A stretch of 64,000 bases of DNA from Streptomyces sp. Ag109_O5-10 (lineage in GTDB: Bacteria > Actinomycetota > Actinomycetes > Streptomycetales > Streptomycetaceae). Positions 1 through 64,000 of this stretch are shown here, piece by piece. The DNA lies in contig NZ_FNTQ01000001.1 of NCBI RefSeq assembly GCF_900105755.1, forward strand, positions 310,001 through 374,000. Reading direction: 5' to 3'. The notes under the pieces are model-generated. The model was not told where the DNA came from. It searched no databases and was given only the letters and a program-made list of their open reading frames with translations. Numbering within the stretch: the stretch's first letter is position 1; every line of letters begins with the position of its first letter. A program made the translations under genes and the position numbers.

Positions 1-849
1 CAGGTAGGTGCCCATTCCGGCGATGAGCCCCACCACGGCCGCGGTGAGCACCACGCGGTTCCGGAGCAGACGGAGGTCGACCAGCGGCTGTCCGGTCTTC
101 AGCTCGAACACGATCCAGACCGCCAGGCACACCAGCGACACCGCACCCAGGCCCAGCAGTGCGGGTGAGGTCCATCTCCACGACTGTCCCTCGCACAGGA
201 CGAGGACGAGCCCTGCCAGGGCGGCGCCGAACAGCACCGCACCCGTCGCGTCCAGGGGACGCCGGGTGAGGTGCCGCGTGCTCGGCAGGACGAGCATCGC
301 CGCCGCGAGGGCTGTCCCGCTGACTGCCGTGCCCAGCCAGAAACTCGCGTGGAACCCGAAGTGCTCGGCGATCAGACCGGTCAGCGGATAGCCCACGCCG
401 ATGCCGGAAACGACGGTGACCGACAGCAGCGCGATGGCCGGCCGGGAGCGCTCGGGCGGCAGACTGTCCCGGGCGGTCGCCACCGTCAGTGGTATCAGGC
501 TGAGCCCCACGCCTTGCAGCGCCCTGCCGGCGATGAGCCAGCCGAAGCCGAAGGGAAGGGCCGCCAGTGTGTTCCCCACCAGCACGATCGCCAGTGCGCC
601 CAGGATCGTCGAGCGCCGCAGCGCACCGTCACCGAGCCGTCCCATGGTGGGCGTGGCCACGGCCCCGACCAGCAACGTGATGGTCAGGGACCACTGGGCC
701 TCGGACAGCGACACGTGGTCGGCGGCCGCGATGGTGGGGATCAGCGGCGCGCCGAGGCTGCTGATCACCGCCACCACCGAGCTCAGGTAGATGAGCACCG
801 GTGCCAGCGCCCGTCCGCGCCAAGCAGCCGAGGATCCCTGTGTTCCCAT
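1..849 (-). CDS. MFS transporter, DHA2-like drug efflux pump (3' end cut by window)
   Basis: About 283 N-terminal residues are visible from an ATG at 849; the rest lies left of the window. Successive hydrophobic helices, a GRLGD-containing loop between helices 2 and 3, and a GIGVGYPLTG stretch (motif-C-like, typical of drug/proton antiporters) mark it as a major facilitator of the EmrB/QacA type. It should sit in the cytoplasmic membrane and export a small molecule. The substrate cannot be read from the sequence. It is followed at 1086 by an HxlR regulator on the same strand, but the 236 bp between them argue against a tight operon. Confidence 0.85.
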   Translation of the reverse strand, partial: MGTQGSSAAWRGRALAPVLIYLSSVVAVISSLGAPLIPTIAAADHVSLSEAQWSLTITLLVGAVATPTMGRLGDGALRRSTILGALAIVLVGNTLAALPFGFGWLIAGRALQGVGLSLIPLTVATARDSLPPERSRPAIALLSVTVVSGIGVGYPLTGLIAEHFGFHASFWLGTAVSGTALAAAMLVLPSTRHLTRRPLDATGAVLFGAALAGLVLVLCEGQSWRWTSPALLGLGAVSLVCLAVWIVFELKTGQPLVDLRLLRNRVVLTAAVVGLIAGMGTYL

Positions 850-1085
850 GATCGTTCTTCCGTCCTTGTTCTCCTCACCACGCACGGGCGCACGCGCAGC
901 CCCAGCGTCAGTCCCGGTGGGGCGGCACGAGCGCTGACGTCGGCGGTGACGTGGGAGGATTCTGTGCTCGTGAGTGCGTGGTGAGTTCGGCGCCCCGGGC
1001 ATGACGTGCGGGGCGGCGGAAGGTGACCACGGCTAGCCGCATCACAACTCCTCGTCGGGTCCGCTCGACGTCGGCGGTCATCGGT

Positions 1086-1532
1086 TCAGCCGCCGAAGCT
1101 GCGGACTTCGACGTCGTCGGGGCCGAGGACCCTGCCGTCGTGGGCACGCATGTCGAGGTGGGCCACGGGCAGGCCGTCACGCCGGTCGACGAGTCCGAGT
1201 CGTTCCTCGTCCGGGGTGAACAGGTTGTCCTCGCCCCATTGCCGCAGCGCGACGAGCGGGACGCGCAGGGCCTTGCCCTTCCGCGTGAGCCGGTACTCGG
1301 TGTATGCGCTCCCGTCAGACGCCGGGCCCGTGGTCAGGACGCCGTTCTCGACGAGCTTGGCGAGACGGGCGCTGAGGATGTTCTTGGCGCACCCAAGGCT
1401 GCGCTGGAACTCGCTGAACCTGGTCATGCCGGCCAGGGCGTCCCGGACGATGAGCAGCGACCACCAGTCGCCGATCTCACCCAGTGACCGGGCGACGGGG
1501 CAAGAAGCCCCGCTGAGGTCCGTCTTTCGCAC
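1086..1532 (-). CDS. HxlR-family winged-helix repressor (copy 1)
   Basis: A 148-residue HxlR-type DNA-binding protein. Near the N-terminus it has CPVARSLGEIGDWWSLLIVR and then the TRFSEFQRSLGCAKNILSARL recognition region typical of the family. I chose the GTG at 1532 because AGGAGGA lies 5-6 bases before it; the GTG at 1547 is in frame but has that Shine-Dalgarno inside its own coding sequence. It is about 80% identical by eye to the HxlR at 5742-6215, so the two are paralogues. A 19-bp inverted repeat (TGGTTT-N7-AAACCA) sits just upstream at 1551-1569 and another at 1637-1655, so it probably represses itself and the divergent gene at 1708. HxlR proteins often sense aldehydes, quinones or other electrophiles; the ligand here is unknown. 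Confidence 0.9.
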   Translation of the reverse strand: MRKTDLSGASCPVARSLGEIGDWWSLLIVRDALAGMTRFSEFQRSLGCAKNILSARLAKLVENGVLTTGPASDGSAYTEYRLTRKGKALRVPLVALRQWGEDNLFTPDEERLGLVDRRDGLPVAHLDMRAHDGRVLGPDDVEVRSFGG

Positions 1533-1550
1533 CAGCTTCCTCCTCACCAG

Positions 1551-1569
1551 TGGTTTCAGTATTAAACCA
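1551..1569. promoter_or_regulatory. Putative HxlR operator 1 (TGGTTT-N7-AAACCA)
   Basis: Perfect 6-bp arms separated by 7 bp, lying between the two possible start codons of the HxlR gene and its promoter. The same arms recur at 1637-1655 and, with one mismatch, at 6238-6256 beside the paralogous HxlR gene. Confidence 0.65.
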
Positions 1570-1636
1570 TACGTCCGTCCACTCGCCGCCGGACGGGCTC
1601 CACCCTCCGTTTACGAGCCGGGAAGAGGCGTGATAC

Positions 1637-1655
1637 TGGTTTAATAATGAAACCA
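1637..1655. promoter_or_regulatory. Putative HxlR operator 2 (TGGTTT-N7-AAACCA)
   Basis: Second perfect copy of the inverted repeat, 52 bp upstream of the GTG of the broken alpha/beta-hydrolase gene at 1708. Its position fits repression of the rightward transcript. Confidence 0.65.
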
Positions 1656-1707
1656 GACGGCTTCGGGTAACCATGCGGCCGGTGGCGCTCTTCTCCTTGG
1701 AGGACTC

Positions 1708-2043
1708 GTGTCCGTCTCCACCGCCCAGATTCCGGGCGAAGGCGTCACCCTCGAACCCCACCTGTTCCTGCCGGATGACCCCGGCCCGCACCCGGCCGTG
1801 ACCTTGGCCTGCGGCTTCGGGGATGCGAAGGAGGGCGTCGAGCCGTTCGCCCGGGCATTCCGGGACACCGGGTTCGCGGCGATCGTCCGTCACCGGCGCG
1901 GACCTGGTGCTGACGGCCTGCGAGCGGGCGCTGCAGCCCGAACGCCTCGTCCTGAACGCCTCGTCCTGCCGGAAGGCGGTCACTTCGACCCCCACCACAA
2001 GCAGTTCGAGACGGCGCCGGGCGCGGCCCTGCACCCCGCTCCC
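1708..2043 (+). pseudogene. Broken alpha/beta hydrolase (FrsA/dienelactone-hydrolase type)
   Basis: The GTG at 1708 has a good ribosome site (TTGGAGGA). It opens a clear hydrolase N-terminus (hydrophobic strand around PGPHPAVTLACGFG, then EPFARAFRDTGFA). After about 60 codons the sequence jumps straight to the C-terminal part of the fold: DLVLTACERALQPERLVL in a different frame, then GGHFDPHHKQFET back in the first frame. The nucleophile-elbow region is missing, so the middle has been deleted. A 14-bp tandem duplication (1941-1954 and 1955-1968) causes the second frame change: removing one copy restores a continuous C-terminus. It lies directly before the enoyl-CoA hydratase gene. A second remnant of the same family is at 5063-5193. 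The protein cannot be functional. Confidence 0.8.
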
Positions 2044-2062
2044 CTCAGATCAAGGAGTCACC

Positions 2063-2899
2063 ATGAGCTTCAACTACTCGTCGATCCGGACCCGGCTGGA
2101 GGACGGTGTCCTGTTCGCCGCACTCGACTCCGGCCCGCTCAACCTCATCGGGGTTGACCTGGTCCGTGACCTGGTCTCCCTGGTCGACACCCTGTACAGC
2201 GACCGGGGGGACGTGCGTGTCGTCGTCGTCGAAAGCGCCTCACCGGACTACTTCTCCGCCCACGTCGACCTCACCGCGGTCCCGCGGTACACCGCGGAGG
2301 CGGCGAAGGCCGGCGGTCCCGGCGACGCCTCTCTTGGCATGTTCCTGTACAAGCTGGCACGGGTCCCGGTGATCACCATCGCCAAGGTGCGCGGCCGCGC
2401 CCGCGGCGGCGGCAACGAGCTCGCCCTGGCCTGCGACATGATCTTCGCCTCGCGCGAGAACGCGGTATTCGGCCAGTTCGAGTCCGGCACGGGCGCCCTC
2501 CCCGGCGCGGGCGGCGTTCAGCATCTGGCGAGGCGGCTCGGCCGGCACCGGGCCATCGAAGCGATCGCCGGCGCCGAGGACTTCGACGCCGACCTCGCCG
2601 AACGGTACGGCTGGATCAACCGCGCCCTGCCCGACGCCGAACTGGACGGCTTCGTCGAACGCCTGGCCAAGCGCATCGCGGGCTTCCCGCCCGAAGGAGC
2701 CAAGGCAGCCAAGCGCGCCGTCAACGACCTGACGCTGGCGGAACCCACCGACGTCCGCTCCGACGCCGTCACGTTCCAGAGCCTGCTCGCCCTGCCCGAG
2801 TCCCGCGAGCGCCTGGACTACCTGGCCGGCCGAGGCCTGCAGACCCCCGGCGACCTCGAACGTGACCTCGGAAGGGCCGTAGCGGAGTTCCCGGGCTGA
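2063..2899 (+). CDS. Enoyl-CoA hydratase/isomerase family protein
   Basis: A 278-residue crotonase-fold enzyme; such enzymes hydrate, isomerise or cleave acyl-CoA thioesters in the cytoplasm. The oxyanion-hole and GGGNELALACD segments are present. Both glutamates that act in canonical hydratases have counterparts, Glu119 in GGGNE and Glu140 in FGQFES, followed by PGAGGVQHL. The ATG at 2063 has AAGGAG six bases upstream. The reading frame is open further 5', but that part overlaps the broken hydrolase and has no ribosome site. It is probably co-transcribed with the hydrolase remnant and possibly with the MBL-fold gene 123 bp downstream, under HxlR control. The exact acyl-CoA substrate is unknown. 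Confidence 0.9.
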   Translation: MSFNYSSIRTRLEDGVLFAALDSGPLNLIGVDLVRDLVSLVDTLYSDRGDVRVVVVESASPDYFSAHVDLTAVPRYTAEAAKAGGPGDASLGMFLYKLARVPVITIAKVRGRARGGGNELALACDMIFASRENAVFGQFESGTGALPGAGGVQHLARRLGRHRAIEAIAGAEDFDADLAERYGWINRALPDAELDGFVERLAKRIAGFPPEGAKAAKRAVNDLTLAEPTDVRSDAVTFQSLLALPESRERLDYLAGRGLQTPGDLERDLGRAVAEFPG

Positions 2900-3022
2900 G
2901 ACACATCCCCCGCGAGACGCAGTGGCCCGCGGCCAGGATCTGCCGCGCGGCCGGCGCAGGCCGCGGAATCCCCCTTTGCACCAAGGCAACAGCGCACGCC
3001 GACACCGAGAGGAACGCACGAC

Positions 3023-3847
3023 ATGACATCCGCACTGAGCGTCAACGTCTTCACCGCGCCCGAGAAGGCCGTGGTGGGCGAGCGGCCCCGGCCGTTCGGC
3101 CCGCCGATGGCGTGGGATCCGACCACCTCGACCCTGATCTTCGGCGAGAACGACGCCGTCCTCGTCGACACGCTCACCACCGTTGCCGAGGCCGAGGCAC
3201 TGGCCAACTGGGTCGCGCTGCACCATCGCAACCTCACCACGATCTACATCACCCACGGTCACATCGACCACTACGCGGGACTCAGCGTGCTGCTGCAGCG
3301 GTTCCCCGACGCCCGGGCGATCGCCACACCGAAGTCGGTGGAGTTGATGCGCGCACAGTCACCGCGCATGTCGGCCTACCGCAAGCTCTGGCCCGGTCAG
3401 CTTCCGGCGACGATCACACTGCCCGACCCCTACGACGGCGACGTCTTCACCCTGGAGGACCACGAACTTCGCATCATCCACCAGGGCCGCACCGACGCCG
3501 TCGACAGCACGTCCCTGCACGTACCGGAGATCGGCCTCGTCGTCGGCGGGGACGTCGTCTACAACCAGTGCCACATGTTCGTCGGCGCCACCACGCCCGA
3601 GAGCCGGCAGGAGTGGATCGCCGCACTGGATCGCCTGGCGGCGCTGAACCCGAAGACCGTCGTCGCCGGCCACAAGAAGCCAGGGGCCCCGGACGGACCG
3701 GAGATCATCGACGCGACGAAGCGCTACCTCGTCGACTTCGGCCGGGCTCAGCAAGAAGCATCGAGCGACCGCGAAATCTACGACACCATGACCGAGCTGT
3801 ATCCCGACTGGGTCAGCCACCAGGCCTGGCTGATGTTCGGCCTGTGA
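3023..3847 (+). CDS. MBL-fold metallo-hydrolase
   Basis: A 274-residue metallo-beta-lactamase-fold protein. The metal-binding motif THGHIDHYAG gives His78, His80, Asp82 and His83. A later Asp in GGDVVYNQCH and a His in VVAGHKK complete a two-metal site. AGGAACGC precedes the ATG. Members of this subgroup are often annotated as hydrolases of thioesters or small esters, or as SDS-hydrolase-like; there is no beta-lactamase-specific feature. It follows the enoyl-CoA hydratase gene in the same direction, so a shared metabolic role is plausible. Its stop is followed by a 255-bp stretch with no gene, then the convergent DoxX gene. Confidence 0.88.
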   Translation: MTSALSVNVFTAPEKAVVGERPRPFGPPMAWDPTTSTLIFGENDAVLVDTLTTVAEAEALANWVALHHRNLTTIYITHGHIDHYAGLSVLLQRFPDARAIATPKSVELMRAQSPRMSAYRKLWPGQLPATITLPDPYDGDVFTLEDHELRIIHQGRTDAVDSTSLHVPEIGLVVGGDVVYNQCHMFVGATTPESRQEWIAALDRLAALNPKTVVAGHKKPGAPDGPEIIDATKRYLVDFGRAQQEASSDREIYDTMTELYPDWVSHQAWLMFGL

Positions 3848-4102
3848 CCGTGGCGGCAGGTCCTCCGGCCGGCCCGGCCAGGTCGGCCGCCCCACGGCAC
3901 CGCACCACGCTGGGCCCACTACGGTGTGGCCCTTCGGCGGTGACGGCCTCGGCGCGGTGACCTTGCCGCCGCGGTAGGCCTGCGGGCCTCGAACGCGGCC
4001 GGCCCGCGGGGATACAGGTGGCCGGGTACGCGGGGCGGGTACACCTGAGACGGTGGCCGCGTCACGGACGCAGGCCGGCCCCACGGGCCGGGACCGGACC
4101 GG

Positions 4103-4516
4103 TCAAGCGGCCGTCCCCCTCCGACCGAGGACGCCGAGCGTGAGCTCACGGCGGTTCCACATGACGACTGCCGCCAGGACGAGCAGCACCGCTGCCGGTA
4201 CCGGACTTTCGTCGATCACGAACAGGCAGGTCAGAAATGCGCCCGTCATGACTCCGGTGAGTATCAGCCCGCCCAGGGCACTCAGTCGGGGAACGAGCAA
4301 CAGGACGGCTCCGGCCAGCTCGAGGGAACCGGTGACGTACCGAAGCCATTGCCCGGCACCGACGTCCTGGAAGATTTTCACCATCTCCTGAGCGCCGGCC
4401 AATTTCGAGGCCCCCGCCATGACGAACACGCCCGTCAGAATGACCTGAAGGACCCACAGGACGATGTTCCGGGTCTTCCAGCCCACCCTTGGCGCACTCT
4501 GCACAGAACGAGACAT
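4103..4516 (-). CDS. DoxX family membrane protein
   Basis: A 137-residue protein with four predicted membrane helices. It matches the DoxX pattern: a first helix ending GVFVMAGASKLAGAQEMV, a short amphipathic stretch, then LELAGAVLLLVPRLSALGG. DoxX-like proteins are small inner-membrane proteins, in some bacteria tied to thiosulphate oxidation or redox stress; the function is not certain here. The ATG at 4516 follows GGGAGAAG. Upstream is a promoter with -35 TTGAAG, a 17-bp spacer and -10 TAGGGT on the minus strand, flanked by two MarR-type palindromes (4581-4592 and 4615-4626). It is therefore probably controlled by the MarR protein encoded at 9638-10132. Confidence 0.88.
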   Translation of the reverse strand: MSRSVQSAPRVGWKTRNIVLWVLQVILTGVFVMAGASKLAGAQEMVKIFQDVGAGQWLRYVTGSLELAGAVLLLVPRLSALGGLILTGVMTGAFLTCLFVIDESPVPAAVLLVLAAVVMWNRRELTLGVLGRRGTAA

Positions 4517-4578
4517 GTCTTCTCCCTAACGCGCGAGAGCGGCCGACGCTCACGGTCCGGTGCGCAGCCGACCACCAC

Positions 4579-4628
4579 ACTTGAACTTTCATGTCACACC
4601 CTAGGTCGCGACTCATGAATCTTCAAGT
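4579..4628 (-). promoter_or_regulatory. DoxX promoter with paired MarR-type operators
   Basis: Two imperfect palindromes of the form TTGAA-N2-TTCA(A/T), centred at 4586.5 and 4620.5, lie 34 bp apart. One overlaps the -35 hexamer TTGAAG and the other lies downstream of -10 TAGGGT (minus strand). The same arrangement with identical 34-bp spacing recurs at 9376-9430 in the opposite orientation, and related palindromes lie at 10151-10190 upstream of a MarR gene. Confidence 0.65.
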
Positions 4629-4766
4629 GAGAGCCGGCTCGTGAGCATTCGCACCCCGCCGCCGACCCGATTCCTTCAACATCGAAATCGTCGGCGCCCC
4701 GCATGAACCAGACGGCAGCGCGGCCCGGCAGAGACGTAGACCCCCTGGGACCCGGCCGTTTGACAC

Positions 4767-4916
4767 GAGCAGGACGCGTCGGCGAAGTCGGAAGACTGCA
4801 CGGCCGAACACCTGGCGTTCGAGCATCTTGATCCTGTTGTCATGCCCTTCGACGACTCCCGGGTTCCGCGCCAGGGCCAGGCCGGCGATGACGACGTCCG
4901 CCGGACGACCACACAC
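4767..4916 (-). pseudogene. ISL3-type transposase C-terminal remnant
   Basis: About 50 codons end in GVVEGHDNRIKMLERQVFGRA and a RVLL run, which is the conserved C-terminus of ISL3-family transposases (normally AVEGHVNRIKMLKRQMFGRA). The rest of the transposase and any terminal repeats are gone. It marks an old insertion in the stretch between DoxX and the tautomerase. Confidence 0.7.
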
Positions 4917-5062
4917 CGGCTTTCGCGGACACGAGGTGTCGTCGGTCAGGCGACCGGATTACCGATCCCGGCAGTGCCGCCTCGCTCGTGAGGGCGAGGC
5001 GGCGCAGGGCGACCCGAAAGCTACGTGGGGGCGCGCCAGATGCGTCGGCACCGCAAACGAAC

Positions 5063-5193
5063 CTAACGGGCGTTCAGGTGGGTGCGGAAGAAACGGATGG
5101 CGGCAGAGGTGCTTGCGTCGAAGCCGGCGAGGTAGGGATCGAAGTGGCCGCCGGGTATGACGACGAGTTCCTTGGGTTCGAGAGCGGGTGTGC
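5063..5193 (-). pseudogene. Alpha/beta hydrolase C-terminal fragment
   Basis: Read on the minus strand to a TAG at 5063-5065, this gives LEPKELVVIPGGHFDPYLAG followed by a helix ending FFRTHLNAR. This is the C-terminal strand, catalytic-His loop and last helix of the same hydrolase family as the broken gene at 1708. No upstream coding sequence remains; only about 130 bp survive between the transposase remnant and the tautomerase. Confidence 0.72.
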
Positions 5194-5223
5194 ACCCACA
5201 CCCCACTCCCGTAGGAGCCCATC

Positions 5224-5625
5224 ATGCCCGTTTTCAACGCTCACGTTCCCGCCGGCCGCTTCTCGCCGGACCAGAAGCGCGCACTCGCCGACGCGCTCAA
5301 CCAGTCGCTGGTACAGGCACTCGGAATTCCCGAGGGTGACCGATTCATCATGATCAGTGAGCATGGCGAGAACGAGCTGTACCTCGACCCGACCTTCATG
5401 GGGATGCAGCGCAGCGACGACGCCATGATCATCACTCTTCTCCTCGGTGCCCATCGGCCTCTCGAGCACAAGCGGGCCGTGGCCGCAGCCATCAACAGAC
5501 TGGTGGTCGAGGCTCTGCGCATCTCACCCGACGACGTGTTCATCGCGCTGATTCCGGTCCCGAACGAAAGTTTCTCGTTCGGGAGGGGTGAGCTTCAGCT
5601 CGCCGAGGACGAGCCGCGCTGGTGA
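5224..5625 (+). CDS. Tautomerase family protein
   Basis: A 133-residue protein beginning Met-Pro, so Pro2 becomes the N-terminal catalytic base after Met removal, as in 4-oxalocrotonate tautomerase/MIF-type enzymes. The ALADALNQSLVQALGIP helix and the later EHKRAVAAAINRLVVEALRI helix show the duplicated beta-alpha-beta layout of the longer tautomerases, followed by a conserved-looking PDDVFIALIPVPNESFSFGRGE end. GTAGGAG precedes the ATG. These enzymes move protons in small keto acids or related compounds. It faces the HxlR copy 2 gene across 116 bp, so it is convergent with that regulator. Confidence 0.9.
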   Translation: MPVFNAHVPAGRFSPDQKRALADALNQSLVQALGIPEGDRFIMISEHGENELYLDPTFMGMQRSDDAMIITLLLGAHRPLEHKRAVAAAINRLVVEALRISPDDVFIALIPVPNESFSFGRGELQLAEDEPRW

Positions 5626-5741
5626 CCCCGCAGCCCGGCGCGCAAGGGACGCCGTCGCCGCAGCGGTGCGTACCAGCGCTCCGCAGTCGCGACACGGGAC
5701 CGCCGTGCCGGGGTGCCGGCGTGACCAGGCGCGGCCTCGGA

Positions 5742-6215
5742 TCAAGCGGGGTCGGGAACGGTGCCGGCCTCAGGCAGGGTCGCGCTGACCTGGACGTCGT
5801 CGGGCCCCAGGGGCCGCCCGTCCTGGGCGCGCAGTGCGAGGGGAGCCACCGGCAGGCCGTCCCGCTTGTCGACGAGACCGAGCCGCTCCTCGTCGGGTTC
5901 GAACAGGAACTCTTCGCCCCACTGCCGCAGTGCCACGAGCGGGACCCGCAGGGCCTTGCCCTTCTCGGTGAGCCGGTACTCGCTGTAGGCGCTGCCGTCG
6001 GACGCCGGCGCGAGGGTCAGCACCTCACGTTCGACGAGCTTGGCCAGGCGCGCGCTGAGGATGTTCTTGGCGCAGCCGAGGCTGCGCTGGAACTCGCTGA
6101 AGCGGGTCATGCCGGCCAGTGCGTCCCGGACGATGAGCAGCGACCACCAGTCACCGATGTCACTGAGTGAGCGAGCGATGGGGCAGGTGGCCCCACTGAG
6201 GTCCGTCTTGCGCAC
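5742..6215 (-). CDS. HxlR-family winged-helix repressor (copy 2)
   Basis: A 157-residue paralogue of the HxlR at 1086-1532, nearly identical through the DNA-binding region (GDWWSLLIVRDALAGMTRF, then SEFQRSLGCAKNILSARLAK). The C-terminal tail is longer and different. The GTG at 6215 has GGGAGG eight bases upstream; the GTG at 6224 is also in frame but poorly placed. The near-identical recognition helices predict shared operator specificity, and the palindrome at 6238-6256 matches the copy 1 sites with one mismatch. It is divergent from the DapA-like gene at 6311, which it probably controls. Confidence 0.9.
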   Translation of the reverse strand: MRKTDLSGATCPIARSLSDIGDWWSLLIVRDALAGMTRFSEFQRSLGCAKNILSARLAKLVEREVLTLAPASDGSAYSEYRLTEKGKALRVPLVALRQWGEEFLFEPDEERLGLVDKRDGLPVAPLALRAQDGRPLGPDDVQVSATLPEAGTVPDPA

Positions 6216-6237
6216 GGATGCCACCTCCCGAAAATGC

Positions 6238-6256
6238 TAGTTTTATAATTAAACCA
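6238..6256. promoter_or_regulatory. Putative HxlR operator 3 (TAGTTT-N7-AAACCA)
   Basis: An inverted repeat in the 95-bp gap between HxlR copy 2 and the DapA-like gene. It differs from the two sites at 1551 and 1637 by a single base in one arm, and is AT-rich in an otherwise GC-rich region. Confidence 0.6.
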
Positions 6257-6310
6257 TATCCTTGGTGCACCTGCCCTGGATCACTTCGATCGATTGCCGA
6301 GAGAACCGTC

Positions 6311-7204
6311 ATGTTCCACGGCCTCAGCGCCTTCCCCCTGACACCCACCGACGATCAGGGCATCGACCATTCCGCGTACGCCTCGCTCGTGGCCCGCCTC
6401 ACCGCTGCCGGAGTGGACTCTATCGGGGCGCTCGGCTCCACCGGGGGCTACGCCTACCTCACCCGCGAAGAGCGTGCCCGCACCGCGCAAGTCGCGGTCG
6501 AGGCCGCCGGCGACGTTCCCGTCATGGTCTCCATCGGCGCGCCGCGCACCTCCCACGTCCTGGCTCTGGCCGAGGACGCCCAGAAAGCCGGAGCGCGGGC
6601 GGTGCTGCTCGCACCGGTGACGTACCAACCGCTCACGGACGACGAGGTGTTCGGCCTCTACGAGGACGTCACCCGCGAGCTGTCCGTGCCGCTGTGCGTG
6701 TACGACAACCCCCGCACCACCCAGGTGCACTTCACCGACGAACTGCACGGCCGCATCTCCCGGCTGCCGAACGTCCGCTCGATCAAGATCCCCGCTGTTC
6801 CGGACGACTTCGACCAGGCCAAGGCCCGGATCGACGCGCTGCGAGCGGTGATCCCGGAGACGGTCACCATCGGCGTGAGCGGCGACTGGGCCGGCGTGCG
6901 CGGCCTGAATGCCGGGTGCGACGTCTGGTACTCCGCCATGGGCGGCCTGTTCCCCCGTACCGCGCTCGCCCTCGCCCGCGCGGCCCTGGCCGGTGACGCG
7001 GGCCGGGCCACCGAGTCGTCCGACGCGCTCGAGCCGTTGTGGGCCCTGCTCCGTCAGCACGGTGGTCTGCGCGTCCTGTCCGCCGCGGCGTCCCACCTCG
7101 GCCTGACGTCGGAGCCGAACCTGCCGCGCCCCCTGCGCGGCCTGGACGATGCCGCGCGCCGGGACGTCACCGCCGTGCTGGACGCCCTCCAGCTCACGAC
7201 CTGA
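6311..7204 (+). CDS. DapA-like (dihydrodipicolinate synthase family) aldolase/lyase
   Basis: A 297-residue TIM-barrel protein of the class I aldolase family that includes dihydrodipicolinate synthase and N-acetylneuraminate lyase. The Schiff-base lysine is Lys159 in RSIKIPA, and the family tyrosine is Tyr131 in CVYDNPRTT. The GSTGGYAYLTREER segment matches the substrate-carboxylate loop GxTGE, but with Tyr-Ala after the second Gly instead of Glu. It therefore probably acts on something other than aspartate semialdehyde, and lysine synthesis is unlikely. The ATG at 6311 gives the normal family length; an in-frame GTG/ATG run upstream would extend through the HxlR operator. Confidence 0.85.
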   Translation: MFHGLSAFPLTPTDDQGIDHSAYASLVARLTAAGVDSIGALGSTGGYAYLTREERARTAQVAVEAAGDVPVMVSIGAPRTSHVLALAEDAQKAGARAVLLAPVTYQPLTDDEVFGLYEDVTRELSVPLCVYDNPRTTQVHFTDELHGRISRLPNVRSIKIPAVPDDFDQAKARIDALRAVIPETVTIGVSGDWAGVRGLNAGCDVWYSAMGGLFPRTALALARAALAGDAGRATESSDALEPLWALLRQHGGLRVLSAAASHLGLTSEPNLPRPLRGLDDAARRDVTAVLDALQLTT

Positions 7205-7280
7205 GCAGGCACAGCGCGTCCGCATCCGGCTTCGGACCGCGGCACCGGCGTGCCCCGACCGCTGCACTGCCTGCGACTGG

Positions 7281-7904
7281 TCAGACGAGCGCCGGTGCGG
7301 GTGCGGGCAGGTAGGGAGTGATGTTGCGCCAGGCGCGCTCGATGTATTCCTCCTTCTCGCCGACCGGGGCGACGTAGTGCAGTGCGTTTTCGGCGGCGTC
7401 GTTGCCCGCGAGGCGGGCGATGATCCAGGTGGCGAGGTAGTGCGAAGCGAGGCAGCCGCCGGCGGTGGCGATGTTGTCCTTGGCGTAGAAGGGCTGGTTG
7501 AGCACCTCGACGCCGGCGGCCATGACCCATGGCTTGGTGGTCAGGTCGGTGCAGGCGGGGATGTCGTTGAGCAGGCCGAGCCTGGCCAGTACGAGCGCGC
7601 CGGAGCACTGCGCGGCGATGAGTTGGCGCGTGGGGTCCAGGGCGCGCAGGATGTTCATGATCGCCGGGTCTTCGACGACCTCGCGGGTAGCGGTACCACT
7701 GCCGACGATGACGGCGTCAGCGGTGCACGCTTCCTCAAGAGTGGCCATCTGTTCGATGACCACCCCGTTCCTTGACGTCACTTTGGGGCTGGGGGTGGCG
7801 ATGGTGACGCGCCAGTCGTCGGTCCTGATGCGGTTGAGCACACCGAGCGCGATCAGGGAGTCGAGCTCGTTGTAGCCCTCGAAGGTGAGGATGGCGATGT
7901 GCAC
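7281..7904 (-). CDS. DJ-1/PfpI family protein
   Basis: A 207-residue class I glutamine-amidotransferase-like protein of the DJ-1/PfpI superfamily. The nucleophile-elbow cysteine is Cys100 in AAQCSGALVLARLG, and the N-terminus IAILTFEGYNELDS is typical of ThiJ-like members. These proteins include chaperones, glyoxalases, isonitrile hydratases and proteases, so the reaction cannot be assigned. Its start lies 93 bp from the divergent MocR regulator at 7998, with an AATTGT/ACAATT palindrome between them, so this gene is the likely target of that regulator. Confidence 0.88.
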   Translation of the reverse strand: MHIAILTFEGYNELDSLIALGVLNRIRTDDWRVTIATPSPKVTSRNGVVIEQMATLEEACTADAVIVGSGTATREVVEDPAIMNILRALDPTRQLIAAQCSGALVLARLGLLNDIPACTDLTTKPWVMAAGVEVLNQPFYAKDNIATAGGCLASHYLATWIIARLAGNDAAENALHYVAPVGEKEEYIERAWRNITPYLPAPAPALV

Positions 7905-7972
7905 GGCGGCTGCCCTTCCCTAGGAGTGGGGTGGGTCTTGACGGTAAGGACCCGTGAGCAGGACAGTCAAAG

Positions 7973-7991
7973 AATTGTCATGGATACAATT
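7973..7991. promoter_or_regulatory. MocR operator overlapping a leaderless promoter
   Basis: AATTGT and ACAATT arms flank a 7-bp spacer, centred at 7982. The right arm contains TACAAT (7985-7990), a strong -10 hexamer placed so that transcription would begin at or next to the ATG at 7998. Binding here would block the regulator's own promoter and could also affect the divergent DJ-1/PfpI gene. Confidence 0.6.
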
Positions 7992-7997
7992 CGGTGC

Positions 7998-9335
7998 ATG
8001 GCAGCATCGCGGTACAAAAAGCTGGTCGATGCGCTCGCATCCGACATCCGGGCCGGGCGGCTCGCCGCAGGCGTGCGGCTGCCGACACACCGTGGGCTCG
8101 CCGCCCGTGAGGGCATCGCCGTGGTGACAGCGACCCGGGTGTACGCCGAACTCGAAACCATGGGCCTGGTGAGCCGGGAACAAGGCCGCGGCACGTTCGT
8201 GCGTGACATCGCGGTCCCCGCCGGTCACGGCATCGATCTGCAGGTCGTCGCCACGGATGCGGTCGACCTCAGCTTCAACTACCCGTCGCTGCCCGGGCAG
8301 GCCGATCTCCTTCGGCAGGCTCTGCGGGACGTGGCCACCTCCGGTGATCTCGACTCGCTGCTGCACTACCAACCCCATCGAGGGCGCCCCCAGGACAGAG
8401 CCTCGATCGCACGGCACCTGAGGCGCCGGGGAATCACCGCCGACGCGGACCGGATCCTCACCGTCAACGGTGCGCAGCACGGCCTTGCCGTCACCGTCAT
8501 GGCCATCCTCAACGCCGGGGACGTCGTCGCTGTCGACGCACTCACCTATCCCGGTTTCAAGGTGCTCGCGCACGCCTTTCACCTCGACGTGGAGCCCATA
8601 CCGACAACCACCGACGGTCCGGATCTCGATGCCCTGGGGAAGCTGTGCGCGACCCGCCCTGTGCGGGCGATCTACACCATGCCGACCTTGCACAACCCTC
8701 TGGGGTGGGTCATGCCGGCGACCGACCGAACCCGCCTGATCAAGATCGCTCGACAGCACGGCCCGCTCATCATCGAAGACGCCTCCTACGCCTACCTGGT
8801 CGAGGACCCACCACCTCCTCTGGCCGCGACCGCGCCGGACATCACCGTCTACGTCTCGGGGCTGTCCAAAAGTGTCGCCAGCGGCCTCCGGGTGGGCTTC
8901 GTCCTCGCCCCGTCCTTCGCGGTGCCACCACTCGAACGCGCGATTCGGGCAACCACCTGGAACACCCCGGCCCTCACCACCGCGATCGCCTGCCGCTGGC
9001 TCGACGACGGCACGGTGGACCACTTGGAAGTGCAGAAACGAGAGGACGCCAAAGCCCGCCAAGCACTCGCGGGACGAGAACTGGCAGGTCTGCCGCTCGT
9101 CAGCCACCCCTCGTCCTACTTCACCTGGCTTCCGCTGCCCGACGACGCACGCGCCGATCGCCTGACCGCCGACCTCGCACGTCAGCACATCTCGGTAAGC
9201 ACAGCGGAGCCCTTCACCACCTCGGCACACACGCCACAGGCGCTCCGCCTCGCTCTGGGTTCGACCGATCTGGACCGTCTCCAGTCGACGCTGCGCACAG
9301 TGCGACGAGTCGTTGTCGAGGACGCCCACGCCTGA
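7998..9335 (+). CDS. MocR-type transcription factor (GntR HTH fused to aminotransferase-like domain)
   Basis: A 445-residue fusion. Residues 1-75 form a GntR winged helix (LVDALASDIRAGRLAAGVRL, PTHRGLAAREGIAVVTATRVY). The rest is a fold-type I PLP-dependent aminotransferase-like domain with the PLP lysine at Lys291 in SGLSKSVASGLRVGF. MocR proteins use PLP or a PLP-substrate adduct as effector and usually control a neighbouring gene, here probably the divergent DJ-1/PfpI gene. I chose the ATG at 7998 because it follows the -10 TACAAT at leaderless distance. The earlier ATG at 7980 lies inside the operator palindrome. Confidence 0.9.
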   Translation: MAASRYKKLVDALASDIRAGRLAAGVRLPTHRGLAAREGIAVVTATRVYAELETMGLVSREQGRGTFVRDIAVPAGHGIDLQVVATDAVDLSFNYPSLPGQADLLRQALRDVATSGDLDSLLHYQPHRGRPQDRASIARHLRRRGITADADRILTVNGAQHGLAVTVMAILNAGDVVAVDALTYPGFKVLAHAFHLDVEPIPTTTDGPDLDALGKLCATRPVRAIYTMPTLHNPLGWVMPATDRTRLIKIARQHGPLIIEDASYAYLVEDPPPPLAATAPDITVYVSGLSKSVASGLRVGFVLAPSFAVPPLERAIRATTWNTPALTTAIACRWLDDGTVDHLEVQKREDAKARQALAGRELAGLPLVSHPSSYFTWLPLPDDARADRLTADLARQHISVSTAEPFTTSAHTPQALRLALGSTDLDRLQSTLRTVRRVVVEDAHA

Positions 9336-9375
9336 ACTTCGCTCAACCAGCTGATTCCCGCCCGCACCCGTACAC

Positions 9376-9470
9376 GGTTGAACCTTCATGAATCGCCGTC
9401 CGGGGTGTGACCTGGATATTCAAGTGAGGGTCGGGTCTCGCGCCGGCCGACGAGCGTCGACCGCTTCGTG
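9376..9470 (+). promoter_or_regulatory. Decayed duplicate of the DoxX promoter/operator region
   Basis: About 90 bp here align with the minus-strand region upstream of DoxX (4632 down to about 4540), sharing TTGAA-N2-TTCATGA, GGGTGTGAC, TTCAAGTG and GAGCGTCG-N-CCGCT in the same order. The two MarR-type palindromes, centred at 9383.5 and 9417.5, keep the same 34-bp spacing. The -10 equivalent is CGGGGT instead of TAGGGT, and I can support no gene downstream (9470-9637), so it looks like an orphaned control region. Confidence 0.6.
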
Positions 9471-9637
9471 CACGTCCCGCGTGACGAGGCCGTCGACCGT
9501 CGATGCGGGCGGGCCGTGTCTCCCGCACGCACTCAGTCGCCTTCAGCCGGCTCGTTCTTCTCCCGAAGTGGGCTCCCCGAACCGGCCGCGGCGGCGTGGC
9601 GTCCCGCTGCTACAGCCGAGGGGCCGTGTCTTGCGGG

Positions 9638-10132
9638 TTACTTCCGCTGCTCCCTGCGGTCGATGCTCTCGCTGATCTTCTGGGCGGCGGTGCGCAGGTT
9701 GTCCAGCTCGGCGGGGTCGAGCACGTCGAAGACGAGGTCGCGCACCCGGGCCACGTGTCCCGGGGCAGCCTCGACGAGATGGGCGTGGCCGGCGTCGGTC
9801 AGGATCGCGTGGGTGTAGCGGCCGTTGGTGGGGTCCGGCTCGCGGCGGACGAAGCCCCGGCGTTCCAGCCTGCTGATCATGTGCGAGAGGCGGGACTGCT
9901 CGGAGTGGGCGAGGACGGCCAAGTCGCTCATCCGCATGCGGCGTTCCGGCTGATCGGACAGTCCCGCTAGGACGTAGTACTCGATGTAACTGAGGTCTGC
10001 GTCCTGCTGCAGCTGAGCCCCCAGGGCGGCAGGCAGCCTGTGCAGCATCATGGCGAACTGCTGCCAGGTCTCCCGTTCTGCCGCGGATAGCCAGCGGGGC
10101 TGAGGGTTCGGGTGCCGAGGCTGTTCAGGCAT
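9638..10132 (-). CDS. MarR-family transcriptional regulator
   Basis: A 164-residue MarR-type winged-helix protein. The HTH runs through MRMSDLAVLAHSEQSRLSHMISRLERRGFV and is followed by a wing (RREPDPTNGRYTHAILT), with a long C-terminal dimer helix. It is closely similar to the MarR at 29230-29736 (shared WLSAAERETW / WLNPEERRAW start, APGHV...VRDLVFD). The palindromes at 10151-10162 and 10179-10190 suggest autoregulation, and the same motif lies before DoxX and at 9376-9430. I infer a small local regulon. The ligand is unknown. Confidence 0.9.
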   Translation of the reverse strand: MPEQPRHPNPQPRWLSAAERETWQQFAMMLHRLPAALGAQLQQDADLSYIEYYVLAGLSDQPERRMRMSDLAVLAHSEQSRLSHMISRLERRGFVRREPDPTNGRYTHAILTDAGHAHLVEAAPGHVARVRDLVFDVLDPAELDNLRTAAQKISESIDRREQRK

Positions 10133-10150
10133 GCCCGGAGTCTATCCGGC

Positions 10151-10190
10151 ATGAACATTCACGAGACAGAGACCTGACTTGAAACTTCAT
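10151..10190 (-). promoter_or_regulatory. MarR autoregulatory operators
   Basis: Two palindromes, ATGAA-CA-TTCAC (10151-10162) and TTGAA-AC-TTCAT (10179-10190), lie 28 bp apart just upstream of the MarR start at 10132. Both fit the TTGAA-N2-TTCA(A/T) pattern seen at DoxX. Confidence 0.6.
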
Positions 10191-10360
10191 GAGTCCGCGG
10201 TCTGGGCTGTGGCAGCTGGAATCCTGGGGCCGCGCCCTCAAGACGGTCCGGGCCTGACACTCTCGCCCGCCGGAAGGCGGGCGGGAGGACTTCTGTCGCC
10301 GTAGCCGAGCGCGAACCCGAACGCCGCGCCAGTGGCCTGTTCGGTCGGCTCCGCGACCGG

Positions 10361-10402
10361 ACCCGTCACGGGGCCCTGGTGACCCAGGGCCCCGTGACGG
10401 GT
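10361..10402. terminator. Perfect 19-bp stem-loop in a divergent intergenic region
   Basis: 19-bp arms that pair without mismatch close a 4-base TGAC loop. A smaller perfect hairpin (GCCCGCC-GGAA-GGCGGGC) lies about 80-100 bp to the left at 10264-10281. The energy would suit an intrinsic terminator, yet the flanking genes diverge here, so no transcript obviously needs to stop. It may be left over from a lost gene, or act as an insulator or attenuator. Confidence 0.55.
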
Positions 10403-10489
10403 GTGATCCGGCGCAGAGGCTGGGTCGAGGTGAGAGCGACACCTGACGAGTCCCGTGTCGTGACCGGACACCCGCCCTACAGTGAGGCT

Positions 10490-10978
10490 GTGTCAGAGGA
10501 TCAGTCCTATGTGAAAGTGGACCGCGGCGTCGAGATCCCGGTCCCCGCCGGCGGCGAGGTCTGGACGGCCGGTGCGGTCATCCTCAACCGGGACGGCCAC
10601 GCCTTCGCCCAAAAGCGCAGCCCCGACCGGCGGCTCTTCCCCGACTGCTGGGACATCGTCGGCGGCCATGTCGAGCCGGGCGAGACCCTGTTGGACACGC
10701 TCGTCCGGGAAGTCGATGAGGAGACCGGCTGGCGTGTGCGCCGGGTACGGCGCCTGCTCGGGATCGCCACGTGGACCGGCGACGGTGACGGCACACGGCG
10801 CGAGGCCGACTACCTCGTCGAGGTCGACGGCGACCTGGACCACCCCGCCCTGGAGTGGTCCAAGCACACCGCCTACGGCTGGTTCGGGCCGGAGGACCTC
10901 CCCCGCCTCAAGGAGAACCGAGCCCCTGGTGAGTACCTCATTCACGACCTGATTGCGAAGGCTCTGCAAGGCCGTTAG
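10490..10978 (+). CDS. NUDIX hydrolase
   Basis: A 162-residue protein with a complete Nudix box at residues 58-80 (GGHVEPGETLLDTL then VREVDEETG), the metal-binding signature for hydrolysing nucleoside diphosphates linked to another group. The substrate is unknown. The GTG at 10490 is preferred because TACAGT (10478-10483) ends seven bases before it, giving a leaderless transcript. The frame is open back to 10379, but that extension would run through the 42-bp stem-loop. Confidence 0.88.
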   Translation: MSEDQSYVKVDRGVEIPVPAGGEVWTAGAVILNRDGHAFAQKRSPDRRLFPDCWDIVGGHVEPGETLLDTLVREVDEETGWRVRRVRRLLGIATWTGDGDGTRREADYLVEVDGDLDHPALEWSKHTAYGWFGPEDLPRLKENRAPGEYLIHDLIAKALQGR

Positions 10979-11099
10979 CCGGTCGCAGGGGACAGACGTG
11001 GTGGCGGAGTCGGTGCGGGTCCGGTGGCTGTCGGATGTCGCGGGGGACAGCCTTCAGCGGATCGTGCGCTGTGCCAACACGGGCACGGTGCGCTGCCGG

Positions 11100-11260
11100 A
11101 CGGCGCCCCGATCTACGTCATCCTCGACATCCTCTCCGCTCGCAAGCGGTGCCAAGATCCGTCGGTGGACGGCGAGGAACAAGGGCGATCCGCGCTTCAC
11201 GCCGACCAACGTCCGCAGCGAGAAGAACAGCTGGGTCGTGGCGGCCCGGGCGGCCCAGGT
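11100..11260 (+). pseudogene. IS630-type transposase remnant (frameshifted)
   Basis: One frame gives GAPIYVILDILSARK at about 11102-11146, matching the DDE-domain strand normally written PxYVILDNLSAHK. The next frame then gives IRRWTARNKGDPRFTPTNV, matching the following IRRWaxRNKVELCFTPTN segment. The two pieces are out of frame and the rest of the transposase is missing. It lies in the 349-bp stretch between NUDIX and the amidohydrolase. Confidence 0.7.
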
Positions 11261-11327
11261 GGTGGGGTAGTCGAGCCGGCCCAGGGCGTCGACGATCACG
11301 GGACGGACGGCGGCGCTGCGCTGTCGG

Positions 11328-12641
11328 TCACTGGGCGTCCTTGTCGAACTCGGCGCGGTCGAAACGGCGTCCGCGTCTGACGGTGTACGTGATGGTGCGC
11401 AGGTTGCCGATGTCGTGGAGGGGGTTCTCGTCCAGGACGGCGAAGTTGGCGAGCTTGCCGGGTTCGACGGTGCCCATGTCCGCCTCGGTGCCCGCGGCGC
11501 GGGCGCCGACGAGGGTGGCCGAGCGCAGGACGTCGGCGGTGGGGATGCCGCAGCGGTCGACGAGGAAGGCGAGTTCGCCGTGCAGGGCGGGGAAGGGGTC
11601 GTCGGCGTCGGTCTCGTGGTCGGTGCCGGTGCAGACGTCGACGCCCGCGCGGTAAGCCTGGGCGGTGACGGCGGCGGCCAGCTCGGCGTTGCGGGCGGCC
11701 CGTTCGGCGGACTCGGCGGTGTCGCCCCGGAGTTCGTCGCTGGTCCACATGGACGCGGTGGCGTCCAGGACCGTGCCGCGGCGGCGCATCTCGGCGAAGA
11801 GCGCGGCCAGTTCCGGGGCGTCGCCCGCGGCGAAGCGGTCGTGATCGACCGGCGGTTTGGTCTTGTAGCTGCTCAGCGGCTCGGTGGGGTCCTCGAAGGC
11901 GAGCAGGGTGACGTGGGAGACGCTGTCGACGCCCGCGGCGACGACCTCGCCCGGCCCGGCGGGGAAGACGGTGGCGTGCGCCCAGACGGCGATGCCCTGG
12001 CGGTGCGCCTCGGCGGTGACGGCGGCGACTGTCGCGGCGTCCAGGTCGGCGTAGACCTTGATCGCGGCGGCGTGGGTGCCGCGCGCGAGGGCGACGGCGA
12101 TCGGCAGGTCGGTGCCGGGGGTGACGGCCTGCATCCAGGGGACGGCACCGGGCACGGCCCCGCGGGAGACCTCGTGGGTGCGGGGGTCGTCGAAGAAGGA
12201 GGGCCCGGCCATGAGGGCGGCGTAGCGGATGTCGGGGCCGGGGATCTCGCCGACCAGGGTGGCCCGGGCCAGGTCGCCGACGTGGCGCAGGTCGTCGGCC
12301 ATGTCACGCACGGCGGTGACCCCGCTGTGCACCAGACGGCGGAGTACGGCTTCGGCGACGGGCCGGTCGGGCGGGGTGGCCAGGTGCTGGTGGGTGTCGA
12401 TGAGGCCGGGGACGACGAATCGTCCCGCGAGGTCGACCTGGGGGGCGTCGGCGGCGTGCGAGGGCAGCGGGTCGGCGTCGCCTGAGACGGTGTGCAGGCG
12501 GGCGCCGTCGGTGACGATCGTGGTGTTCGGGCGGAGCGGGCCGCCGGTGCCGTCGAAGAGGGTGGCGCCGCGGTAGACGGTGACGGTTCCGGCGGGCGGA
12601 GCGGCCCAGGGGGTCGGGGCGCCCGGGGGCAGGTCGGTCAT
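11328..12641 (-). CDS. Amidohydrolase family protein
   Basis: A 437-residue metal-dependent hydrolase of the imidazolonepropionase/prolidase-like amidohydrolase branch. It has an N-terminal beta-sandwich (VTVYRGATLFDGTGGPLRPN), then GLIDTHQHL (His-x-His metal pair), KVYADL (likely carboxylated lysine position), AHAT and SHVT histidines, and the GTDHE aspartate, followed by GTVEPGKLANFAVLDENP typical of the C-terminal sandwich. The ATG at 12641 has AAGGGTG upstream. It is divergent from the IclR gene and shares the palindrome at 12674-12690 with it. Together with the cyclodeaminase-like gene downstream of IclR this suggests catabolism of an N-acyl or cyclic amide compound; the substrate is inferred only in general terms. 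Confidence 0.9.
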   Translation of the reverse strand: MTDLPPGAPTPWAAPPAGTVTVYRGATLFDGTGGPLRPNTTIVTDGARLHTVSGDADPLPSHAADAPQVDLAGRFVVPGLIDTHQHLATPPDRPVAEAVLRRLVHSGVTAVRDMADDLRHVGDLARATLVGEIPGPDIRYAALMAGPSFFDDPRTHEVSRGAVPGAVPWMQAVTPGTDLPIAVALARGTHAAAIKVYADLDAATVAAVTAEAHRQGIAVWAHATVFPAGPGEVVAAGVDSVSHVTLLAFEDPTEPLSSYKTKPPVDHDRFAAGDAPELAALFAEMRRRGTVLDATASMWTSDELRGDTAESAERAARNAELAAAVTAQAYRAGVDVCTGTDHETDADDPFPALHGELAFLVDRCGIPTADVLRSATLVGARAAGTEADMGTVEPGKLANFAVLDENPLHDIGNLRTITYTVRRGRRFDRAEFDKDAQ

Positions 12642-12673
12642 GGTCACCCTTCGGTCCACTGCGGCCGCTTGTT

Positions 12674-12690
12674 GTTACGCGGTACGTAAC
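12674..12690. promoter_or_regulatory. Putative IclR operator (GTTACG-N5-CGTAAC)
   Basis: Perfect 6-bp arms with a 5-bp centre, in the divergent region between the amidohydrolase (start 12641) and the IclR gene (start 12846). Position and symmetry fit control of both directions by the IclR protein. Confidence 0.6.
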
Positions 12691-12845
12691 ATCTGTATTG
12701 TGTGGCGAAAATCAAGCTCACTGTACTCTGCAGCCGGCGCACCGCCGCAAGGGCCCGAACGGGACGCACCGGACAGACACACCGGACAGCACGTGCCGGG
12801 CCGCGGTCGTCGCCGCGCCGGGTACGAGAGGGAAGAGCCGCCGTC

Positions 12846-13607
12846 ATGCCCGACGCACCCGTCGCCCCGGGGCCGCCCCGGTCGGCCGTGGACAAGGCCC
12901 TCGACCTGGTCGAGGCCGTCTCGCGTGCCCCGCACCCCGTGCGGCTGACCGACCTCGCCGCCGAGGTCGGGCTGCACCGCGCCACCGCGTACCGGATCCT
13001 GCTGGACCTGGTCCGGCGGGGCTGGGTGCTGCGGGCCGGTGACCGCTACCTGCCGGGCGCCGCCGTGCTGCGGATGTCCGCGTCGGCCGCGGGCAACTCG
13101 CTGACCGCGCTGGCCCGTCCGGTGCTCGAGCGGTTGTCGGCCACGACCTCGATGATGGTCAACCTCCAGGTGCTGGAGGAGGGCGGCGGCCGGGTGATCG
13201 ACGTCGTCCGGCCCGAACGGCTCGCCATGATCAGCCATCTGCGGGGCGAACTGCTGCCCGTGCGGCGGTTCGCCGGGCCGCTGGCCCTGGTAGCCGCGCT
13301 CGAACCGGAAGCGCGGAGGCGGTGGTTGGCCAGACTCCCCGAGGACGGTACCGACCTGACGCGGGAGTTGGCCGAGGTGGCACGGACCGGTGTCGCCGTG
13401 GAGCACGGCCGTAACGACAAGCTGGTGGCCTCGGTCAGCCGGGCGGTGGTGCCCGATCCGGGGGCGCCGGTGTGCGCACTGACGGTGGTGGGACCGGAGG
13501 CCGAGTTCGGCGGCCCGCAACTGGCCGCTGTCAAGCGGGCGTTGACAGCAGCCGCCGAGGAACTGGTGGCGGCGCTGTCCGTCGGCGGAACGGAGGCCGA
13601 CGGGTGA
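12846..13607 (+). CDS. IclR-family transcriptional regulator
   Basis: A 253-residue IclR protein: a winged helix at residues 13-75 (AVDKALDLVEAVSRA, VRLTDLAAEVGLHRATAYRI), then the effector-binding domain (RPVLERLSATTSMMVNLQVL ... GVAVEHGRNDKLVASVSRAV). The ATG at 12846 follows GAGGGAAGAG; the frame is open from 12702, but the extension is Arg-rich and unlike the family. It overlaps the next gene by 4 bp (GTGA), so the two are translationally coupled. It probably represses both the divergent amidohydrolase and its own operon. Confidence 0.9.
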   Translation: MPDAPVAPGPPRSAVDKALDLVEAVSRAPHPVRLTDLAAEVGLHRATAYRILLDLVRRGWVLRAGDRYLPGAAVLRMSASAAGNSLTALARPVLERLSATTSMMVNLQVLEEGGGRVIDVVRPERLAMISHLRGELLPVRRFAGPLALVAALEPEARRRWLARLPEDGTDLTRELAEVARTGVAVEHGRNDKLVASVSRAVVPDPGAPVCALTVVGPEAEFGGPQLAAVKRALTAAAEELVAALSVGGTEADG

Positions 13608-14560
13608 GCGCGATGCTGGTGCTGGACCGCCGGCAGACGGCCGCCGCGCTGGAGCCCGCCGCCGTCCTCGACGCGGTGGGCCGGGCGCTCATCGCCGTCG
13701 CCCGTGGCGAGGTCTCCGTTCCGCCGCGGATCGCCGCGCTGACGCCGGCCGGCCTGCTCGGCGCGATGCCCGGATACGTCACCGGGCTGGGCCTGGCGGC
13801 GAAACTGGTGACCGTGACCGCCGATCCGGAGCATCCCGGACGGAGTTTCCACCGGGGACTCGTGGCCCTCTTCGACGAGCACGACGGACAGGCGCTCGCG
13901 CTGGTCGACGCCGGGGCGCTGACCGCGGTCCGGACCGCGGCGTCCGCCACGCGAAGTGCGCTGGCCCTGGCCGCGCGCCCCGGTCTCGGCCGGGTGGCGG
14001 TGGTGGGGACGGGGGCTCAGGCGCGGGCCCCGTTGGCACTGCTCGCCGCCGTCCGTCCGCAGGCGGAGGTCGTCGTGGCCGGCCGTGACCCGGCGCGGGC
14101 GGATGCAGCGGCCGCGCTGTTCCCGGGCGCGCGGGTCGCCCCCGGCATCGAGGACGCGGTGCGCACGGCCGACGTGGTGTTCTGCTGCACCGGCGCCACC
14201 GCTCCCGTCGTCCGCAGGGAATGGCTGTCCCCCGGTGTCCATGTCTCCTCGGTCGGCGGCTCGCACGGGCCCGAACTGGATCCCGGCACGGTCGGGGACG
14301 CGGCCCTGTTCACGGAGTGGACCGGCGCGTCCGCATCGCCGCCGCCCGCGGGTGCCCACGAACTCCAGGACCTGCCCCCGGAACGGACCGTCACCCTCCT
14401 CGGCTCCGTCCTCGCCGGCGACCATCCGGGGCGCGACGGCGACACCGGGGCCCTCACGGTCTTCAAGTCCACCGGGCACGCGGCCCTGGACGTCGCGGCG
14501 GTCCGGGTCGCCTACGACGCGGCACGGGCGCGGGGGTTGGGCGTACGCGTCGACCTGTGA
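13604..14560 (+). CDS. Ornithine cyclodeaminase/mu-crystallin family protein
   Basis: A 318-residue NAD(P)-binding protein. The Rossmann motif is RVAVVGTGAQARAPLALL around residue 130. N-terminal elements (VPPRIAAL, GAMPGYV, KLVTV) match the OCD/alanine-dehydrogenase/ketimine-reductase family, and GxxTALRTAA-like DAGALTAVRTAASA is present. Members deaminate ornithine, reduce cyclic imines or make/oxidise amino acids. The GTG at 13604 overlaps the IclR stop; the in-frame extension upstream lies inside the IclR gene and was rejected. With the amidohydrolase it suggests an amino-acid or imine catabolic pair. Confidence 0.88.
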   Translation: MSAMLVLDRRQTAAALEPAAVLDAVGRALIAVARGEVSVPPRIAALTPAGLLGAMPGYVTGLGLAAKLVTVTADPEHPGRSFHRGLVALFDEHDGQALALVDAGALTAVRTAASATRSALALAARPGLGRVAVVGTGAQARAPLALLAAVRPQAEVVVAGRDPARADAAAALFPGARVAPGIEDAVRTADVVFCCTGATAPVVRREWLSPGVHVSSVGGSHGPELDPGTVGDAALFTEWTGASASPPPAGAHELQDLPPERTVTLLGSVLAGDHPGRDGDTGALTVFKSTGHAALDVAAVRVAYDAARARGLGVRVDL

Positions 14561-14638
14561 CGCCCCCGCAGCCGTCCTGCCGGAACAAGCTCTCGCCAAC
14601 CCTTTGTTTCACAGTACACCTAGATGCATAATGTCGTT

Positions 14639-15124
14639 ATGGACGACCGGGTCGAAGAGCGGGCCGCCGACGGCCGGGCGGGCGGCGAGCCCGATCTCGC
14701 CGGGGGGCCAGAGCAACTGATGGCCGCCGTCGAGCAGTTGGTACGGCATGTGCGGCACAGCGCCACCGCCGGCGGTCTGAGCACCACCGCCTCCGCCGCG
14801 CTGGCCCGGCTCGGCCGGGAGGGTCCGCTGCGGCTGACCGAACTGGCCCGCGCCGAAGGCGTCTCACAGCCGGGGATGACCCAGCTCGTCGGCCGGCTGG
14901 AGCGCGCGGGGCTGGTGACGCGCAGCGCGGACGGCACCGACGGCCGGGGCGTCCTCGTGGAGATCACCGCGAGCGGCCTCGGCGTCTTCCGGCAGCGCCG
15001 CGCCGAACGCACCCGCGCCCTGCAGGAGTTGGTCGGGGAACTGACCGAGCCCGAACAACGGGCCGTACGGCTCGCCCTGCCGGCCCTGGCCCGCGCGATC
15101 GAGGAACGCCGGGCACGCGACTGA
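14639..15124 (+). CDS. MarR-family transcriptional regulator
   Basis: A 161-residue MarR protein with HTH residues LRLTELARAEGVSQPGMTQL, then VGRLERAGLVTRSADGTDGRGVLVEIT forming the wing. I chose the ATG at 14639 because a promoter (-35 TTGTTT at 14604, 17-bp spacer, -10 CATAAT at 14627-14632) would start a leaderless mRNA there; the ATG at 14624 lies upstream of or within that -10. It precedes an MFS pump in the same direction, the usual arrangement where MarR controls drug efflux. Confidence 0.88.
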   Translation: MDDRVEERAADGRAGGEPDLAGGPEQLMAAVEQLVRHVRHSATAGGLSTTASAALARLGREGPLRLTELARAEGVSQPGMTQLVGRLERAGLVTRSADGTDGRGVLVEITASGLGVFRQRRAERTRALQELVGELTEPEQRAVRLALPALARAIEERRARD

Positions 15125-15171
15125 GGCGCCCGCCGACCCCACTCCCCCGGGCCGAGTCCCTCCAGCAACCG

Positions 15172-15292
15172 TCCCGTCCGTGCCGTCCGTCCGAACAGTC
15201 CCGTCCCAACCGCCACCCCATGCCGTCCGTCCCGTCCGTCCCATACATGCCGTCCATGCCAGCCGTCCCGTCCGTCCGTATCCGTCCGCATC
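15172..15292 (+). repeat. Degenerate CCGTCC tandem repeats in the leader of the MFS-USP gene
   Basis: About 120 bp made mostly of CCGTCC/CCGTCCGTC units broken by CATGCC variants, lying between the MarR stop and the MFS-USP start. All frames stay open through the tract, giving spurious Pro-Ser-Val peptides. It is a simple-sequence tract prone to length change, in the untranslated leader. Confidence 0.6.
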
Positions 15293-15309
15293 CGGAGAGA
15301 GGACCGTCG

Positions 15310-17031
15310 ATGAGTGCTCCGCACCAGAGGGCCGCGAGCCCCTTCAGGCAGCCGAAGGCCGTGTGGGCCGTGGCGTTCGCCTGCGTGATCTCGTTCATGG
15401 GCATCGGGCTGGTGGACCCGATCCTGCCCGCGCTGGCCGAGAGCCTGCACGCCTCCCCGAGCCAGGTCTCGCTCCTGTTCAGCAGCTACCTGATCGTGAC
15501 CGCGGTCGCGATGCTGATCGTCGGCTGGGTGTCCAGCCGGATCGGCGCCAAGCGCACCCTCGTCACGGGACTCGCCGTCATCGTCGTGTTCGCCGCGCTC
15601 GCCGGCGCCTCCGGCTCGATCAACGGCATCGTCGGATTCCGCGCCGGGTGGGGTCTCGGCAACGCCCTGTTCATCGCCACCTCGCTGGCCGTCATCGTCG
15701 CCTCGGCGAGCGGCGGCTTCGCCGGCGCGATCATCCTCTACGAGACCGCCCTCGGCCTCGGCATAGCCGTCGGACCGCTGCTGGGCGGCGAGTTGGGCGC
15801 CATCAGCTGGCGGGGCCCGTTCTTCGGCGTCGCCGTCCTGATGGCGACAGCCCTCCTCGCGACGCTGGCGTTCGTCCCCGCGCTGCCCAGGCCCGAGCAC
15901 CGCACCCCGGCACTGGCCCCGCTCACCGCGCTGCGCCACCGCGGACTGCTGACCATGGGCATCATGGCCCTGCTGTACAACTGGGGCTTCTTCACGATGC
16001 TCGGCTACGCGCCCTATCCGATGGAGCTGAGCGCCCACCAGCTGGGGCTTGTCTTCACCGGCTGGGGGCTGCTGGTGGCCGCGTTCAGTGTCTTCTTCGC
16101 ACCCCGCCTGCAGGCTCGCTTCGGCACCGCACCCGTGCTGTACGCCAACCTCGTCGGCCTAGGCGTGGTGATGGCCGTCATCGCCGCCGGCGTCGACACG
16201 CCGACGGTCGTCATCGTCGCGGTGATCGCCAGCGGGATCTTCATCGGCATCAACAACACGCTCACCACTCAGGCGGTGATGGTCGTCTCGCCGGTCGAGC
16301 GTCCCGTCGCCTCCTCCGCCTACGGCTTCCTGCGCTTCATCGGCGGCGGCCTGGCCCCGTACGTCGCCGGGAAGCTGGCGGACGCGACCGACCTGAGCGT
16401 GCCGTTCTACCTGGGAGCCGGCACCTTCCTGCTCGCGATCCCGGTGCTGGCGAGCGGGCACCGGCTGCTGCGGGACGCGGAGGCCCGCCTGGCCGACGGC
16501 GCGCCCGCCGGCCCCGCTCTCACCCCCGTCGGCCGGCAGGCCAACGCCGGCCCGGCCCCGGTCGTCGTGGCCGTCGGCGCCCACGAGGGGGCCGCGTCCG
16601 TCGTGGACGCCGCCGCCCGGCTCGCGCGGGACACCGGCAGCCCGCTGGAGGTGGTGCACGTACAGCGGACCGCCGTCGTGGAGGAACTGGCGGCGGACAC
16701 CGAGACCCGCGACGAGGCCCGGGCCGCGGTCGTCGCCCATCTCGACCGGCTGGCGGCCCAGGGGGTCGCCGCGACCGGCCAGATCCTGGACAGCGTCGGC
16801 GACCACGCCGCCGCCGGCCGGGTCCTCGCCCGGCATGCCGCCGAGGTCCATGCCCGCGCCGTCGCCGTCGGCCGCTCACCGCGCGGACCGCTCGCCCAGT
16901 TCGCCGACGGCAGCCTCACCAGCGCGCTCACCCATGCCGCGACCTGCACGGTCGTCCTGCTCGACCCGGCCGACGCACCGCTCCCCCTCACCGCGTCGAC
17001 GCTGGTCGAACTCCGGGAACGGCCGGCCTGA
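15310..17031 (+). CDS. MFS efflux transporter fused to a universal stress protein domain
   Basis: A 573-residue protein. Residues about 12-400 form a 12-helix MFS pump (VSSRIGAKRTLVTGLAVIVV after helix 2, then GGFAGAIILYETALGLGIAV and GPLLGG, motif C). The C-terminal 150 residues (from VVVAVGAHEGAASVVDAA to ATCTVVLLDPAD) form a cytoplasmic universal stress protein domain, including VAVGRSPRGPLAQFADGSLTSALTHAATCTVVLL, which resembles the G-2x-G-9x-G(S/T) nucleotide loop in relaxed form. The ATG at 15310 has GGAGAGAGGA upstream. It is probably an efflux pump with an attached nucleotide- or stress-sensing domain, controlled by the upstream MarR. The fusion is known but uncommon. Confidence 0.88.
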   Translation: MSAPHQRAASPFRQPKAVWAVAFACVISFMGIGLVDPILPALAESLHASPSQVSLLFSSYLIVTAVAMLIVGWVSSRIGAKRTLVTGLAVIVVFAALAGASGSINGIVGFRAGWGLGNALFIATSLAVIVASASGGFAGAIILYETALGLGIAVGPLLGGELGAISWRGPFFGVAVLMATALLATLAFVPALPRPEHRTPALAPLTALRHRGLLTMGIMALLYNWGFFTMLGYAPYPMELSAHQLGLVFTGWGLLVAAFSVFFAPRLQARFGTAPVLYANLVGLGVVMAVIAAGVDTPTVVIVAVIASGIFIGINNTLTTQAVMVVSPVERPVASSAYGFLRFIGGGLAPYVAGKLADATDLSVPFYLGAGTFLLAIPVLASGHRLLRDAEARLADGAPAGPALTPVGRQANAGPAPVVVAVGAHEGAASVVDAAARLARDTGSPLEVVHVQRTAVVEELAADTETRDEARAAVVAHLDRLAAQGVAATGQILDSVGDHAAAGRVLARHAAEVHARAVAVGRSPRGPLAQFADGSLTSALTHAATCTVVLLDPADAPLPLTASTLVELRERPA

Positions 17032-17235
17032 TCAGTGAAGGCTGGACCGCGCTCTCACGGAAAGCCGTGCGAGATGCGTGGCGCCGCGCCCGGTACGTGC
17101 CCAGTGATGGAACGCAGCAAGAGGGCACCCCAAGCCCCGCAGCCGCGCAGCCGCGCAGCCGCGGGCGACGAGCCCGAACCGGCCGCCCGAAAACCGTTCG
17201 GCGCCCGTCGTGCAGCGGCGCTAGCCTCGCTGATC

Positions 17236-18213
17236 ATGGGAGCACGAGCGCAGTACGTGGTGGTGGAGAACGGCGCCTGGCAGCGGTACTACTCGCACTG
17301 GGCCGCCAACCGGATCGTTGACGATCTGCTGGCCGGTCCGGCCGCGGCGACACGCTGCTTCCGGGCCAACCGGGAGATCGACGAATGGCTCGACGACATC
17401 TGGTGCGAGGGTGCCGCACTCGTCGACCACGACCGCCGGACCCTGCTCTGGTTCGCTTCCGTGGACAGTTGGGCAGACCACGTCGCCGCCCGCGCCGTGC
17501 TGACCCGGACCTGGCCCGGTTGGGACGTCCGCTTCGCGCACGACGGCATGGGCGATCTGACCCACCACCTCGGCCTCGGCAGGGACCTGACCCGTACGCC
17601 GGGCTGGTTCGAGACCTTCGAGCCTTCCGGGTTCGCGTCCAGCGAGTACACCGAGCCCTGCTCCGTCGCCTCCGTGCGGCTGCCCGACGGCAGCGTCCGC
17701 GCGTGGGGCAGCGACTGGGAACCCGTCGACCACCTCGCCGCCGGCCCCCGCCTGATCGACCTGATCGCCGCGTCGTCGGCCAGTCCCCCGCTGACCGACA
17801 TGCCGGAGGGCGGGGTTCATTTCGATCCGCAGGCCCGGACCGTCTCGCTGTGGGCGGTGCGGACCGTGGCCGGCATTCACAACTGGCCCTTGCCGGGCTG
17901 GGAGGACTGGGTCCTGGACTTCCGCGGCGAGGACCACACCCGGCAGGCCGCGCTGCTGCCCGCGGACTTCCCCTTCCCGTCGCCTCCGCTCGCGCCCGCG
18001 CTACGGAAACTCGCCGACGGTCTCACCGCCCCGCTGCCCGACATGAGCGGGCCCCTTGCCCTCGCCGCCGGAGCCCCGGGACCTGAGGGCACCACAGCCG
18101 TGGTGAACCCGGCTGCGCCGGTGCCGCACGAACCGGCCGATCCCACCCCGGCCGAACTGGCGGCACTGCGCGGGGCGATCGACGCCCTGGTCACAGAGGC
18201 GGAGGCCGACTGA
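17236..18213 (+). CDS. Conserved hypothetical protein
   Basis: A 325-residue soluble protein I cannot assign to a named family. It has an N-terminal region rich in Trp and acidic residues (NGAWQRYYSHWAANRIVDDL, WLDDIWCEGAALVDHDRRTL), a central WAVRTVAGIHNWPLPGWEDW segment, and a Pro/Ala-rich C-terminal tail. There is no signal peptide, membrane helix or known catalytic motif. The ATG at 17236 is chosen because TAGCCT (17222-17227) ends eight bases before it, giving a leaderless start. The frame is open from 17035, but the extension is low-complexity. It stands alone between the MFS-USP gene and the convergent hemerythrin gene. Confidence 0.75.
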   Translation: MGARAQYVVVENGAWQRYYSHWAANRIVDDLLAGPAAATRCFRANREIDEWLDDIWCEGAALVDHDRRTLLWFASVDSWADHVAARAVLTRTWPGWDVRFAHDGMGDLTHHLGLGRDLTRTPGWFETFEPSGFASSEYTEPCSVASVRLPDGSVRAWGSDWEPVDHLAAGPRLIDLIAASSASPPLTDMPEGGVHFDPQARTVSLWAVRTVAGIHNWPLPGWEDWVLDFRGEDHTRQAALLPADFPFPSPPLAPALRKLADGLTAPLPDMSGPLALAAGAPGPEGTTAVVNPAAPVPHEPADPTPAELAALRGAIDALVTEAEAD

Positions 18214-18292
18214 CCGCACTGTGGGCTCCCGTCGCGGGCCGGCTCCGGGAGGTCGTCGGCAAGGCGTGGCGACACGGCGAAACCGCTCCATG

Positions 18293-18775
18293 TCACCTCC
18301 CGATCCCGAACACCGTGTCGGCCCAGGCCGGGTGGGGTTCCCCGGCGTCGAGCGCCTCACCGATCGTCCGCTCTTCGTAGGCGAAGTGAGATTCCATGAT
18401 CGCCGCCAGCCCGTCGAGCTCGCGCCCGATCTCCTCCAGGGCCGACCCACGGGGTTCGACAGCCCTGTCCGCGAGTTCGCCCACCCGCGACAGGATCGAG
18501 GCGATCAGTCCGTGGTCCTCGACGAGTTTCGTGATGGTCGGAGCAAGATCCGGGCGTTCCCGGAGGAGCTGGGAGAACAGTCCGTCGTCCTCGCCCCGAT
18601 GGTGCGAGGTCAGCGCGGTGCAGAAGGCCAGGCAATGGGTGCGCAGGACATCGTCGCTCAGCCGGCGCTGTCCCAGACCCTTCCTGATCTCACGGATCTG
18701 GCGGCGCAGTTCTGCATGCGTTCGGGCAAGCTGTCGGCTCAAGGCGACCGCACGGTCGCCGTCACGGGAAGCCAC
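18293..18775 (-). CDS. Hemerythrin (HHE) domain protein
   Basis: About 160 residues forming a four-helix bundle with the iron-ligand pattern of hemerythrin-like proteins: His in ARTHAEL, His-His-x-x-Glu in LTSHHRGEDDGLF, His in VEDHGLIASI, and His-x4-Glu in MESHFAYEERTI. Such domains bind a di-iron centre and sense or carry O2 or NO, or act in iron/redox stress. The GTG at 18775 follows GAAGGGG and fits the usual start of the domain. The frame continues to an ATG at 18919, but that extension is basic and unlike the family. Confidence 0.8.
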   Translation of the reverse strand: MASRDGDRAVALSRQLARTHAELRRQIREIRKGLGQRRLSDDVLRTHCLAFCTALTSHHRGEDDGLFSQLLRERPDLAPTITKLVEDHGLIASILSRVGELADRAVEPRGSALEEIGRELDGLAAIMESHFAYEERTIGEALDAGEPHPAWADTVFGIGR

Positions 18776-18920
18776 GGAGGGCGGCCCCTTCGTTTCCGCA
18801 CCTCCATGCCTGACGCAGACCGTCACCGGCACGCGATGCTGCCGCCATCCGATCACGCGGCGCCGTGGAACGGCAAGCACGGTTGCCCGGCCGCCCCGGG
18901 CACCGCCGGCCGGGAACACG

Positions 18921-19587
18921 TCACGGATGGAACCGCCACCGGCCTTCAGTGACGACGTCCAGCTTGCCGTCCCTGACGCGCACGGCCGTCTCGTCGTCGA
19001 TGAAGTAGATCGGGAAGTCCGCCCGCGCGGCGATGCGGTCGGCCCAGGCGTCGTCCCGCTCGGGGAAGTCCGGCGAGTACAGATGGGGCTTGAGGTACCA
19101 GTCGAAGAGGCCGAACGGCGGCTCCACGGTCGTCGCCCCGAGTACGTGCAGGTCCTTGGTGTCCCCGATGACGTCGGCGGAGTGTGCGGTGAGATGGCGG
19201 CTGAAGATCATTGATCCGGCGCTGAGCCCCACGTAGACCCGGTTCCCCAGCGCCTCCAGGAAACCGTCGGCCAGGCCGTTGCCGGTGATGCTGCGCGCGA
19301 GGTGGTAGTGGTTGCCGCCCCCGACGTAGACGACGTCGGCTGCGAGCAGCCGGTCGAGCACCATCTGCCGGGGCAGGCCGTTCAGCTCCAGGATGTCGAA
19401 CTCGCGCCAGCCGAGGCCGTGCACCCGGTTCATGTCCGCGACCAGCCACCCGTGGTCCCCGGGCTCGGCGACGGACGCCGTGGGAAGGTACACGACGTTC
19501 GCCGACCCGAACGGCTTTCCCAGCATGTCCGCAGTGCGTCCCGCAGCGTCTCGTTACGCAGGCCACTCGCCGTCAGCAGAAAGTTCA
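18921..19587 (-). pseudogene. S51-type peptidase E-like protein, disrupted by a 1-bp frameshift
   Basis: The protein should begin MNFLLTASGLRNETLRDAL at 19587 and continue into MLGKPFGSANVVYLPTASV, but the two parts are in different frames: CTGCGG-ACATG reads where CTGCGG-GACATG is expected, so one G is missing near 19527. From an ATG at 19526 the remaining 201 residues are intact, with YVGGGNHYHLARSI and the nucleophile serine in VYVGLSAGSMIFSRHL, as in aspartyl dipeptidase/cyanophycinase-type S51 enzymes. Without the first beta strand the product is probably inactive, though restart at 19526 is possible. A sequencing error is the main alternative. Confidence 0.72.
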
Positions 19588-19868
19588 TCAGGCGACCCAA
19601 GCACGACCGGCGGACGCACGCAACGAGCCGGGAACGATCCGGCACGGCACGGCACGGCGACATCAGTATCAGCCGCTCGGCTTGCCCTTCGACCTGCCAT
19701 GACAACGAGTAGGTCCGGTCGCGTGACGGTGGTCAGGCGATGGGCGCCGTGACCGCGTCCGCGACGTTCCAGGCCGTGGCCGTCAAGGCGCGTTGCAGGG
19801 GAGATGGGTGGCGGGGGCAGTGGCGCCGGCCCGCCCGCGACGACGAGGTCAGCCCCGGTTCGACTCGG

Positions 19869-21083
19869 TCACGCCCTGGGCGGGGGCGGTGGCACGGTCA
19901 GCCTCTGTGGCTTCCTGGCCGGTGACCACCTTCGAGGGCGGTTGCCGCGGTCCAGGAGGCCGCCGGTGACGGCCAGCGCCAGGCCGGCCGCCGCGAGGGC
20001 CGCGCCGATCAGGTTGGGCGCGGCCCAGCCCCAGCCCGCCGAGATGACCAGGCCGCCGAGCCAGGCACCGGCGGCGTTGGCCATGTTGAAGGCGGAGTGG
20101 TTGGACGCCGCCGCCATCGTCGGGGCGTCCTTCGCGTTCAGCATCAGGAGCATCTGGACCGGCGTGGTGATGAGCGCGCCCATCGCGCCGATGAAGGTGA
20201 CCGTCACCAGGGCCGGCACCGTGCTGTGGACGGTGAAGTAGAACGCCACCAGAGCGGCCCCCAGCAGGATGATCCCGGCGTACAGGGTGGGGCGCAGGGC
20301 GCGGTCGGTGAGCGGGCCGGCGACGAGGGTGCCGACGGTCATGCCGACGCCGTAGAGGGCGAGGACCCAGGTGGTCGAGGCGTCGGAGAGGCCCGTCAGG
20401 TGCGTCAGCATGGGGACGAGGTAGCTGTAGACGGCGAAGAAGCCGCCGAACCCGACGACGGCGGTGGCCAGGCCGATGAAGACCTGCCGGTTGCCCATCG
20501 CGCGCAGTTCCTGCCGGATGCCGGCCTGCGGGCCGCGCGGCTGGTGGGGTACGAGCAGGGCGAGGGCGAGGAGCGCCACCAGGCCTATGACGGCGACCGC
20601 GCAGTAGGCGTACCGCCACCCCAGGTGCTGGCCGAGGGCGGTGCCGGCGGGGACGCCGACGATGTTGGCGATGGTGAGGCCGAGGAAGACCCGGGAGACG
20701 GCGCGTGCCGCGCGGTCGGCGGCGACCAGCCGGGAGGCGACGACGGCGCCCACGCCGAACAGGGCGCCGTGCGGCAGTCCGGCGAGGAAGCGGGCGGCGA
20801 ACAGCAGGCCGAAGTTCGGGGCGAGCGCGGACGCCGTGTTGCCGACGACGAAGAGCCCGGTCAGCAGGAGCAGCAGCCGCTTGTGGGGCACGCGGGCGCC
20901 GATGCCGGTGAGCAGGGGGGCGCCGACGACGACGCCGAGGGCGTACGCCGAGACGAGGTTGCCGGCGTGCGGCACCGACACCCCGACGCCGTCCGCGATC
21001 TGGGGCAGCAGACCCATGGTGGCGAACTCGGTGGTGCCGATGCCGAACGTGACGACGGCAAGGGCAAGCAGAGCCAGAGGCAT
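19869..21083 (-). CDS. MFS transporter, DHA1 (Cmx/AraJ-type) efflux pump
   Basis: A 404-residue, 12-helix transporter with the start TFGIGTTEFATMGLLPQIAD and the later LTIANIVGVPAGTALGQHLG (motif C) typical of the chloramphenicol-resistance/AraJ branch of drug:H+ antiporters. It exports small molecules from the cytoplasm; the substrate is unknown. I chose the ATG at 21083, at the normal family start; the open frame upstream (to 21272) is not membrane-like. The C-terminus ends in a Pro-rich tail. Its upstream region (21084-21293) contains a short TGCAACGTTCAA-like symmetry but no obvious regulator gene for it. Confidence 0.9.
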   Translation of the reverse strand: MPLALLALAVVTFGIGTTEFATMGLLPQIADGVGVSVPHAGNLVSAYALGVVVGAPLLTGIGARVPHKRLLLLLTGLFVVGNTASALAPNFGLLFAARFLAGLPHGALFGVGAVVASRLVAADRAARAVSRVFLGLTIANIVGVPAGTALGQHLGWRYAYCAVAVIGLVALLALALLVPHQPRGPQAGIRQELRAMGNRQVFIGLATAVVGFGGFFAVYSYLVPMLTHLTGLSDASTTWVLALYGVGMTVGTLVAGPLTDRALRPTLYAGIILLGAALVAFYFTVHSTVPALVTVTFIGAMGALITTPVQMLLMLNAKDAPTMAAASNHSAFNMANAAGAWLGGLVISAGWGWAAPNLIGAALAAAGLALAVTGGLLDRGNRPRRWSPARKPQRLTVPPPPPRA

Positions 21084-21293
21084 GATGAGCGGGGGAACCT
21101 TTCGGGGACGGCGGGTCCGGGAGGGGTGGCCGACGGAACCGGACGGTTGCTTCGCCCTCCGTGGCCGGCCGTACCGAGCGCCCTTGCCCAGCCCACCCCC
21201 TTGAACGTTGCAGCTGGATGCGGCGAACGCGCATTCCTGATCAGGGTGATGAGGCGGGGTGACCTCTGTCACGTGCAGCGGTGGCGAGCGGGC

Positions 21294-21737
21294 CTACTGC
21301 CCCGCGGTGGCCCGCCGGCACCGCGCGCACAGTCCCCACCAGGTGATCTCGGCCTCGTCGACGGCGAATCCCCGGTCCTCGTCGGGGGTGAGGCACGGTG
21401 CCACGCCGACGCTGCAGTCGACGTCCTCGATCAGACCGCAGCGGCGGCAGACGAGATGGTGGTGGTTGTCGCCGACGCGCAGCTCGTAGCGGGCGGGTGA
21501 GCCGGCGGGCTCGATGCAGCGGACGAGCTGGGCCTTGGTCAGGTCCTCCAGCACGTTGTACAGGCCCTGCCGGGAGAGACCGCCGCCCTCGGCGCGGTCC
21601 GTGCCGATGCGGGACTCCAGGTCGGCCGCCGTGGAGTGCGGATGACCCTGCAGAGCGGTGAGAACGGCCCTGCGCTGGGCCGTGCTGCGCAGGCCCTTGC
21701 GTCTGAGCAGGTCGCTCGCAAGCTGCTCCATGGTCAT
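21294..21737 (-). CDS. Fur-family metal/peroxide regulator
   Basis: A 147-residue Fur-type repressor with winged helix LRSTAQRRAVLTALQGHPHS through LSRQGLYNVLEDLTKAQLV, metal-site residues in GDNHHHLVCRRCG, and a second CxxC in WGLCARCRR. The paired CxxC motifs indicate a structural zinc. Sequence type is nearer to CatR/FurA than to Zur. The ATG at 21737 follows AGGAGAG. It is transcribed behind the small DUF2180 gene (71 bp apart) and probably autoregulates through the palindrome at 22141-22155. Confidence 0.88.
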   Translation of the reverse strand: MTMEQLASDLLRRKGLRSTAQRRAVLTALQGHPHSTAADLESRIGTDRAEGGGLSRQGLYNVLEDLTKAQLVRCIEPAGSPARYELRVGDNHHHLVCRRCGLIEDVDCSVGVAPCLTPDEDRGFAVDEAEITWWGLCARCRRATAGQ

Positions 21738-21808
21738 GTCGCTCTCCTGCGGCACAGCGGCCGTTCCGCCCCGGGGGGACGATACAACCAGAGGTGACCC
21801 GGTCGGTT

Positions 21809-22012
21809 CTAGGCGGCCTCGGCCGTACGGCAGGTGCCGCAGACCAGGCGCCGGGACGGGAGGACGCTCGTCATGGGGATCACCCCGACGGGACGCTGGA
21901 CGGTGGTCCGCAGGACCTGCGCGTGGTCGGCGCAGGTGAAGAGGCCGCAACGGGTGCAGGCGCCGATCCCGTTGCTCTCGTGGCGTCCCGACTGGGCGCA
22001 GTCGTAACAGTG
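21809..22012 (-). CDS. DUF2180 family small zinc-ribbon-like protein
   Basis: A 67-residue protein with four cysteine pairs: CYDC at the N-terminus, CTRCGLFTC in the middle and CGTC near the end, plus a conserved ADHA. This is the layout of DUF2180, small metal-binding proteins common in actinobacteria and often found beside Fur-type regulators. GAGAAGGA precedes the ATG at 22012. It is the first gene of an operon with fur, so it may help metal or redox sensing; that role is inferred from position only. Confidence 0.8.
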   Translation of the reverse strand, partial: HCYDCAQSGRHESNGIGACTRCGLFTCADHAQVLRTTVQRPVGVIPMTSVLPSRRLVCGTCRTAEAA

Positions 22013-22124
22013 CATGTCCTTCTCCCGATGAGGTCGGCCCCCTCGCCTCGCGCGGTGAGGTGGGGTGACGGCTGTGCACCGAAGGGCTCCCGCCACCTCG
22101 ACGCGTCCACCTCGGCACATATCG

Positions 22125-22156
22125 ACCCTAGTGCGCCAGTTTTGACAGAGTCAAAT
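22125..22156 (-). promoter_or_regulatory. Promoter and Fur-type operator for the DUF2180-fur operon
   Basis: On the minus strand a -35 TTGACT (forward 22149-22154) and -10 TAGGGT (forward 22125-22130) lie 18 bp apart. The -35 sits inside the inverted repeat TTTGAC-AGA-GTCAAA (22141-22155), so binding there would block polymerase. Confidence 0.6.
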
Positions 22157-22204
22157 GTAGGAGGCGGGTCGGAGCCTCTGGACCGCCGGAACTTGTTCAC
22201 CTAC

Positions 22205-22214
22205 TGTCTAGACA
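22205..22214. promoter_or_regulatory. GntR/HutC-type operator TGTCTAGACA
   Basis: A perfect 10-bp palindrome ending at the first base of the ATG of the GntR gene and overlapping a -10-like TACTGT (22202-22207). It resembles the GTCTAGAC core recognised by HutC-subfamily regulators, and suits autoregulation of the four-gene operon. Confidence 0.6.
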
Positions 22215-22933
22215 TGCCTGGACAGGTTCACAAGCATCATCGCATCGCCCGTGTGCTCGCCGACGAGATCCGAGCGGGGGTCCATGCCGACGGCAGCAGA
22301 CTCCCCGGCGAGCACGCACTCACCGAGCGGTTCGGCGTCAGCCGCACCACCCTCAGGCAGGCCCTGCAGGTTCTCGGCGAGGAGGGCCTCATCGCCACCC
22401 ACGCGGGCATCGGCTCGTTCGTCACCTTCGACGGGGCGCCGCTCGACAACCGCCTGGGCTGGACCCGGGCCCTGGCCGCGCAGGGCACCGAGCTCACGAC
22501 GGAGATCCTCCGCTTCGAGGAGACCACCGATCCGGAGCTGGCCGCACGGCTCGCGCTCGCCTCCGACGTGTTCCTCGCCCTGGACCGGGTCAGGCGGCTG
22601 CCCGACGGGCAGGGCGTGTCGCTGGAGCGCAGCCGGGTGCCGGTCACCGAGTCCCTGGCCGGACTGCCGGAGCGCGGTCTCGACGGCGGTTCACTCAGCC
22701 GCGAGCTGATCGCGGCGGGCCGGGTCAGCGACTCCGGCGAGGGTGTGGTCTCGGTCCGCGGGCTCACGGAGGCCGAGGCGGCCGTACTGCACCGCTCCCC
22801 CGGCGAATCCTTCCTCCGCCTCGACCAGGTGTACCGGGCCGCCGACGGCTCGGTGGTCGAGCAGGTCGGCAGTCTGCTCGACCCCGCCCGCTTCGAACTG
22901 CACGTCCGCTCCGGCAACGGGGGCCGCTCGTGA
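22214..22933 (+). CDS. GntR-family (HutC-type) transcriptional regulator
   Basis: A 239-residue regulator with a GntR winged helix at residues 8-75 (LADEIRAGVHADGSRLPGEH, RFGVSRTTLRQALQVLGEEG) and a UTRA-like effector domain (residues about 85-235, with LALDRVRRLPDGQGVSLERS and SFLRLDQVYRAADGSVVEQV). The start lies at leaderless distance from TACTGT. It overlaps the ADP-ribosylglycohydrolase gene by 4 bp (GTGA) and heads the operon, so it probably senses a substrate or product of that pathway. Confidence 0.9.
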   Translation: MPGQVHKHHRIARVLADEIRAGVHADGSRLPGEHALTERFGVSRTTLRQALQVLGEEGLIATHAGIGSFVTFDGAPLDNRLGWTRALAAQGTELTTEILRFEETTDPELAARLALASDVFLALDRVRRLPDGQGVSLERSRVPVTESLAGLPERGLDGGSLSRELIAAGRVSDSGEGVVSVRGLTEAEAAVLHRSPGESFLRLDQVYRAADGSVVEQVGSLLDPARFELHVRSGNGGRS

Positions 22934-23922
22934 CCGGCCGGCTCGACCGCGCCCTGGGCGCGTTCTACGGACTCGCCCTCGGTGACGCCCTCGGGATGCC
23001 CACGCAGGTGATGTCCAGGCCGGACGTCGTACGGGTGTACGGCACCGTGACCGGCTTCGAGGCCGCCCGTCCGGACAACCCGGTCAGCGCGGGCATGCCC
23101 GCCGGGTCCGTCACCGACGACACCGACCAGGCCGTGATCGTCGGCCGGCTCCTCGTCGAGGGACACGGCCGGATCGATCCGCTGCGGCTCGCCCACGAAC
23201 TGCTCGACTGGGAGAAGGAGATGAAGGCCAAGGGCTCCTTCGACCTCCTCGGCCCGTCCACCAAGGCCGCGCTGGACGCGGTCGCCCGCGGTGTCCCGCC
23301 GCACGAGGCGGGCCGCACCGGTACGACCAACGGCGCCGCGATGCGCGTCACCCCGGTGGGGATCGCCTTCGCCGCCGACCCGCTCGGCCCGTTCGTCGAC
23401 CGGGTCGTCGAGTCCTGCCAGGTCACCCACGACACCACCATCGGCATCGCCGGCGCGGCCGCCGTGGCGGCGGCCGTCAGCACGGGGGTCGGCGGCGGCT
23501 CGCTCGACGAGGCCGTCACCGCCGCCGTGGCCGCCGCGCGGGCCGGCGCGCGGCGCGGGCACTGGATCGCCGGGGCGGACGTCGCCGCCCGGATCGAGTG
23601 GGCGTGGGAGCTGGTGCACGGCCTCGACGAGGCCGAGGCGCTGGACCGGGTCGTGGCGCTCGTCGGCACCAGCGTGGCGAGCCAGGAGTCGGTGCCCGCC
23701 GCGTTCGCGGTGCTCGCCCTGGCGGACGGCGACCCGTGGCGGACCGCGCTGCTCGCCGCCAACCTCGGCGGGGACAGCGACACCATCGGGGCGATCGCCG
23801 GTGCCGTAGCCGGTTCGGTCGCCGGGTTCTCCGCGCTGCCCGCCGAGGCCGTCCGCACCCTTCGCACCGTCAACTCCCTGGAGCTGGAGCCGCTGACGGC
23901 CCAGCTCCTCGCCCACCGCTGA
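22930..23922 (+). CDS. ADP-ribosylglycohydrolase (ARH/DraG) family protein
   Basis: A 330-residue all-alpha protein. The metal-binding motifs are complete: GALGDALGMPTQ near the N-terminus, SVTDDTDQAVIVGRL (residues about 63-77), a TNGAAMRVTPVG stretch and GGDSDTIGAIAGAVAG near residue 280. The fold hydrolyses N- or O-glycosidic bonds of ADP-ribose on proteins, RNA or small molecules. Its place between a HutC-type regulator, an NCS1 nucleobase/nucleoside permease and a PfkB sugar kinase points to a small-molecule ribosyl substrate rather than protein de-ADP-ribosylation; that is inference. The GTG at 22930 overlaps the gntR stop. Confidence 0.88.
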   Translation: MTGRLDRALGAFYGLALGDALGMPTQVMSRPDVVRVYGTVTGFEAARPDNPVSAGMPAGSVTDDTDQAVIVGRLLVEGHGRIDPLRLAHELLDWEKEMKAKGSFDLLGPSTKAALDAVARGVPPHEAGRTGTTNGAAMRVTPVGIAFAADPLGPFVDRVVESCQVTHDTTIGIAGAAAVAAAVSTGVGGGSLDEAVTAAVAAARAGARRGHWIAGADVAARIEWAWELVHGLDEAEALDRVVALVGTSVASQESVPAAFAVLALADGDPWRTALLAANLGGDSDTIGAIAGAVAGSVAGFSALPAEAVRTLRTVNSLELEPLTAQLLAHR

Positions 23923-24000
23923 ACCGCCCCTCACCCGCGCCGGCCGGCCGGCGCCCTGCCCCGCCATCCGCTCTTCCGCACCCAGCAAGGAGGTTCCGTC

Positions 24001-25479
24001 ATGGCCGTTTCGAAGACGAACGATCGCGTCGGTACCGTCGAGACCCGTGGGATCGAACCGGTCCCCGACAGTGAACGGCGCGGTCACGCCGGCCAGATGT
24101 TCTGGACCTGGTTCGCCGCCAACATCAGCATCCTCGGGCTGCCGCTGGGTGCCACCCTGGTGGCGTTCCGCGGCCTGGACATCTGGCAGGCGGTCCTCGT
24201 GGCCGTTCTCGGATCCTTCGGGTCCTTCGCGCTCGTCGGCGCCCTGAGCCTGGCCGGCAAGAAGGGCGGCGCCCCGGCGCTCACCCTGTCCCGTGCGGTC
24301 TTCGGGCAGCGGGGCAACGCGGGGCCGACCCTGATCACCTGGCTGAGCCGGGTCGGCTGGGAGACCATCTCCACGACCACCGCGGCCTACGCGCTGCTGG
24401 CACTCCTCGACACCGCCTTCGGGGTCCGGCAGAACACCGCGCTCACCGTGGTCTGCCTGCTGGTCTTCATCGCCTGCACGCTCCTGATCAGCGGCCTGGG
24501 CCACGCCACCATCATGTGGATCAACAAGTGGGCCACGGTCGGCTTCGGCGTCCTGAACCTGGTCGTCATGGGCTTCCTGGTCTCGACCGTCGACTGGTCC
24601 AAGGTCCTCGACGCCCCGGCGGGGCCCACCAGCGCGGTGGTCGCCGGGGTGGGCTTCATCGCCTCCGGCACGGGCATCGGCTGGGCCAACGCCGGTGCGG
24701 ACTACGCCCGCTATCTGCCGCGCGCGATCCCGGGCCGGCGCCTCGTGGTGGCCTCGGCGTTCGGCGCGGGCATCCCGCTGGTGCTGCTGATCTCGCTCGG
24801 CTCGCTGCTCTCCGCGGGCGACCGGACACTCGCCGGCGCCTCCGACCCGGTCGCCGCGATCAACGCGATGCTGCCCTCCTGGATGGCGATCCCGTACCTG
24901 GTCGCGGCCTTCGGCGGGCTGCTGATGTCGAACCACCTCTCCACGTACTCGGCGGGGCTCACGATGATCACCCTCGGCCTGCGGGTGCCGCGCGCGTACG
25001 CGGTCGCGCTCGACGTCGTGCTGATGTTCGCGGGCGGTATCTACTTCATGCTGGTCGCCGACGATTTCTACGGGCCGTTCTCGACGTTCCTGACGCTGCT
25101 GGCCGTGCCCATCTCGGCCTGGATCGGAGTGATCGCGGTGGACTCGCTGCGCGGCCGCACCTACGACCCGCCGGCCCTGATGGACACCACCCGGTCCAGC
25201 GCCTACTGGTACTCGGCCGGCTTCCGGCTGCCCGCGGTCCTCGGCTGGGCGCTCGCCATCGTCGCCGGCCTGCTCTTCACCAAGGCCTCGACGAGCGCGG
25301 ACGACGTCTGGTTCGCGGGGCCGCTCAGCGACACCTGGTTCGGTGTCAACGGCCTCGGCTGGGCGGTGTCGATGGCCGTCGGCGCGGCGGTGTACGGCCT
25401 GTGCGGCAGGCGCGGCACGGCCACCCCGGGGGACAGCGGCGAACCCGTCGCCGCCCGCCTCCAGGGAGCCGGCCGGTGA
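24001..25479 (+). CDS. NCS1-family purine/pyrimidine permease
   Basis: A 492-residue, 12-helix permease of nucleobase:cation symport family 1 (cytosine/purine, uracil, thiamine, allantoin). The start RGIEPVPDSERRGHAGQMFW and the helix GLPLGATLVAFRGLDIWQAV are typical, as is GIGWANAGADYARYLPRAI in the middle. AAGGAGG lies seven bases before the ATG. It follows the ARH gene by 78 bp and overlaps the kinase gene by 4 bp, so all belong to one operon. It probably imports the nucleobase or nucleoside-like substrate that the two enzymes process. Confidence 0.9.
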   Translation: MAVSKTNDRVGTVETRGIEPVPDSERRGHAGQMFWTWFAANISILGLPLGATLVAFRGLDIWQAVLVAVLGSFGSFALVGALSLAGKKGGAPALTLSRAVFGQRGNAGPTLITWLSRVGWETISTTTAAYALLALLDTAFGVRQNTALTVVCLLVFIACTLLISGLGHATIMWINKWATVGFGVLNLVVMGFLVSTVDWSKVLDAPAGPTSAVVAGVGFIASGTGIGWANAGADYARYLPRAIPGRRLVVASAFGAGIPLVLLISLGSLLSAGDRTLAGASDPVAAINAMLPSWMAIPYLVAAFGGLLMSNHLSTYSAGLTMITLGLRVPRAYAVALDVVLMFAGGIYFMLVADDFYGPFSTFLTLLAVPISAWIGVIAVDSLRGRTYDPPALMDTTRSSAYWYSAGFRLPAVLGWALAIVAGLLFTKASTSADDVWFAGPLSDTWFGVNGLGWAVSMAVGAAVYGLCGRRGTATPGDSGEPVAARLQGAGR

Positions 25480-26429
25480 ACCGGCGGATCGTGCTCGCCG
25501 GGAACGTGATCGCCGACGTGGTGATCGAGATTCCCGCGCTGCCCGAACGTGGCGGCGACGTGCTGGGCACGCACAGCCGGACGACCACGGGCGGCGGTTT
25601 CAACACGCTGGTGGCCGCCCGCCGGCTGGGCGCGGAGGCCGTGTACGCCGGTCTGCACGGCACCGGACCGCACGGCGACCTGGTGCGCGCGGCACTGGCC
25701 GCCGAGGAGATCGGGACGCTGCTGCCCGCCCGCACCGACCGCGACACCGGCTTCACCGTGGCCCTGGTCGACTCCGGCGGCGAACGCACCTTCGTGACCA
25801 GCTTCGGGGCCGAGGCCACCCTGGCCCCGGCCGACCTGACGGCCGTGGGGGCCCAGCTGCGCCCCGACGACCTCGTCCAGCTCTCCGGGTACGGGCTGGC
25901 CCTGCCGGGCAACGGCCCGCTGCTGTCCGGGCTGACCGCCGTACTGCCCGCCGGCAGCACCCTCTGCCTCGATCCGGGACCGCTGGTCGCCGACATCCCC
26001 GAGCATGTCCTCGCCCCTGTTCTGGCCCGCACCGACTGGCTCAGCGCCAACGCCCGCGAGGCCCGCATCATGACCGGGCACGAGGATCCCCGTACCGCGG
26101 CGGCGGCCCTCGTGCGGCGGCTGTCCCCTGGGGCGGGAGTGCTCGTCCGGGCCGACAAGGACGGCTGCTGGCTGGCCGCCCCCGGGCGGTCGCCCGTGCA
26201 TGTACCGGGCTTCCCGGTCACCGCCGTGGACAGCAACGGCGCGGGCGACGCGCACGTCGGCGCGTTCCTCGCCCTGCTCGGCCAGGGGTTCGACCCGCTG
26301 ACGGCCGCGCACGGCGCCAACGCGGCGGCGGCCTTCGCGGTGACCCGGCGCGGTCCCGCCACGGCGCCCGACCGGGCGGAACTGGCCGCGTTCCTGGCCG
26401 ACGACCCGCTCGCCGCGCAACTCTCCTGA
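25476..26429 (+). CDS. PfkB-family carbohydrate/nucleoside kinase
   Basis: A 317-residue ribokinase-like protein. The N-terminal GNVIADVVIEIPALPERGGD, the TTGGGFNTLVAARRLGAE substrate loop and the C-terminal DSNGAGDAHVGAFLALL (anion hole and catalytic Asp near residue 257) are intact. Such enzymes phosphorylate ribose, nucleosides or related sugars with ATP. The GTG at 25476 overlaps the permease stop (GTGA). As last gene of the operon it could trap the sugar released by the ARH-fold hydrolase, or phosphorylate the imported nucleoside. Confidence 0.9.
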   Translation: MNRRIVLAGNVIADVVIEIPALPERGGDVLGTHSRTTTGGGFNTLVAARRLGAEAVYAGLHGTGPHGDLVRAALAAEEIGTLLPARTDRDTGFTVALVDSGGERTFVTSFGAEATLAPADLTAVGAQLRPDDLVQLSGYGLALPGNGPLLSGLTAVLPAGSTLCLDPGPLVADIPEHVLAPVLARTDWLSANAREARIMTGHEDPRTAAAALVRRLSPGAGVLVRADKDGCWLAAPGRSPVHVPGFPVTAVDSNGAGDAHVGAFLALLGQGFDPLTAAHGANAAAAFAVTRRGPATAPDRAELAAFLADDPLAAQLS

Positions 26430-26575
26430 TCCGTGGGGGACTTGACGAGACTCCGTGCCGTCACCGGGAAGACAGCCGTGCCACCGGTTCGTTGAACGCG
26501 AAGCCGCGTCCGGTGCGGCCGGCCGGGGCTCGTCGGCCAGGGCTTCTCTCTGCGAGGAAGAGCGGTGATCAGGCG

Positions 26576-27496
26576 ATGAAGGCGGTGCGGTTCCACGCGT
26601 ACGGCGGGATCGATGTGCTGCGGGTGGAGGAGGTCGAGCGGCCGGTGCCGGGTCCCGGGCAGGTGCTCGTCGAGGTCCGCGCGGCTGGGATCCAGCCCGG
26701 TGAGGTGATGATCCGCGAGGGTGCCCGGCACGGACGCTGGCCCGCTGTTTTCCCCTCCGGGCAGGGCAGCGACCTGGCCGGTGTCGTGGTCGCGGCCGGT
26801 CCCGAGGTGCGCGGCTTCGCGGTGGGCGACGAGGTCCTCGGATTCACTCACAACCGGGCGAGCCACGCGGAGTACGTCGTGGCCGAGGACGTCAATCTGG
26901 TGTCCCGTCCGGAGGGACTGCCGTGGGAGGTGGCCGGGTCGCTGTACGTGGCCGGCACCACCGCGTACGCGACCGTGTTCGCGGTCGACCCCAGGCCGGC
27001 GGAGACCGTCGTGGTCTCCGGCGCGGCCGGTGGCGTCGGGGCACTCGCCGTACAGCTCGCGCGACGGCGCGGCGCGAAAGTCGTCGGGCTGGCGAGCGAG
27101 GCGAACCACGCCTGGCTGACGGCCCACGGCGTCGTGCCGGTGGTGTACGGGCAGGGGGCGGCCGACCGGATCCGCGAGGCCGCCGGGGGCGGGGGCGTCG
27201 ACGCGTTCATCGACACCTTCGGCGACGGTTACGTGGACATGGCCGTGGAGCTGGGGGTGCGGCCCGAACGGATCAACACCATCCGGGACTGGCCGGCCGC
27301 GGCCCGGGTCGGCGCCCGGACCTACGGGGAGGGGTCGGCCGCGTCCGCGGTCGTGGTCGGCGAGCTCGCACGGCTCGCCGCCCGGGGCGAGCTGGACGTG
27401 CCGATCGCCCGCGTCTACCCGCTGGAGCAGGTGCGGGAGGCGTTCCGTGACCTGGAACGCCAGCACGCCCGGGGCAAGATCGTGCTCCGGCCGTAG
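26576..27496 (+). CDS. NADP-dependent quinone oxidoreductase (zinc-independent MDR family)
   Basis: A 306-residue medium-chain dehydrogenase/reductase. It has the GroES-like N-terminus (MKAVRFHAYGGIDVLRVEEV, PGPGQVLVEVRAAGIQPGEV) and the Rossmann motif SGAAGGVGALAVQLARRRGA, but lacks the catalytic and structural zinc ligands, so it belongs with quinone reductases. It reduces quinones or enones with NADPH in the cytoplasm. The ATG at 26576 is the family start; a GAGGAAGAG about 16 bases upstream is a rather distant ribosome site. The open frame further left belongs to shadow reading of the kinase gene. Confidence 0.9.
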   Translation: MKAVRFHAYGGIDVLRVEEVERPVPGPGQVLVEVRAAGIQPGEVMIREGARHGRWPAVFPSGQGSDLAGVVVAAGPEVRGFAVGDEVLGFTHNRASHAEYVVAEDVNLVSRPEGLPWEVAGSLYVAGTTAYATVFAVDPRPAETVVVSGAAGGVGALAVQLARRRGAKVVGLASEANHAWLTAHGVVPVVYGQGAADRIREAAGGGGVDAFIDTFGDGYVDMAVELGVRPERINTIRDWPAAARVGARTYGEGSAASAVVVGELARLAARGELDVPIARVYPLEQVREAFRDLERQHARGKIVLRP

Positions 27497-27562
27497 CGCC
27501 CGGTCCGCGGCGGCGGACGCTCCGGGGCTGAGCGGGCCGGGCGCAGCAGGCATGCTGGAACC

Positions 27563-28420
27563 ATGATGGTGCTCGCCGTGCTCTTCGCCGTCCTGGGTGC
27601 CGTCAGCAACGCGGCGGGCACGGCTTTCCAGCGCAAGGCCGCGTCCACCGTGCCCGGCCGGAGCGGACTGCGCCTGCTGCTGGTGCTCATGCGGCGGCCG
27701 GCCTGGGCGGTCGGTATCGCCGGAGTGGCGGGGGCCGCGGTCTTCCAGGCGCTCGCCCTGGTCAACGGGCCCATGGCGCTGGTCCAGCCGCTGTTCATGC
27801 TGGAGTTGCCGTGCGCACTGCTGATCGCCGTGCCGCTGATGCATCGCAGGCCGAGTCCTGAGGGATGGCGGACGATCGCCGTGGTGGTGGCCGGACTGGC
27901 CCTGCTGCTCGCGTCGGCCGCCCCGTCCGGCGGCCGGCAGCAGGCGTCCATGCAGCGCTGGGTCCCGGTCCTCGCTCTCGCCCTCGGCGCCATCGGCGTC
28001 ACCGTGCTGCTCGTACGGTCCTCGTCGTCGCCGCTGTTCCGCGCGGCGGCCCTGGCCACGGGGGCCGCGATCGGCAACGCGCTGACCGCGGCGCTCATGA
28101 AGTCGGCCACCGGACGCCTCGCCGACGACGGCCTGGCCGCTTTTCTCAGCGCCTGGCAGACCTACGGCTTCGCGCTCACCGGGATCGCGGCGCTGCTGCT
28201 CCTGGAGAACGCGCTGCAGGCCGGTCCCCTCGTCGCCTCCCAGCCCGCGCTGACCATCGGCGACGCCGCGGTGAGCCTGCTCCTCGGCGTCACCCTCTTC
28301 GACGAGTCGGTCCGCACCGGATGGTGGCTGCTGCCCGAGGTGGCCGGGGCCGGTCTGATCCTGTGGGGCGTGACCCGGCTGACCCGCGTCGTACCCCACC
28401 TCGTCGACGTCATGCGGTGA
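27563..28420 (+). CDS. DMT-superfamily (EamA/NIPA-like) transporter
   Basis: A 285-residue protein with about nine hydrophobic helices, starting VLAVLFAVLGAVSNAAGTAF and carrying FQRKAAS after the first helix and QPLFMLELPCALLIAVPL in the third and fourth. This is the actinobacterial DMT/NIPA-like pattern. The substrate is unknown. It begins 66 bp after the quinone reductase and may be co-transcribed with it. Confidence 0.82.
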   Translation: MMVLAVLFAVLGAVSNAAGTAFQRKAASTVPGRSGLRLLLVLMRRPAWAVGIAGVAGAAVFQALALVNGPMALVQPLFMLELPCALLIAVPLMHRRPSPEGWRTIAVVVAGLALLLASAAPSGGRQQASMQRWVPVLALALGAIGVTVLLVRSSSSPLFRAAALATGAAIGNALTAALMKSATGRLADDGLAAFLSAWQTYGFALTGIAALLLLENALQAGPLVASQPALTIGDAAVSLLLGVTLFDESVRTGWWLLPEVAGAGLILWGVTRLTRVVPHLVDVMR

Positions 28421-28650
28421 GGGGCGGGACGGTACGTCCGACGGCCGGCCGCGCCTGCGACACCGGGCGGCTCGCGGCAGATCGGTGGCTGTTGCACGGG
28501 CCGCTGTCCGGGACGCCGACGACCGGTGCGATGATCATAGGGTGGGGCTGGAAGAACTCGTTCGGCGCCGGACGCGCCGACCCGTCACGCCGTGATCCGG
28601 CGTCCCTGACCACCGAGTAGACCTTCCAGATCCCCGGAAAGGGAAACACC

Positions 28651-29088
28651 GTGTCCGTGTTCCAGCGCATCCTGGTCGCCGTCGATCCCAGCCCCGCCCG
28701 CCACTCCGCCGTGCGGCTGGCCGGCGAGCTGGCCCGGCTGACGAACGCCGAGGTCCGCGTCGTACACGTCATCGCCTCCGCCGCCTCCGTCACCGCGATC
28801 ATGCCCCTGGAGGAGGACGCCGAGGCCAAGGCAGTCCTCGACGAGGCTCTGACGGCCCTGCGCGAACAGGGCGTCAAGGCCGGGGGAACCCTCGTCAGGG
28901 GGCTGACCACCCAGGTCGCGACCACCATCGCCGACACCGCCGAGGAGTTCGCGGCCGACCTCATCGTGCTGAGCCCCCACCACCGGAGCGCCGTCGAGGC
29001 GCTGTTCGACCCGCGGGTCAGCGACGCCGTGGCGCACCGCACCAACACGGCGATCCTGCTGGCGCCGGAGGGCCACGAGGAGGCCTGA
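28651..29088 (+). CDS. Universal stress protein, non-canonical nucleotide loop
   Basis: A 145-residue single-domain UspA protein (FQRILVAVDPSPARHSAVRLA ... EEFAADLIVLSPHHRSAVEA ... RTNTAILLAPEG). The usual ATP-binding G-2x-G-9x-G(S/T) loop is replaced by SPHHRSAVEALFDPRVSDAV, so it probably does not bind ATP in the standard way. The GTG at 28651 follows GGAAAGGG. The 230-bp upstream gap holds TAGGGT-like -10 sequence at about 28537. A long terminator follows at 29107. Confidence 0.88.
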   Translation: MSVFQRILVAVDPSPARHSAVRLAGELARLTNAEVRVVHVIASAASVTAIMPLEEDAEAKAVLDEALTALREQGVKAGGTLVRGLTTQVATTIADTAEEFAADLIVLSPHHRSAVEALFDPRVSDAVAHRTNTAILLAPEGHEEA

Positions 29089-29106
29089 CCGGCCGCACCG
29101 GCCATC

Positions 29107-29160
29107 GCGCCCCCGGGGGCCCGCCGCGGATTCGTCGTCCGTGACGGGCCCCCGGGGCGC
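29107..29160. terminator. GC-rich terminator between USP and MarR
   Basis: A 16-bp stem with one bulged C (GCGCCCC...GGGCCCG pairing with CGGGCCCCCGGGGCGC) around a 21-base loop. It lies between two convergent genes (USP rightward, MarR leftward), so it can end both transcripts. Confidence 0.7.
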
Positions 29161-29229
29161 TGGAGGTGCCGCGACACGCCGGCTGCCGTCTGCGGGGCCG
29201 TTGTGGCGGTCGCGCATCCCGGCGCCGGG

Positions 29230-29736
29230 CTAGCGGCGGCGCCAGGGAAGTGCCTCCTGTTCGTCGGTGTCGGCGTCGATGCGCTGAAGGGCCGCGTTGA
29301 CGGCCTCGCCGATGGCGGCGAACTGGGTGACCTGCTCGGGGGTGAGGGCGTCGAAGACGGCTCGGCGTACCGCCTCGACATGGCCGGGAGCCGCACGCTC
29401 CAGGAGGCTCATGCCGGCCGGGGTGAGGACCGCGTGCTGGTTACGGCGGTTGACGGGGTCCTCGCGGCGGTCGACGTAGCCGGCCTCCTGGAGGCGGGTC
29501 ACGGCGTGGGTGAGCCGGCTTCTGGTGATCTTCAGCCGTTCGGCCAGCTCGGACATGGTCAGGCTGTGGTCCTCGACCGAGGACAGGTTGGCGAGGAGGG
29601 AGTAGTCGGCGTGGGTCATCCCCGCGTCGCGCCGCAGCTGGCGGTTCAGGTGGTCGGACAGGTGCGTGGAGAACTGGACGTAGGCGAGCCACGCCCGTCG
29701 TTCCTCGGGGTTCAGCCAGCGTGGCGTCGTGGTCAT
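29230..29736 (-). CDS. MarR-family transcriptional regulator
   Basis: A 168-residue MarR protein with HTH LTMSELAERLKITRSRLTHA and wing RREDPVNRRNQHAVLTPAG. It resembles the MarR at 9638-10132 along its whole length. The palindrome at 29758-29773 lies 22 bp before its start. The gene follows the UvrA-like ABC gene in the same direction (56 bp apart), so it probably controls that resistance-type protein; an identical decamer at the uvrA-like start codon supports this. Confidence 0.9.
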   Translation of the reverse strand: MTTTPRWLNPEERRAWLAYVQFSTHLSDHLNRQLRRDAGMTHADYSLLANLSSVEDHSLTMSELAERLKITRSRLTHAVTRLQEAGYVDRREDPVNRRNQHAVLTPAGMSLLERAAPGHVEAVRRAVFDALTPEQVTQFAAIGEAVNAALQRIDADTDEQEALPWRRR

Positions 29737-29757
29737 GGGCGCAGCCTAACCAGTGAC

Positions 29758-29773
29758 GTTTGAATGCTCAAAC
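29758..29773. promoter_or_regulatory. MarR operator GTTTGA-N4-TCAAAC
   Basis: Perfect 6-bp arms around ATGC, 22 bp upstream of the MarR start and beyond the stop of the UvrA-like gene. It fits the TTGAA-N2-TTCAA pattern of the other MarR sites with one mismatch. The decamer ATGCTCAAAC (29764-29773) recurs exactly at 32176-32185, over the start codon of the UvrA-like gene. Confidence 0.6.
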
Positions 29774-29792
29774 CTCCGTGGACGGCGCCGGT

Positions 29793-32177
<2,385 letters not shown>

Positions 32178-32895
32178 GCTCAAACCCGTCTCCGTCTGCT
32201 GCGCGGGGTCCTTGGTCGATCGCCGCCACGCTAGCCGGGATCGGAAGCCTAACGCTTCTCCATTCCTGACCGGCTCCCGTCTGCCATCAGCCGAACCAGT
32301 GGGTGAGCGCCGTTTCGAGGGGGGATGCCGTCGGCGGTGGACCACTGAGGATGACCTTCGCCAGGGAGAGCCCGGCGACACGGCTCACCCGGTACACGCC
32401 CCACGGGATCGAGGGGTGACCGAGGCACTGCGGGAGGCCGGCGCCGATCCGCCGGCCGCGCGTCTCACGGCGGCCCAGGTGTCGTGGAGCAGCGGCAACC
32501 GGCCGGCATGAACCGCCAGGCCCTGGCGGACGGCGCGGCCGCCGCGGCCGCTACCCGCGGGCCGTCCCGGCGGCCCGCCCGGCCTACGACCTCCTCCGCG
32601 ACGGCCTGGGCTCCCGGCTCGACGGCGCACGGCGGTCCCGACGTCGCCCGTCACCCGGCGGAGCCGATGACGCGGGCGGACGGGCCCGCCGTGCTCGGCT
32701 ACGAAGATTTTGCGTTCTCGCGGTACGCCCATGAACCGGCCCCCACCTGCTGCGAGTCCGCAATGTCCGCCTGTACACCCCGCAGGTGGCGGTGAGTTCA
32801 CCCGGCTCCCCTTCCTCGGCAGTCTACGCGCGTGGTGTCATGCCCACGCTCACCCACCCCCCACGTGAGCGTCTACTCGACTAGGAGTCACGCAC
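32178..32895. other. 718-bp stretch without a supported gene
   Basis: Both strands are open for up to about 140 codons, but the peptides are Arg/Gly/Pro-rich with no family signature or ribosome site. GTG at 32416 to TGA at 32511 could encode about 31 residues (VTEALREAGADPPAARLTAA ...) but I do not recognise it. The right end holds the leader and TAGGAG ribosome site of the phospholipase D-like gene. Confidence 0.5.
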
Positions 32896-33888
32896 ATGCT
32901 GTCGAAGCTTCTCGTTCGCGCGGGTGCCGCCCTCGCGGCCACTGCGGCCGTGGTCGCCACCGCGGTCCCCGCGAGCGCCGCGAGCTACTCCGCGTTCGCC
33001 TTCTCGCTCAGCAGCGGCGAGCCCACGATCTACGGCTTCATCAACTCGGCCACCAGCTCGCTCGACATGACGATGTACGAACTGGAGGACACCACGGCCG
33101 TCAACGACCTCATAGCCCTGAAGAACAAGGGCGTCACCGTGCGGGTCGTCCTGGATCAGGCACACAAGAGCGCCGACAACTCCGCCTACACCTCCCTCAC
33201 GAACGCGGGCGTGGGTGTGGTGTGGTCGCCGTCCAGCTTCGTCTACACGCACCAGAAGACCATCACGGTCGACGGCGCCAAGTCGCTCGTGCTGACCGGC
33301 AACCTGACCTCCCAGTACTACTCGACCGGCCGGGACTACGGGGTCTTCACCGACGACACCCGGGACGTCGCGGCGATCGAGAAGGTCTTCAACGCCGACT
33401 ACGCCGGCACCTCCGTCACCCCCACCGACGGCGACCACCTGCTCTGGTCCCCCACCGACTCGCGCAGCCGCCTGCTGACCGTGGTCAACGCCGCGACCAG
33501 GACGCTCGACGTCGAGGAACTGGAGTTCAGCGACAGCACGGTGGTCAACGCCATCGTCGCCAGAGCCAAGGCGGGCGTGAAGGTGCGGGTCGTCCTGGAG
33601 ACACCGGGCGACTACTCCAGCGAGGTCTCCTCGATCAAGGCCGCGGGCGGCACGGTCGTCGGCTACTCCGACCCCAACGGGTTCTACATCCACGCCAAGG
33701 CCATGGTCGCCGACTACGGCCTGTCCACCCAGGAGGTGGAGGCCGGCTCCATGAACGTCAGCAGCAACTCCCTGTCCAACAACCGTGAGCTGGGCATCAT
33801 CCTCACGGGCACCGGGGTGGCGCAGTCGGTGGCCACGACCGTCGAGACCACGTTCAACAGCGACTACGCGGGCGGCACCGCCGCGTAG
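32896..33888 (+). CDS. Secreted phospholipase D-like (HKD) protein
   Basis: A 330-residue exported protein with a signal peptide (Arg, hydrophobic core, cleavage after VPASA near residue 29). It has two HxKx4D motifs, HQKTITVDG with following TGNLTSQYYST, and HAKAMVADYG with GSMNVSSNSLSNNRELG, so both half-sites of the phospholipase D active site are present. Such enzymes cleave phosphodiester bonds in lipids or nucleic acids. TAGGAG precedes the ATG. A hairpin at 33901 ends the transcript. Confidence 0.9.
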   Translation: MLSKLLVRAGAALAATAAVVATAVPASAASYSAFAFSLSSGEPTIYGFINSATSSLDMTMYELEDTTAVNDLIALKNKGVTVRVVLDQAHKSADNSAYTSLTNAGVGVVWSPSSFVYTHQKTITVDGAKSLVLTGNLTSQYYSTGRDYGVFTDDTRDVAAIEKVFNADYAGTSVTPTDGDHLLWSPTDSRSRLLTVVNAATRTLDVEELEFSDSTVVNAIVARAKAGVKVRVVLETPGDYSSEVSSIKAAGGTVVGYSDPNGFYIHAKAMVADYGLSTQEVEAGSMNVSSNSLSNNRELGIILTGTGVAQSVATTVETTFNSDYAGGTAA

Positions 33889-33900
33889 GGATCCGGTCGA

Positions 33901-33928
33901 GCCGGGCAGCGGCCGACCGCTGCCCGGC
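33901..33928 (+). terminator. Intrinsic terminator after the phospholipase D-like gene
   Basis: GCCGGGCAGCGG and CCGCTGCCCGGC form a perfect 12-bp stem around a CCGA loop, 12 bp past the stop codon. Rightward of it, 33929-34227 contains no supported gene, only the leader of the NAD synthetase gene. Confidence 0.75.
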
Positions 33929-34227
33929 GGCTGGCCGGCCCACGAGGCGGAGCGGACGTTCCACCGCGTCGCGGCAGAGACCGAGGCCCCGGCCCGCCGG
34001 ACAGCCGCGGTCCTGGTGGAGGCCATGCCCCTGTGAGCCCGCCGTGCGCGGCGACCCTGCCTGCGGCCCGCGCAGAATCCCTGACCAGCCCGGATCGCGC
34101 GGCGATCTATGCTGCTGGGGGCAGGAGGTTCGCCGGACGTCGAAGGAGAGAGTGCCCGGGTACGGCGACACTCCCTGTCCGGCATCCGCACCGTGTCCGT
34201 CCCGCCCGCTCTCCCGAGGAAACCCCG

Positions 34228-36258
34228 TTGAACTTCTGGTCGATCTATGAGCATGGCTTCGCGCGCATCGCCTCGTGCACGGGCCACACCGTCATCGCCG
34301 ACCCGCACGCCAACGCCGAGGCGGTGCTGCGGCAGGCCCGCCGCTGCGCCGAGGAGGGCGTCGCGGTGGCGGTCTTCCCGGAGCTCGGCCTGACCGGCTA
34401 CTCGATCGAGGACCTGCTGCTCCAGGACGCGGTGCTCGACCAGGCCGAGGAGGCCGTCGAGACGGTGCGGGCCGGTTCGGCCGGGCTGTTGCCGGTCCTC
34501 GTCGTCGGCGCCCCGCTGCGGCACCGCAACCGGGTCTACAACTGCGCGGTGTTCGTGCACCGCGGCCGGATCCTCGGGGTCGCGCCCAAGTCGTACCCGC
34601 CGAACTACCGGGAGTTCTACGAGCGGCGCCAGATCGCCGCCGGTGACGACGAGCGGGGCGGCACCATCCGGATCGGCGGCGAGAACGTGCCGTTCGGGGT
34701 GGACCTGCTCTTCGAGGCGGAGGACGTCCCCGGTCTCGTGCTGCACGCCGAGATCTGCGAGGACATGTGGGTGCCGGTGCCGCCGAGCGCGGAGGCGGCG
34801 CTGGCCGGCGCGACCGTGCTGCTCAACCTCTCGGGCAGCCCGATCACGGTCGGCCGGGCGGAGGACCGCAAGCTGCTGTGCCGCTCCGCGTCGCAGCGCT
34901 GCCTCGCCGCGTACGTCTATGCCGCGGCCGGGCTCGGCGAGTCGTCGACGGACCTGTCCTGGGACGGCCAGACCATGATCTACGAGAACGGCTCGCTGCT
35001 GGCCGAGACGGACCGGTTCCCGCTCGACGACCAGTACGCGGTGGCCGACGTCGACCTGGACCTGCTGCGGCAGGAGCGGGCCCGGATGGGCTCGTTCGAC
35101 GACAACCGCCGTACCCACGCGGCCCGCACCGGCGGCTTCCGGACCGTCGCCTTCCGGCTCGACCCGCCGACGGCCGACCTGGGGCTGCGGCGCCGGGTGG
35201 AGCGCTTCCCCTTCGTCCCGGCCGACCCGCGGCGGCTCGCCCAGGACTGCTACGAGGCGTACAACATCCAGGTCGCCGCGCTCCAGCAGCGGCTGGCGGC
35301 GATCGGCGGCCCGAAGGTGGTGATCGGGGTGTCCGGCGGCCTCGACTCCACGCACGCGCTGATCGTCGCCGCCCGTGCCATGGACCGCGCGGGCCGGCCG
35401 CGCAGCGACATCCTGGCGTTCACCCTTCCGGGCTTCGCGACGGGCGAGCACACCAAGGGCAACGCGCACCGGCTGATGAACTCGCTCGGGGTGACCTCGG
35501 CCGAGCTGGACATCACACCGACCGCGCGGCTGATGCTGCGGGAGATGGGCCATCCGTTCGCCGCCGGCGAGCCGGTCTACGACGTGACCTTCGAGAACGT
35601 GCAGGCCGGGCTGCGCACCGACTACCTGTTCCGGCTGGCCAACCAGCGCGGTGGCATCGTGCTCGGCACCGGGGACCTGTCGGAGCTGGCGCTGGGCTGG
35701 TCGACGTACGGTGTCGGCGACCAGATGAGCCACTACAACGTGAACTCAGGGGTGCCGAAGACGCTGATCCAGCACCTGATCCGCTGGGTCATCAGCAGCG
35801 AGCAGTTCGACTCGGAGACCGGCAAGACCCTCGCCGCGATCCTCGACACCGAGATCAGCCCCGAGCTGGTGCCGGGTGAGGAACTGCAGTCCACCGAGTC
35901 GAAGATCGGCCCGTACGCGCTGCACGACTTCACCCTCTACCAGGTGCTCCGGCACGGGTTCCGGCCGTCGAAGATCGCCTTCCTGGCCTGGCACGCCTGG
36001 CACGACCGGGAGGCGGGCGCCTGGCCGCCCGGCTTCCCCGAGGCCGAGCGCAAGGCGTACGACCTCGCGGAGATCCGGCACTGGCTCGACTACTTCTGCC
36101 GCCGCTTCTTCGCCTTCGCCCAGTTCAAGCGCTCGGCGATGCCGAACGGGCCCAAGGTCTCGGCCGGCGGCTCGCTCTCCCCGCGCGGCGACTGGCGTGC
36201 TCCGTCGGACAGTTCGGCGAAGGCCTGGCTGCACGACCTGGCCCGCGTCCCGGAGTAG
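34228..36258 (+). CDS. nadE: Glutamine-dependent NAD+ synthetase
   Basis: A 676-residue two-domain enzyme that makes NAD+ from deamido-NAD+, ATP and glutamine, the last step of NAD synthesis. The N-terminal nitrilase-fold glutaminase has its triad: Glu52 in FPELGLTGYS, Lys in PKSYPPNYREFYE and Cys in AEICEDMWVP. The C-terminal synthetase has the pyrophosphate loop GVSGGLDSTHA and GTGDLSELALGWSTYG. I chose the TTG at 34228 (FWSIYEHGFARIA follows, as in the family, with GAGGA before it); the open frame to the left is not conserved-looking. Confidence 0.95.
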   Translation: MNFWSIYEHGFARIASCTGHTVIADPHANAEAVLRQARRCAEEGVAVAVFPELGLTGYSIEDLLLQDAVLDQAEEAVETVRAGSAGLLPVLVVGAPLRHRNRVYNCAVFVHRGRILGVAPKSYPPNYREFYERRQIAAGDDERGGTIRIGGENVPFGVDLLFEAEDVPGLVLHAEICEDMWVPVPPSAEAALAGATVLLNLSGSPITVGRAEDRKLLCRSASQRCLAAYVYAAAGLGESSTDLSWDGQTMIYENGSLLAETDRFPLDDQYAVADVDLDLLRQERARMGSFDDNRRTHAARTGGFRTVAFRLDPPTADLGLRRRVERFPFVPADPRRLAQDCYEAYNIQVAALQQRLAAIGGPKVVIGVSGGLDSTHALIVAARAMDRAGRPRSDILAFTLPGFATGEHTKGNAHRLMNSLGVTSAELDITPTARLMLREMGHPFAAGEPVYDVTFENVQAGLRTDYLFRLANQRGGIVLGTGDLSELALGWSTYGVGDQMSHYNVNSGVPKTLIQHLIRWVISSEQFDSETGKTLAAILDTEISPELVPGEELQSTESKIGPYALHDFTLYQVLRHGFRPSKIAFLAWHAWHDREAGAWPPGFPEAERKAYDLAEIRHWLDYFCRRFFAFAQFKRSAMPNGPKVSAGGSLSPRGDWRAPSDSSAKAWLHDLARVPE

Positions 36259-36289
36259 CCGCCCGCGGCACGGGCCCGGTCCGTCGGTC

Positions 36290-36351
36290 GCCGGCCGGTC
36301 GGACGACGAGGCAGGCGGGTGCCGCCGGCCGGTCGGATGACGAGGCAGGCG
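36290..36351 (+). repeat. Two 28-bp direct repeats
   Basis: GCCGGCCGGTCGGA followed by a C or T variant and GACGAGGCAGGCG occurs at 36290-36317 and 36324-36351, differing at one base and spaced 34 bp apart. It lies just after nadE and before the RNA gene candidate; no function is evident. Confidence 0.6.
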
Positions 36352-36481
36352 TCGGTCGCGGGTGGCTCCTCGGGGTGCTGGTCGTGGTGCGGGCCGGTCC
36401 GCCGCTTCCGGGCGGCGGGCCGCCGTGGTCGTCGTCGGATGCCGTCACGGGGCGGGCGCGGCGTCCCCGCGTGGCAGCGGT

Positions 36482-36511
36482 TTGTGGCCGGTGCCCCGGC
36501 CGCGGTAGGCT
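36482..36511 (+). promoter_or_regulatory. Housekeeping-type promoter of the RNA gene candidate
   Basis: -35 TTGTGG (36482-36487), 18-bp spacer, -10 TAGGCT (36506-36511). No open reading frame with a ribosome site starts downstream before the terminator at 36626. Confidence 0.55.
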
Positions 36512-36517
36512 CGATCT

Positions 36518-36669
36518 TGAGCGCGGCACCCAATTCCGGGTCGCACGCGATGCGTTGGTGGTCCAAGGAAAGACGCCCCGCTTCCTGTGGGGAGATGCAG
36601 GTGCAAGGCCTGCCCGGCGCTCGATGCGAAGAGCCCCGTCCCTGATCCGTCAGGGACGGGGCTCTTCGC
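36518..36669 (+). ncRNA. Candidate structured small RNA (about 150 nt) with its own promoter and terminator
   Basis: From the predicted start near 36518 the sequence begins GAGCGC, which can pair with GCGCTC (36617-36622) to close a multibranch fold. Inside are a CACCCAA...TTGGTG stem (one bulge), a CCCC-N9-GGGG hairpin and a GCAGG-N6-GCCTGC hairpin. A perfect 20-bp terminator stem follows directly. The 200 bp between the terminator and the next gene suggest a free-standing RNA, though an attenuator-type riboswitch for the secreted protein at 36873 cannot be excluded. I cannot match it to a named RNA family. Confidence 0.5.
36626..36669 (+). terminator. Strong stem-loop ending the RNA gene candidate
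   Basis: Perfect 20-bp arms (36626-36645 and 36650-36669) around a TCCG loop. There is no U-rich tail, which is normal for Streptomyces terminators. Confidence 0.75.
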
Positions 36670-36872
36670 GTGCGGCCCGTGCCGGCTGCCGGGCGCACTC
36701 TGACGGGCGAACACCCGACCGACACCCGGACGGAGCCAAGTACCGGAACAAACCCCCTGGTCAGAGCCGTCGCCCCGACACGTTCTGGGCACGCCACGGC
36801 GGATGACCGGTTGCGGGGCCGCACCCTTTTTTCCACGGTGGGCGAAAGACAGCAGTTCTCGAAAGGAATCCC

Positions 36873-37484
36873 ATGCGCGCCCTTGCCTCCCGCGGCCTTC
36901 TCGTCTCCCCCCTGGTCTGTGCCGCCCTGGTCCTCGGCCCGGCGGCCGCCTCCGCTGCCGCCGCCGACGCCGGCCGGGAAGGGACGGGACCCGGTGTCGC
37001 GCAGACGGCCCTGCCGCCCGGCACCGACCTCGCCACGCTCCTCGACCGGATCGACGCGATCGACCCGACACGGTACGACCCCGCCCTGACACCCCTGCTG
37101 GACACGCTGCCCGGCTTCGCCGCGGCTCAGGGCACCCGCATCGACCCGGCGCAGGCCACCGCCTACGCGAAGGCGCTGCGGGAGTGGAGCAACACCGTCC
37201 AGGAGCGGCTGCGGCACCTGGACTCCGGTGCCACCGACCGCGCGCACCGCGCCGCGCCCCGCGCCGCCGACCCCGTCTCGGACCTGGTGAACGCGATCCA
37301 GGCCGCCGTCAAGAACCTGCTCAGCGCACTGACCTCGCTCGACCTCGGCGGGGTGGTGAGCGCCGTCACCGGGCTGCTGGCCCCCATCCTCGCGGCGGTC
37401 ACCGGTCTTCTCGGCGCCCTGCCCTCGCTGCCGTCGCTGCCCTCGGCGGGCAGCCTGGCCGCCACGACGACCGTCGCCCAGTGA
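36873..37484 (+). CDS. Secreted protein of unknown function
   Basis: 203 residues with a clear signal peptide (MRALASRGLLVSPLVCAALV, cleavage near ASA-A at residues 31-34). The mature part is helical and Ala/Leu-rich. Its last 70 residues (VSDLVNAIQAAVKNLLSALT onward) form an amphipathic, partly hydrophobic region ending in short LPSLPSLPS repeats, which could associate with membrane or cell wall. No catalytic motif is seen. GAAAGGAA precedes the ATG. Confidence 0.78.
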   Translation: MRALASRGLLVSPLVCAALVLGPAAASAAAADAGREGTGPGVAQTALPPGTDLATLLDRIDAIDPTRYDPALTPLLDTLPGFAAAQGTRIDPAQATAYAKALREWSNTVQERLRHLDSGATDRAHRAAPRAADPVSDLVNAIQAAVKNLLSALTSLDLGGVVSAVTGLLAPILAAVTGLLGALPSLPSLPSAGSLAATTTVAQ

Positions 37485-37512
37485 GGACCTGACACCGCGT
37501 CGGCGCTCTCCC

Positions 37513-37552
37513 CGCCGCCGGGCCGGCCGGAGCTCCGGCCGGCCCGGCGGCG
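37513..37552. terminator. 40-bp perfect palindrome, bidirectional terminator
   Basis: 20-bp arms centred on AGCT with no loop, between the convergent secreted-protein and DUF6215 genes. It can form a terminator in either direction. Confidence 0.75.
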
Positions 37553-37574
37553 CGCCTGTCCGCTCCCGCGACCG

Positions 37575-38264
37575 TCAGTGCCCGGTCCAGCCGGGGACGG
37601 TCGGCAGTACCTGCTCCGCGACCCGCTCCAGTGCCGTGTCGTCCGGTGGCACGTCGTCCTGCCGCCAGAGCGCGACCTCGAACGTGCCCTGGCCGTCGTC
37701 CTTGCCGTGCTTGGAGACCAGGAGGCAGCGCGCGGTGCCGCCGGGGCCCGTGCTCGCCTTGCCGCCACCGAGGTTGAACCCGATGGAGATGGTCGGGCTG
37801 GAGTAGAGGACGGCGGGGTGTCCGAGAACGGTCGTCCTGCGGGCGTCGTCCATCAGGTCGCCCGCCGTGGCTACGGTCATGTGGTCGTACGACGCCGTCA
37901 GCTTCACGGAGTACGTTTCCAGGGTCACCGTCGCCTCGGGTTCGGCGATCTTCGTGCCCCCGGCGAGCGTGAGCCACTCCCCGCTGCCGTGGGCGGTCTC
38001 GGCCTGCTCGTCCGAGGTCCCCAGCAGGGCCGGCAGGTCCGGCCGGTTGAGCGCCTTGCACAGCCGGCCGCCGGAGACGTAACGGGCAGGCAGATGGTCG
38101 TCCGGGTTCGAGCAGGCCGCCGGTTCGCCCACCGCGTCCTTCTGGTGGACGAACTCCTTCTGCGCCCACAGAGCGCCCACGACGACCGCGAACAACGCCA
38201 CCGCCGCGATCGCCTGAAGCCCCGGTCTGCCGTCCTTTTCGGGCTCGGCGAAGCTCTCGGTCAT
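37575..38264 (-). CDS. DUF6215 membrane-anchored protein
   Basis: A 229-residue protein with one N-terminal membrane helix (GLQAIAAVALFAVVVGALWA, residues 15-34) and an extracellular domain with a CSNPDDHLPARYVSGGRLCKAL cysteine pair and a later Cys in ARCLLVSKHG. This is the Streptomyces DUF6215 pattern; function is unknown. The ATG at 38264 starts just before the helix. It stands alone and converges on the secreted-protein gene. Confidence 0.78.
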   Translation of the reverse strand: MTESFAEPEKDGRPGLQAIAAVALFAVVVGALWAQKEFVHQKDAVGEPAACSNPDDHLPARYVSGGRLCKALNRPDLPALLGTSDEQAETAHGSGEWLTLAGGTKIAEPEATVTLETYSVKLTASYDHMTVATAGDLMDDARRTTVLGHPAVLYSSPTISIGFNLGGGKASTGPGGTARCLLVSKHGKDDGQGTFEVALWRQDDVPPDDTALERVAEQVLPTVPGWTGH

Positions 38265-38429
38265 GTCCCCCACCCCCGCTGTGCGTCCCCTGTGCGCGCC
38301 GGAGCCTAACTGATGTTCGCGGGGAAGGCACGCGCCGCACGTACCGGTCGGTGGCAGGGGACTCCTCCGGGAGTGTTTGATGGCGGGAGCACGCTGCAGG
38401 CCGGAGGAAAAAAGGGGGGACGCGACGCG

Positions 38430-39140
38430 ATGACCGACGGACGCGGACGGGTCGTCGAGGCGGGCGGGACTGCGCTGGTGGTGCGTCGCAGGCCGCGGGA
38501 GCGGACCCGCGCCGCGGTGCTCGTCCTGCACGGCGGACAGGAGAACGGACTCCGCCCGGCGCGCTCCTGGCAGCCGGCCGCGCTGCGCATGCGGCCCTTC
38601 GTCAGCGCGGCCGCGTCGGTCTCCTCGCCCCGCGACGTGCTGATCGGCCAGGTGCGCTACCGGTACCAGGGCTGGAACGACGACGCCGATCCGCTCCAGG
38701 ACACCCTGCGCGCGCTCGACGAGCTGCGCGGCCTGGCCGGCGACGCGTCCGTGGTGCTGGTCGGCCACTCGATGGGCGGCCGGGCGGCGCTGCGCGCGGC
38801 GGCCGACCCCTCGGTGCGCGGGGTGCTCGCACTGGCCCCGTGGTGCCCGCCCGGCGACCCCGTGGACGATCTCGCCGGGACGAGGATCGTCGTCCTGCAC
38901 GGGGAGCGGGACCGCACCACCGGTCCCGCCGACTCGGCCGCGTACGTGCGGCAGGCCCGCACCGCCGGCGCGCAGGCCGGGATGGTGCTGCTCAGGGGCG
39001 GGGATCACGCGATGCTCCGCCGCAGCCGTGACTGGCACCGGGCCTCGGCGGCCGCCGTCAGGCGGTTGCTGCGCCCCGAACGCGATCTGGAGGGATGGAC
39101 GGCCGAGGCCTGCACGTCGGACGAGCCGCTTCTGCGCTGA
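38430..39140 (+). CDS. Alpha/beta hydrolase
   Basis: A 236-residue hydrolase with strand RAAVLVLHGGQENG (oxyanion region), the nucleophile elbow VLVGHSMGGRAALRAA, the acidic strand RIVVLHGERDRTT (Asp) and the final His in LRGGDHAMLRRS, so the catalytic triad is complete. It is probably a cytoplasmic esterase/lipase-like enzyme of unknown substrate. The ATG at 38430 has a GGAGG plus G-rich ribosome site. It is not close to the hydrolase remnants at 1708 and 5063. Confidence 0.88.
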   Translation: MTDGRGRVVEAGGTALVVRRRPRERTRAAVLVLHGGQENGLRPARSWQPAALRMRPFVSAAASVSSPRDVLIGQVRYRYQGWNDDADPLQDTLRALDELRGLAGDASVVLVGHSMGGRAALRAAADPSVRGVLALAPWCPPGDPVDDLAGTRIVVLHGERDRTTGPADSAAYVRQARTAGAQAGMVLLRGGDHAMLRRSRDWHRASAAAVRRLLRPERDLEGWTAEACTSDEPLLR

Positions 39141-39232
39141 TCCGTGCCCTGGTAGGGTGCCTCGCCCCCATGGGGCGTTCAGCCGTACTGGACATTCACC
39201 CGCACGGGACCCCACCCGGAGGACTGCCGCCG

Positions 39233-41140
39233 ATGCCGATCGCCCGAACGTTCCGGATTGTCGCGTACCTGACAGTCACGTTCCTGGTTCTCACCCTGTT
39301 CGGCACCGCCCCGGCCACCGCCGGTCCGCGGCCCGCGCGGTCCGCCGCGCAGACCACCGGCACCTGGCAGCCCCCGCTGTCCACACGGGGCCGGTACATC
39401 GTCGACGCCGCGGGCAACCGCTTCCGTCTCAAGTCCGCCAACTGGGACGGCGCCCAGGGCTCCTGGACGGGCAGCGGCAGCTCCGGCGATCCCGCGAACC
39501 ACCACGCCGGCCAGGACTCCTACGGCATCCCCCTCGGCCTGGACCGCGCGCCCCTCTCCCAGCTCCTCAACGACTTCCAGGCACTCGGCATCAACAGCAT
39601 CCGGCTGCCGTTCTCGAACGAGATGATCCACACCACGGCCCCGGTGCCGGACGTCGCGGTCACCGCCAACCCACAGCTGCGCGGCAGGACCCCGCTGGAG
39701 GTCTACGACGCCGTCGTCAGCGCCCTCACCGGCGCGGGATTCGCCGTCATCCTCAACAACCACACCAACACCTCCCGTTGGTGCTGCGGCGTCGACGGCA
39801 ACGAGCGCTGGAACAGCAGCCAGTCGACCCAGCAGTGGGCCGACGACTGGGTCTTCATGGCCCGCCGCTACGCCGCCAACCCCCGGGTCGTGGGCGCCGA
39901 CCTCTACAACGAGGTACGCCGTGACGTACTCGACGACCCCAACTGGGGCCTGGGCGACGGCCACGACTGGTACGCCGCGGCCCAGCTCGCCGGCGACCGC
40001 ATCCTCACCGAGGCGAACCCGAATCTCCTGATCGTCGTCGAGGGCATCAACTGGACCGGCCTGCCGGTCGACGGATTCCCCCACGGCCGCCCCATGCTCA
40101 CCCCCGTCCGGACCCTCTCCAACACCCTCGTCGACGCCCACAAACTGGTCTACTCGGCCCACTTCTACGGTTACACCGGCCCCCACCACAGCGGCGCCAC
40201 CGGCATCGGCGAGACCAGCGACCCCCGCTATCAGGACCTGACCCGCGACGAGCTGTACCAGGCCCTCGCCGACGAGGCCTTCTTCGTCACCACGGAGGGC
40301 AGGCACTACACCGCGCCGGTCTGGATCAGCGAGTTCGGCATCGGCGCGAACGAGACGGGTACGGCCGCCCGCTCCTGGTTCGGCAACATCACCGACTACT
40401 TCGCCGACCACGACGCCGACTTCGCCTACTGGCCGCTGGTCGGCTGGGCGGGTCACGACGACTGGGCGCTGCTCGGCTACGACACCTCGGGGCACCGCTC
40501 CGGCATCCTCGACGGAGGCGACTGGCGGGCCACCGCCTGGGACCACCTCATGAACTCCGGGAGCCGCACCGGGTACGTCGAGCAGGGGGCGACCTGGCGC
40601 ATGCTGTCCACGGACCACGGCGACCAGGTCGAGTCCCTGCGCGTGCGGGCGGGCGGCGACTGGGACTCGGGCGCCTACAAGGCGGTCTGCCCGGACGGGC
40701 TGCGGCTGATCGGTCTCGCGCACTCCGGCGGACGGGGTCTGTGCACCGACGTGACCGCCGGCGACCTGCGCGCCACGGGCAACGCCCAGACGGTGGTCAC
40801 CGACGAGCGGTACGTCCCCGCCGGCGGCGACTGGGCGTCCGGGTACACCAAATTCCAGTGCCCGGCGGGCCAGTTCGTCATCGGCTACAGCCGCCGCGGC
40901 GAGCGGGTCTCGGCGGCCCTGTGCGCCCCCGCCCGCGCCACGCCGAAAGCCGCCGGCCGGACAGTGTGGTTCGACCGCTCCGACAACCGCCCCGCCGACG
41001 GCGCGGGCGACGACTTCGCCTACGGCGCCTACAAGGGCCAGTGTGCCGCCGACGAGCTCATCGCGGGCATCGCCTTCACCACCCGGGTGGGCAGCGCACA
41101 GGGACCGGCCGCCGTACTGTGCGTCCCGGTGCCCTCCTGA
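39233..41140 (+). CDS. Secreted GH5-family glycoside hydrolase with C-terminal triple repeat
   Basis: A 635-residue exported protein: signal peptide (residues 1-31, hydrophobic YLTVTFLVLTLFG), a GH5-type TIM barrel (about 45-450) and a C-terminal region of about 165 residues. The acid/base is Glu227 in DLYNEVRRD and the nucleophile Glu367 in VWISEFGIG; INSIRLPFSNEM and the FYGYTG histidine strand also match cellulase-like GH5 enzymes. The tail has three Cys-containing repeats, each with a GGDW/GDDF start, YKxxCP and a closing C. The specific glycan is unknown. GGAGGA precedes the ATG; a TAGGGT -10 lies at about 39153. Confidence 0.88.
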   Translation: MPIARTFRIVAYLTVTFLVLTLFGTAPATAGPRPARSAAQTTGTWQPPLSTRGRYIVDAAGNRFRLKSANWDGAQGSWTGSGSSGDPANHHAGQDSYGIPLGLDRAPLSQLLNDFQALGINSIRLPFSNEMIHTTAPVPDVAVTANPQLRGRTPLEVYDAVVSALTGAGFAVILNNHTNTSRWCCGVDGNERWNSSQSTQQWADDWVFMARRYAANPRVVGADLYNEVRRDVLDDPNWGLGDGHDWYAAAQLAGDRILTEANPNLLIVVEGINWTGLPVDGFPHGRPMLTPVRTLSNTLVDAHKLVYSAHFYGYTGPHHSGATGIGETSDPRYQDLTRDELYQALADEAFFVTTEGRHYTAPVWISEFGIGANETGTAARSWFGNITDYFADHDADFAYWPLVGWAGHDDWALLGYDTSGHRSGILDGGDWRATAWDHLMNSGSRTGYVEQGATWRMLSTDHGDQVESLRVRAGGDWDSGAYKAVCPDGLRLIGLAHSGGRGLCTDVTAGDLRATGNAQTVVTDERYVPAGGDWASGYTKFQCPAGQFVIGYSRRGERVSAALCAPARATPKAAGRTVWFDRSDNRPADGAGDDFAYGAYKGQCAADELIAGIAFTTRVGSAQGPAAVLCVPVPS

Positions 41141-42110
41141 GCGGACCTCGCCGGCCGGCGCCTCGGGCAGGGCCCGGACGCTCATGGCGACGACAGCTTC
41201 GACCAGGGGGCATGCGGAGGTTCACAGGGCGCGCGCCAGTCCTCCGCCCGGTGCCGGTGCGGTCAGTTCGTCGTGGTGCGGCGGGGTGGCGGGGATCTCG
41301 GCGCCGGCCGTGAGGGTGGACTTCGGCGCCGTCGCGGACCCCGGCCAGGGTGCGGCTGCCGGGTGCGGTCAGGAACAGGAGGAGGCCACCGAGGGCCGGT
41401 CCGGCGGCGCCGACCGCCGCGGCCGGTACTCCGGCGGGGGCGAGGGAGGCGGCGGTCCCGGTGGTGCCCCGGAGCACGGCGGCCGTGAGGATCGGGAGCG
41501 GGCCGGCGAACGGGCCGGTGCGGCGAGGACGCGGGCGCAGCGCCGGCAGGCGCGCGGGATGAGCGGGACCGGGATGAGGTGTCGTTCGGCACGGTCGTGA
41601 ACTTCCGTCGTCGAATACCGTCTGCGGACTGGTCTCGATGGGCGCACGACACGAGCACCGGGCCGCCTGGACGCCAGGGCCGGGAGCTTGGGTTCGGATC
41701 CTTCGCGGGTGCGCCCGTCAGGCGCAGAGCGGCGGCAGAACGACGTGCCAGTAGGTGTTCACGGGACGAGCGTACGGGGGCGGCCGTCGGCATCCGGTGG
41801 CCGCGGTCTGCGGGCGGCGGCCGAACCGGGCGGTCCGCCGCCCTCGGCCCGGCGGGCGTGCGGATCGATCCTGTCGCTTCCGTGATCGTCGGCATCCGCC
41901 CCCCGCACGTCGATGACCTGCCCCGCGTCACTTGTCGTATGATTCGACCAAGTTTTGGCCAACGTGCGTCGATATCGTTTCCAGGCGCCCGGACGTGGGA
42001 CAGACTCACCCGCGGAGGGGGGACGAGCACGGCCGTTTCACGCCGGACGTGCCATCCCGCAGTGTCGCGTCGCCCAGGGGAGGGCGGCGAGCGGACCAGC
42101 GGAGGAATGC
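41141..42110. other. 970-bp stretch without a supported gene
   Basis: Several frames are open but give Arg/Pro/Gly-rich peptides. On the minus strand at about 41330-41490 there is a hydrophobic run (GVPAAAVGAAGPALGGLLLF) that could be the worn-down end of a membrane protein gene, but no start, family match or continuous frame supports it. A TATGAT -10-like sequence at 41938-41943 and a TTGGCCAA palindrome at about 41955 probably belong to the leader of the oxidoreductase gene at 42111. Confidence 0.5.
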
Positions 42111-43382
42111 ATGACGCAGTCGCTTCCGGGGCAGCGCCCTGCCCAGGAGCAGGCTTTCACGGGGCACGGTCGGCCACCCGTCGTCGTGATCGGCGCCGGG
42201 CCCTACGGGCTTTCGGTGGCCGCCCACTTGCGGGCTGCGGGGGCGCCGGTGCGCGTCTTCGGTGACGTGATGGGCAGTTGGCGGCACGCCATGGCCACCG
42301 GGATGTACCTGAAATCGACGCCGGACGCGACCGATCTGTCGGCGCCGGAGCCCGGCGGCACGCTGGCGGACTTCCGACGCGTGCACAGCGAGCCGGAACT
42401 GACCGAGCTGACACCGATCCCGTGCGACGTCTTCGTGCGGTACGGGCAGTGGTTCCAGAAGCGGTACGTGGGTGAGGTCGAGCCGGCCCGGGTGACGGCC
42501 GTCGAGCGGGCGGCGTCCGGGCCCGGCTTCGTCGTCCGGCTGGACGACGGATCGGCGATGGCGGCCTCGGCCGTCGTGGTGGCGACGGGGCTGAACGGTC
42601 TCGCCCATGTCCCGGACGAGTTGCGGCGGCTCGCGCCCGAGGGACCGGGCCCGCGGGCGCGGGTGTCGCACACCAGCCACCACACGGACCTCTCGGTGTA
42701 CGCGGGACGCCGGGTGGCCGTCATCGGCGGCGGTCAGTCCGCGCTGGAGAGCGCCGCGCTGCTGCACGAGGCGGGCGCCGAGGCGCAGGTCCTGGTGCGT
42801 GAGCGGACGGTGCTGTGGGGCATGGAGCCGGAGCTGTCGCGGCCCTGGACGCAGCGGGTGACCAAGCCGGCCTCGCCGCTCGGCACGGGGTGGATCCTGG
42901 CCGGGGTCTGCGCGTCACCGGGTGCGGTACGCCGGCTGCCCGCGGCGGCGCGGCTGCTGCTGTTCCGGCGGGCGCTCGGCCCGTCGGGCGGCTGGTGGCT
43001 GCGGGACCGGGTGGAAGGCGTCGTACCGGTGCGCACCTCGCGCCGGGTCACGGGCGCCGTGGTCCGGGGACCGGAGGTGCGCCTGGACGTCGTGGGCCCC
43101 GGGGGCGAGCGGGAGTCCCTCGCGGTCGACCACGTGCTGGCGGCCACCGGTTACCGGCTGGACCTGGACGCGCTGCCGTTCCTGTCACCCGCGGTGCGGG
43201 ACGCCGTGGCGTGCGTGCCGGGCTCGAAGGCGCCCGCGCTGCGGGGGACGTTCGAGTCGTCGGTGCCCGGCCTGTACTTCACCGGTTCGCTGGCGGCGCC
43301 GATGTTCGGGCCGATGATGCGGTTCGTGGCGGGCACGGAGTTCGCCGCCGTACGCATCGCCCGGCACGTCGCGGCCGCCTGA
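42111..43382 (+). CDS. FAD/NAD(P)-dependent oxidoreductase
   Basis: A 423-residue flavoprotein with two dinucleotide folds: VVVIGAGPYGLSVAAHL (FAD, residues about 23-40) and RRVAVIGGGQSALESAALL (NADPH, about 200). HVLAATGYRLDL and the ending SVPGLYFTGSLAAPMFGPMM are typical of flavin monooxygenase-like proteins related to ornithine/lysine hydroxylases. GGAGGA precedes the ATG. It lies next to the butyrolactone-type signalling genes on the opposite strand. An enzyme of this kind could modify a signal molecule, but adjacency is the only evidence. Confidence 0.87.
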   Translation: MTQSLPGQRPAQEQAFTGHGRPPVVVIGAGPYGLSVAAHLRAAGAPVRVFGDVMGSWRHAMATGMYLKSTPDATDLSAPEPGGTLADFRRVHSEPELTELTPIPCDVFVRYGQWFQKRYVGEVEPARVTAVERAASGPGFVVRLDDGSAMAASAVVVATGLNGLAHVPDELRRLAPEGPGPRARVSHTSHHTDLSVYAGRRVAVIGGGQSALESAALLHEAGAEAQVLVRERTVLWGMEPELSRPWTQRVTKPASPLGTGWILAGVCASPGAVRRLPAAARLLLFRRALGPSGGWWLRDRVEGVVPVRTSRRVTGAVVRGPEVRLDVVGPGGERESLAVDHVLAATGYRLDLDALPFLSPAVRDAVACVPGSKAPALRGTFESSVPGLYFTGSLAAPMFGPMMRFVAGTEFAAVRIARHVAAA

Positions 43383-43433
43383 GAAACCTGTCGACCGACC
43401 CTGGCGAACCCCTCGCCGGTCCCGGCGGGCCCG

Positions 43434-44068
43434 TCAGCCGATCCGGGCGAGCGGGTCCGCCGTACCGGGTGCCGGGGTGCCGTCGGCGGGAGCCGACAGT
43501 ACCGACTGCCGCATGCGGCCCAGTGCGGCCGAGGGCTCCAGGCCTGGTCGCGCACCAGGGTGGTGCGCAGTCGCCGGAAGGCGTCCGGGGCGTCGCTGCT
43601 CCGGCCCGAGCGGTGCAGGGCGAGCATGAGCCGGCCGCACAGGCTCTCGTGGGTGGGGTACAGGTCGGCCGGCACCGTGAGTTCGGGGATCAGCTCACGG
43701 TGCCGGCCGAGCCGGAGGTCGGCCTCGATCCGCTGGTCCAGCGCGCACAGCCGGCTCTCCTCCAGTCCCTGGATCCGGATGCTCAGGTAGTCCCCCGCGG
43801 TGACGTCGGCCGGGGCCGGCCCCCGCCACGGGCCGAGCGCGGTGCGCAGCAGGCGGCCCGCCGCACGCTGGTCCCCGGCCGCCCTGGTCCGGTATCCGGT
43901 GCCGGCGATCCGCCCGAACTCCCGGGCGTCGCTGGTGCCTTCGCCGCTGTCGAGCAGACAGCCGCCGGGTACGGTGCGCAGGATCTGCCTGGCGGTGCGC
44001 CCGCCCGCGTCCTCGGCGGCCCCGCGCGGCGCCCGGGCAACGAGAGCGCCGAGTACGCCGATGACCAT
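43434..44068 (-). pseudogene. Decayed SARP/BTAD-type pathway activator
   Basis: The ATG at 44068 gives MVIGVLGALVARAPRGAAED, the usual first strand of a SARP. The sequence then jumps from GGRTARQIL to RTVPGGCLLDSGE, skipping the whole winged-helix DNA-binding domain. The bacterial transcriptional activation domain is readable (LLRTALGPWRGPAPADV ... LEESRLCALDQRIEADLRLG ... LCGRLMLALHRSGRSSDA). Near 43540-43552 the frame breaks, and the C-terminus (PGLEPSAALGRMRQSVLSA ... DPLARIG) is in another frame. With no DNA-binding domain and a frameshift it cannot be a working activator. It follows the receptor gene at 44453, a usual place for a receptor-controlled SARP. Confidence 0.75.
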
Positions 44069-44421
44069 GCCGTCCGCCCGCTCGTCCGCCACCGGGGGTG
44101 GTGCGGGGCGGATCCTGGGCACCCCTGAGTCAAAAACGGCGCGGACGGTTTGTTTGTCAACCGCACTCCGGCCGGACGACGCGGTCTCAGTCTGGGGCGG
44201 GAGAGGCCCTGCCGGGTCGGGACCGACGGGAGCCGCTTGACCGTCACACCCCACCGGCGCCCCGGGCAGCACGGAAGTTGGACGGTCGGATTCCCGCGGG
44301 ACCTGGGGTATCGCGATTCGAAGAACCTCGGTGGACAGCACGTTGGGCAGGCTCGCCGGTGTTCGGAGGCCGCGCCGGCTCCACCGTGAGGGAATCGGCG
44401 TCGGTTGACCTATGTGAGCAA
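44069..44421. other. Control region left of the receptor gene, no gene
   Basis: No coding sequence is supported. On the minus strand there is a TTGACA (forward TGTCAA at 44154-44159) and a TTGACT further on (forward AGTCAA, about 44130), both possible -35 elements for the SARP remnant. Confidence 0.45.
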
Positions 44422-44441
44422 CAAACCAGGCAGATGGTTTG
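44422..44441. promoter_or_regulatory. ARE-like operator CAAACCA-N6-TGGTTTG
   Basis: Perfect 7-bp arms around GGCAGA, 12 bp beyond the stop of the receptor gene and upstream of the SARP remnant. Size, AAACC/GGTTT content and symmetry match autoregulatory elements bound by ArpA/ScbR-type receptors, which commonly lie before SARP genes. Confidence 0.6.
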
Positions 44442-44452
44442 GTCCGAGCTCG

Positions 44453-45118
44453 TCAGGCCTCGGTGGGCACGGGCGGTTCCAGCCGACGGCGCTCGACTTC
44501 CTCGACGACCCGGGCACCCCGGTCGGGCGCGGTGTCCAGCCGGATCAGGGCCGCCGGAGTGGCTATGGCCGGCAGTACGTGGTTGTAGAGGACGGAGATC
44601 CGGTCGTTGAGATCGGTCCAGTCGGCGACCACCTCCGACATGAACTGGGTCCCGATCCAGGCCCCGAGGAAGCACTCGGCGGTCTCGCGCGGTGTGACGT
44701 GCGGCAGCACCTCGCCGCGCTCCTTGGCCTCCACCAGTTTGTCCGTCACCAGCTCGGTCCAGGCGGGCCAGGCGCTGCCGAACAGGGAGCGCCCCTGGAT
44801 GTCGGCGGAGAGCCTTATGCCGGCGAGGAGAATGACCTCTTTGGGGATGCGGTGGGCCAGCGTCATGCCGATGTCCACCCACTCCTGGAGCTTCAGTTCA
44901 CGCGGCACCCAGTAGTCGTCGCTGATCTGGGCGTTGATCACGCCGCGCGCGAGCGCTTCCTTGGAATCGAAGTGGAAGTACAGGGCGCCTTTGGTGACTC
45001 CGGCCCGTTCGAGGATCTCGGCGATCGTCGCCGCCGTGTACCCGCGTTCGGCGAAGACCGCGGCGGCGGCCTCGACAACGGCGCGGCGGGTCCGAATCGC
45101 ACGCTCCTGACGCGCCAT
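44453..45118 (-). CDS. Gamma-butyrolactone receptor-type TetR repressor
   Basis: A 221-residue TetR protein of the ArpA/ScbR class. The N-terminus MARQERAIRTRRAVVEAAAA and the HTH TIAEILERAGVTKGALYFHF are diagnostic of signal receptors. The ligand domain keeps the tryptophan (PAWTELV) that contacts the butyrolactone in studied receptors, and the ending HVLPAIATPAALIRLDTAPD RGAR is also typical. By my count about 32 acidic against 27 basic residues give an acidic protein, as in true receptors rather than basic pseudo-receptors. GGAGGGG precedes the ATG at 45118. It presumably represses afsA-type and SARP-type promoters until the signal binds. Confidence 0.88.
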   Translation of the reverse strand: MARQERAIRTRRAVVEAAAAVFAERGYTAATIAEILERAGVTKGALYFHFDSKEALARGVINAQISDDYWVPRELKLQEWVDIGMTLAHRIPKEVILLAGIRLSADIQGRSLFGSAWPAWTELVTDKLVEAKERGEVLPHVTPRETAECFLGAWIGTQFMSEVVADWTDLNDRISVLYNHVLPAIATPAALIRLDTAPDRGARVVEEVERRRLEPPVPTEA

Positions 45119-45156
45119 GGGGACCCCTCCTCGGTCAAAACAAAACCGGACGTGAC

Positions 45157-45184
45157 GTACCTTACCCCAATCGGGGACGGGTAC
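45157..45184. promoter_or_regulatory. 28-bp imperfect palindrome upstream of the receptor gene
   Basis: GTACC-N3-CCCC and GGGG-N3-GGTAC arms around AATC, 39 bp before the receptor start. It may be an autoregulatory site, or simply a stem-loop. It does not closely match the CAAACCA element at 44422. Confidence 0.4.
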
Positions 45185-45283
45185 TTCGGCCGCACAGGGC
45201 GGCCTCACGGTCGGTCCTGCCGCCGTCCCGCCCCGATCGCGCGCCGCGGCCGGCCCCTGGCGCGGGTGACCCTTCCCCGCAGT

Positions 45284-45425
45284 TCACCAGGCGGTGCGCC
45301 CGCCGTCCACGGTAGACGTGGCACCGTGACGAAGGTCGCCCCGGTCACCCCACGACCGGGCGGCGGCCTCCGGGTTTCCTCCGGACCTGCGGCACGGGAC
45401 AGCGGAGTGTACTCGACGGCGGCCG
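45284..45425 (-). pseudogene. C-terminal remnant of a short-chain dehydrogenase (ketoreductase)
   Basis: On the minus strand EYTPLSRAAGPEE matches the PLGRxGxPEE segment of SDR enzymes. The sequence then loses the helix and resumes TGATFVT, followed after a missing base (ACGGTGCC where ACGGGTGCC is expected) by GATSTVDGGRTAW and a stop at 45284. This is the typical SDR end (FVTGATxTVDGGxTAW). The N-terminal NADPH-binding half is absent. It lies between the receptor and HAD genes. Butyrolactone clusters often carry an SDR that reduces the 6-keto group, so this may be its leftover. Confidence 0.65.
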
Positions 45426-45473
45426 CGCAGAGGCGGTCGTAGGGTTCGACGGTGACCTCGACGGTCCGCCGGC

Positions 45474-46208
45474 TCACCCGTGCTGCGTCGAAGAGCGGGC
45501 GGCGAGGGAGTCCGCGTCCTGCCAGACGGTGCCGAGACCGGCCTCGCGGTCGAGGGTACGCAGGCGTTCCTCGTCGATCTCGGCGAGGCTGCCGACCAGG
45601 TGCCGGACACCGAGTTCGCGCATCAGCTCGCGCTGGAAGCCGTGTTCGAAGGTACTGGGGCGGCCGACGAAGGGCACTTCCAGTTCCTTGGCGTGGCCGG
45701 CGAAGCGGGCGACGTCGTCGATGAAGAGGGCCTGGTGGTAACCGAGGCCGAAGCGGTCGCGGACGATCTCCCGGATACCGGGGCGGAAGCCGTCGGTGCA
45801 GATGTAGTGCGGGGCGGTGAACAGGTGCTCCCAGGCGCCGAGATGACGGCGGAAATGGGTCTCGTCGAGGCCGCCGTAGCAGATGACGTCCAGACCCAGG
45901 CCGCGCAGCCGGTGCAGGAGATCCTCGGCGCCGGCGAGGGTGTGGACGGGGTGGTCGCGCAGATGGTCCTCGCGTTCGGCGAAGTAGTCGGCGATGGCCT
46001 CCTGTTCGCTCACCCCGGCGCCGGTCTCCTCCAGCAGCACCTTCGCGGCCGCGAGCCGGGACTGCGAGAAGAGCCGCTGCTCCAGTTCCCGGGTGTAGGT
46101 GCCGCCGTACTTGAGGACGAGCCGGTGCAGGACGGGACTGAAGCTGTCGTTGAGCAGGACGCCGTCGATGTTGACGGCGGCGAGGCGCAGGGTGCGCAGT
46201 GCTTCCAT
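45474..46208 (-). CDS. HAD-fold protein with Asn at the nucleophile position
   Basis: A 244-residue haloacid-dehalogenase-fold protein. Motif I reads LAAVNIDGVLLND: the first Asp of the usual DxDG(T/V), the catalytic nucleophile, is Asn. The second Asp is kept. Motif II-like CYGGLDET, a motif III-like DGFRPG and the motif IV pair in ALFIDDVARFAGHAK are present. HAD phosphatases occur in autoregulator gene sets (for example MmfP with MmfL), where they dephosphorylate intermediates; whether this one is catalytic is uncertain. The ATG at 46208 has GAGAGGGAGAG upstream. It is divergent from the AfsA-type gene. Confidence 0.85.
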   Translation of the reverse strand: MEALRTLRLAAVNIDGVLLNDSFSPVLHRLVLKYGGTYTRELEQRLFSQSRLAAAKVLLEETGAGVSEQEAIADYFAEREDHLRDHPVHTLAGAEDLLHRLRGLGLDVICYGGLDETHFRRHLGAWEHLFTAPHYICTDGFRPGIREIVRDRFGLGYHQALFIDDVARFAGHAKELEVPFVGRPSTFEHGFQRELMRELGVRHLVGSLAEIDEERLRTLDREAGLGTVWQDADSLAARSSTQHG

Positions 46209-46606
46209 GGGGGTCTCTCCCTCTCGCGGGCCGTTCGACAATCATGCAGGGGCCGTCGGGGCGGAGGGAGGATCAGGTACGGCGGCGGGCTGGTCAACTC
46301 CGCGGAATCCGGCCGGAAAAGGCCGTCGGCCGGGTTCTTTCGAGGGCGGTGCGGACTTCGGCTCCGACGGCAACGAGCCGGCGACATCCGCCAGTCAGTC
46401 CGCTTTTCGCCGCGCCCATCGGCATGGTTGAGGGCGAAAATACTTGGCCATACCATCACCGAGCGGAGTCATGCATGGATCGAGTCCCACCGCACTTGGC
46501 GAATCCTTTACCTGGTGGCCGACCCGAGAAAACCGGTAGGTCCGTATCTTATAGGCGTCGAACAGGGATTCAAGCCAACGAAGAGCATTCCGACGGGGGG
46601 TCGTCC
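46209..46606. promoter_or_regulatory. Divergent control region of the HAD and AfsA-type genes
   Basis: 398 bp with no supported gene. At 46529-46550 the sequence AAAACCGG-N5-CCGTATCTT is an imperfect inverted repeat resembling an ARE and overlaps a -10-like TATCTT. A GGGGGG ribosome site (46594-46600) precedes the GTG at 46607. Confidence 0.45.
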
Positions 46607-47563
46607 GTGGGTCTGTCCGCCGGCGAGATCGGTGTCGGTCTGCCCATACCGCCTCGGCTGACCACCACGGTCCCCAAGGAGTACGTCCATCGCGCCTCCC
46701 TCGCCGAGGTGTTCCTCACCGGCTGCACCGCCGAGGACGACGGGCTGCGGTTCTCCCTCACCGGCCAGTGGCCCCGCGCCCACACGTTCTTCAACAGCGC
46801 CGACGGTTCGAGCCATGACCCGCTCCAGGCCGCAGAGACGTTTCGGCAGGCCGGCATGTTCGTGACGCACGCGGAACACGGTGTGCCGCTCGGCCACCAC
46901 TTCGTGCTGTGGTCGCTCAGTTGCCACACGGATCTGGAGCGGCTGCGGATAGCCTCCCGCCCCACCGACTTCCGGCTCGACGTGGTCTGCCCGGACCCCG
47001 CACCGCGCGGCCGCGCCTCCGCGCGCCGGATGGGCATCGGGTTCACCTTGCGCCGGGACGGCGTGACCGTCGCCCACGGGGAGGGGCGGTACTCCGTCGT
47101 GACGCCGCCCGTGTATGCCCGGCTGCGCGCCAACCGGTCCGCGAGACAGCCGGCTTCGGCCGGCCCGGCCGTCGCCGCCGGGCCGATGCCACCGGCGTCC
47201 GTGGGCCGCACCTCCCCCGCCGACGTGGTGCTGACGGCCACGGACGTGCCGGACCGCTGGCTGCTCACCCCGGACCTGGACCACCCGATCCTGTTCGACC
47301 ACGGCGGCGACCACCTGCCCGGCATGGTCCTGATGGAGGGCGCCCGGCAGGCCGCCTGCGCCCGGCTGGCGCCCCGGGCGCTGATCCCGGCGAGCACGTC
47401 CTCGTCGTTCCACCGCTACGTCGAACTCGACAGCCCCTGCTGGATCGACGTCACGGGGGTGACGGCCAGGGACGACGGCACGGCGACCGTCGACGTCGTC
47501 GGTGTGCAGGACGGCGAGACCGTCTTCACGTCCACGGTGAGCGGGCCGGTCGACCTGGCCTGA
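46607..47563 (+). CDS. AfsA/ScbA-family autoregulator synthase
   Basis: A 318-residue protein with two hotdog-type A-factor repeat domains (about 20-165 and 195-315). The VPKEYVHRASLAEVFLTGC start, RQAGMFVTHAEHGVPLGHHF in the first repeat and GDHLPGMVLMEGARQAACAR in the second are the family hallmarks. AfsA enzymes condense a beta-ketoacyl-ACP with dihydroxyacetone phosphate, the first committed step toward gamma-butyrolactones; the MmfL branch leads to furans. The GTG at 46607 follows a G-rich ribosome site; the open frame to 46199 runs through the promoter. With the receptor and HAD genes it forms a signalling locus. Confidence 0.9.
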   Translation: MGLSAGEIGVGLPIPPRLTTTVPKEYVHRASLAEVFLTGCTAEDDGLRFSLTGQWPRAHTFFNSADGSSHDPLQAAETFRQAGMFVTHAEHGVPLGHHFVLWSLSCHTDLERLRIASRPTDFRLDVVCPDPAPRGRASARRMGIGFTLRRDGVTVAHGEGRYSVVTPPVYARLRANRSARQPASAGPAVAAGPMPPASVGRTSPADVVLTATDVPDRWLLTPDLDHPILFDHGGDHLPGMVLMEGARQAACARLAPRALIPASTSSSFHRYVELDSPCWIDVTGVTARDDGTATVDVVGVQDGETVFTSTVSGPVDLA

Positions 47564-47586
47564 GACGGGGCGCCGTCGTGACACAG

Positions 47587-47626
47587 GTCCGCCGCCGGAT
47601 CCCTGAGCAGGGGCCCGGCGGCGGAC
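47587..47626. terminator. Bidirectional terminator between the AfsA-type and lamin-tail genes
   Basis: 12-bp perfect stem (GTCCGCCGCCGG with CCGGCGGCGGAC) around a 16-base loop, between two convergent genes. Confidence 0.75.
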
Positions 47627-47635
47627 GTTCACCGG

Positions 47636-48316
47636 TCAGCGACGGTGACTGAAGGCATGCCGGTCCTCCACGGCCGGGCGGGCGAGGCCGTGCCGCTCCT
47701 CCACCGGACGGTGGGCAACGCCGTGCCGCTCCTCCATGGGGCGGTGAGCGACTCCGTGCCGCTCCTCCACCGGACGGTGGGCAACGCCGTGCCGCTCCCC
47801 CATGGGGCGGTGGGCGACACCGTGCCGCTCCTCCACCGGACGGTGGTGGTGCGGGCCCCAGGAGGCGGAGTCGACGTAACGCCCGCGGTCGTTGCGCAGG
47901 GTGGCGGTGTCGGCGTCGCGGTTCCACACGGAGGACCGGCGGTCCTGGTACAGGTCCGTCCGGGAGTCCCGGCCCTCCCCGGTGTGGACGCGGACCGTGG
48001 CACCGCCCGCCAGCCGGTAGTGGCGGAAGGTGTAGGTGTTGCCCGCGGCGTCCGACAGCGACCAGCCGCTGAGGTCGGCGTCCCGGCGCGAGATGTTCGT
48101 GACGTCCACCCACTCCCGGTTCAGCGCGCGGCCGGAGAAGACCGCGCGACCCTGCAGATCGTGCTGTACGGCACTGATGACGACCGCGTCACGGTGCGGC
48201 ATCGGGGGCCGAGCGGCGGCCGCCGCGGCCGGCAGGGCCGTGACGCCCACCAGAGCGGCCGCCACGGCGGCGGCGGAGCCGAGACGGCGGGCGGTCACGG
48301 AGACGGAAACGGACAC
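47636..48316 (-). CDS. Secreted lamin-tail-domain protein with 11-residue tandem repeats
   Basis: A 226-residue exported protein: signal peptide (SAAAVAAALVGVTALPAAAA, residues about 10-35), then a lamin-tail domain (NREWVDVTNISRRDADLSGW SLSD through NRDADTATLRNDRGRYVDSASW), then a C-terminal tail of about six 11-residue repeats with consensus HRPVEERHGVA. The tail is rich in His, Arg and Glu and could bind metal or polyanions. The GTG at 48316 follows AAGGGGG; the frame is open to 48589, but that part is not signal-like. Lamin-tail domains in bacteria are usually extracellular and often sit beside nucleases or phosphatases; here an EEP-type enzyme lies divergently at 48813. Confidence 0.82.
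   Translation of the reverse strand: MSVSVSVTARRLGSAAAVAAALVGVTALPAAAAAARPPMPHRDAVVISAVQHDLQGRAVFSGRALNREWVDVTNISRRDADLSGWSLSDAAGNTYTFRHYRLAGGATVRVHTGEGRDSRTDLYQDRRSSVWNRDADTATLRNDRGRYVDSASWGPHHHRPVEERHGVAHRPMGERHGVAHRPVEERHGVAHRPMEERHGVAHRPVEERHGLARPAVEDRHAFSHRR
47655..47852 (-). repeat. 33-bp coding tandem repeats
   Basis: About six 33-bp units encode the 11-residue repeats. Odd and even copies alternate (Pro-Val against Pro-Met), giving a 66-bp higher-order period, so the array grew by duplicating pairs. The DNA copies are nearly identical in the centre and degenerate at both ends. Confidence 0.8.
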
Positions 48317-48812
48317 GTGGTCCCCCTTCGCGGGGTTCGAGCACACCCCGGTCGCGTGCGGCACGAAGCCGCAGGCCGCGCGGGATGTGTGGAGCGGGAC
48401 GGCGACCGGTCGGCCGCGCAGCCACACCCTGCGCCCCGGCCGGGCGCGGACCGGGCGCCACACGGCGCCTATTACGGATCCTTCGCTTTCCCGTGACTCT
48501 CGGATGTAATGTCCATTTACTAGTTGAATGGGCGGGTTTGACGTCTCTTCACCCTGTTTCGCCCCGCAGGCAACGGCCTCGACCGCCACCGGACCGACGG
48601 GTGAACGGGTCTCGGGTCACCCGAAAGTGAGTAACAGTCAGCGCCCGATCGGCCGTGCGGAGAGAACCCGATCTTTCGCGCGTCACCAGGAATTTCCAAA
48701 CTGGTTAGTAACAAGGGGGGTTCGGGAGAAAGCGTTTACCGCTACGTTTTGCCGTGCCTCATTGGCATGCTCACATCCTTCAGCGCACACCCTCCCCGTA
48801 GGAGACACCCCC
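48317..48812. other. 496-bp divergent intergenic region
   Basis: No gene is supported. It contains an AT-rich segment for this genome (about 48500-48535, TGTAATGTCCATTTACTAGT) and a second near 48700-48760, where promoters for the divergent lamin-tail and EEP genes are likely. The GTAGGAG ribosome site of the EEP gene is at 48798-48804. Confidence 0.5.
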
Positions 48813-50150
48813 ATGCGCAGACTCGTTGCCTGTCTGGCGGCCGCGGTCGCCGCTCTCGGCGGGCTCACGGCGACGGCCACCCCGGCCGCGGCGGCCGGCT
48901 CGGGCACGTTCAGCGTGCTCACGTACAACGTCGCCGGACTTCCGCAAGGCCTGTCGAGCGCACCCACCCCGCGCGACACCAGCACCACGGAGATCGGCAA
49001 GCGCATCGCGCCGTACGACGTCGTCAACGTCCAGGAGGACTTCAACTACCACGCGTACCTGTACGCCACCGACACGCATCCCTACCGCACCGCGACCAGC
49101 GGCGGCGCGGGAATCGGCAGCGGCCTGAACACCGTCTCCACCTACGGCTGGGACGAGGACGACTTCGAGCGCGCCGGCTGGAACTCCTGCCAGCTCGACT
49201 CGGGCGACTGCCTCACGCCGAAGGGCTTCACCTTCATGCGCGAGCGGCTCGCCGAGGGCGTCTACGTCGACTTCTACAACCTGCACACCAACGCGGGCAC
49301 GAACGACGGCGACGAGGCCTCCCGGGCCGCCAACCTCAGCCAGCTGACGTCCTTCATCAGCACCCACTCGGCCGGCAACGCCGTCGTGGTGATGGGTGAC
49401 ACCAACACCCGCTACACCCGCTCCGCCGACACCATCGCGGAGTTCGCCTCGGACAACGGGCTCACCGACGCCTGGGTGCAGCTGATCCGCGGCGGCAGCG
49501 CGCCCGCCAAGGGCAGCGACGCGCTGGTCTGCGACCAGTCCGGCGCGACCGTGCCCAACACCTGCGAGGTCGTCGACAAGGTCCTGTACCGCGGCAGCAA
49601 GCTGGTGAACCTGCACGCGACCTCGTACAACAACGAGCACGCCAAGTTCCTGACGAGCGACGGGCTGATGCTCTCCGACCACGACCCGATCACGGTCGGC
49701 TTCTCCTGGTCCGAGAACGCGGACTTCCAGCTGAGCGACCAGTTCGGCGGTCCGCACGGCGACTACTACCAGGACATCGACAAGGTCGCCGCCGGCGCCC
49801 GCGCCACCAGCATCTCGCTGCGCTCCGGCTCCCGCGTCGACCAGGTCGGCATCGCGCTCGCCGACGGCACGACCCTGACCCACGGCGGCACCGGCGGCAC
49901 GGCGTCCTCACTGACGCTGGGCAGCGGCGAGTACGTGACGACGGCGTACCTGTGCGAGGGCAAGTACAACAACACGACCCGCATCTTCTACGCGAAGTTC
50001 ACCACCAACCTGGGCCGCACCCTCGCGGGTGGTACGACGACCTCGAACTGCGTGACCCGCACCGCCCCGTCGGGCTGGCAGATCGCCGGCTTCCACGGCC
50101 GCTCCGGCGACGAGCTGGACAAGGTCGGCTTCATCTACACGAAGCGCTGA
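48813..50150 (+). CDS. Secreted sphingomyelinase-like EEP hydrolase with C-terminal lectin-like domain
   Basis: A 445-residue exported enzyme. The signal peptide ends at TPAAAAG (about residue 29). Residues 33-300 form an endonuclease/exonuclease/phosphatase domain with TYNVAG, NVQEDFNYH (metal Glu), YNLHTNAG, VVMGDTNTRY and LSDHDPITVGF (catalytic His). This order fits neutral sphingomyelinase/phospholipase C-type members. The last 130 residues (DQFGGPHGDYYQDI ... GRSGDELDKVGFIYTKR) look like a jacalin-type beta-prism lectin domain, which could target membranes or glycans. Confidence 0.87.
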   Translation: MRRLVACLAAAVAALGGLTATATPAAAAGSGTFSVLTYNVAGLPQGLSSAPTPRDTSTTEIGKRIAPYDVVNVQEDFNYHAYLYATDTHPYRTATSGGAGIGSGLNTVSTYGWDEDDFERAGWNSCQLDSGDCLTPKGFTFMRERLAEGVYVDFYNLHTNAGTNDGDEASRAANLSQLTSFISTHSAGNAVVVMGDTNTRYTRSADTIAEFASDNGLTDAWVQLIRGGSAPAKGSDALVCDQSGATVPNTCEVVDKVLYRGSKLVNLHATSYNNEHAKFLTSDGLMLSDHDPITVGFSWSENADFQLSDQFGGPHGDYYQDIDKVAAGARATSISLRSGSRVDQVGIALADGTTLTHGGTGGTASSLTLGSGEYVTTAYLCEGKYNNTTRIFYAKFTTNLGRTLAGGTTTSNCVTRTAPSGWQIAGFHGRSGDELDKVGFIYTKR

Positions 50151-50156
50151 CCGCGC

Positions 50157-50205
50157 CCGGCCGGCGGATCGTTCATGACGTCCGCTCATGACACCCGCCG
50201 GCCGG
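50157..50205 (+). terminator. Terminator after the EEP gene
   Basis: CCGGCCGGCGG and CCGCCGGCCGG form an 11-bp perfect stem around a 27-base loop, 7 bp after the stop codon. Confidence 0.6.
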
Positions 50206-50239
50206 CAGGGGCGCGCGCCGCATCGGCGATGATGGCCGC

Positions 50240-50734
50240 ATGGCCGCCATGGACCTCCGCATCGACGCCACCGACCTGCCCGGCCGTTCCTGCCCGGCGC
50301 CCGAAGACAGCGGTTTCTCCCGCTACGGCGACATCCACGTCGCCGTACAGCGCCGCAACCGCCCCGCCGAACTGCTCGATCCGCACCCCGGCGACGCCGT
50401 CTCCGCGACCTGGACCCTGCCGTGCGTCGCGGCGGTCTCGGTCACGGGCGTCGACATCACGGGGCCGCATGTCCAGGGCGGTCCCGGCGGCCGGTTCGTC
50501 TACCTGTCCTGGGGGACCGTGGACGCCGGGGGCGCCTTCACGATGTTCCGCCGGGCCAAGCTGATGCTCGGTGCCGTCCCCGGCGCGGTGGCCGAGGCGG
50601 CGGCGCGGGAGGGGCTGCTGGTCGGACGGCTCGGGCTGACCGACGGCCGAGGCATGCCGCTGTGCGCACGGGTCGTACCGCCGGCCGTCGAGTGGAGTGC
50701 CGGGAACGGTCCTCAGCCCAGTGCCTCGCAGTAG
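50240..50734 (+). CDS. DUF5990 family protein
   Basis: A 164-residue protein matching the DUF5990 pattern: LRIDATDLPGRSCPAPE, HVAVQRRNRPAELLDPHPGD, GPHVQGGPGGRFVYLSWGTV, FRRAKLMLGAVP and GRLGLTDGRGMPLCARV. Cytoplasmic, function unknown. The ATG at 50249 is an equally good start. Its last 22 bp overlap the end of the convergent monooxygenase gene. Confidence 0.82.
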   Translation: MAAMDLRIDATDLPGRSCPAPEDSGFSRYGDIHVAVQRRNRPAELLDPHPGDAVSATWTLPCVAAVSVTGVDITGPHVQGGPGGRFVYLSWGTVDAGGAFTMFRRAKLMLGAVPGAVAEAAAREGLLVGRLGLTDGRGMPLCARVVPPAVEWSAGNGPQPSASQ

Positions 50735-52320
50735 TCGGCGAGCGCGGTCTCGGTGTCCGTGAGGGGGAAGCGGGCGCCGAGGTACCCGTCGGGGCGGACG
50801 ACGAAGCCGGTGGGGCCGTCCGGGCGGTAGAGCCGCGCGAACTCGCCGCCCGTGTCCAGGTATTCGGGGACGAGGGGCACGTGGGTGCCGTCCTCCGTGC
50901 GGACGGCCAGGACGTCCCAGCCCGGGGCGAGGACCGCCTTGATCACGTCGGTGGGGTCCGCCGCGTAGAGCAGCACGACGTGGTCCGGGCGGCCCCGCAG
51001 GATGTCCAGCAGGCGCAGCGGGTACGCGGCGACCGGGGTGGTGAGACCGGCGCAGTCCGGGGCGCGGTCGCCGGGCTGCGGGGCGTCGGCGGGGCCGTGG
51101 GCGGCGGTGGCGAGGGGGCCGTCCCGGTAGCCGACGAGGAGCTGGGCCTCACGGAGCAGGGCGGTCCGCGGATCGTCGGGGTCAGCCGTTCCGTGCACGG
51201 TGTGACGTACGGTGCGGCCGACCACCTCCTCGCCGACCGGGCGGCGCTCGGCGTCGTAGCTGGAGAGCAGGGCGGGTCCGGCTTCGCCGCGCAGGACGAG
51301 GGCGAGTTTCCAGGCGAGGTTGCAGGCGTCCTGGATGCCGGTGTTCATGCCCTGGGCTCCGATGGGCGGGTGGATGTGGGCGGCGTCCCCCGCGACGAAG
51401 ACGCGGCCCTCGCCGTAGCGGTCGACGATGCGGTGGCCGATCCGGAAGACCGAGGACCAGCGCAGCTGGGAGAGGGTCGCGGGCCGGGGCGCGAGGCGGT
51501 CCACGACGGCCTGGAGGTCGGGCAGCTCGGGCAGCCGGCGTCCGCTCAGCGGGCCGTGGGCCACCGCGGCGGGGTCTTCGGGGCCGCCGGTGTCCTCGGT
51601 GACGCCGGAGGGTTCCGGCGGGACCCGCATCGACATGCGGTAGCGGCCCGGTCCGGGCAGCGGGATGCAGACCAGCAGGTCGTCCGTGGCGCCGTCCGCA
51701 CCACGGTGCTCGGACCTCACGGCGTAGCCGGCCGGCAGGTCCCAGTCGGCCACCACGTCGCCGAGCATGTACTCCTCGGTGAAGGCCCCGCCCGCGAAGT
51801 CGAGGCCGAGACCTGCGCGGACCGTGCTGTGCGCGCCGTCGCAGCCGACCAGGTAGCGGACCCGCAGTTCCTCCTCCGCACCCGAGGCGCTGCGCAGCCG
51901 GGCGGTGACGCCGTCCGCGTCCTGGGTGAAGGAGAGCAGCTCGGTGCCGCGTTCGACGGCCGTGCCGAGCCCGTTCAGGTACTCCTCGACGATCCGCTCG
52001 ACCTCGTACTGCGGCAGCGCGGCGAAGCCGTACGGCACCTCGGGCGGCAGCGTCAGCTCGACCCGGCCGGTCTGCCGGCCGTCGACGTAGCTCAGTTGCC
52101 CGCGCAGCGGCATGGCCTGCTCGACGACGGCCCGGGCCAGGCCCATCCGGTCCCAGATCTCGATGGTGCGCGGCTGGATGCCGACGGCCTTGGCGTACGG
52201 CAGCCGGGCCGGGAGCCGGTCGACGAGGCGGCAGTCCGCGCCGTGCCGGTGCAGTTCGGCGGCGGCGCTCAGCCCGACTGGGCCCGCGCCCACGATCAGG
52301 ACGTCGGTTGCGTGCGTCAC
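50713..52320 (-). CDS. FAD-dependent aromatic monooxygenase (PheA/TfdB type)
   Basis: A 535-residue class A flavoprotein hydroxylase. It has the N-terminal VLIVGAGPVGLSAAAELHRH (FAD), the DG motif LVGCDGAHSTVRAGLGL and the GD motif VFVAGDAAHIHPPIGAQGMN, followed by a C-terminal thioredoxin-like domain (VVLLYAADPTDVIKAV), as in phenol hydroxylases and rifampicin/polyketide monooxygenases. It hydroxylates aromatic or polyketide-like substrates with NAD(P)H and O2. The ATG at 52320 is the normal family start. No partner biosynthetic genes lie nearby. Confidence 0.92.
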   Translation of the reverse strand: MTHATDVLIVGAGPVGLSAAAELHRHGADCRLVDRLPARLPYAKAVGIQPRTIEIWDRMGLARAVVEQAMPLRGQLSYVDGRQTGRVELTLPPEVPYGFAALPQYEVERIVEEYLNGLGTAVERGTELLSFTQDADGVTARLRSASGAEEELRVRYLVGCDGAHSTVRAGLGLDFAGGAFTEEYMLGDVVADWDLPAGYAVRSEHRGADGATDDLLVCIPLPGPGRYRMSMRVPPEPSGVTEDTGGPEDPAAVAHGPLSGRRLPELPDLQAVVDRLAPRPATLSQLRWSSVFRIGHRIVDRYGEGRVFVAGDAAHIHPPIGAQGMNTGIQDACNLAWKLALVLRGEAGPALLSSYDAERRPVGEEVVGRTVRHTVHGTADPDDPRTALLREAQLLVGYRDGPLATAAHGPADAPQPGDRAPDCAGLTTPVAAYPLRLLDILRGRPDHVVLLYAADPTDVIKAVLAPGWDVLAVRTEDGTHVPLVPEYLDTGGEFARLYRPDGPTGFVVRPDGYLGARFPLTDTETALADYCEALG

Positions 52321-52724
52321 GGGTGTCTCCCCTGGTGGCCCCGGACCGGTTCCGTCCCCCCATGGTCACCCCGGGAGGGGCGGTCGGCGAGCCGGGACGC
52401 CGTCGCCGCAGGCAGCGGTCGGACCCGCCGGCGAAGATCGCGGCGCGGGTGGGGACCGACACGTCGCGCTGCGCACGATGCCGCCGTACAGCGGATCGGC
52501 AAGCGCTGTCTTTCCAGTCGCACGAGCAGGCCCTACCCGCAGGCCTCCCACGCCGTGGTCCGTGCGTTGACCATCGATGGTTTTGATTGAGTTTTGTACC
52601 ATTTCGGAGAAACCGCTTCACCAAAACGCGGGCCGATCCCGATCGCCGGGTGTTAGAAATTGGCCACAGAACGTCGGGCTGCGCACAGCCCTGCACGCCA
52701 TCCCTGTTGTGAAATGGGACGATC
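52321..52724. other. 404-bp divergent region between monooxygenase and sensor genes
   Basis: No gene is supported. A perfect 12-bp palindrome ACCATCGATGGT (52570-52581) overlaps a -35-like TTGACC (52567-52572), and an AT-rich stretch follows (52581-52600). This could be a regulated promoter for the rightward sensor gene. Confidence 0.5.
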
Positions 52725-55037
52725 TTGCCCAAGTCGAGACCTCTGACCGGCAATTGGCGCGTCGCAAGACGCCTCCAGGCCATTCTGCTCATCCCCGTGC
52801 TCGTCGCCCTCGGCCTCGGCGGCGTCCGGGTGAAGCACTCGATCGACACGCTGCGCGACGCCAACGACGCGGTGCACGTCGCGGAGTTGGTGCAGGCGGC
52901 GAACGCCTACGCCAGTGACGCGATCAACGAGCGCGACGTGTCGGTCATCCCGCTCCTGGAGGGCAACCGGGACGCGCCCGCCGTGGTGGCGGCCCGCAAG
53001 GTCACCGACGCCGACGCCAAGGTGTTCGACGCGGCCGTGGCCCGGGCGCCGAGGACCGCGGGCCTCGTCCGGCGGATCGAGCTGGTGCGGGCGGGCGAGA
53101 AACAGCTGGCGGCGGTGCGGGCCAACGCGTTCACGGCCAGGTCGTCCGGGGTGCAGACGGAGGAGAGCTACCACGCCGTCCAGCACCCCCTGATGGAGCT
53201 CTCCAACGAACTGGGCTTCGGCAGCAACAACCAGGCCAGCTTCGGGCGCACCCTGTACGCCATCTCCCTCACCCAGGCCGCGGAGTCGCTGGTCCGCAGT
53301 ATCGGTACGCACCTGCTGGTCGAGGACCGCGACGCGCTCGGCGAGGGCGAACTGCAGAACCAGCTCGGCTCGTTCAGCTCCTACGCCTACCTGGAGCAGG
53401 TGGGCCTCCAGGAGTACGCGGGCGCCGGTACCGCCGGGGACATGGCCCGGCTACGGGCGGCGCTGGCGGACGCGCAGCAGAAGGGGGCGCGGCAGACCGC
53501 CGAGGCCGCCCGGAAGACCAAGGCGGCCGGGCAGGCCTTCGTGACGCCGCCGGCCCTGTCGAAGATGATCAGCGAGATCGCCAGTGGGAGGACGACCGAA
53601 CAGCTGGCCGCCGAGGGCATCACACCCGAGTCGTTCTTCGCCGCGTCCGCGCTCGCCTTCGACGCCTACCGGGGTATCGAGGTGCATCTCACCGACACCG
53701 CCCTCGCCGGTGCCCGGAGCGTCGCCTCCGAGGCCAGGCGGGCCGCGATCACCAACGGCTCCGTCACGCTCGGCGCCGTACTCGCGGCCGTTCTCCTCGC
53801 CGCGTGGGTGGCCCGCTCGATGAGCCGCGGCATGCGCCGGCTCAGTGCCTCGGCGATGGAGATCGCCGAGCGGCGGCTGCCGGCGGTGATCACCCAGCTG
53901 TCGCAGGCCGTGCCCGGCCAGGTGGACACCAAGGTCACGCCGATCCCGATCACCACGACCGACGAGATAGGCGAGGTCGCCCGCGCCTTCGACCACGTGC
54001 ACCGGGAGGCGGTGCGGCTGGCCGCCGAGCAGGCCCTGCTGCGCGGCAACGTCAACACGATCTTCACCAACCTGTCCCGCCGCAACCAGTCGCTGATCGA
54101 GCGCCAGCTCGCCCTGATCACCCGTCTGGAGGAGCGCGAGGCCGACCCCGAGCAGCTGGCGAACCTGTTCAGGCTGGACCACCTGGCCACGCGGGTGCGC
54201 CGCAACGGCGAGAACCTGCTGGTCCTGGGTGGCGAGCGCCCCACGCAGCAGTGGGACCACCCGCTCCCCCTGGTGGACGTCATCCGGGCCGCGGCCTCCG
54301 AGGTGGAGCAGTACGAGCGGATCGAGCTCGCGGGCGTCCCGGAGGCCGAGGTCCACGGCCGTGCCGTCACCGACCTGGTGCATCTGCTCGCGGAACTGCT
54401 GGAGAACGCCACCTCGTTCTCCTCGCCACGCTCGACGGTGCGGGTCACGGCGACCCGGCTGCCGGACACCCGGATCATGGTCGAGATCCACGACCAGGGC
54501 ATCGGCCTGCGGCCCGAGGACTTCGCGCTGATCAACCACAAGCTGGCGAACCCGCCGACCGCCGACGCCGGCGTCTACCAGTACATGGGCCTGTTCGTGG
54601 TGGGCAGGCTCGCCGACCGGCACGGCATCCGGGTCCAGTTGCGGCCGGCCGCCGGAGAGTCCGGCACCACCTCCCTCGTCATGCTCCCGGGCACCGTCAC
54701 CTGGCGCAGCGGCGCCGAGTCCGACGCCGACACGCTGGCGCTCGCGACCGTCAGGGCACAGGCGACGCCCGGCCTGGCCGCGCTGCTCGCGGACGGGCCG
54801 GCGGATCCGTTCGGCGCGCACGAGGCCTGGGACGACGGCGAGCCGGCACCCGGCCCCGCGGTGCCCTCCGGCACGTCTCCCACCACCCTGTCCGCCGCGG
54901 CCGGACCCCCCGCCGCCACCGCCACCACCGCGGCCACGTCCGCCCCCGCCGGACCCGAGCCCGTCGGACCCGCCGCGCCGTCCGGTCGTCCCCGGCGCGC
55001 GTCGAAGCGCGGCCGTCGCCCCGCCGGGGACGGCTGA
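52725..55037 (+). CDS. Nitrate/nitrite-sensing (NIT) domain sensor kinase-like protein (CvnA type)
   Basis: A 770-residue membrane sensor. Helix 1 (LQAILLIPVLVALGLGGV) and helix 2 (NGSVTLGAVLAAVLLAAWVA, about residue 350) bracket an extracellular NIT-like helical domain. A HAMP segment, a dimer helix (IFTNLSRRNQSLIERQLALI) and a HATPase domain follow (N-box HLLAELLENATSFSS, DQGIGL, and a G2 region near GTTSLVML). The Pro/Ala tail is low-complexity. This is the layout of CvnA, the first gene of Streptomyces conservons, but cvnB, cvnC and cvnD do not follow; the next gene is convergent. The start is a TTG at 52725. Confidence 0.85.
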   Translation: MPKSRPLTGNWRVARRLQAILLIPVLVALGLGGVRVKHSIDTLRDANDAVHVAELVQAANAYASDAINERDVSVIPLLEGNRDAPAVVAARKVTDADAKVFDAAVARAPRTAGLVRRIELVRAGEKQLAAVRANAFTARSSGVQTEESYHAVQHPLMELSNELGFGSNNQASFGRTLYAISLTQAAESLVRSIGTHLLVEDRDALGEGELQNQLGSFSSYAYLEQVGLQEYAGAGTAGDMARLRAALADAQQKGARQTAEAARKTKAAGQAFVTPPALSKMISEIASGRTTEQLAAEGITPESFFAASALAFDAYRGIEVHLTDTALAGARSVASEARRAAITNGSVTLGAVLAAVLLAAWVARSMSRGMRRLSASAMEIAERRLPAVITQLSQAVPGQVDTKVTPIPITTTDEIGEVARAFDHVHREAVRLAAEQALLRGNVNTIFTNLSRRNQSLIERQLALITRLEEREADPEQLANLFRLDHLATRVRRNGENLLVLGGERPTQQWDHPLPLVDVIRAAASEVEQYERIELAGVPEAEVHGRAVTDLVHLLAELLENATSFSSPRSTVRVTATRLPDTRIMVEIHDQGIGLRPEDFALINHKLANPPTADAGVYQYMGLFVVGRLADRHGIRVQLRPAAGESGTTSLVMLPGTVTWRSGAESDADTLALATVRAQATPGLAALLADGPADPFGAHEAWDDGEPAPGPAVPSGTSPTTLSAAAGPPAATATTAATSAPAGPEPVGPAAPSGRPRRASKRGRRPAGDG

Positions 55038-55052
55038 GCCCACGGCGCCCGG

Positions 55053-56231
55053 TCAGGGCGGCGGTACCGGGCGCAGGGCCCGCACCACCGCCCAGACGAC
55101 GGAGATGAACGGCACGGCCACGACGGCGCCGATCACCCCCGCGACGATGCTGCCCGCGATGACGGACACGGCGACGACGAGGGGGTGCAGCCGCACCGCC
55201 CAGCTCATCACCAGCGGATGCAGCACATGGCCCTCCAGCTGGCCGATGACGACGATGAGCACGAGGACGGCGGCGGCCGTGATCGGGCCCCGCCCGGCCA
55301 GCGCCACCACCGTGGCCACGCTCAGCGCGACCGGTGAGCCGACCAGCGGGACGAACGCGGCGAAGAACTCCAGCAGGGTGAGCGGCAGCGCGAGCGGCAC
55401 CCGCAGGACGAGCAGGGCGATGCCGACGAGGACGGCGTTGACGGCGGCCACGATGATGATGCCGCGGGTGTACCCGGCGAACGTCCGCCAGGCCGCGTGC
55501 CCCGCCCGGTCCCAGGCGTCGCGGGCGCCGGCCGGCAGCAGTTCGCTGCTCGTCCAGGCCCACAGCCGTTCGCCGGAGTGGATGAAGAAGACGGAGGTGA
55601 AGAGCGCGAGCGCGCCGCCGGTGACCAGTTCGACGAGGGTGCCGAAGCCGCTGAGCGCCTGGCTCGCCAGGTTGGAGCGGTGGGCCTGGATGTAGTCGAC
55701 GATCTGCTGCTGGAGGTGCGACAGGGCGCCCGGGCCGAACCGGAAGGGCGGGTGCTGCAGCCAGACCTCGATGCGGTGGATGCCACCGCGGAACTCGTCG
55801 GCCAGCGTCGCCGACTCCTGCGCGACCGCGTTGCCCACGAGGGCCAGCAGGCCGAAGAACAGGCAGATGCTGCCGACCAGGCTCACCGCCACGGACAGCG
55901 GCCTGGGGAGCCACCGGACCAGCAGGTCGGCGAGCGGACGCAGCACCGAGGTGACGACGAGGGCCAGGAAGACGGCGCCGGCGATCAGCTGGAAGCGGCC
56001 GAGGACGACGAAGACGCCGTAGACGGCGGTGCCGACGACGATGAGCCGCCAGGCGTAGGCGGCGGCGATCCGCAGGGCGGGGACGACGATCCCGCCGGCG
56101 GAGGCGGCGGCGCGTGCGCCGCGGGCCCGTTTCGGGATCCGGATCGCGGGTGTGGTCCGGCCGTCCGGTGTCGTGCCGCGGGCCCGGCGCGCGCGGCCCC
56201 GCCCGGCCGTCGGCCCGTCCGCACCCGCCAC
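55053..56231 (-). CDS. AI-2E family transporter
   Basis: A 392-residue membrane protein of the AI-2E/YdiK/PerM family: a basic N-terminal region (residues 1-45), two helices (WRLIVVGTAVYGVFVVLGRF, GAVFLALVVTSVLRPLADLL), a soluble segment, then a hydrophobic half ending in the VIAGSIVAGVIGAVVAVPF region typical of the family. It may export small molecules or ions. The GTG at 56231 is the only start before a short non-coding gap. It converges on the sensor gene. Confidence 0.88.
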   Translation of the reverse strand: MAGADGPTAGRGRARRARGTTPDGRTTPAIRIPKRARGARAAASAGGIVVPALRIAAAYAWRLIVVGTAVYGVFVVLGRFQLIAGAVFLALVVTSVLRPLADLLVRWLPRPLSVAVSLVGSICLFFGLLALVGNAVAQESATLADEFRGGIHRIEVWLQHPPFRFGPGALSHLQQQIVDYIQAHRSNLASQALSGFGTLVELVTGGALALFTSVFFIHSGERLWAWTSSELLPAGARDAWDRAGHAAWRTFAGYTRGIIIVAAVNAVLVGIALLVLRVPLALPLTLLEFFAAFVPLVGSPVALSVATVVALAGRGPITAAAVLVLIVVIGQLEGHVLHPLVMSWAVRLHPLVVAVSVIAGSIVAGVIGAVVAVPFISVVWAVVRALRPVPPP

Positions 56232-56326
56232 CGTGCCTCCCGTTGCCGGCCTCCGTCACCTCTCATGCACGTTAGGGGCATTTCGGCCGGCGGGCGGGTT
56301 GCGGTGGGCCAAGGGGGTCAGCCCGG

Positions 56327-57130
56327 TCAGCGGGCCGCCGTCTCGGAGACGGCGGTGCGGACGGCTCGTTCCACCAGGTTCACGCCGTCCGGCATGGACG
56401 CGTTCCCGTCGGAGAGGACGGCGACGAGGTAGTGGTGGCCGCCGTTCGTGATGCGCCCGATGCTGTTGATGTCCCACCGGCCGGTCGTGGTGCGCATGAG
56501 CCAGCCGTTCTTCAGCGCCCACCCGGAGTCGGTGGCGGCGGAGACGCCCCAGGACTGGCCGGCGGAGATCTCGGTCATCAGGGTGCCGATGCGGTTGCGG
56601 GACGCCGTGTCCAGCGGGGAGGGGCCGGCGCCGAAGACCGCCTCGAGCAGTCGTATCTGGTCGGTCGCGGTGGTCCGGGTCAGCCCCCACAGGCCGCCGG
56701 GGCCGCCCTGGGTGGAGGTCAGTCCGAGCCGCTTGTTGGCCGACGCCAGGCCGGGGGCCTCGCCGATGGCCCGCCACAGGGCGGTGGCCGCGGTGTTGTC
56801 GCTGTTGCGGATCATCACCTGCGCCTCGGCGTTCTCCCGTGCGGTGAGGTCGCGCCGGTGGTCCCGTGCGTGCAGGAGCATCGCGGCGAGGATGTCGACC
56901 TTGACGATGCTCGCCGTGTCGTACGGCGTGTCGTCGCCGTAGACGGCGGGTGCCCCGCCGGTCCGGTCGAGGTCGAGGACGGCGGCGGTCACCTGAGCCT
57001 TGTCCGGCGCCCCGACGGCGGTACGGAAGGCGGTGGTGCCGGATCCGGCCTCGGCCGCCATGGCCGCCGGCGCGGCTCCGGCGAGCAGGGCCACCACCGT
57101 GGCCACGACGGACAGGGTGCGGTTGAGCAT
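56327..57130 (-). CDS. Secreted class A beta-lactamase-like serine hydrolase
   Basis: A 267-residue exported protein (signal peptide residues 1-28, cleavage after AAMAA). The SxxK motif is TASIVKVD (nucleophile Ser), the SDN motif is MIRNSDNTAATALW, and the KTG box appears as KNG in ALKNGWLMRT. The last change makes classical beta-lactamase activity less certain. Streptomyces carry many such proteins of unknown role. The ATG at 57130 begins a proper signal peptide; the open frame to 57289 does not. Confidence 0.85.
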   Translation of the reverse strand: MLNRTLSVVATVVALLAGAAPAAMAAEAGSGTTAFRTAVGAPDKAQVTAAVLDLDRTGGAPAVYGDDTPYDTASIVKVDILAAMLLHARDHRRDLTARENAEAQVMIRNSDNTAATALWRAIGEAPGLASANKRLGLTSTQGGPGGLWGLTRTTATDQIRLLEAVFGAGPSPLDTASRNRIGTLMTEISAGQSWGVSAATDSGWALKNGWLMRTTTGRWDINSIGRITNGGHHYLVAVLSDGNASMPDGVNLVERAVRTAVSETAAR

Positions 57131-57396
57131 GGCGGGAACCTTCGCAGTTCGGGTCGGAGGGACACAGAGCTGCGAACGTAGACAAAATGTCCGTCCTGCG
57201 ACATGACGGCCGCCACGACGGGACCGGTTCGGGGCCGATTGTGAGCAGGGCAACAGGGCCTGCCTGTGAGCAGGGCGACAGCTGCTCACGCGGGTGGACC
57301 TTCCGCTGTACGGAACGTGAATTCCGCATGCCTCATCCGTGTCGGTCCGGGGGAAGAATGAGGTCAGTGTGGCGGACCTGGCCTCTGGGAGGTGCC

Positions 57397-58848
57397 ATGA
57401 GCACGTCGGCGGAACCGCGGGTGAGCGGTCTGGAGGTCCGGTCCATCGACTACGTGCCGCTGGACGAGCGGCACGGCAAGCTCTGGCATCTGGGCCCGTT
57501 GTGGTTCATGTCCAACGCGCAGATCGCCACCCTGGCCGTGGGGCTGATCAGCATCACGGAGGGCGGCAATCTGATCTGGTCGCTGCTGGCGATCGTCTCG
57601 GGCACGCTGATCGGCACGTTCTTCATGGCGTTCCACTCGGCGCAGGGGCCGCAACTGGGACTGCCGCAGATGATCCAGTCCCGTCCGCAGTTCGGCTACG
57701 TCGGGGCGCTGCTGGTGTGGCTGTTCGCGTACGTGCAGTACGCGGGCTTCAACGTGTTCAACACCATCCTGGCCGGTCAGGCCCTCAACACCACGATCCA
57801 CGGCGGGGTGAAGCTGTGGGTGGTCGTGGTCACGGTGATCGGGCTGGTCGTGGCGCTGGTGGGGTACGACGTCATCCACAAGGCCGAGCGGTTCCTGACC
57901 TACACGTTCCTGGTCGTCTTCGGGATCTTCACCGTCGGAGTCCTGGTCACGCTGCACTACCCGCCGGGCTCCTTCGACCTCGGCGCCTTCCGGGCCACCC
58001 CGTTCCTGGCGCAGTTCGGCGTGGTCGCCGGCTACCAGATCAGCTGGGCCATCTACGTCTCGGACTACTCGCGCTACCTGCCGCCGGACGTCACCGTCCG
58101 CAAGACGTTCTACTGGACCTACTTCGGCTCGGCGCTGGGCGGCATCTGGCTGATGGTGCTCGGCACGCTGCTGGCCGGCTGGGCGGGCCCCCGCTTCGAC
58201 ACGATCACTTCGATCAACGCCGCCGGCGACAAGGTCTTCGACGGCTTCGGCGCGATCGTGCTGCTGTTCTCCGCCCTGGGCCTGATCTCGGTCACCGCGC
58301 TGAACATGTACGGCGGCTCCCTGACGCTGATCAGCGCCATCGACTCGTTCAAGCGGGTGCGGCCGACCCTGGGCGTGCGGCTGGTCACCCTCGTGGTGAC
58401 CGCGGCGCTCTCCCTGATCGGCGCGCTGGCGGCGACGTCGAACTTCCTGACGAACTTCAACAACTTCCTGCTGCTGGTGCTCTACCTGTTCATCCCGTGG
58501 ACGTCCGTGAACCTGATGGACTACTACGTGGTGCGCCGGGGCCACTACGCGATCGCCGAGATCTTCAAGCCGAACGGCATCTACGGCCGCTGGGGCTGGC
58601 GGGGGATCATCTCGTACCTGGTCGGGTTCGCCGTCATGATCCCGTTCTTCTCGGTCGGCACGCTCTATGTCGGTCCCGCCGCGAAGGCCCTCGACGGCGC
58701 CGACATCTCCCTGTTCGTCGGGTTGCCGGTGTCGGCGCTGCTGTACTGGTGGCTGACCCGCTCGATCGACGTCGAGGCGGAGACCCGTATCGCCGAGGCG
58801 GAGGCGGCCGCCCTGGAGCAGGCGTCGCACGAGCACCGCGAGCCGTAG
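57397..58848 (+). CDS. NCS1-family nucleobase permease (second copy)
   Basis: A 483-residue, 12-helix permease: GLEVRSIDYVPLDERHGKLW at the start, ISWAIYVSDYSRYLPPDVT in the middle and FIPWTSVNLMDYYVVRRGHY near helix 10, all typical of cytosine/purine NCS1 transporters. It is only distantly similar to the copy at 24001. GGGAGG precedes the ATG. The substrate is unknown; no catabolic genes are adjacent. Confidence 0.9.
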   Translation: MSTSAEPRVSGLEVRSIDYVPLDERHGKLWHLGPLWFMSNAQIATLAVGLISITEGGNLIWSLLAIVSGTLIGTFFMAFHSAQGPQLGLPQMIQSRPQFGYVGALLVWLFAYVQYAGFNVFNTILAGQALNTTIHGGVKLWVVVVTVIGLVVALVGYDVIHKAERFLTYTFLVVFGIFTVGVLVTLHYPPGSFDLGAFRATPFLAQFGVVAGYQISWAIYVSDYSRYLPPDVTVRKTFYWTYFGSALGGIWLMVLGTLLAGWAGPRFDTITSINAAGDKVFDGFGAIVLLFSALGLISVTALNMYGGSLTLISAIDSFKRVRPTLGVRLVTLVVTAALSLIGALAATSNFLTNFNNFLLLVLYLFIPWTSVNLMDYYVVRRGHYAIAEIFKPNGIYGRWGWRGIISYLVGFAVMIPFFSVGTLYVGPAAKALDGADISLFVGLPVSALLYWWLTRSIDVEAETRIAEAEAAALEQASHEHREP

Positions 58849-58879
58849 GGGCCCGGCGCCCTCGCAGGCGGCAGCCGGT

Positions 58880-59031
58880 CCCCATCTGGACGCGGAGGCG
58901 GACCAGCCGGTGGGTCCGCTCTACCGCCGCGTGCCGGTGTCCGCCGGTCCGGTGGACGAGGGGTTCGTGGACACCCTCGTCGACACCTTCCTGCTACGGC
59001 ACGACAGGCAGGTCAGTAGGCGGAGTTGACG
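58880..59031 (+). pseudogene. Possible TetR-type regulator C-terminal remnant
   Basis: A 50-codon frame reads PHLDAEADQPVGPLYRRVPV, then a VDEGFVDTLVDTFLLRHDRQ stretch, to a TGA. It looks like the last helix of TetR proteins (RxLxxGEPLDEAFVDxLVD). There is no start or N-terminal DNA-binding part, and it overlaps the 3' end of the convergent SLT gene by a few codons. Confidence 0.45.
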
Positions 59032-59537
59032 TTGTCGATCGAGCCGTACCGGTGCGCGGCGTAGTTGGCGGCGGCGGTGATGTTGGCGACCGGGTCGGTG
59101 ACGCTGTGGGCCGTGCCGGACACATGGTACGCGTTGAAGGTGGGGTCGATCACCTGGAGCAGGCCCTTGGACGGCGTGCCCTTCTTGGCGTTGACGTCCC
59201 AGTTGTTCTGGGCGCCCGGGTTGCCGCCGGACTCGCGCATGATGTTGCGCTTGAGGCCGTCGTAGCTGCCCGGGATGCCCTTGGACTTCATGATCTGCAG
59301 GGACTGCTTGATCCAGCCGTCGAGGCTGTTGGCGTAGCCGCCCTTCTGGGAGGCGGTGCGACCGCTGTCAGCGGAGGTGGCCGTGACCGCGGTCGAGGTG
59401 TGCGCCTGCGTCATCTCGGCAGCCTGTGCGTTCGCCGGCATCAGGGTGAGGGCGGCGGCCGCGGCACCCGTGGTGACCAGGCCGGTCAGGCCGAGGGTGC
59501 GAAGGCGGGCGATGCGGGTGCGGTTGATCGTGGTCAT
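59013..59537 (-). CDS. Secreted SLT-type lytic transglycosylase
   Basis: A 174-residue exported cell-wall enzyme: signal peptide (residues about 1-39, cleavage near NAQAA), then a small lysozyme-like SLT domain with catalytic Glu in LKRNIMRESGGNPGAQNNWD, SKGLLQVIDPTFNAY and DPVANITAAANYAAHRYGSI. It cleaves peptidoglycan strands. The upstream region has direct repeats of AATGCCTG (59737-59744 and 59746-59753) and a TATATA stretch. Confidence 0.88.
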   Translation of the reverse strand: MTTINRTRIARLRTLGLTGLVTTGAAAAALTLMPANAQAAEMTQAHTSTAVTATSADSGRTASQKGGYANSLDGWIKQSLQIMKSKGIPGSYDGLKRNIMRESGGNPGAQNNWDVNAKKGTPSKGLLQVIDPTFNAYHVSGTAHSVTDPVANITAAANYAAHRYGSIDNVNSAY

Positions 59538-60000
59538 GTGTGAGGAACTCTCCGGTCTGGGACGGCGTCGGCGCCGGCCGCGGTGCGCGGCGGCGGTGGG
59601 CGGAGCCCGTACTACCGGCGGGAGCTGGGCGGGACCGGCGGGGTTCCGCTCGGCCCGTCTCCCGGCGACGAGAGCAATGGTTAGCGGCAGCCGGAGCCGG
59701 AGGCAAAGACGTGACGTACTACCCGACTTAGGACTCAATGCCTGAAATGCCTGCTTATATATGACTTACGGGCAGTTCAGGGGGTTCCGTTCCTACGATG
59801 CTCGATAGGATGTGATCTGGCTCCTATGGGGGGTGTCACGCATCCGGGGCCCTTTCGGGGGGTCCGCGGCCCGAGATCGGCGGCCTCCACGGGTCACGTA
59901 CAGGCCGCGTCGAGGGAGCCGACGTGCCCGGCGGCACGCTGTTCACCCTCACCCCGCCGCTCGCCGCGGCACGGACCCGTTCGACGGGCAGCGCCTGACG
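59538..60000. other. 463-bp region upstream of the SLT gene
   Basis: No gene is supported. The half near the SLT gene (59538-59710) is GC-rich and hairpin-prone, a long leader. The AT-rich part (59730-59765) with two AATGCCTG copies 9 bp apart and TATATA is the likely promoter. I looked for the c-di-AMP riboswitch that often precedes such genes and did not find its conserved order of elements. Confidence 0.45.
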
Positions 60001-62385
60001 TCAGCGCACCGCCGGCAGCTCCTGACCCGCGGGCTTCCACCGCAGGTGGACGCTCTCCCCGTCCTGCCCGGCCCGCAGCAGGGACAGACGGGGGCGGACG
60101 GCGTCGGTACGCGCGGTGGGCGGCCTGCGCCGGCCGGCCCGGAACTGCACCGGCCACTCGGCGGCCGCTCCCGCGTACTCCTGCTCGGCGGCCGCGTGCA
60201 GGGTCCAGTGCGGGTCGTACAGGTGGGTACGGCCGAGGGCGCACAGGTCGGCGCGGCCGGCGAGCAGGATGGAGTTCACGTCGTCGTAGGAGGCGATGGC
60301 CCCGACGGCGATGACGGCCGCGCCGGTGGCGGCGGCGACCTCGTGCCGGATGCGGTCGGCGAAGGGGGTCTGGTAGGAGCGGCCGTAGGCGGGCTTCTCG
60401 TCCTTGGTGACCTGACCCGTGGAGACGTCGATGGCGTCGGCGCCGTGGGCGACGAAGGCGCGGGCGATCTCGACCGCGTCGTGCTCGGTGTTGCCGTCCG
60501 GCATCCAGTCGGTGGCGGAGATCCGCACGATCACCGGGCGGCCGGCGGGCCAGGCGGCGCGGACGGCGTCGAAGACCGCCAGCGGGAAGCGGAGGCGGTT
60601 CTCCAGCGGCCCACCGAACTCGTCGGTGCGGTGGTTGGCGAGCGGCGAGAGGAACGAGGAGAGCAGGTAGCCGTGGGCGCAGTGGAGTTCGAGGAGGTCG
60701 AACCCGGCGTCCGCGCCGCGGCGGGCGGCCGCCGTGAACTCGTCCCTGATCCGGTCCAGGTCGGCACGGGTGAGTTCGCGCGGGGTGGGTGAGCCGGGGC
60801 CGTAGGGCAGCGGGGAGGGGCCGACGGTCTCCCAGTTGCCGTCCGGGAGCGGTTCGTCCATGCCCTCCCACATCAGGCGGGTGGAGCCCTTGCGGCCGGA
60901 GTGGCCGAGCTGGAGGCCGATGCGGGCGGTGCTGTTCGTGTGCACGAAGTCCACCACCCGGGTCCAGGAGTCGCGTTGCGTGTCGTTCCACAGGCCGGTG
61001 CAGCCGGGGGTGATCCGGCCCTCGGGCGAGACGCAGACCATCTCGGTCATCACCAGGCCGGCCCCGCCCATGGCCTTCGAGCCGAGGTGGACGAGGTGGA
61101 AGTCGCCCGGGACCCCGTCGACGGCGCAGTACATGTCCATCGGGGAGACGATCACCCGGTTCTTCAGCTCCAGCCGGCCGATGCGGAACGGCTGGAACAT
61201 GGCGGGGGCCCGGCTGCTCGCGCCCTGGGCCGTGGCGAAGGCGGTGTCGACGCGGTCGGCGAACCCGGCGTCGCGGGTGCGCAGGTTGTCGTAGGTGATG
61301 CGGCGGGAGCGGGTGAGCAGGTTGAAGCAGAACTGGGTGGGTTCCTGGCGGGCGTACATGCCGATGTTCTCGAACCACTCCAGCGAGGCCTGCGCGGCCC
61401 GCTGGGTGGACTCGACGACCGGCCGCCTCTCGCTCTCGTAGGCGCCCAACGCGCTGTGCGTGTCGGGGTGTTCGTGCAGGCAGGCGGCGAGGGCGAGGGC
61501 GTCCTCCATGGCCAGCTTGGTGCCGGAGCCGATGGAGAAGTGCGCGGTGTGGGCGGCGTCGCCGATCAGGACCAGGTTCCCGTGGTGCCACCGCTCGTTG
61601 CGCACGGTCGTGAAGTTCAGCCACCTGGAGTTGTTGGCGAACACCCGGTGGCCGTCGAGTTCGGCGGCGAACAGCTCACGGACCCGGGTCACCGCCTGTT
61701 CGTCGGAGGCGCCCGGCGCGAACACCGTGTCCTCGGTGGCGTCGAAGCCCGCCCGGCGCCAGACGTCCTCGTGCATCTCCACGATGAACGTCGAGCCGGC
61801 GTCGGAGTAGGGGTAGCCGTGCACCTGCATCACCCCCCACTCCGTCTCCTTGACGAAGAACTGGAAGGCCTCGAAGACGCGGTCCGTGCCGAGCCACATG
61901 TACTTGCTGTGCCGGCGGTCCAGGGAGGGGCCGAAGGCGTCCGCGTGGGCCGTGCGCACGGCGGAGTTGACGCCGTCCGCGCCGACGACGAGGTCGTGCG
62001 AGGCGCGCAGCCCGGCGACCTGCGGCGCCAGGGTGCGGAAGCGCAGGGTGACGCCGAGGTCGCGGCAGCGCTCCTGGAGGAGGCGCAGGAGTTCCTTGCG
62101 GCTCATCGCGGCGAAGCCCTGGCCGCCGACGGTGTGGCTCTCGCCCCGGTAGTGGATGTCGATGTCCGTCCAGCGGGCGAAGCGGCGGGCCATGGCCTCG
62201 GCGAAGACGGTGTCGGCGTTCTCGATGCCGCCGAGCGTCTCGTCGGAGAAGACCACGCCGAAACCGAACGTGTCCTCGGGGGCGTTGCGCTCCCACACGG
62301 TGATCTCGTGGGCGGGGTCCAGCTGCTTCAGCAACGCCGCGAGGTAGAGCCCGCCCGGGCCACCGCCGATGATCGCGATTTTCAC
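60001..62385 (-). CDS. Bifunctional aryl-CoA monooxygenase/reductase (FAD hydroxylase fused to old yellow enzyme)
   Basis: A 794-residue fusion. Residues 1-390 form a class A FAD monooxygenase (KIAIIGGGPGGLYLAALLKQ, LVVGADGVNSAVRTAH, LVLIGDAAHTAHFSIGSGTK). Residues 410-790 form an FMN old-yellow-enzyme-type reductase (MFQPFRIGRLELKNRVIVSP, HCAHGYLLSSFLSPLANHRT, DAIDVSTGQV). This layout is that of 2-aminobenzoyl-CoA monooxygenase/reductase and salicylyl-CoA 5-hydroxylase fusions, which hydroxylate and then reduce an aryl-CoA ring. The GTG at 62385 follows GAGAGGAACTCCG. It begins 11 bp after the ligase stop, so the two are one operon. Confidence 0.9.
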   Translation of the reverse strand: MKIAIIGGGPGGLYLAALLKQLDPAHEITVWERNAPEDTFGFGVVFSDETLGGIENADTVFAEAMARRFARWTDIDIHYRGESHTVGGQGFAAMSRKELLRLLQERCRDLGVTLRFRTLAPQVAGLRASHDLVVGADGVNSAVRTAHADAFGPSLDRRHSKYMWLGTDRVFEAFQFFVKETEWGVMQVHGYPYSDAGSTFIVEMHEDVWRRAGFDATEDTVFAPGASDEQAVTRVRELFAAELDGHRVFANNSRWLNFTTVRNERWHHGNLVLIGDAAHTAHFSIGSGTKLAMEDALALAACLHEHPDTHSALGAYESERRPVVESTQRAAQASLEWFENIGMYARQEPTQFCFNLLTRSRRITYDNLRTRDAGFADRVDTAFATAQGASSRAPAMFQPFRIGRLELKNRVIVSPMDMYCAVDGVPGDFHLVHLGSKAMGGAGLVMTEMVCVSPEGRITPGCTGLWNDTQRDSWTRVVDFVHTNSTARIGLQLGHSGRKGSTRLMWEGMDEPLPDGNWETVGPSPLPYGPGSPTPRELTRADLDRIRDEFTAAARRGADAGFDLLELHCAHGYLLSSFLSPLANHRTDEFGGPLENRLRFPLAVFDAVRAAWPAGRPVIVRISATDWMPDGNTEHDAVEIARAFVAHGADAIDVSTGQVTKDEKPAYGRSYQTPFADRIRHEVAAATGAAVIAVGAIASYDDVNSILLAGRADLCALGRTHLYDPHWTLHAAAEQEYAGAAAEWPVQFRAGRRRPPTARTDAVRPRLSLLRAGQDGESVHLRWKPAGQELPAVR

Positions 62386-62396
62386 CGGAGTTCCTC

Positions 62397-64000
62397 TCAC
62401 TGCTCGGCGACCGGCTCGGCGGCCTGTCCCTGTTCGACGGTCTGCTTCTGTCCGGCAGTCTGCTTCTGTCCGACGGTCTGTTTCCGTTCGTCGGCCCGCT
62501 CGCGTTCGGCGGCCTGCTCCTGCTCGATGATCCGGCGGAGCGCGAACCGCTGGAGCTTGCCGCTGGTGTTGCGCGGCAGGGTGTCGCGGAAGCGCACGTC
62601 CCGCGGGTACTTGTAGGGCGCCAGGACCTGCTTGACGTGGTCCTGGATCTCCCTGGCCTTCGCGGCGTCCCCGGTGACGCCCTCGCGCAGCACGACGAAG
62701 GCGCACACCACCGAGCCGCGCTCCGGGTCGGGCCGGGCCACCACGGCCGACTCGAGGACGTCCGGGTGGGTGTCGACGGCCGCTTCCACCTCGGGTCCGC
62801 CGATGTTGTACCCGGAGGAGACGATCATGCTGTCGCTACGGGCGTGGTAGTGGAAGTAACCGTCCTCGTCGCGGTGGAAGATGTCGCCGGTGACGTTCCA
62901 GCCGTTCACGACGTAGTCCTGCTGCCGCTTGTCGTCGAGATAGCGGCAGCCCACCGGGCCGATGACGCCGAGCCGCCCCGACTCCCCCGGGCCGAGCTCC
63001 TCGCCGTCGAGACCGAGGACGGCGGCCCGGTATCCGGGCACCGGGCGGCCGGTGGCGCCGGGCCTGATGTCGTCGCCGGCGGCGGAGATGAAGATGTGCA
63101 GCAGCTCGGTCGCGCCGATGCCGTCGATGACCTTCAGCCCGATGCGGTCGCGCAGTTCCTCCCAGGTGGTGAGCGGTATGTGCTCACCGGCCGAGACCCC
63201 GGTGCGCAGTCGGCGCAGCCGGCCCTCCCTGCCGTCGCGCACGATCGCCTTGTAGGCGGTGGGCGCGGTGGCGAGGACGGTGACGCCGTGCTTCTCGACG
63301 AGGTCGGCGAGCTGGGGCGGGGTCGCCGTCTCGGTGAGCAGGGCGCAGGCGCCGGCGCGCAGCGGGAAGACGACGAGCATGCCGAGGCCGAAGGTGAAGG
63401 CGAACGGCGCGGTGCAGGCGACCAGGTCGTCCGGCCGCAGCCGCAGGACGTGCCGTCCGAAGGTGTTGTCGATGGACAGGATGTCCCGGTGGAAGTGCAT
63501 GGTGATCTTGGGGACGCCGGTGCTGCCCGAGGTCGGCCCGAGGAGCGCCACGTCGTCGCCGGCGGTGTCGACGTTCGTGAACTCGCCCGATTTCACCGCG
63601 CACCGGGCCACCAGGTCGCCGGCACCGCTCCCGCCGTACTCGACCACCCTCAGGCCGGGCAGTGCGTCGCGGAACTCGTCGGTGAAGCGGTGGTCCACGA
63701 GGGCGAGCGCGGGCCGGGTGCGGTCGGCGATCGGGACGAGCTCGCGGGCGCGCAGCGCGGCCATCGTGGTGACCACCACTCCGCCCGCCTTCAGGACACC
63801 GAGCCAGCAGGCCACCGTCCAGGGGGTGTTGGGCGCGCGCAGCAGGACGCGGCCGCCCGGCACCAGGCCGAGGTCCTCGGTGAGGACCTGGGCGACCTGG
63901 TCGGCGCGGGTGCGCAGTTCGCCGTACGTCCACAGCTCCCCGGCCGGGGTGCGCAGGGCGGGGCGGTCGGGGCCGTACCGCTCGACGGCCGCGTCGATGA
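62397..64000 (-). CDS. Aryl-CoA ligase, benzoate/2-aminobenzoate type (5' end cut by window)
   Basis: About 533 residues are visible; the start lies right of the window. It has the AMP-binding loop LLGPTSGSTGVPKITMHF, the GATELLHIF motif, GDIFHRDEDGYFHYHARSDS and the closing PRNTSGKLQRF lysine of adenylate-forming acyl-CoA synthetases. Sequence type fits benzoate- or 2-aminobenzoate-CoA ligase, activating the acid for the fused monooxygenase/reductase downstream. The last 45 residues are a Gln/Lys/Glu-rich repeat tail not expected in the family. Anthranilate or salicylate is the likely substrate; I cannot decide between them. Confidence 0.88.
   Translation of the reverse strand, partial: IDAAVERYGPDRPALRTPAGELWTYGELRTRADQVAQVLTEDLGLVPGGRVLLRAPNTPWTVACWLGVLKAGGVVVTTMAALRARELVPIADRTRPALALVDHRFTDEFRDALPGLRVVEYGGSGAGDLVARCAVKSGEFTNVDTAGDDVALLGPTSGSTGVPKITMHFHRDILSIDNTFGRHVLRLRPDDLVACTAPFAFTFGLGMLVVFPLRAGACALLTETATPPQLADLVEKHGVTVLATAPTAYKAIVRDGREGRLRRLRTGVSAGEHIPLTTWEELRDRIGLKVIDGIGATELLHIFISAAGDDIRPGATGRPVPGYRAAVLGLDGEELGPGESGRLGVIGPVGCRYLDDKRQQDYVVNGWNVTGDIFHRDEDGYFHYHARSDSMIVSSGYNIGGPEVEAAVDTHPDVLESAVVARPDPERGSVVCAFVVLREGVTGDAAKAREIQDHVKQVLAPYKYPRDVRFRDTLPRNTSGKLQRFALRRIIEQEQAAERERADERKQTVGQKQTAGQKQTVEQGQAAEPVAEQ
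62400..62490 (-). repeat. 18-bp repeats coding a QKQTVG-like tail of the ligase
   Basis: Three to four near-identical 18-bp units (CTGCTTCTGTCC plus a GACGGT/GGCAGT variant) encode the hexapeptide pattern QKQTVG at the ligase C-terminus. They lie within 100 bp of the downstream start codon. Confidence 0.6.

Follow-up and report, generated by a model that had tools for sequence, protein, structure and literature searches.

The autoregulator locus in the window, by which we mean the whole 64,000-nucleotide stretch of the Streptomyces sp. Ag109_O5-10 genome analyzed here, is most likely a descendant of the SRB/SAB-type kind and no complete member of it, because only the 3' end of its ketoreductase gene remains. 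Our interpretation, held tentatively and with slightly less than even confidence, is that of a butenolide locus stripped of its pseudo-receptor, its SARP and the larger part of its ketoreductase, in which the HAD protein would remove phosphate by elimination and the signal would probably keep its ketone. The surviving parts are the AfsA-type synthase, the HAD protein, the receptor and four operators.

Genes and Remnants

46607..47563, forward strand: predicted AfsA/SrrX-type butenolide synthase of 318 aa, starting with GTG
45474..46208, reverse strand: SabP/SrrP-type HAD partner, ATG start
~45285..45405, reverse strand: 3' end of a SabD/SrrG-type ketoreductase gene, a remnant placed by alignment to intact copies
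44453..45118, reverse strand: ScbR/SrrA-type autoregulator receptor, 221 aa, pI 5.51
44200..44255, reverse strand: ScbR2-type pseudo-receptor remnant of ~15 codons with an altered start codon, placed by alignment with relatives
~43433..44068 (43151-44341 in the domain test), reverse strand: SARP pseudogene, winged-helix domain deleted, BTAD domain kept, late frameshift
42111..43382, forward strand: flavin oxidoreductase, Pfam Pyr_redox-type

All genes named in the preliminary description proved to be open in an ORF check, and its core of AfsA-type synthase, HAD protein and true-type receptor was supported. The two remnants recognized there, of an SDR and a SARP, are real: the former is the ketoreductase tail, and the latter retains a BTAD domain (113.2 bits), while its winged-helix DNA-binding domain gave no match and is deleted, as judged by alignment with the orthologous loci L026, L027, and L030. 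A third loss, absent from that description, concerns the pseudo-receptor gene between the receptor and the SARP. The locus had also been taken for a full signal-making set, a view that the deletion of the ketoreductase contradicts. The flavoprotein gene is present in all six orthologous loci (partially in L025) and was matched in none of the 82 further stretches compared (cut-off 40 bits), and the operator scan found no class operator in front of it; it is a neighbor kept in the species group of the window only. The order AfsA / HAD / SDR / receptor recurs in relatives both on plasmids and in species genomes.

Synthase and Signal Class

The window synthase is recognized by the Pfam AfsA family (133.9 bits) and by the NCBIfam ScbA/BarX model NF041195 (347.4 bits, cut-off 200). 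The preliminary description named a lack of conserved catalytic residues as a refuting outcome; a nine-protein alignment, read as a whole, shows no loss in AfsA. The AfsA profile gave one match, at chance level, among solved structures. The protein is 53% identical to SrrX of the Streptomyces griseofuscus plasmid pSGRIFU1 (L021), which served as a stand-in for the srr locus of Streptomyces rochei pSLA2-L and which we take to be its near-twin, and 35% identical to MmfL. In the AfsA phylogeny that had been suggested as a check, with MmfL and its L138 relative as the outgroup, it lies inside a 26-row group with SrrX (SH-aLRT 99; 94 in a smaller tree) and apart from MmfL. The chemical class, previously called uncertain, can thus be narrowed by the grouping with SrrX, although AfsA similarity is a poor predictor of the product (PMC12301235). 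As the AfsA, HAD and receptor proteins, the operators, and the gene order all match srrX-srrP-srrG-srrA-like loci, the signal is likely of the SRB/SAB type (4-hydroxy-3-methylbutenolide), and neither a furan nor a classical γ-butyrolactone.

The furan MmfL/MmfH/MmfP set had been considered as one model; an AfsA-type protein, a HAD protein, a flavin enzyme and a receptor agree with it by name. However, the window HAD is not MmfP-like: MmfP belongs to another HAD branch, comes from a pathway that retains the hydroxymethyl group, passes TIGR01490 and has intact HAD-IB catalytic motifs, whereas the window HAD does not match TIGR01490 and gave no blastp match to MmfP at E 10 in the nine-protein set. 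Moreover, the window flavin enzyme is of the Pyr_redox type, while MmfH is acyl-CoA-dehydrogenase-like, and MmfL with its L138 relative stands separately in the AfsA tree. The furan reading was rejected on these three grounds, and we consider it extremely improbable. An A-factor/SCB-type γ-butyrolactone would agree with the AfsA family as such, with the γ-butyrolactone biosynthesis label of the NCBIfam model and with the weak predictive value of AfsA similarity (PMC12301235), but no dedicated enoyl-reductase was seen among the neighboring genes read. A separate AfsA locus at 6.105 Mb of the same genome, which has a reductase of the epimerase type but lacks a HAD like that of the window, and the grouping of the window AfsA with SrrX both disfavor this product, which we regard as improbable.

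HAD Partner

The HAD gene is divergent from the AfsA gene. Its product matched no Pfam family at 1e-3, but the predicted model (pLDDT 93.4) and fold matches reveal a HAD fold with a cap; BT2127 pyrophosphatase and β-phosphoglucomutase, whose wild types use Asp as the nucleophile, are fold relatives with ~13-14% identity. The nucleophile position, fixed by profile alignment and by the residue offset in the fold match, is occupied in the window protein by Asn (N13, counted from the ATG), while the acid/base residue D15 and the motif IV pair D164-D165 are kept. SrrP of pSGRIFU1, 60% identical, has the same Asn. In the best 120 of 414 matches plus the window protein, a count free of the seed restriction mentioned below, Asn was found in 112 of the 121 proteins and Asp in the other nine, and the acid/base Asp (+2) and the motif IV Asp pair were present in all 121. 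Among the loci Asn occurred in 83 of 88, a figure biased by seed patterns that restrict the key residue to N or D; the rows include copies (L021/L073 and L020/L040). The nine Asp proteins together with five loci form one nested clade of 14 rows in the HAD tree, with the Streptomyces panaciradicis protein (L047) as an example, Asn being kept across most of the tree with two state changes in 103 rows. Elsewhere in the window genome, 33 other HAD-superfamily proteins were matched, and the 30 readable ones (28 by a script motif test and two by eye), P-type ATPases included, all have Asp. Motifs II and III (CYGG and RPG) are no mark of a changed reaction, because they are identical in the distant Asp-bearing relative L120. 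Close copies of the HAD protein were found in three other genomes of the 392 searched in the genus, and our search of the open-licence literature found no report of a HAD protein with Asn as nucleophile in such a setting.

As the nucleophilic Asp is replaced by Asn, the window HAD likely forms no phospho-enzyme, and elimination, not hydrolysis, is the probable way in which phosphate is lost. Enzymes of the AfsA family make a phosphorylated butenolide by condensing dihydroxyacetone phosphate with a β-ketoacyl thioester, and such butenolides are regarded as the point where the AfsA-dependent routes to γ-butyrolactones, furans, and 4-hydroxy-3-methylbutenolides diverge. The window AfsA would catalyze the same condensation. 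In the HAD step, the remaining acid/base Asp would take the proton from ring C4, the dienolate would expel phosphate by C-O cleavage, and water would add at C4; the 3-methyl-4-hydroxy core would arise in a single sequence without net redox change. The SRB and SAB cores are isomers of the compound that a phosphatase would release. Formation of the 4-hydroxy-3-methylbutenolide core was stated to be unsolved in 2020, and SabP was given as a phosphatase required for SABs (PMC7756379); in another proposal, the C3 unit is glyceraldehyde 3-phosphate hydrate and dephosphorylation is spontaneous (PMC7564063).

The HAD protein could also be an ordinary phosphatase despite its Asn, acting after deamidation to Asp or by direct attack of water, with the methyl group made later. 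The name given to it in the SRB and SAB work, the Asp of the nested clade, and the metal-binding Asp pair, invariant in the 121 proteins (best 120 of 414 matches plus the window), agree with this. However, Asn has been held through most of the tree, the hydrolysis product would have to be isomerized by an extra enzyme to reach the SRB/SAB core, and the seven annotated HAD-bearing plasmid loci that were read share no further biosynthetic enzyme; we give this alternative a serious but minor share of our confidence. Elimination by the HAD protein can be extended to a general proposal, namely that the SRB/SAB "phosphatase" is a nucleophile-less HAD lyase/isomerase converting the phosphorylated 3-hydroxymethyl butenolide to the 4-hydroxy-3-methyl core without P-O hydrolysis, that the window trio has shrunk to AfsA and HAD, releasing an unreduced 2-acyl hormone as in the gladiostatin butenolide, and that the nested Asp clade is a natural reversion which may make hydroxymethyl products. 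This proposal is doubtful, and its weight was lowered slightly because related AfsA loci without a HAD gene exist. Indeed, 16 of 23 plasmid records with an AfsA at least 56% identical have no HAD match, and the five HAD-less plasmid loci read (L023 and L216-L219) contain a SARP and a receptor-type gene next to AfsA. As relatives of AfsA are thus found with neither HAD nor SDR linked to them, the HAD protein may not be needed or may be provided by another locus. If it is an eliminase, the unsolved 4-hydroxy-3-methylbutenolide step would gain an enzyme and a mechanism, a one-residue sequence marker may help to predict the signal class, and a nucleophile-less C-O lyase would be added to the HAD superfamily.

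Ketoreductase Loss and Constraint

Most of the SabD/SrrG-type SDR gene is gone in the window compared with the orthologous loci. It is also lost in L027, which clusters with the window in the AfsA tree (support 89) and, together with P0001, in the HAD tree (88), where P0001 shows 95% HAD identity over 237 tree columns. A single origin of the two losses would agree with this grouping, but their breakpoints differ. With the linked reductase gene broken, the 1' carbon of the signal would likely stay a ketone unless a reductase acts in trans. A normal 1'-hydroxy butenolide, made with an unlinked reductase in place of the lost one, is possible, and two SDRs of the same genome, at 6.191 and 6.759 Mb, are 55% and 49% identical (the former value against the L026 copy of the lost SDR); the SDRs inside other AfsA/HAD loci go down to ~52% identity to the query SDR. 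On the other hand, the 55% SDR gene adjoins, by eye, an aspartate-semialdehyde dehydrogenase gene outside any signalling locus, and identity by itself says nothing on substrate; we therefore keep this product as a credible second choice to the ketone.

The remaining genes look constrained. Changes private to the window, nonsynonymous to synonymous, are 3 to 5 in AfsA, 3 to 4 in HAD, and 1 to 11 in the receptor gene (private pN/pS 0.18, 0.25, and 0.03, respectively), versus 7 to 1 in the SARP remnant (2.65); the difference between the three genes and the remnant has a Fisher p of 0.0032, although the counts are small. It is also conceivable that the locus is dying, gives no useful signal and has its remaining genes on the way out, given that three genes (ketoreductase, pseudo-receptor, and SARP) are broken, that there is neither a good operator outside the locus nor a surviving local target, and that the related L027, also without the SDR, has 7 nonsynonymous and 4 synonymous private changes in AfsA. 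We find this less likely, as AfsA, HAD, and receptor are not truncated and have a low private pN/pS, none of the four operators is missing, and even smaller sets with an intact AfsA persist on several plasmids. The window can be viewed as a natural experiment, in which a hormone locus has been reduced to synthase, HAD protein, and receptor.

Receptor and Operators

The receptor passes the NCBIfam ScbR model NF041196 (208.7 bits, cut-off 150); its start is more likely the ATG at 45118. Its best solved relative is AvaR1, and the ligand-pocket Trp aligns with that of AvaR1, which, with the pI of 5.51, bears out the acidic receptor with a ligand Trp described earlier. It is 70-80% identical to the first receptor of four plasmid loci and 58% identical to SrrA of pSGRIFU1. 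Firm grouping with pseudo-receptors, the outcome that would have spoken against signal binding, did not occur: the protein is acidic and 31-33% identical to pseudo-receptors versus 58-80% to true receptors of the five plasmid loci. A true-type ScbR/ArpA receptor, predicted to bind a signal, is supported. Four operator sites were recognized:

46530..46551, forward strand: operator (ARE) in the divergent promoter of AfsA and HAD, no mismatches
45143..45164, forward strand: operator (ARE) preceding the receptor gene, two mismatches to the pattern, identical in 7/7 orthologous loci including the window
44421..44443, reverse strand: operator-like palindrome before the lost pseudo-receptor gene, placed by alignment with relatives
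44130..44151, reverse strand: operator (ARE) preceding the SARP pseudogene, no mismatches, placed by alignment

The same 22 letters of the AfsA-side operator occur in loci with an AfsA 53-65% identical, and the class operator is carried by every one of the 25 loci whose AfsA belongs to the SrrX-type group, 19 of them outside the pattern-building set (68 sites, none for the reversed pattern). From this conservation we infer that the receptor would act on the operators of its own gene and of the synthase gene, from which the signal would lift it. No local output gene is evident, because the SARP operator now precedes a dead gene.

The system had been supposed to act now at a distance. The genome scan proposed for the palindrome at 44421-44443 found no other match at up to three mismatches. 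The class operator has six sites in the genome at up to two mismatches (reversed control 0), three of them in the locus; the three distant ones have one, two, and two mismatches, and one local site also has two. At up to three mismatches, 49 sites versus 28 for the reversed control are uninformative. The scan used a single form per operator, so that other forms could escape. The distant sites make no good case for remote action. The best of them (one mismatch), upstream of what is presumably the SepH gene, was discounted because G016 (L146), which has no close copy of the locus and whose sole HAD match is 56% identical, carries nearly the same stretch, with a single-letter difference in the site; this comparison left out L143, L147, and L149 (other strand). 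The site is also carried by G432, which is taken as the genome of L027 and is 8% contaminated. The other two distant sites were read together with their adjacent reading frames.

Comparison with Known Systems

The mmfL-mmfH-mmfP system (S. anthocyanicus plasmid, L137) shares with the window an AfsA-type synthase, a HAD protein, and an ScbR-type receptor, but has a HAD-IB protein with full catalytic motifs, an acyl-CoA-dehydrogenase-type MmfH, and a distant AfsA. The plasmid loci L216-L219 have an AfsA 57-59% identical, a letter-identical AfsA-side operator, and no SDR; unlike the window, they also lack HAD, have an intact SARP, and encode a receptor-type protein of 32-34% identity. The sabA-sabP-sabD trio of S. 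ansochromogenes, according to published descriptions, made SABs when expressed elsewhere (PMC6930871) and suffices for 4-hydroxy-3-methylbutenolides; the window corresponds to this trio of AfsA, phosphatase-like protein, and dehydrogenase, but has lost the dehydrogenase, and SabA falls in an AfsA clade other than the window/SrrX group (PMC12301235).

The orthologous loci L025-L030 (S. shenzhenensis, S. hyaluromycini, MAG SH_71_13, S. humi, Ag109_O5-1, and S. fuscichromogenes) agree with the window in gene order, AfsA (83-92% identity), and receptor operator, and differ in that five of the six have an intact SDR (all except L027), five a pseudo-receptor (absent in L029), and five a full SARP match (the only SARP of L028 is cut by the end of its stretch). 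Compared with srrX-srrO-srrP-srrG-srrA of S. rochei pSLA2-L, the window has no P450 (SrrO), a deleted ketoreductase and pseudo-receptor, and a broken SARP, but it shares the AfsA group, the HAD protein with the same Asn, the SrrA-type receptor, and the class operator.

Ancestry of the locus

The genes and remnants noted in the preliminary description were confirmed, and the locus itself derives, in much reduced form, from an already known type. Among the loci sampled (plasmids with AfsA and HAD genes, and species genomes scanned by HAD alignment, 80 of 120 confirmed loci being retained), the order AfsA, optional P450, HAD, SDR, receptor recurs, pSGRIFU1 included; we equate the proteins of this plasmid with pSLA2-L srrX, srrO, srrP and srrA, presuming the two plasmids equivalent. 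AfsA was present in 83 of the 87 fetched plasmid and species stretches carrying HAD (within the fetched DNA). The 90-row AfsA tree placed the window protein in a 26-row group including SrrX (SH-aLRT 99), with MmfL and the genome's second AfsA (6.105 Mb) outside; in a smaller tree (29 rows) its grouping with SrrX had SH-aLRT 94. Gene order and tree position together make an ancestry of the SRB/SAB kind most likely, with the caution that AfsA similarity predicts the product poorly (PMC12301235). PMC7564063 supplies the names srrX, srrO, srrP and srrA. Chemically, SRB and SAB are both 2-substituted 4-hydroxy-3-methylbutenolides. The furan signal set earlier considered is rejected, as MmfL stands apart from the window AfsA and MmfP represents a different HAD branch.

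The second AfsA locus (G000:C1:6096000-6115500) encodes AfsA, an epimerase-type reductase, an ScbR-type receptor and an ScbR2-like protein, contains no SabP-type HAD, and looks like the classical γ-butyrolactone kind. Two further receptors above the ScbR cut-off (G000:C1:5569326-5569883 and 2216953-2217522) have no AfsA gene beside them; within 3.5 kb, one has an SDR-type and the other a P450-type match. The plasmid search also found AfsA-type proteins on eight Rhodococcus plasmid records.

Gene losses, constraint and operators

Six orthologous loci (L025-L030) share the gene order of the window, their AfsA being 83-92% identical. The SDR is intact in five; the sixth, L027 (MAG SH_71_13), also lacks it, with breakpoints unlike those of the window, whose loss contradicts the "full signal-making set" originally proposed. 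The pseudo-receptor, present in five and absent from L029 (Ag109_O5-1), is reduced in the window to about 15 codons; the window's SARP no longer encodes a winged-helix domain and carries a frameshift. Private changes, counted at codons invariant among the remaining relatives (nonsynonymous/synonymous), were 3/5 in AfsA, 3/4 in HAD, 1/11 in the receptor, 2/7 in the flavoprotein (excluding L025, S. shenzhenensis, partial there) and 7/1 in the SARP fragment (L028, S. humi, missing); AfsA, HAD and receptor together differ from the fragment (Fisher p 0.0032, small counts). Constraint on the L027 AfsA is possibly relaxed, given its 7/4.

All four operators are retained. A class pattern derived from the window and six relatives matched all 25 SrrX-group loci (68 sites), 19 of them independent of pattern building. 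Outside this group it hit 28 sites in 13 of 63 loci; the reversed pattern matched none. The genome itself holds six matches at two mismatches or fewer, three local and three elsewhere (reversed control, 0), and the scan for the pseudo-receptor operator, the "44422 element", returned the local site only. These scans would confine recognisable receptor targets to its own promoter, that of AfsA/HAD and those of two dead genes. The first interpretation holds in part, for an AfsA-HAD-receptor set, and its action at a distance found no support.

Two neighbouring genes were also annotated:
47636-48589, - strand, lamin-tail-domain protein, C-terminal part of near-identical short repeats HRPMEERHGVA
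48870-50150, + strand, endonuclease/exonuclease/phosphatase-type protein, C-terminal jacalin-like lectin domain
The repeat number seems variable, since several overlapping L027 matches fall in the repeat region.

The HAD partner

The part of the locus most worth attention is the family-wide asparagine in its "phosphatase". In the HAD superfamily the nucleophile is the first Asp of DxD. Opposite this residue of pseudouridine phosphatase the window HAD carries Asn (profile alignment); by residue offset in a fold match of the predicted model, N13 falls on residue 11 of BT2127, of which 3qu5, among the fold matches, is the engineered D11N form. Asn occurs in 112 of 121 HAD proteins (the best 120 of 414 matches plus the window) and in 83 of 88 loci (seed patterns admitted only N or D here). 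Each of the 121 proteins retains its acid/base Asp as well as both Asp residues of motif IV. Asp is confined to one nested 14-member clade (SH-aLRT 97) and the outgroup, with two changes in total (103-row tree); all 30 other superfamily proteins read in this genome (33 found) have Asp.

The Asp-bearing HADs of L020, L040, L044, L047 and L084 belong to one clade; as four of these five loci also show a P450, their product may differ. A distant relative (L120, G013:C1:156780-157508; 37%) has Asp with CYGG and RPG signatures unchanged, and adjoins genes read by eye as ketosynthase and aldo-keto reductase.

The SRB/SAB core (CH3 and ring CH(OH)) is an isomer of the dephosphorylated 3-hydroxymethyl butenolide (CH2OH and ring CH2), so that simple hydrolysis leads to another product. 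Hydrolysis despite Asn, through deamidation or direct water attack, is a real though minority possibility, and a purely structural role is a further rival. An HAD binding Mg and phosphate, with its base kept and nucleophile absent, would suit elimination: the phosphorylated butenolide would lose its C4 proton to the remaining base, the dienolate would expel phosphate, and water would add at C4, giving the core with no net redox. PMC7756379 states that the core-forming step "remains to be elucidated", and PMC7564063 draws an alternative scheme through glyceraldehyde 3-phosphate hydrate and spontaneous dephosphorylation.

Related loci without HAD or SDR

Only seven of 23 plasmid records with AfsA at least 56% identical to that of the window gave a HAD match. 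Five of the other 16 were examined, all from linear plasmids (AfsA 57-63% identical): L023 holds AfsA, P450, receptor and SARP; L216-L219 hold AfsA, a receptor-type gene (32-34% identical) and SARP. No HAD or SDR of the window kind lies within the fetched stretches. The class operator precedes AfsA in all five, letter-identical to the window's in L216-L219. Their HAD-less state requires two changes, not one (29-row tree), so the AfsA/HAD/SDR set has shrunk more than once, and not every AfsA of this sort has a HAD gene beside it. This lowers confidence in the joint best explanation, a stripped SRB/SAB-type descendant with an eliminating HAD and a signal likely keeping its ketone, to slightly under an even chance; that the SRB/SAB "phosphatase" is generally a nucleophile-less phosphate-eliminating HAD, which with AfsA here would yield an unreduced 2-acyl hormone, becomes less likely on the same grounds and is rather doubtful. 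L216, L217 and L219 adjoin phosphopantetheinyl transferase and condensation-domain genes, and L218 a condensation-domain gene.

Expected signal and known systems

As no linked ketoreductase remains, the product would likely retain a 1'-ketone, unless an SDR at 6.191 Mb of the genome, 55% identical to the lost enzyme's copy in L026 (S. hyaluromycini), substitutes and restores the normal 1'-hydroxy butenolide, which we consider plausible but the less probable outcome. The 6'-oxidation seen in SRBs is not expected from this locus, since no SrrO-type P450 was found beside it. The furan-pathway enzyme MmfP belongs to another kind of HAD (TIGR01490, 126.1 bits; cut-off 98.3) and keeps all its motifs, whereas the window HAD has Asn; the furan product retains the hydroxymethyl group, unlike the SRB/SAB core. 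The predicted ketone signal would resemble gladiostatin's 2-acyl butenolide (PMC7756379).
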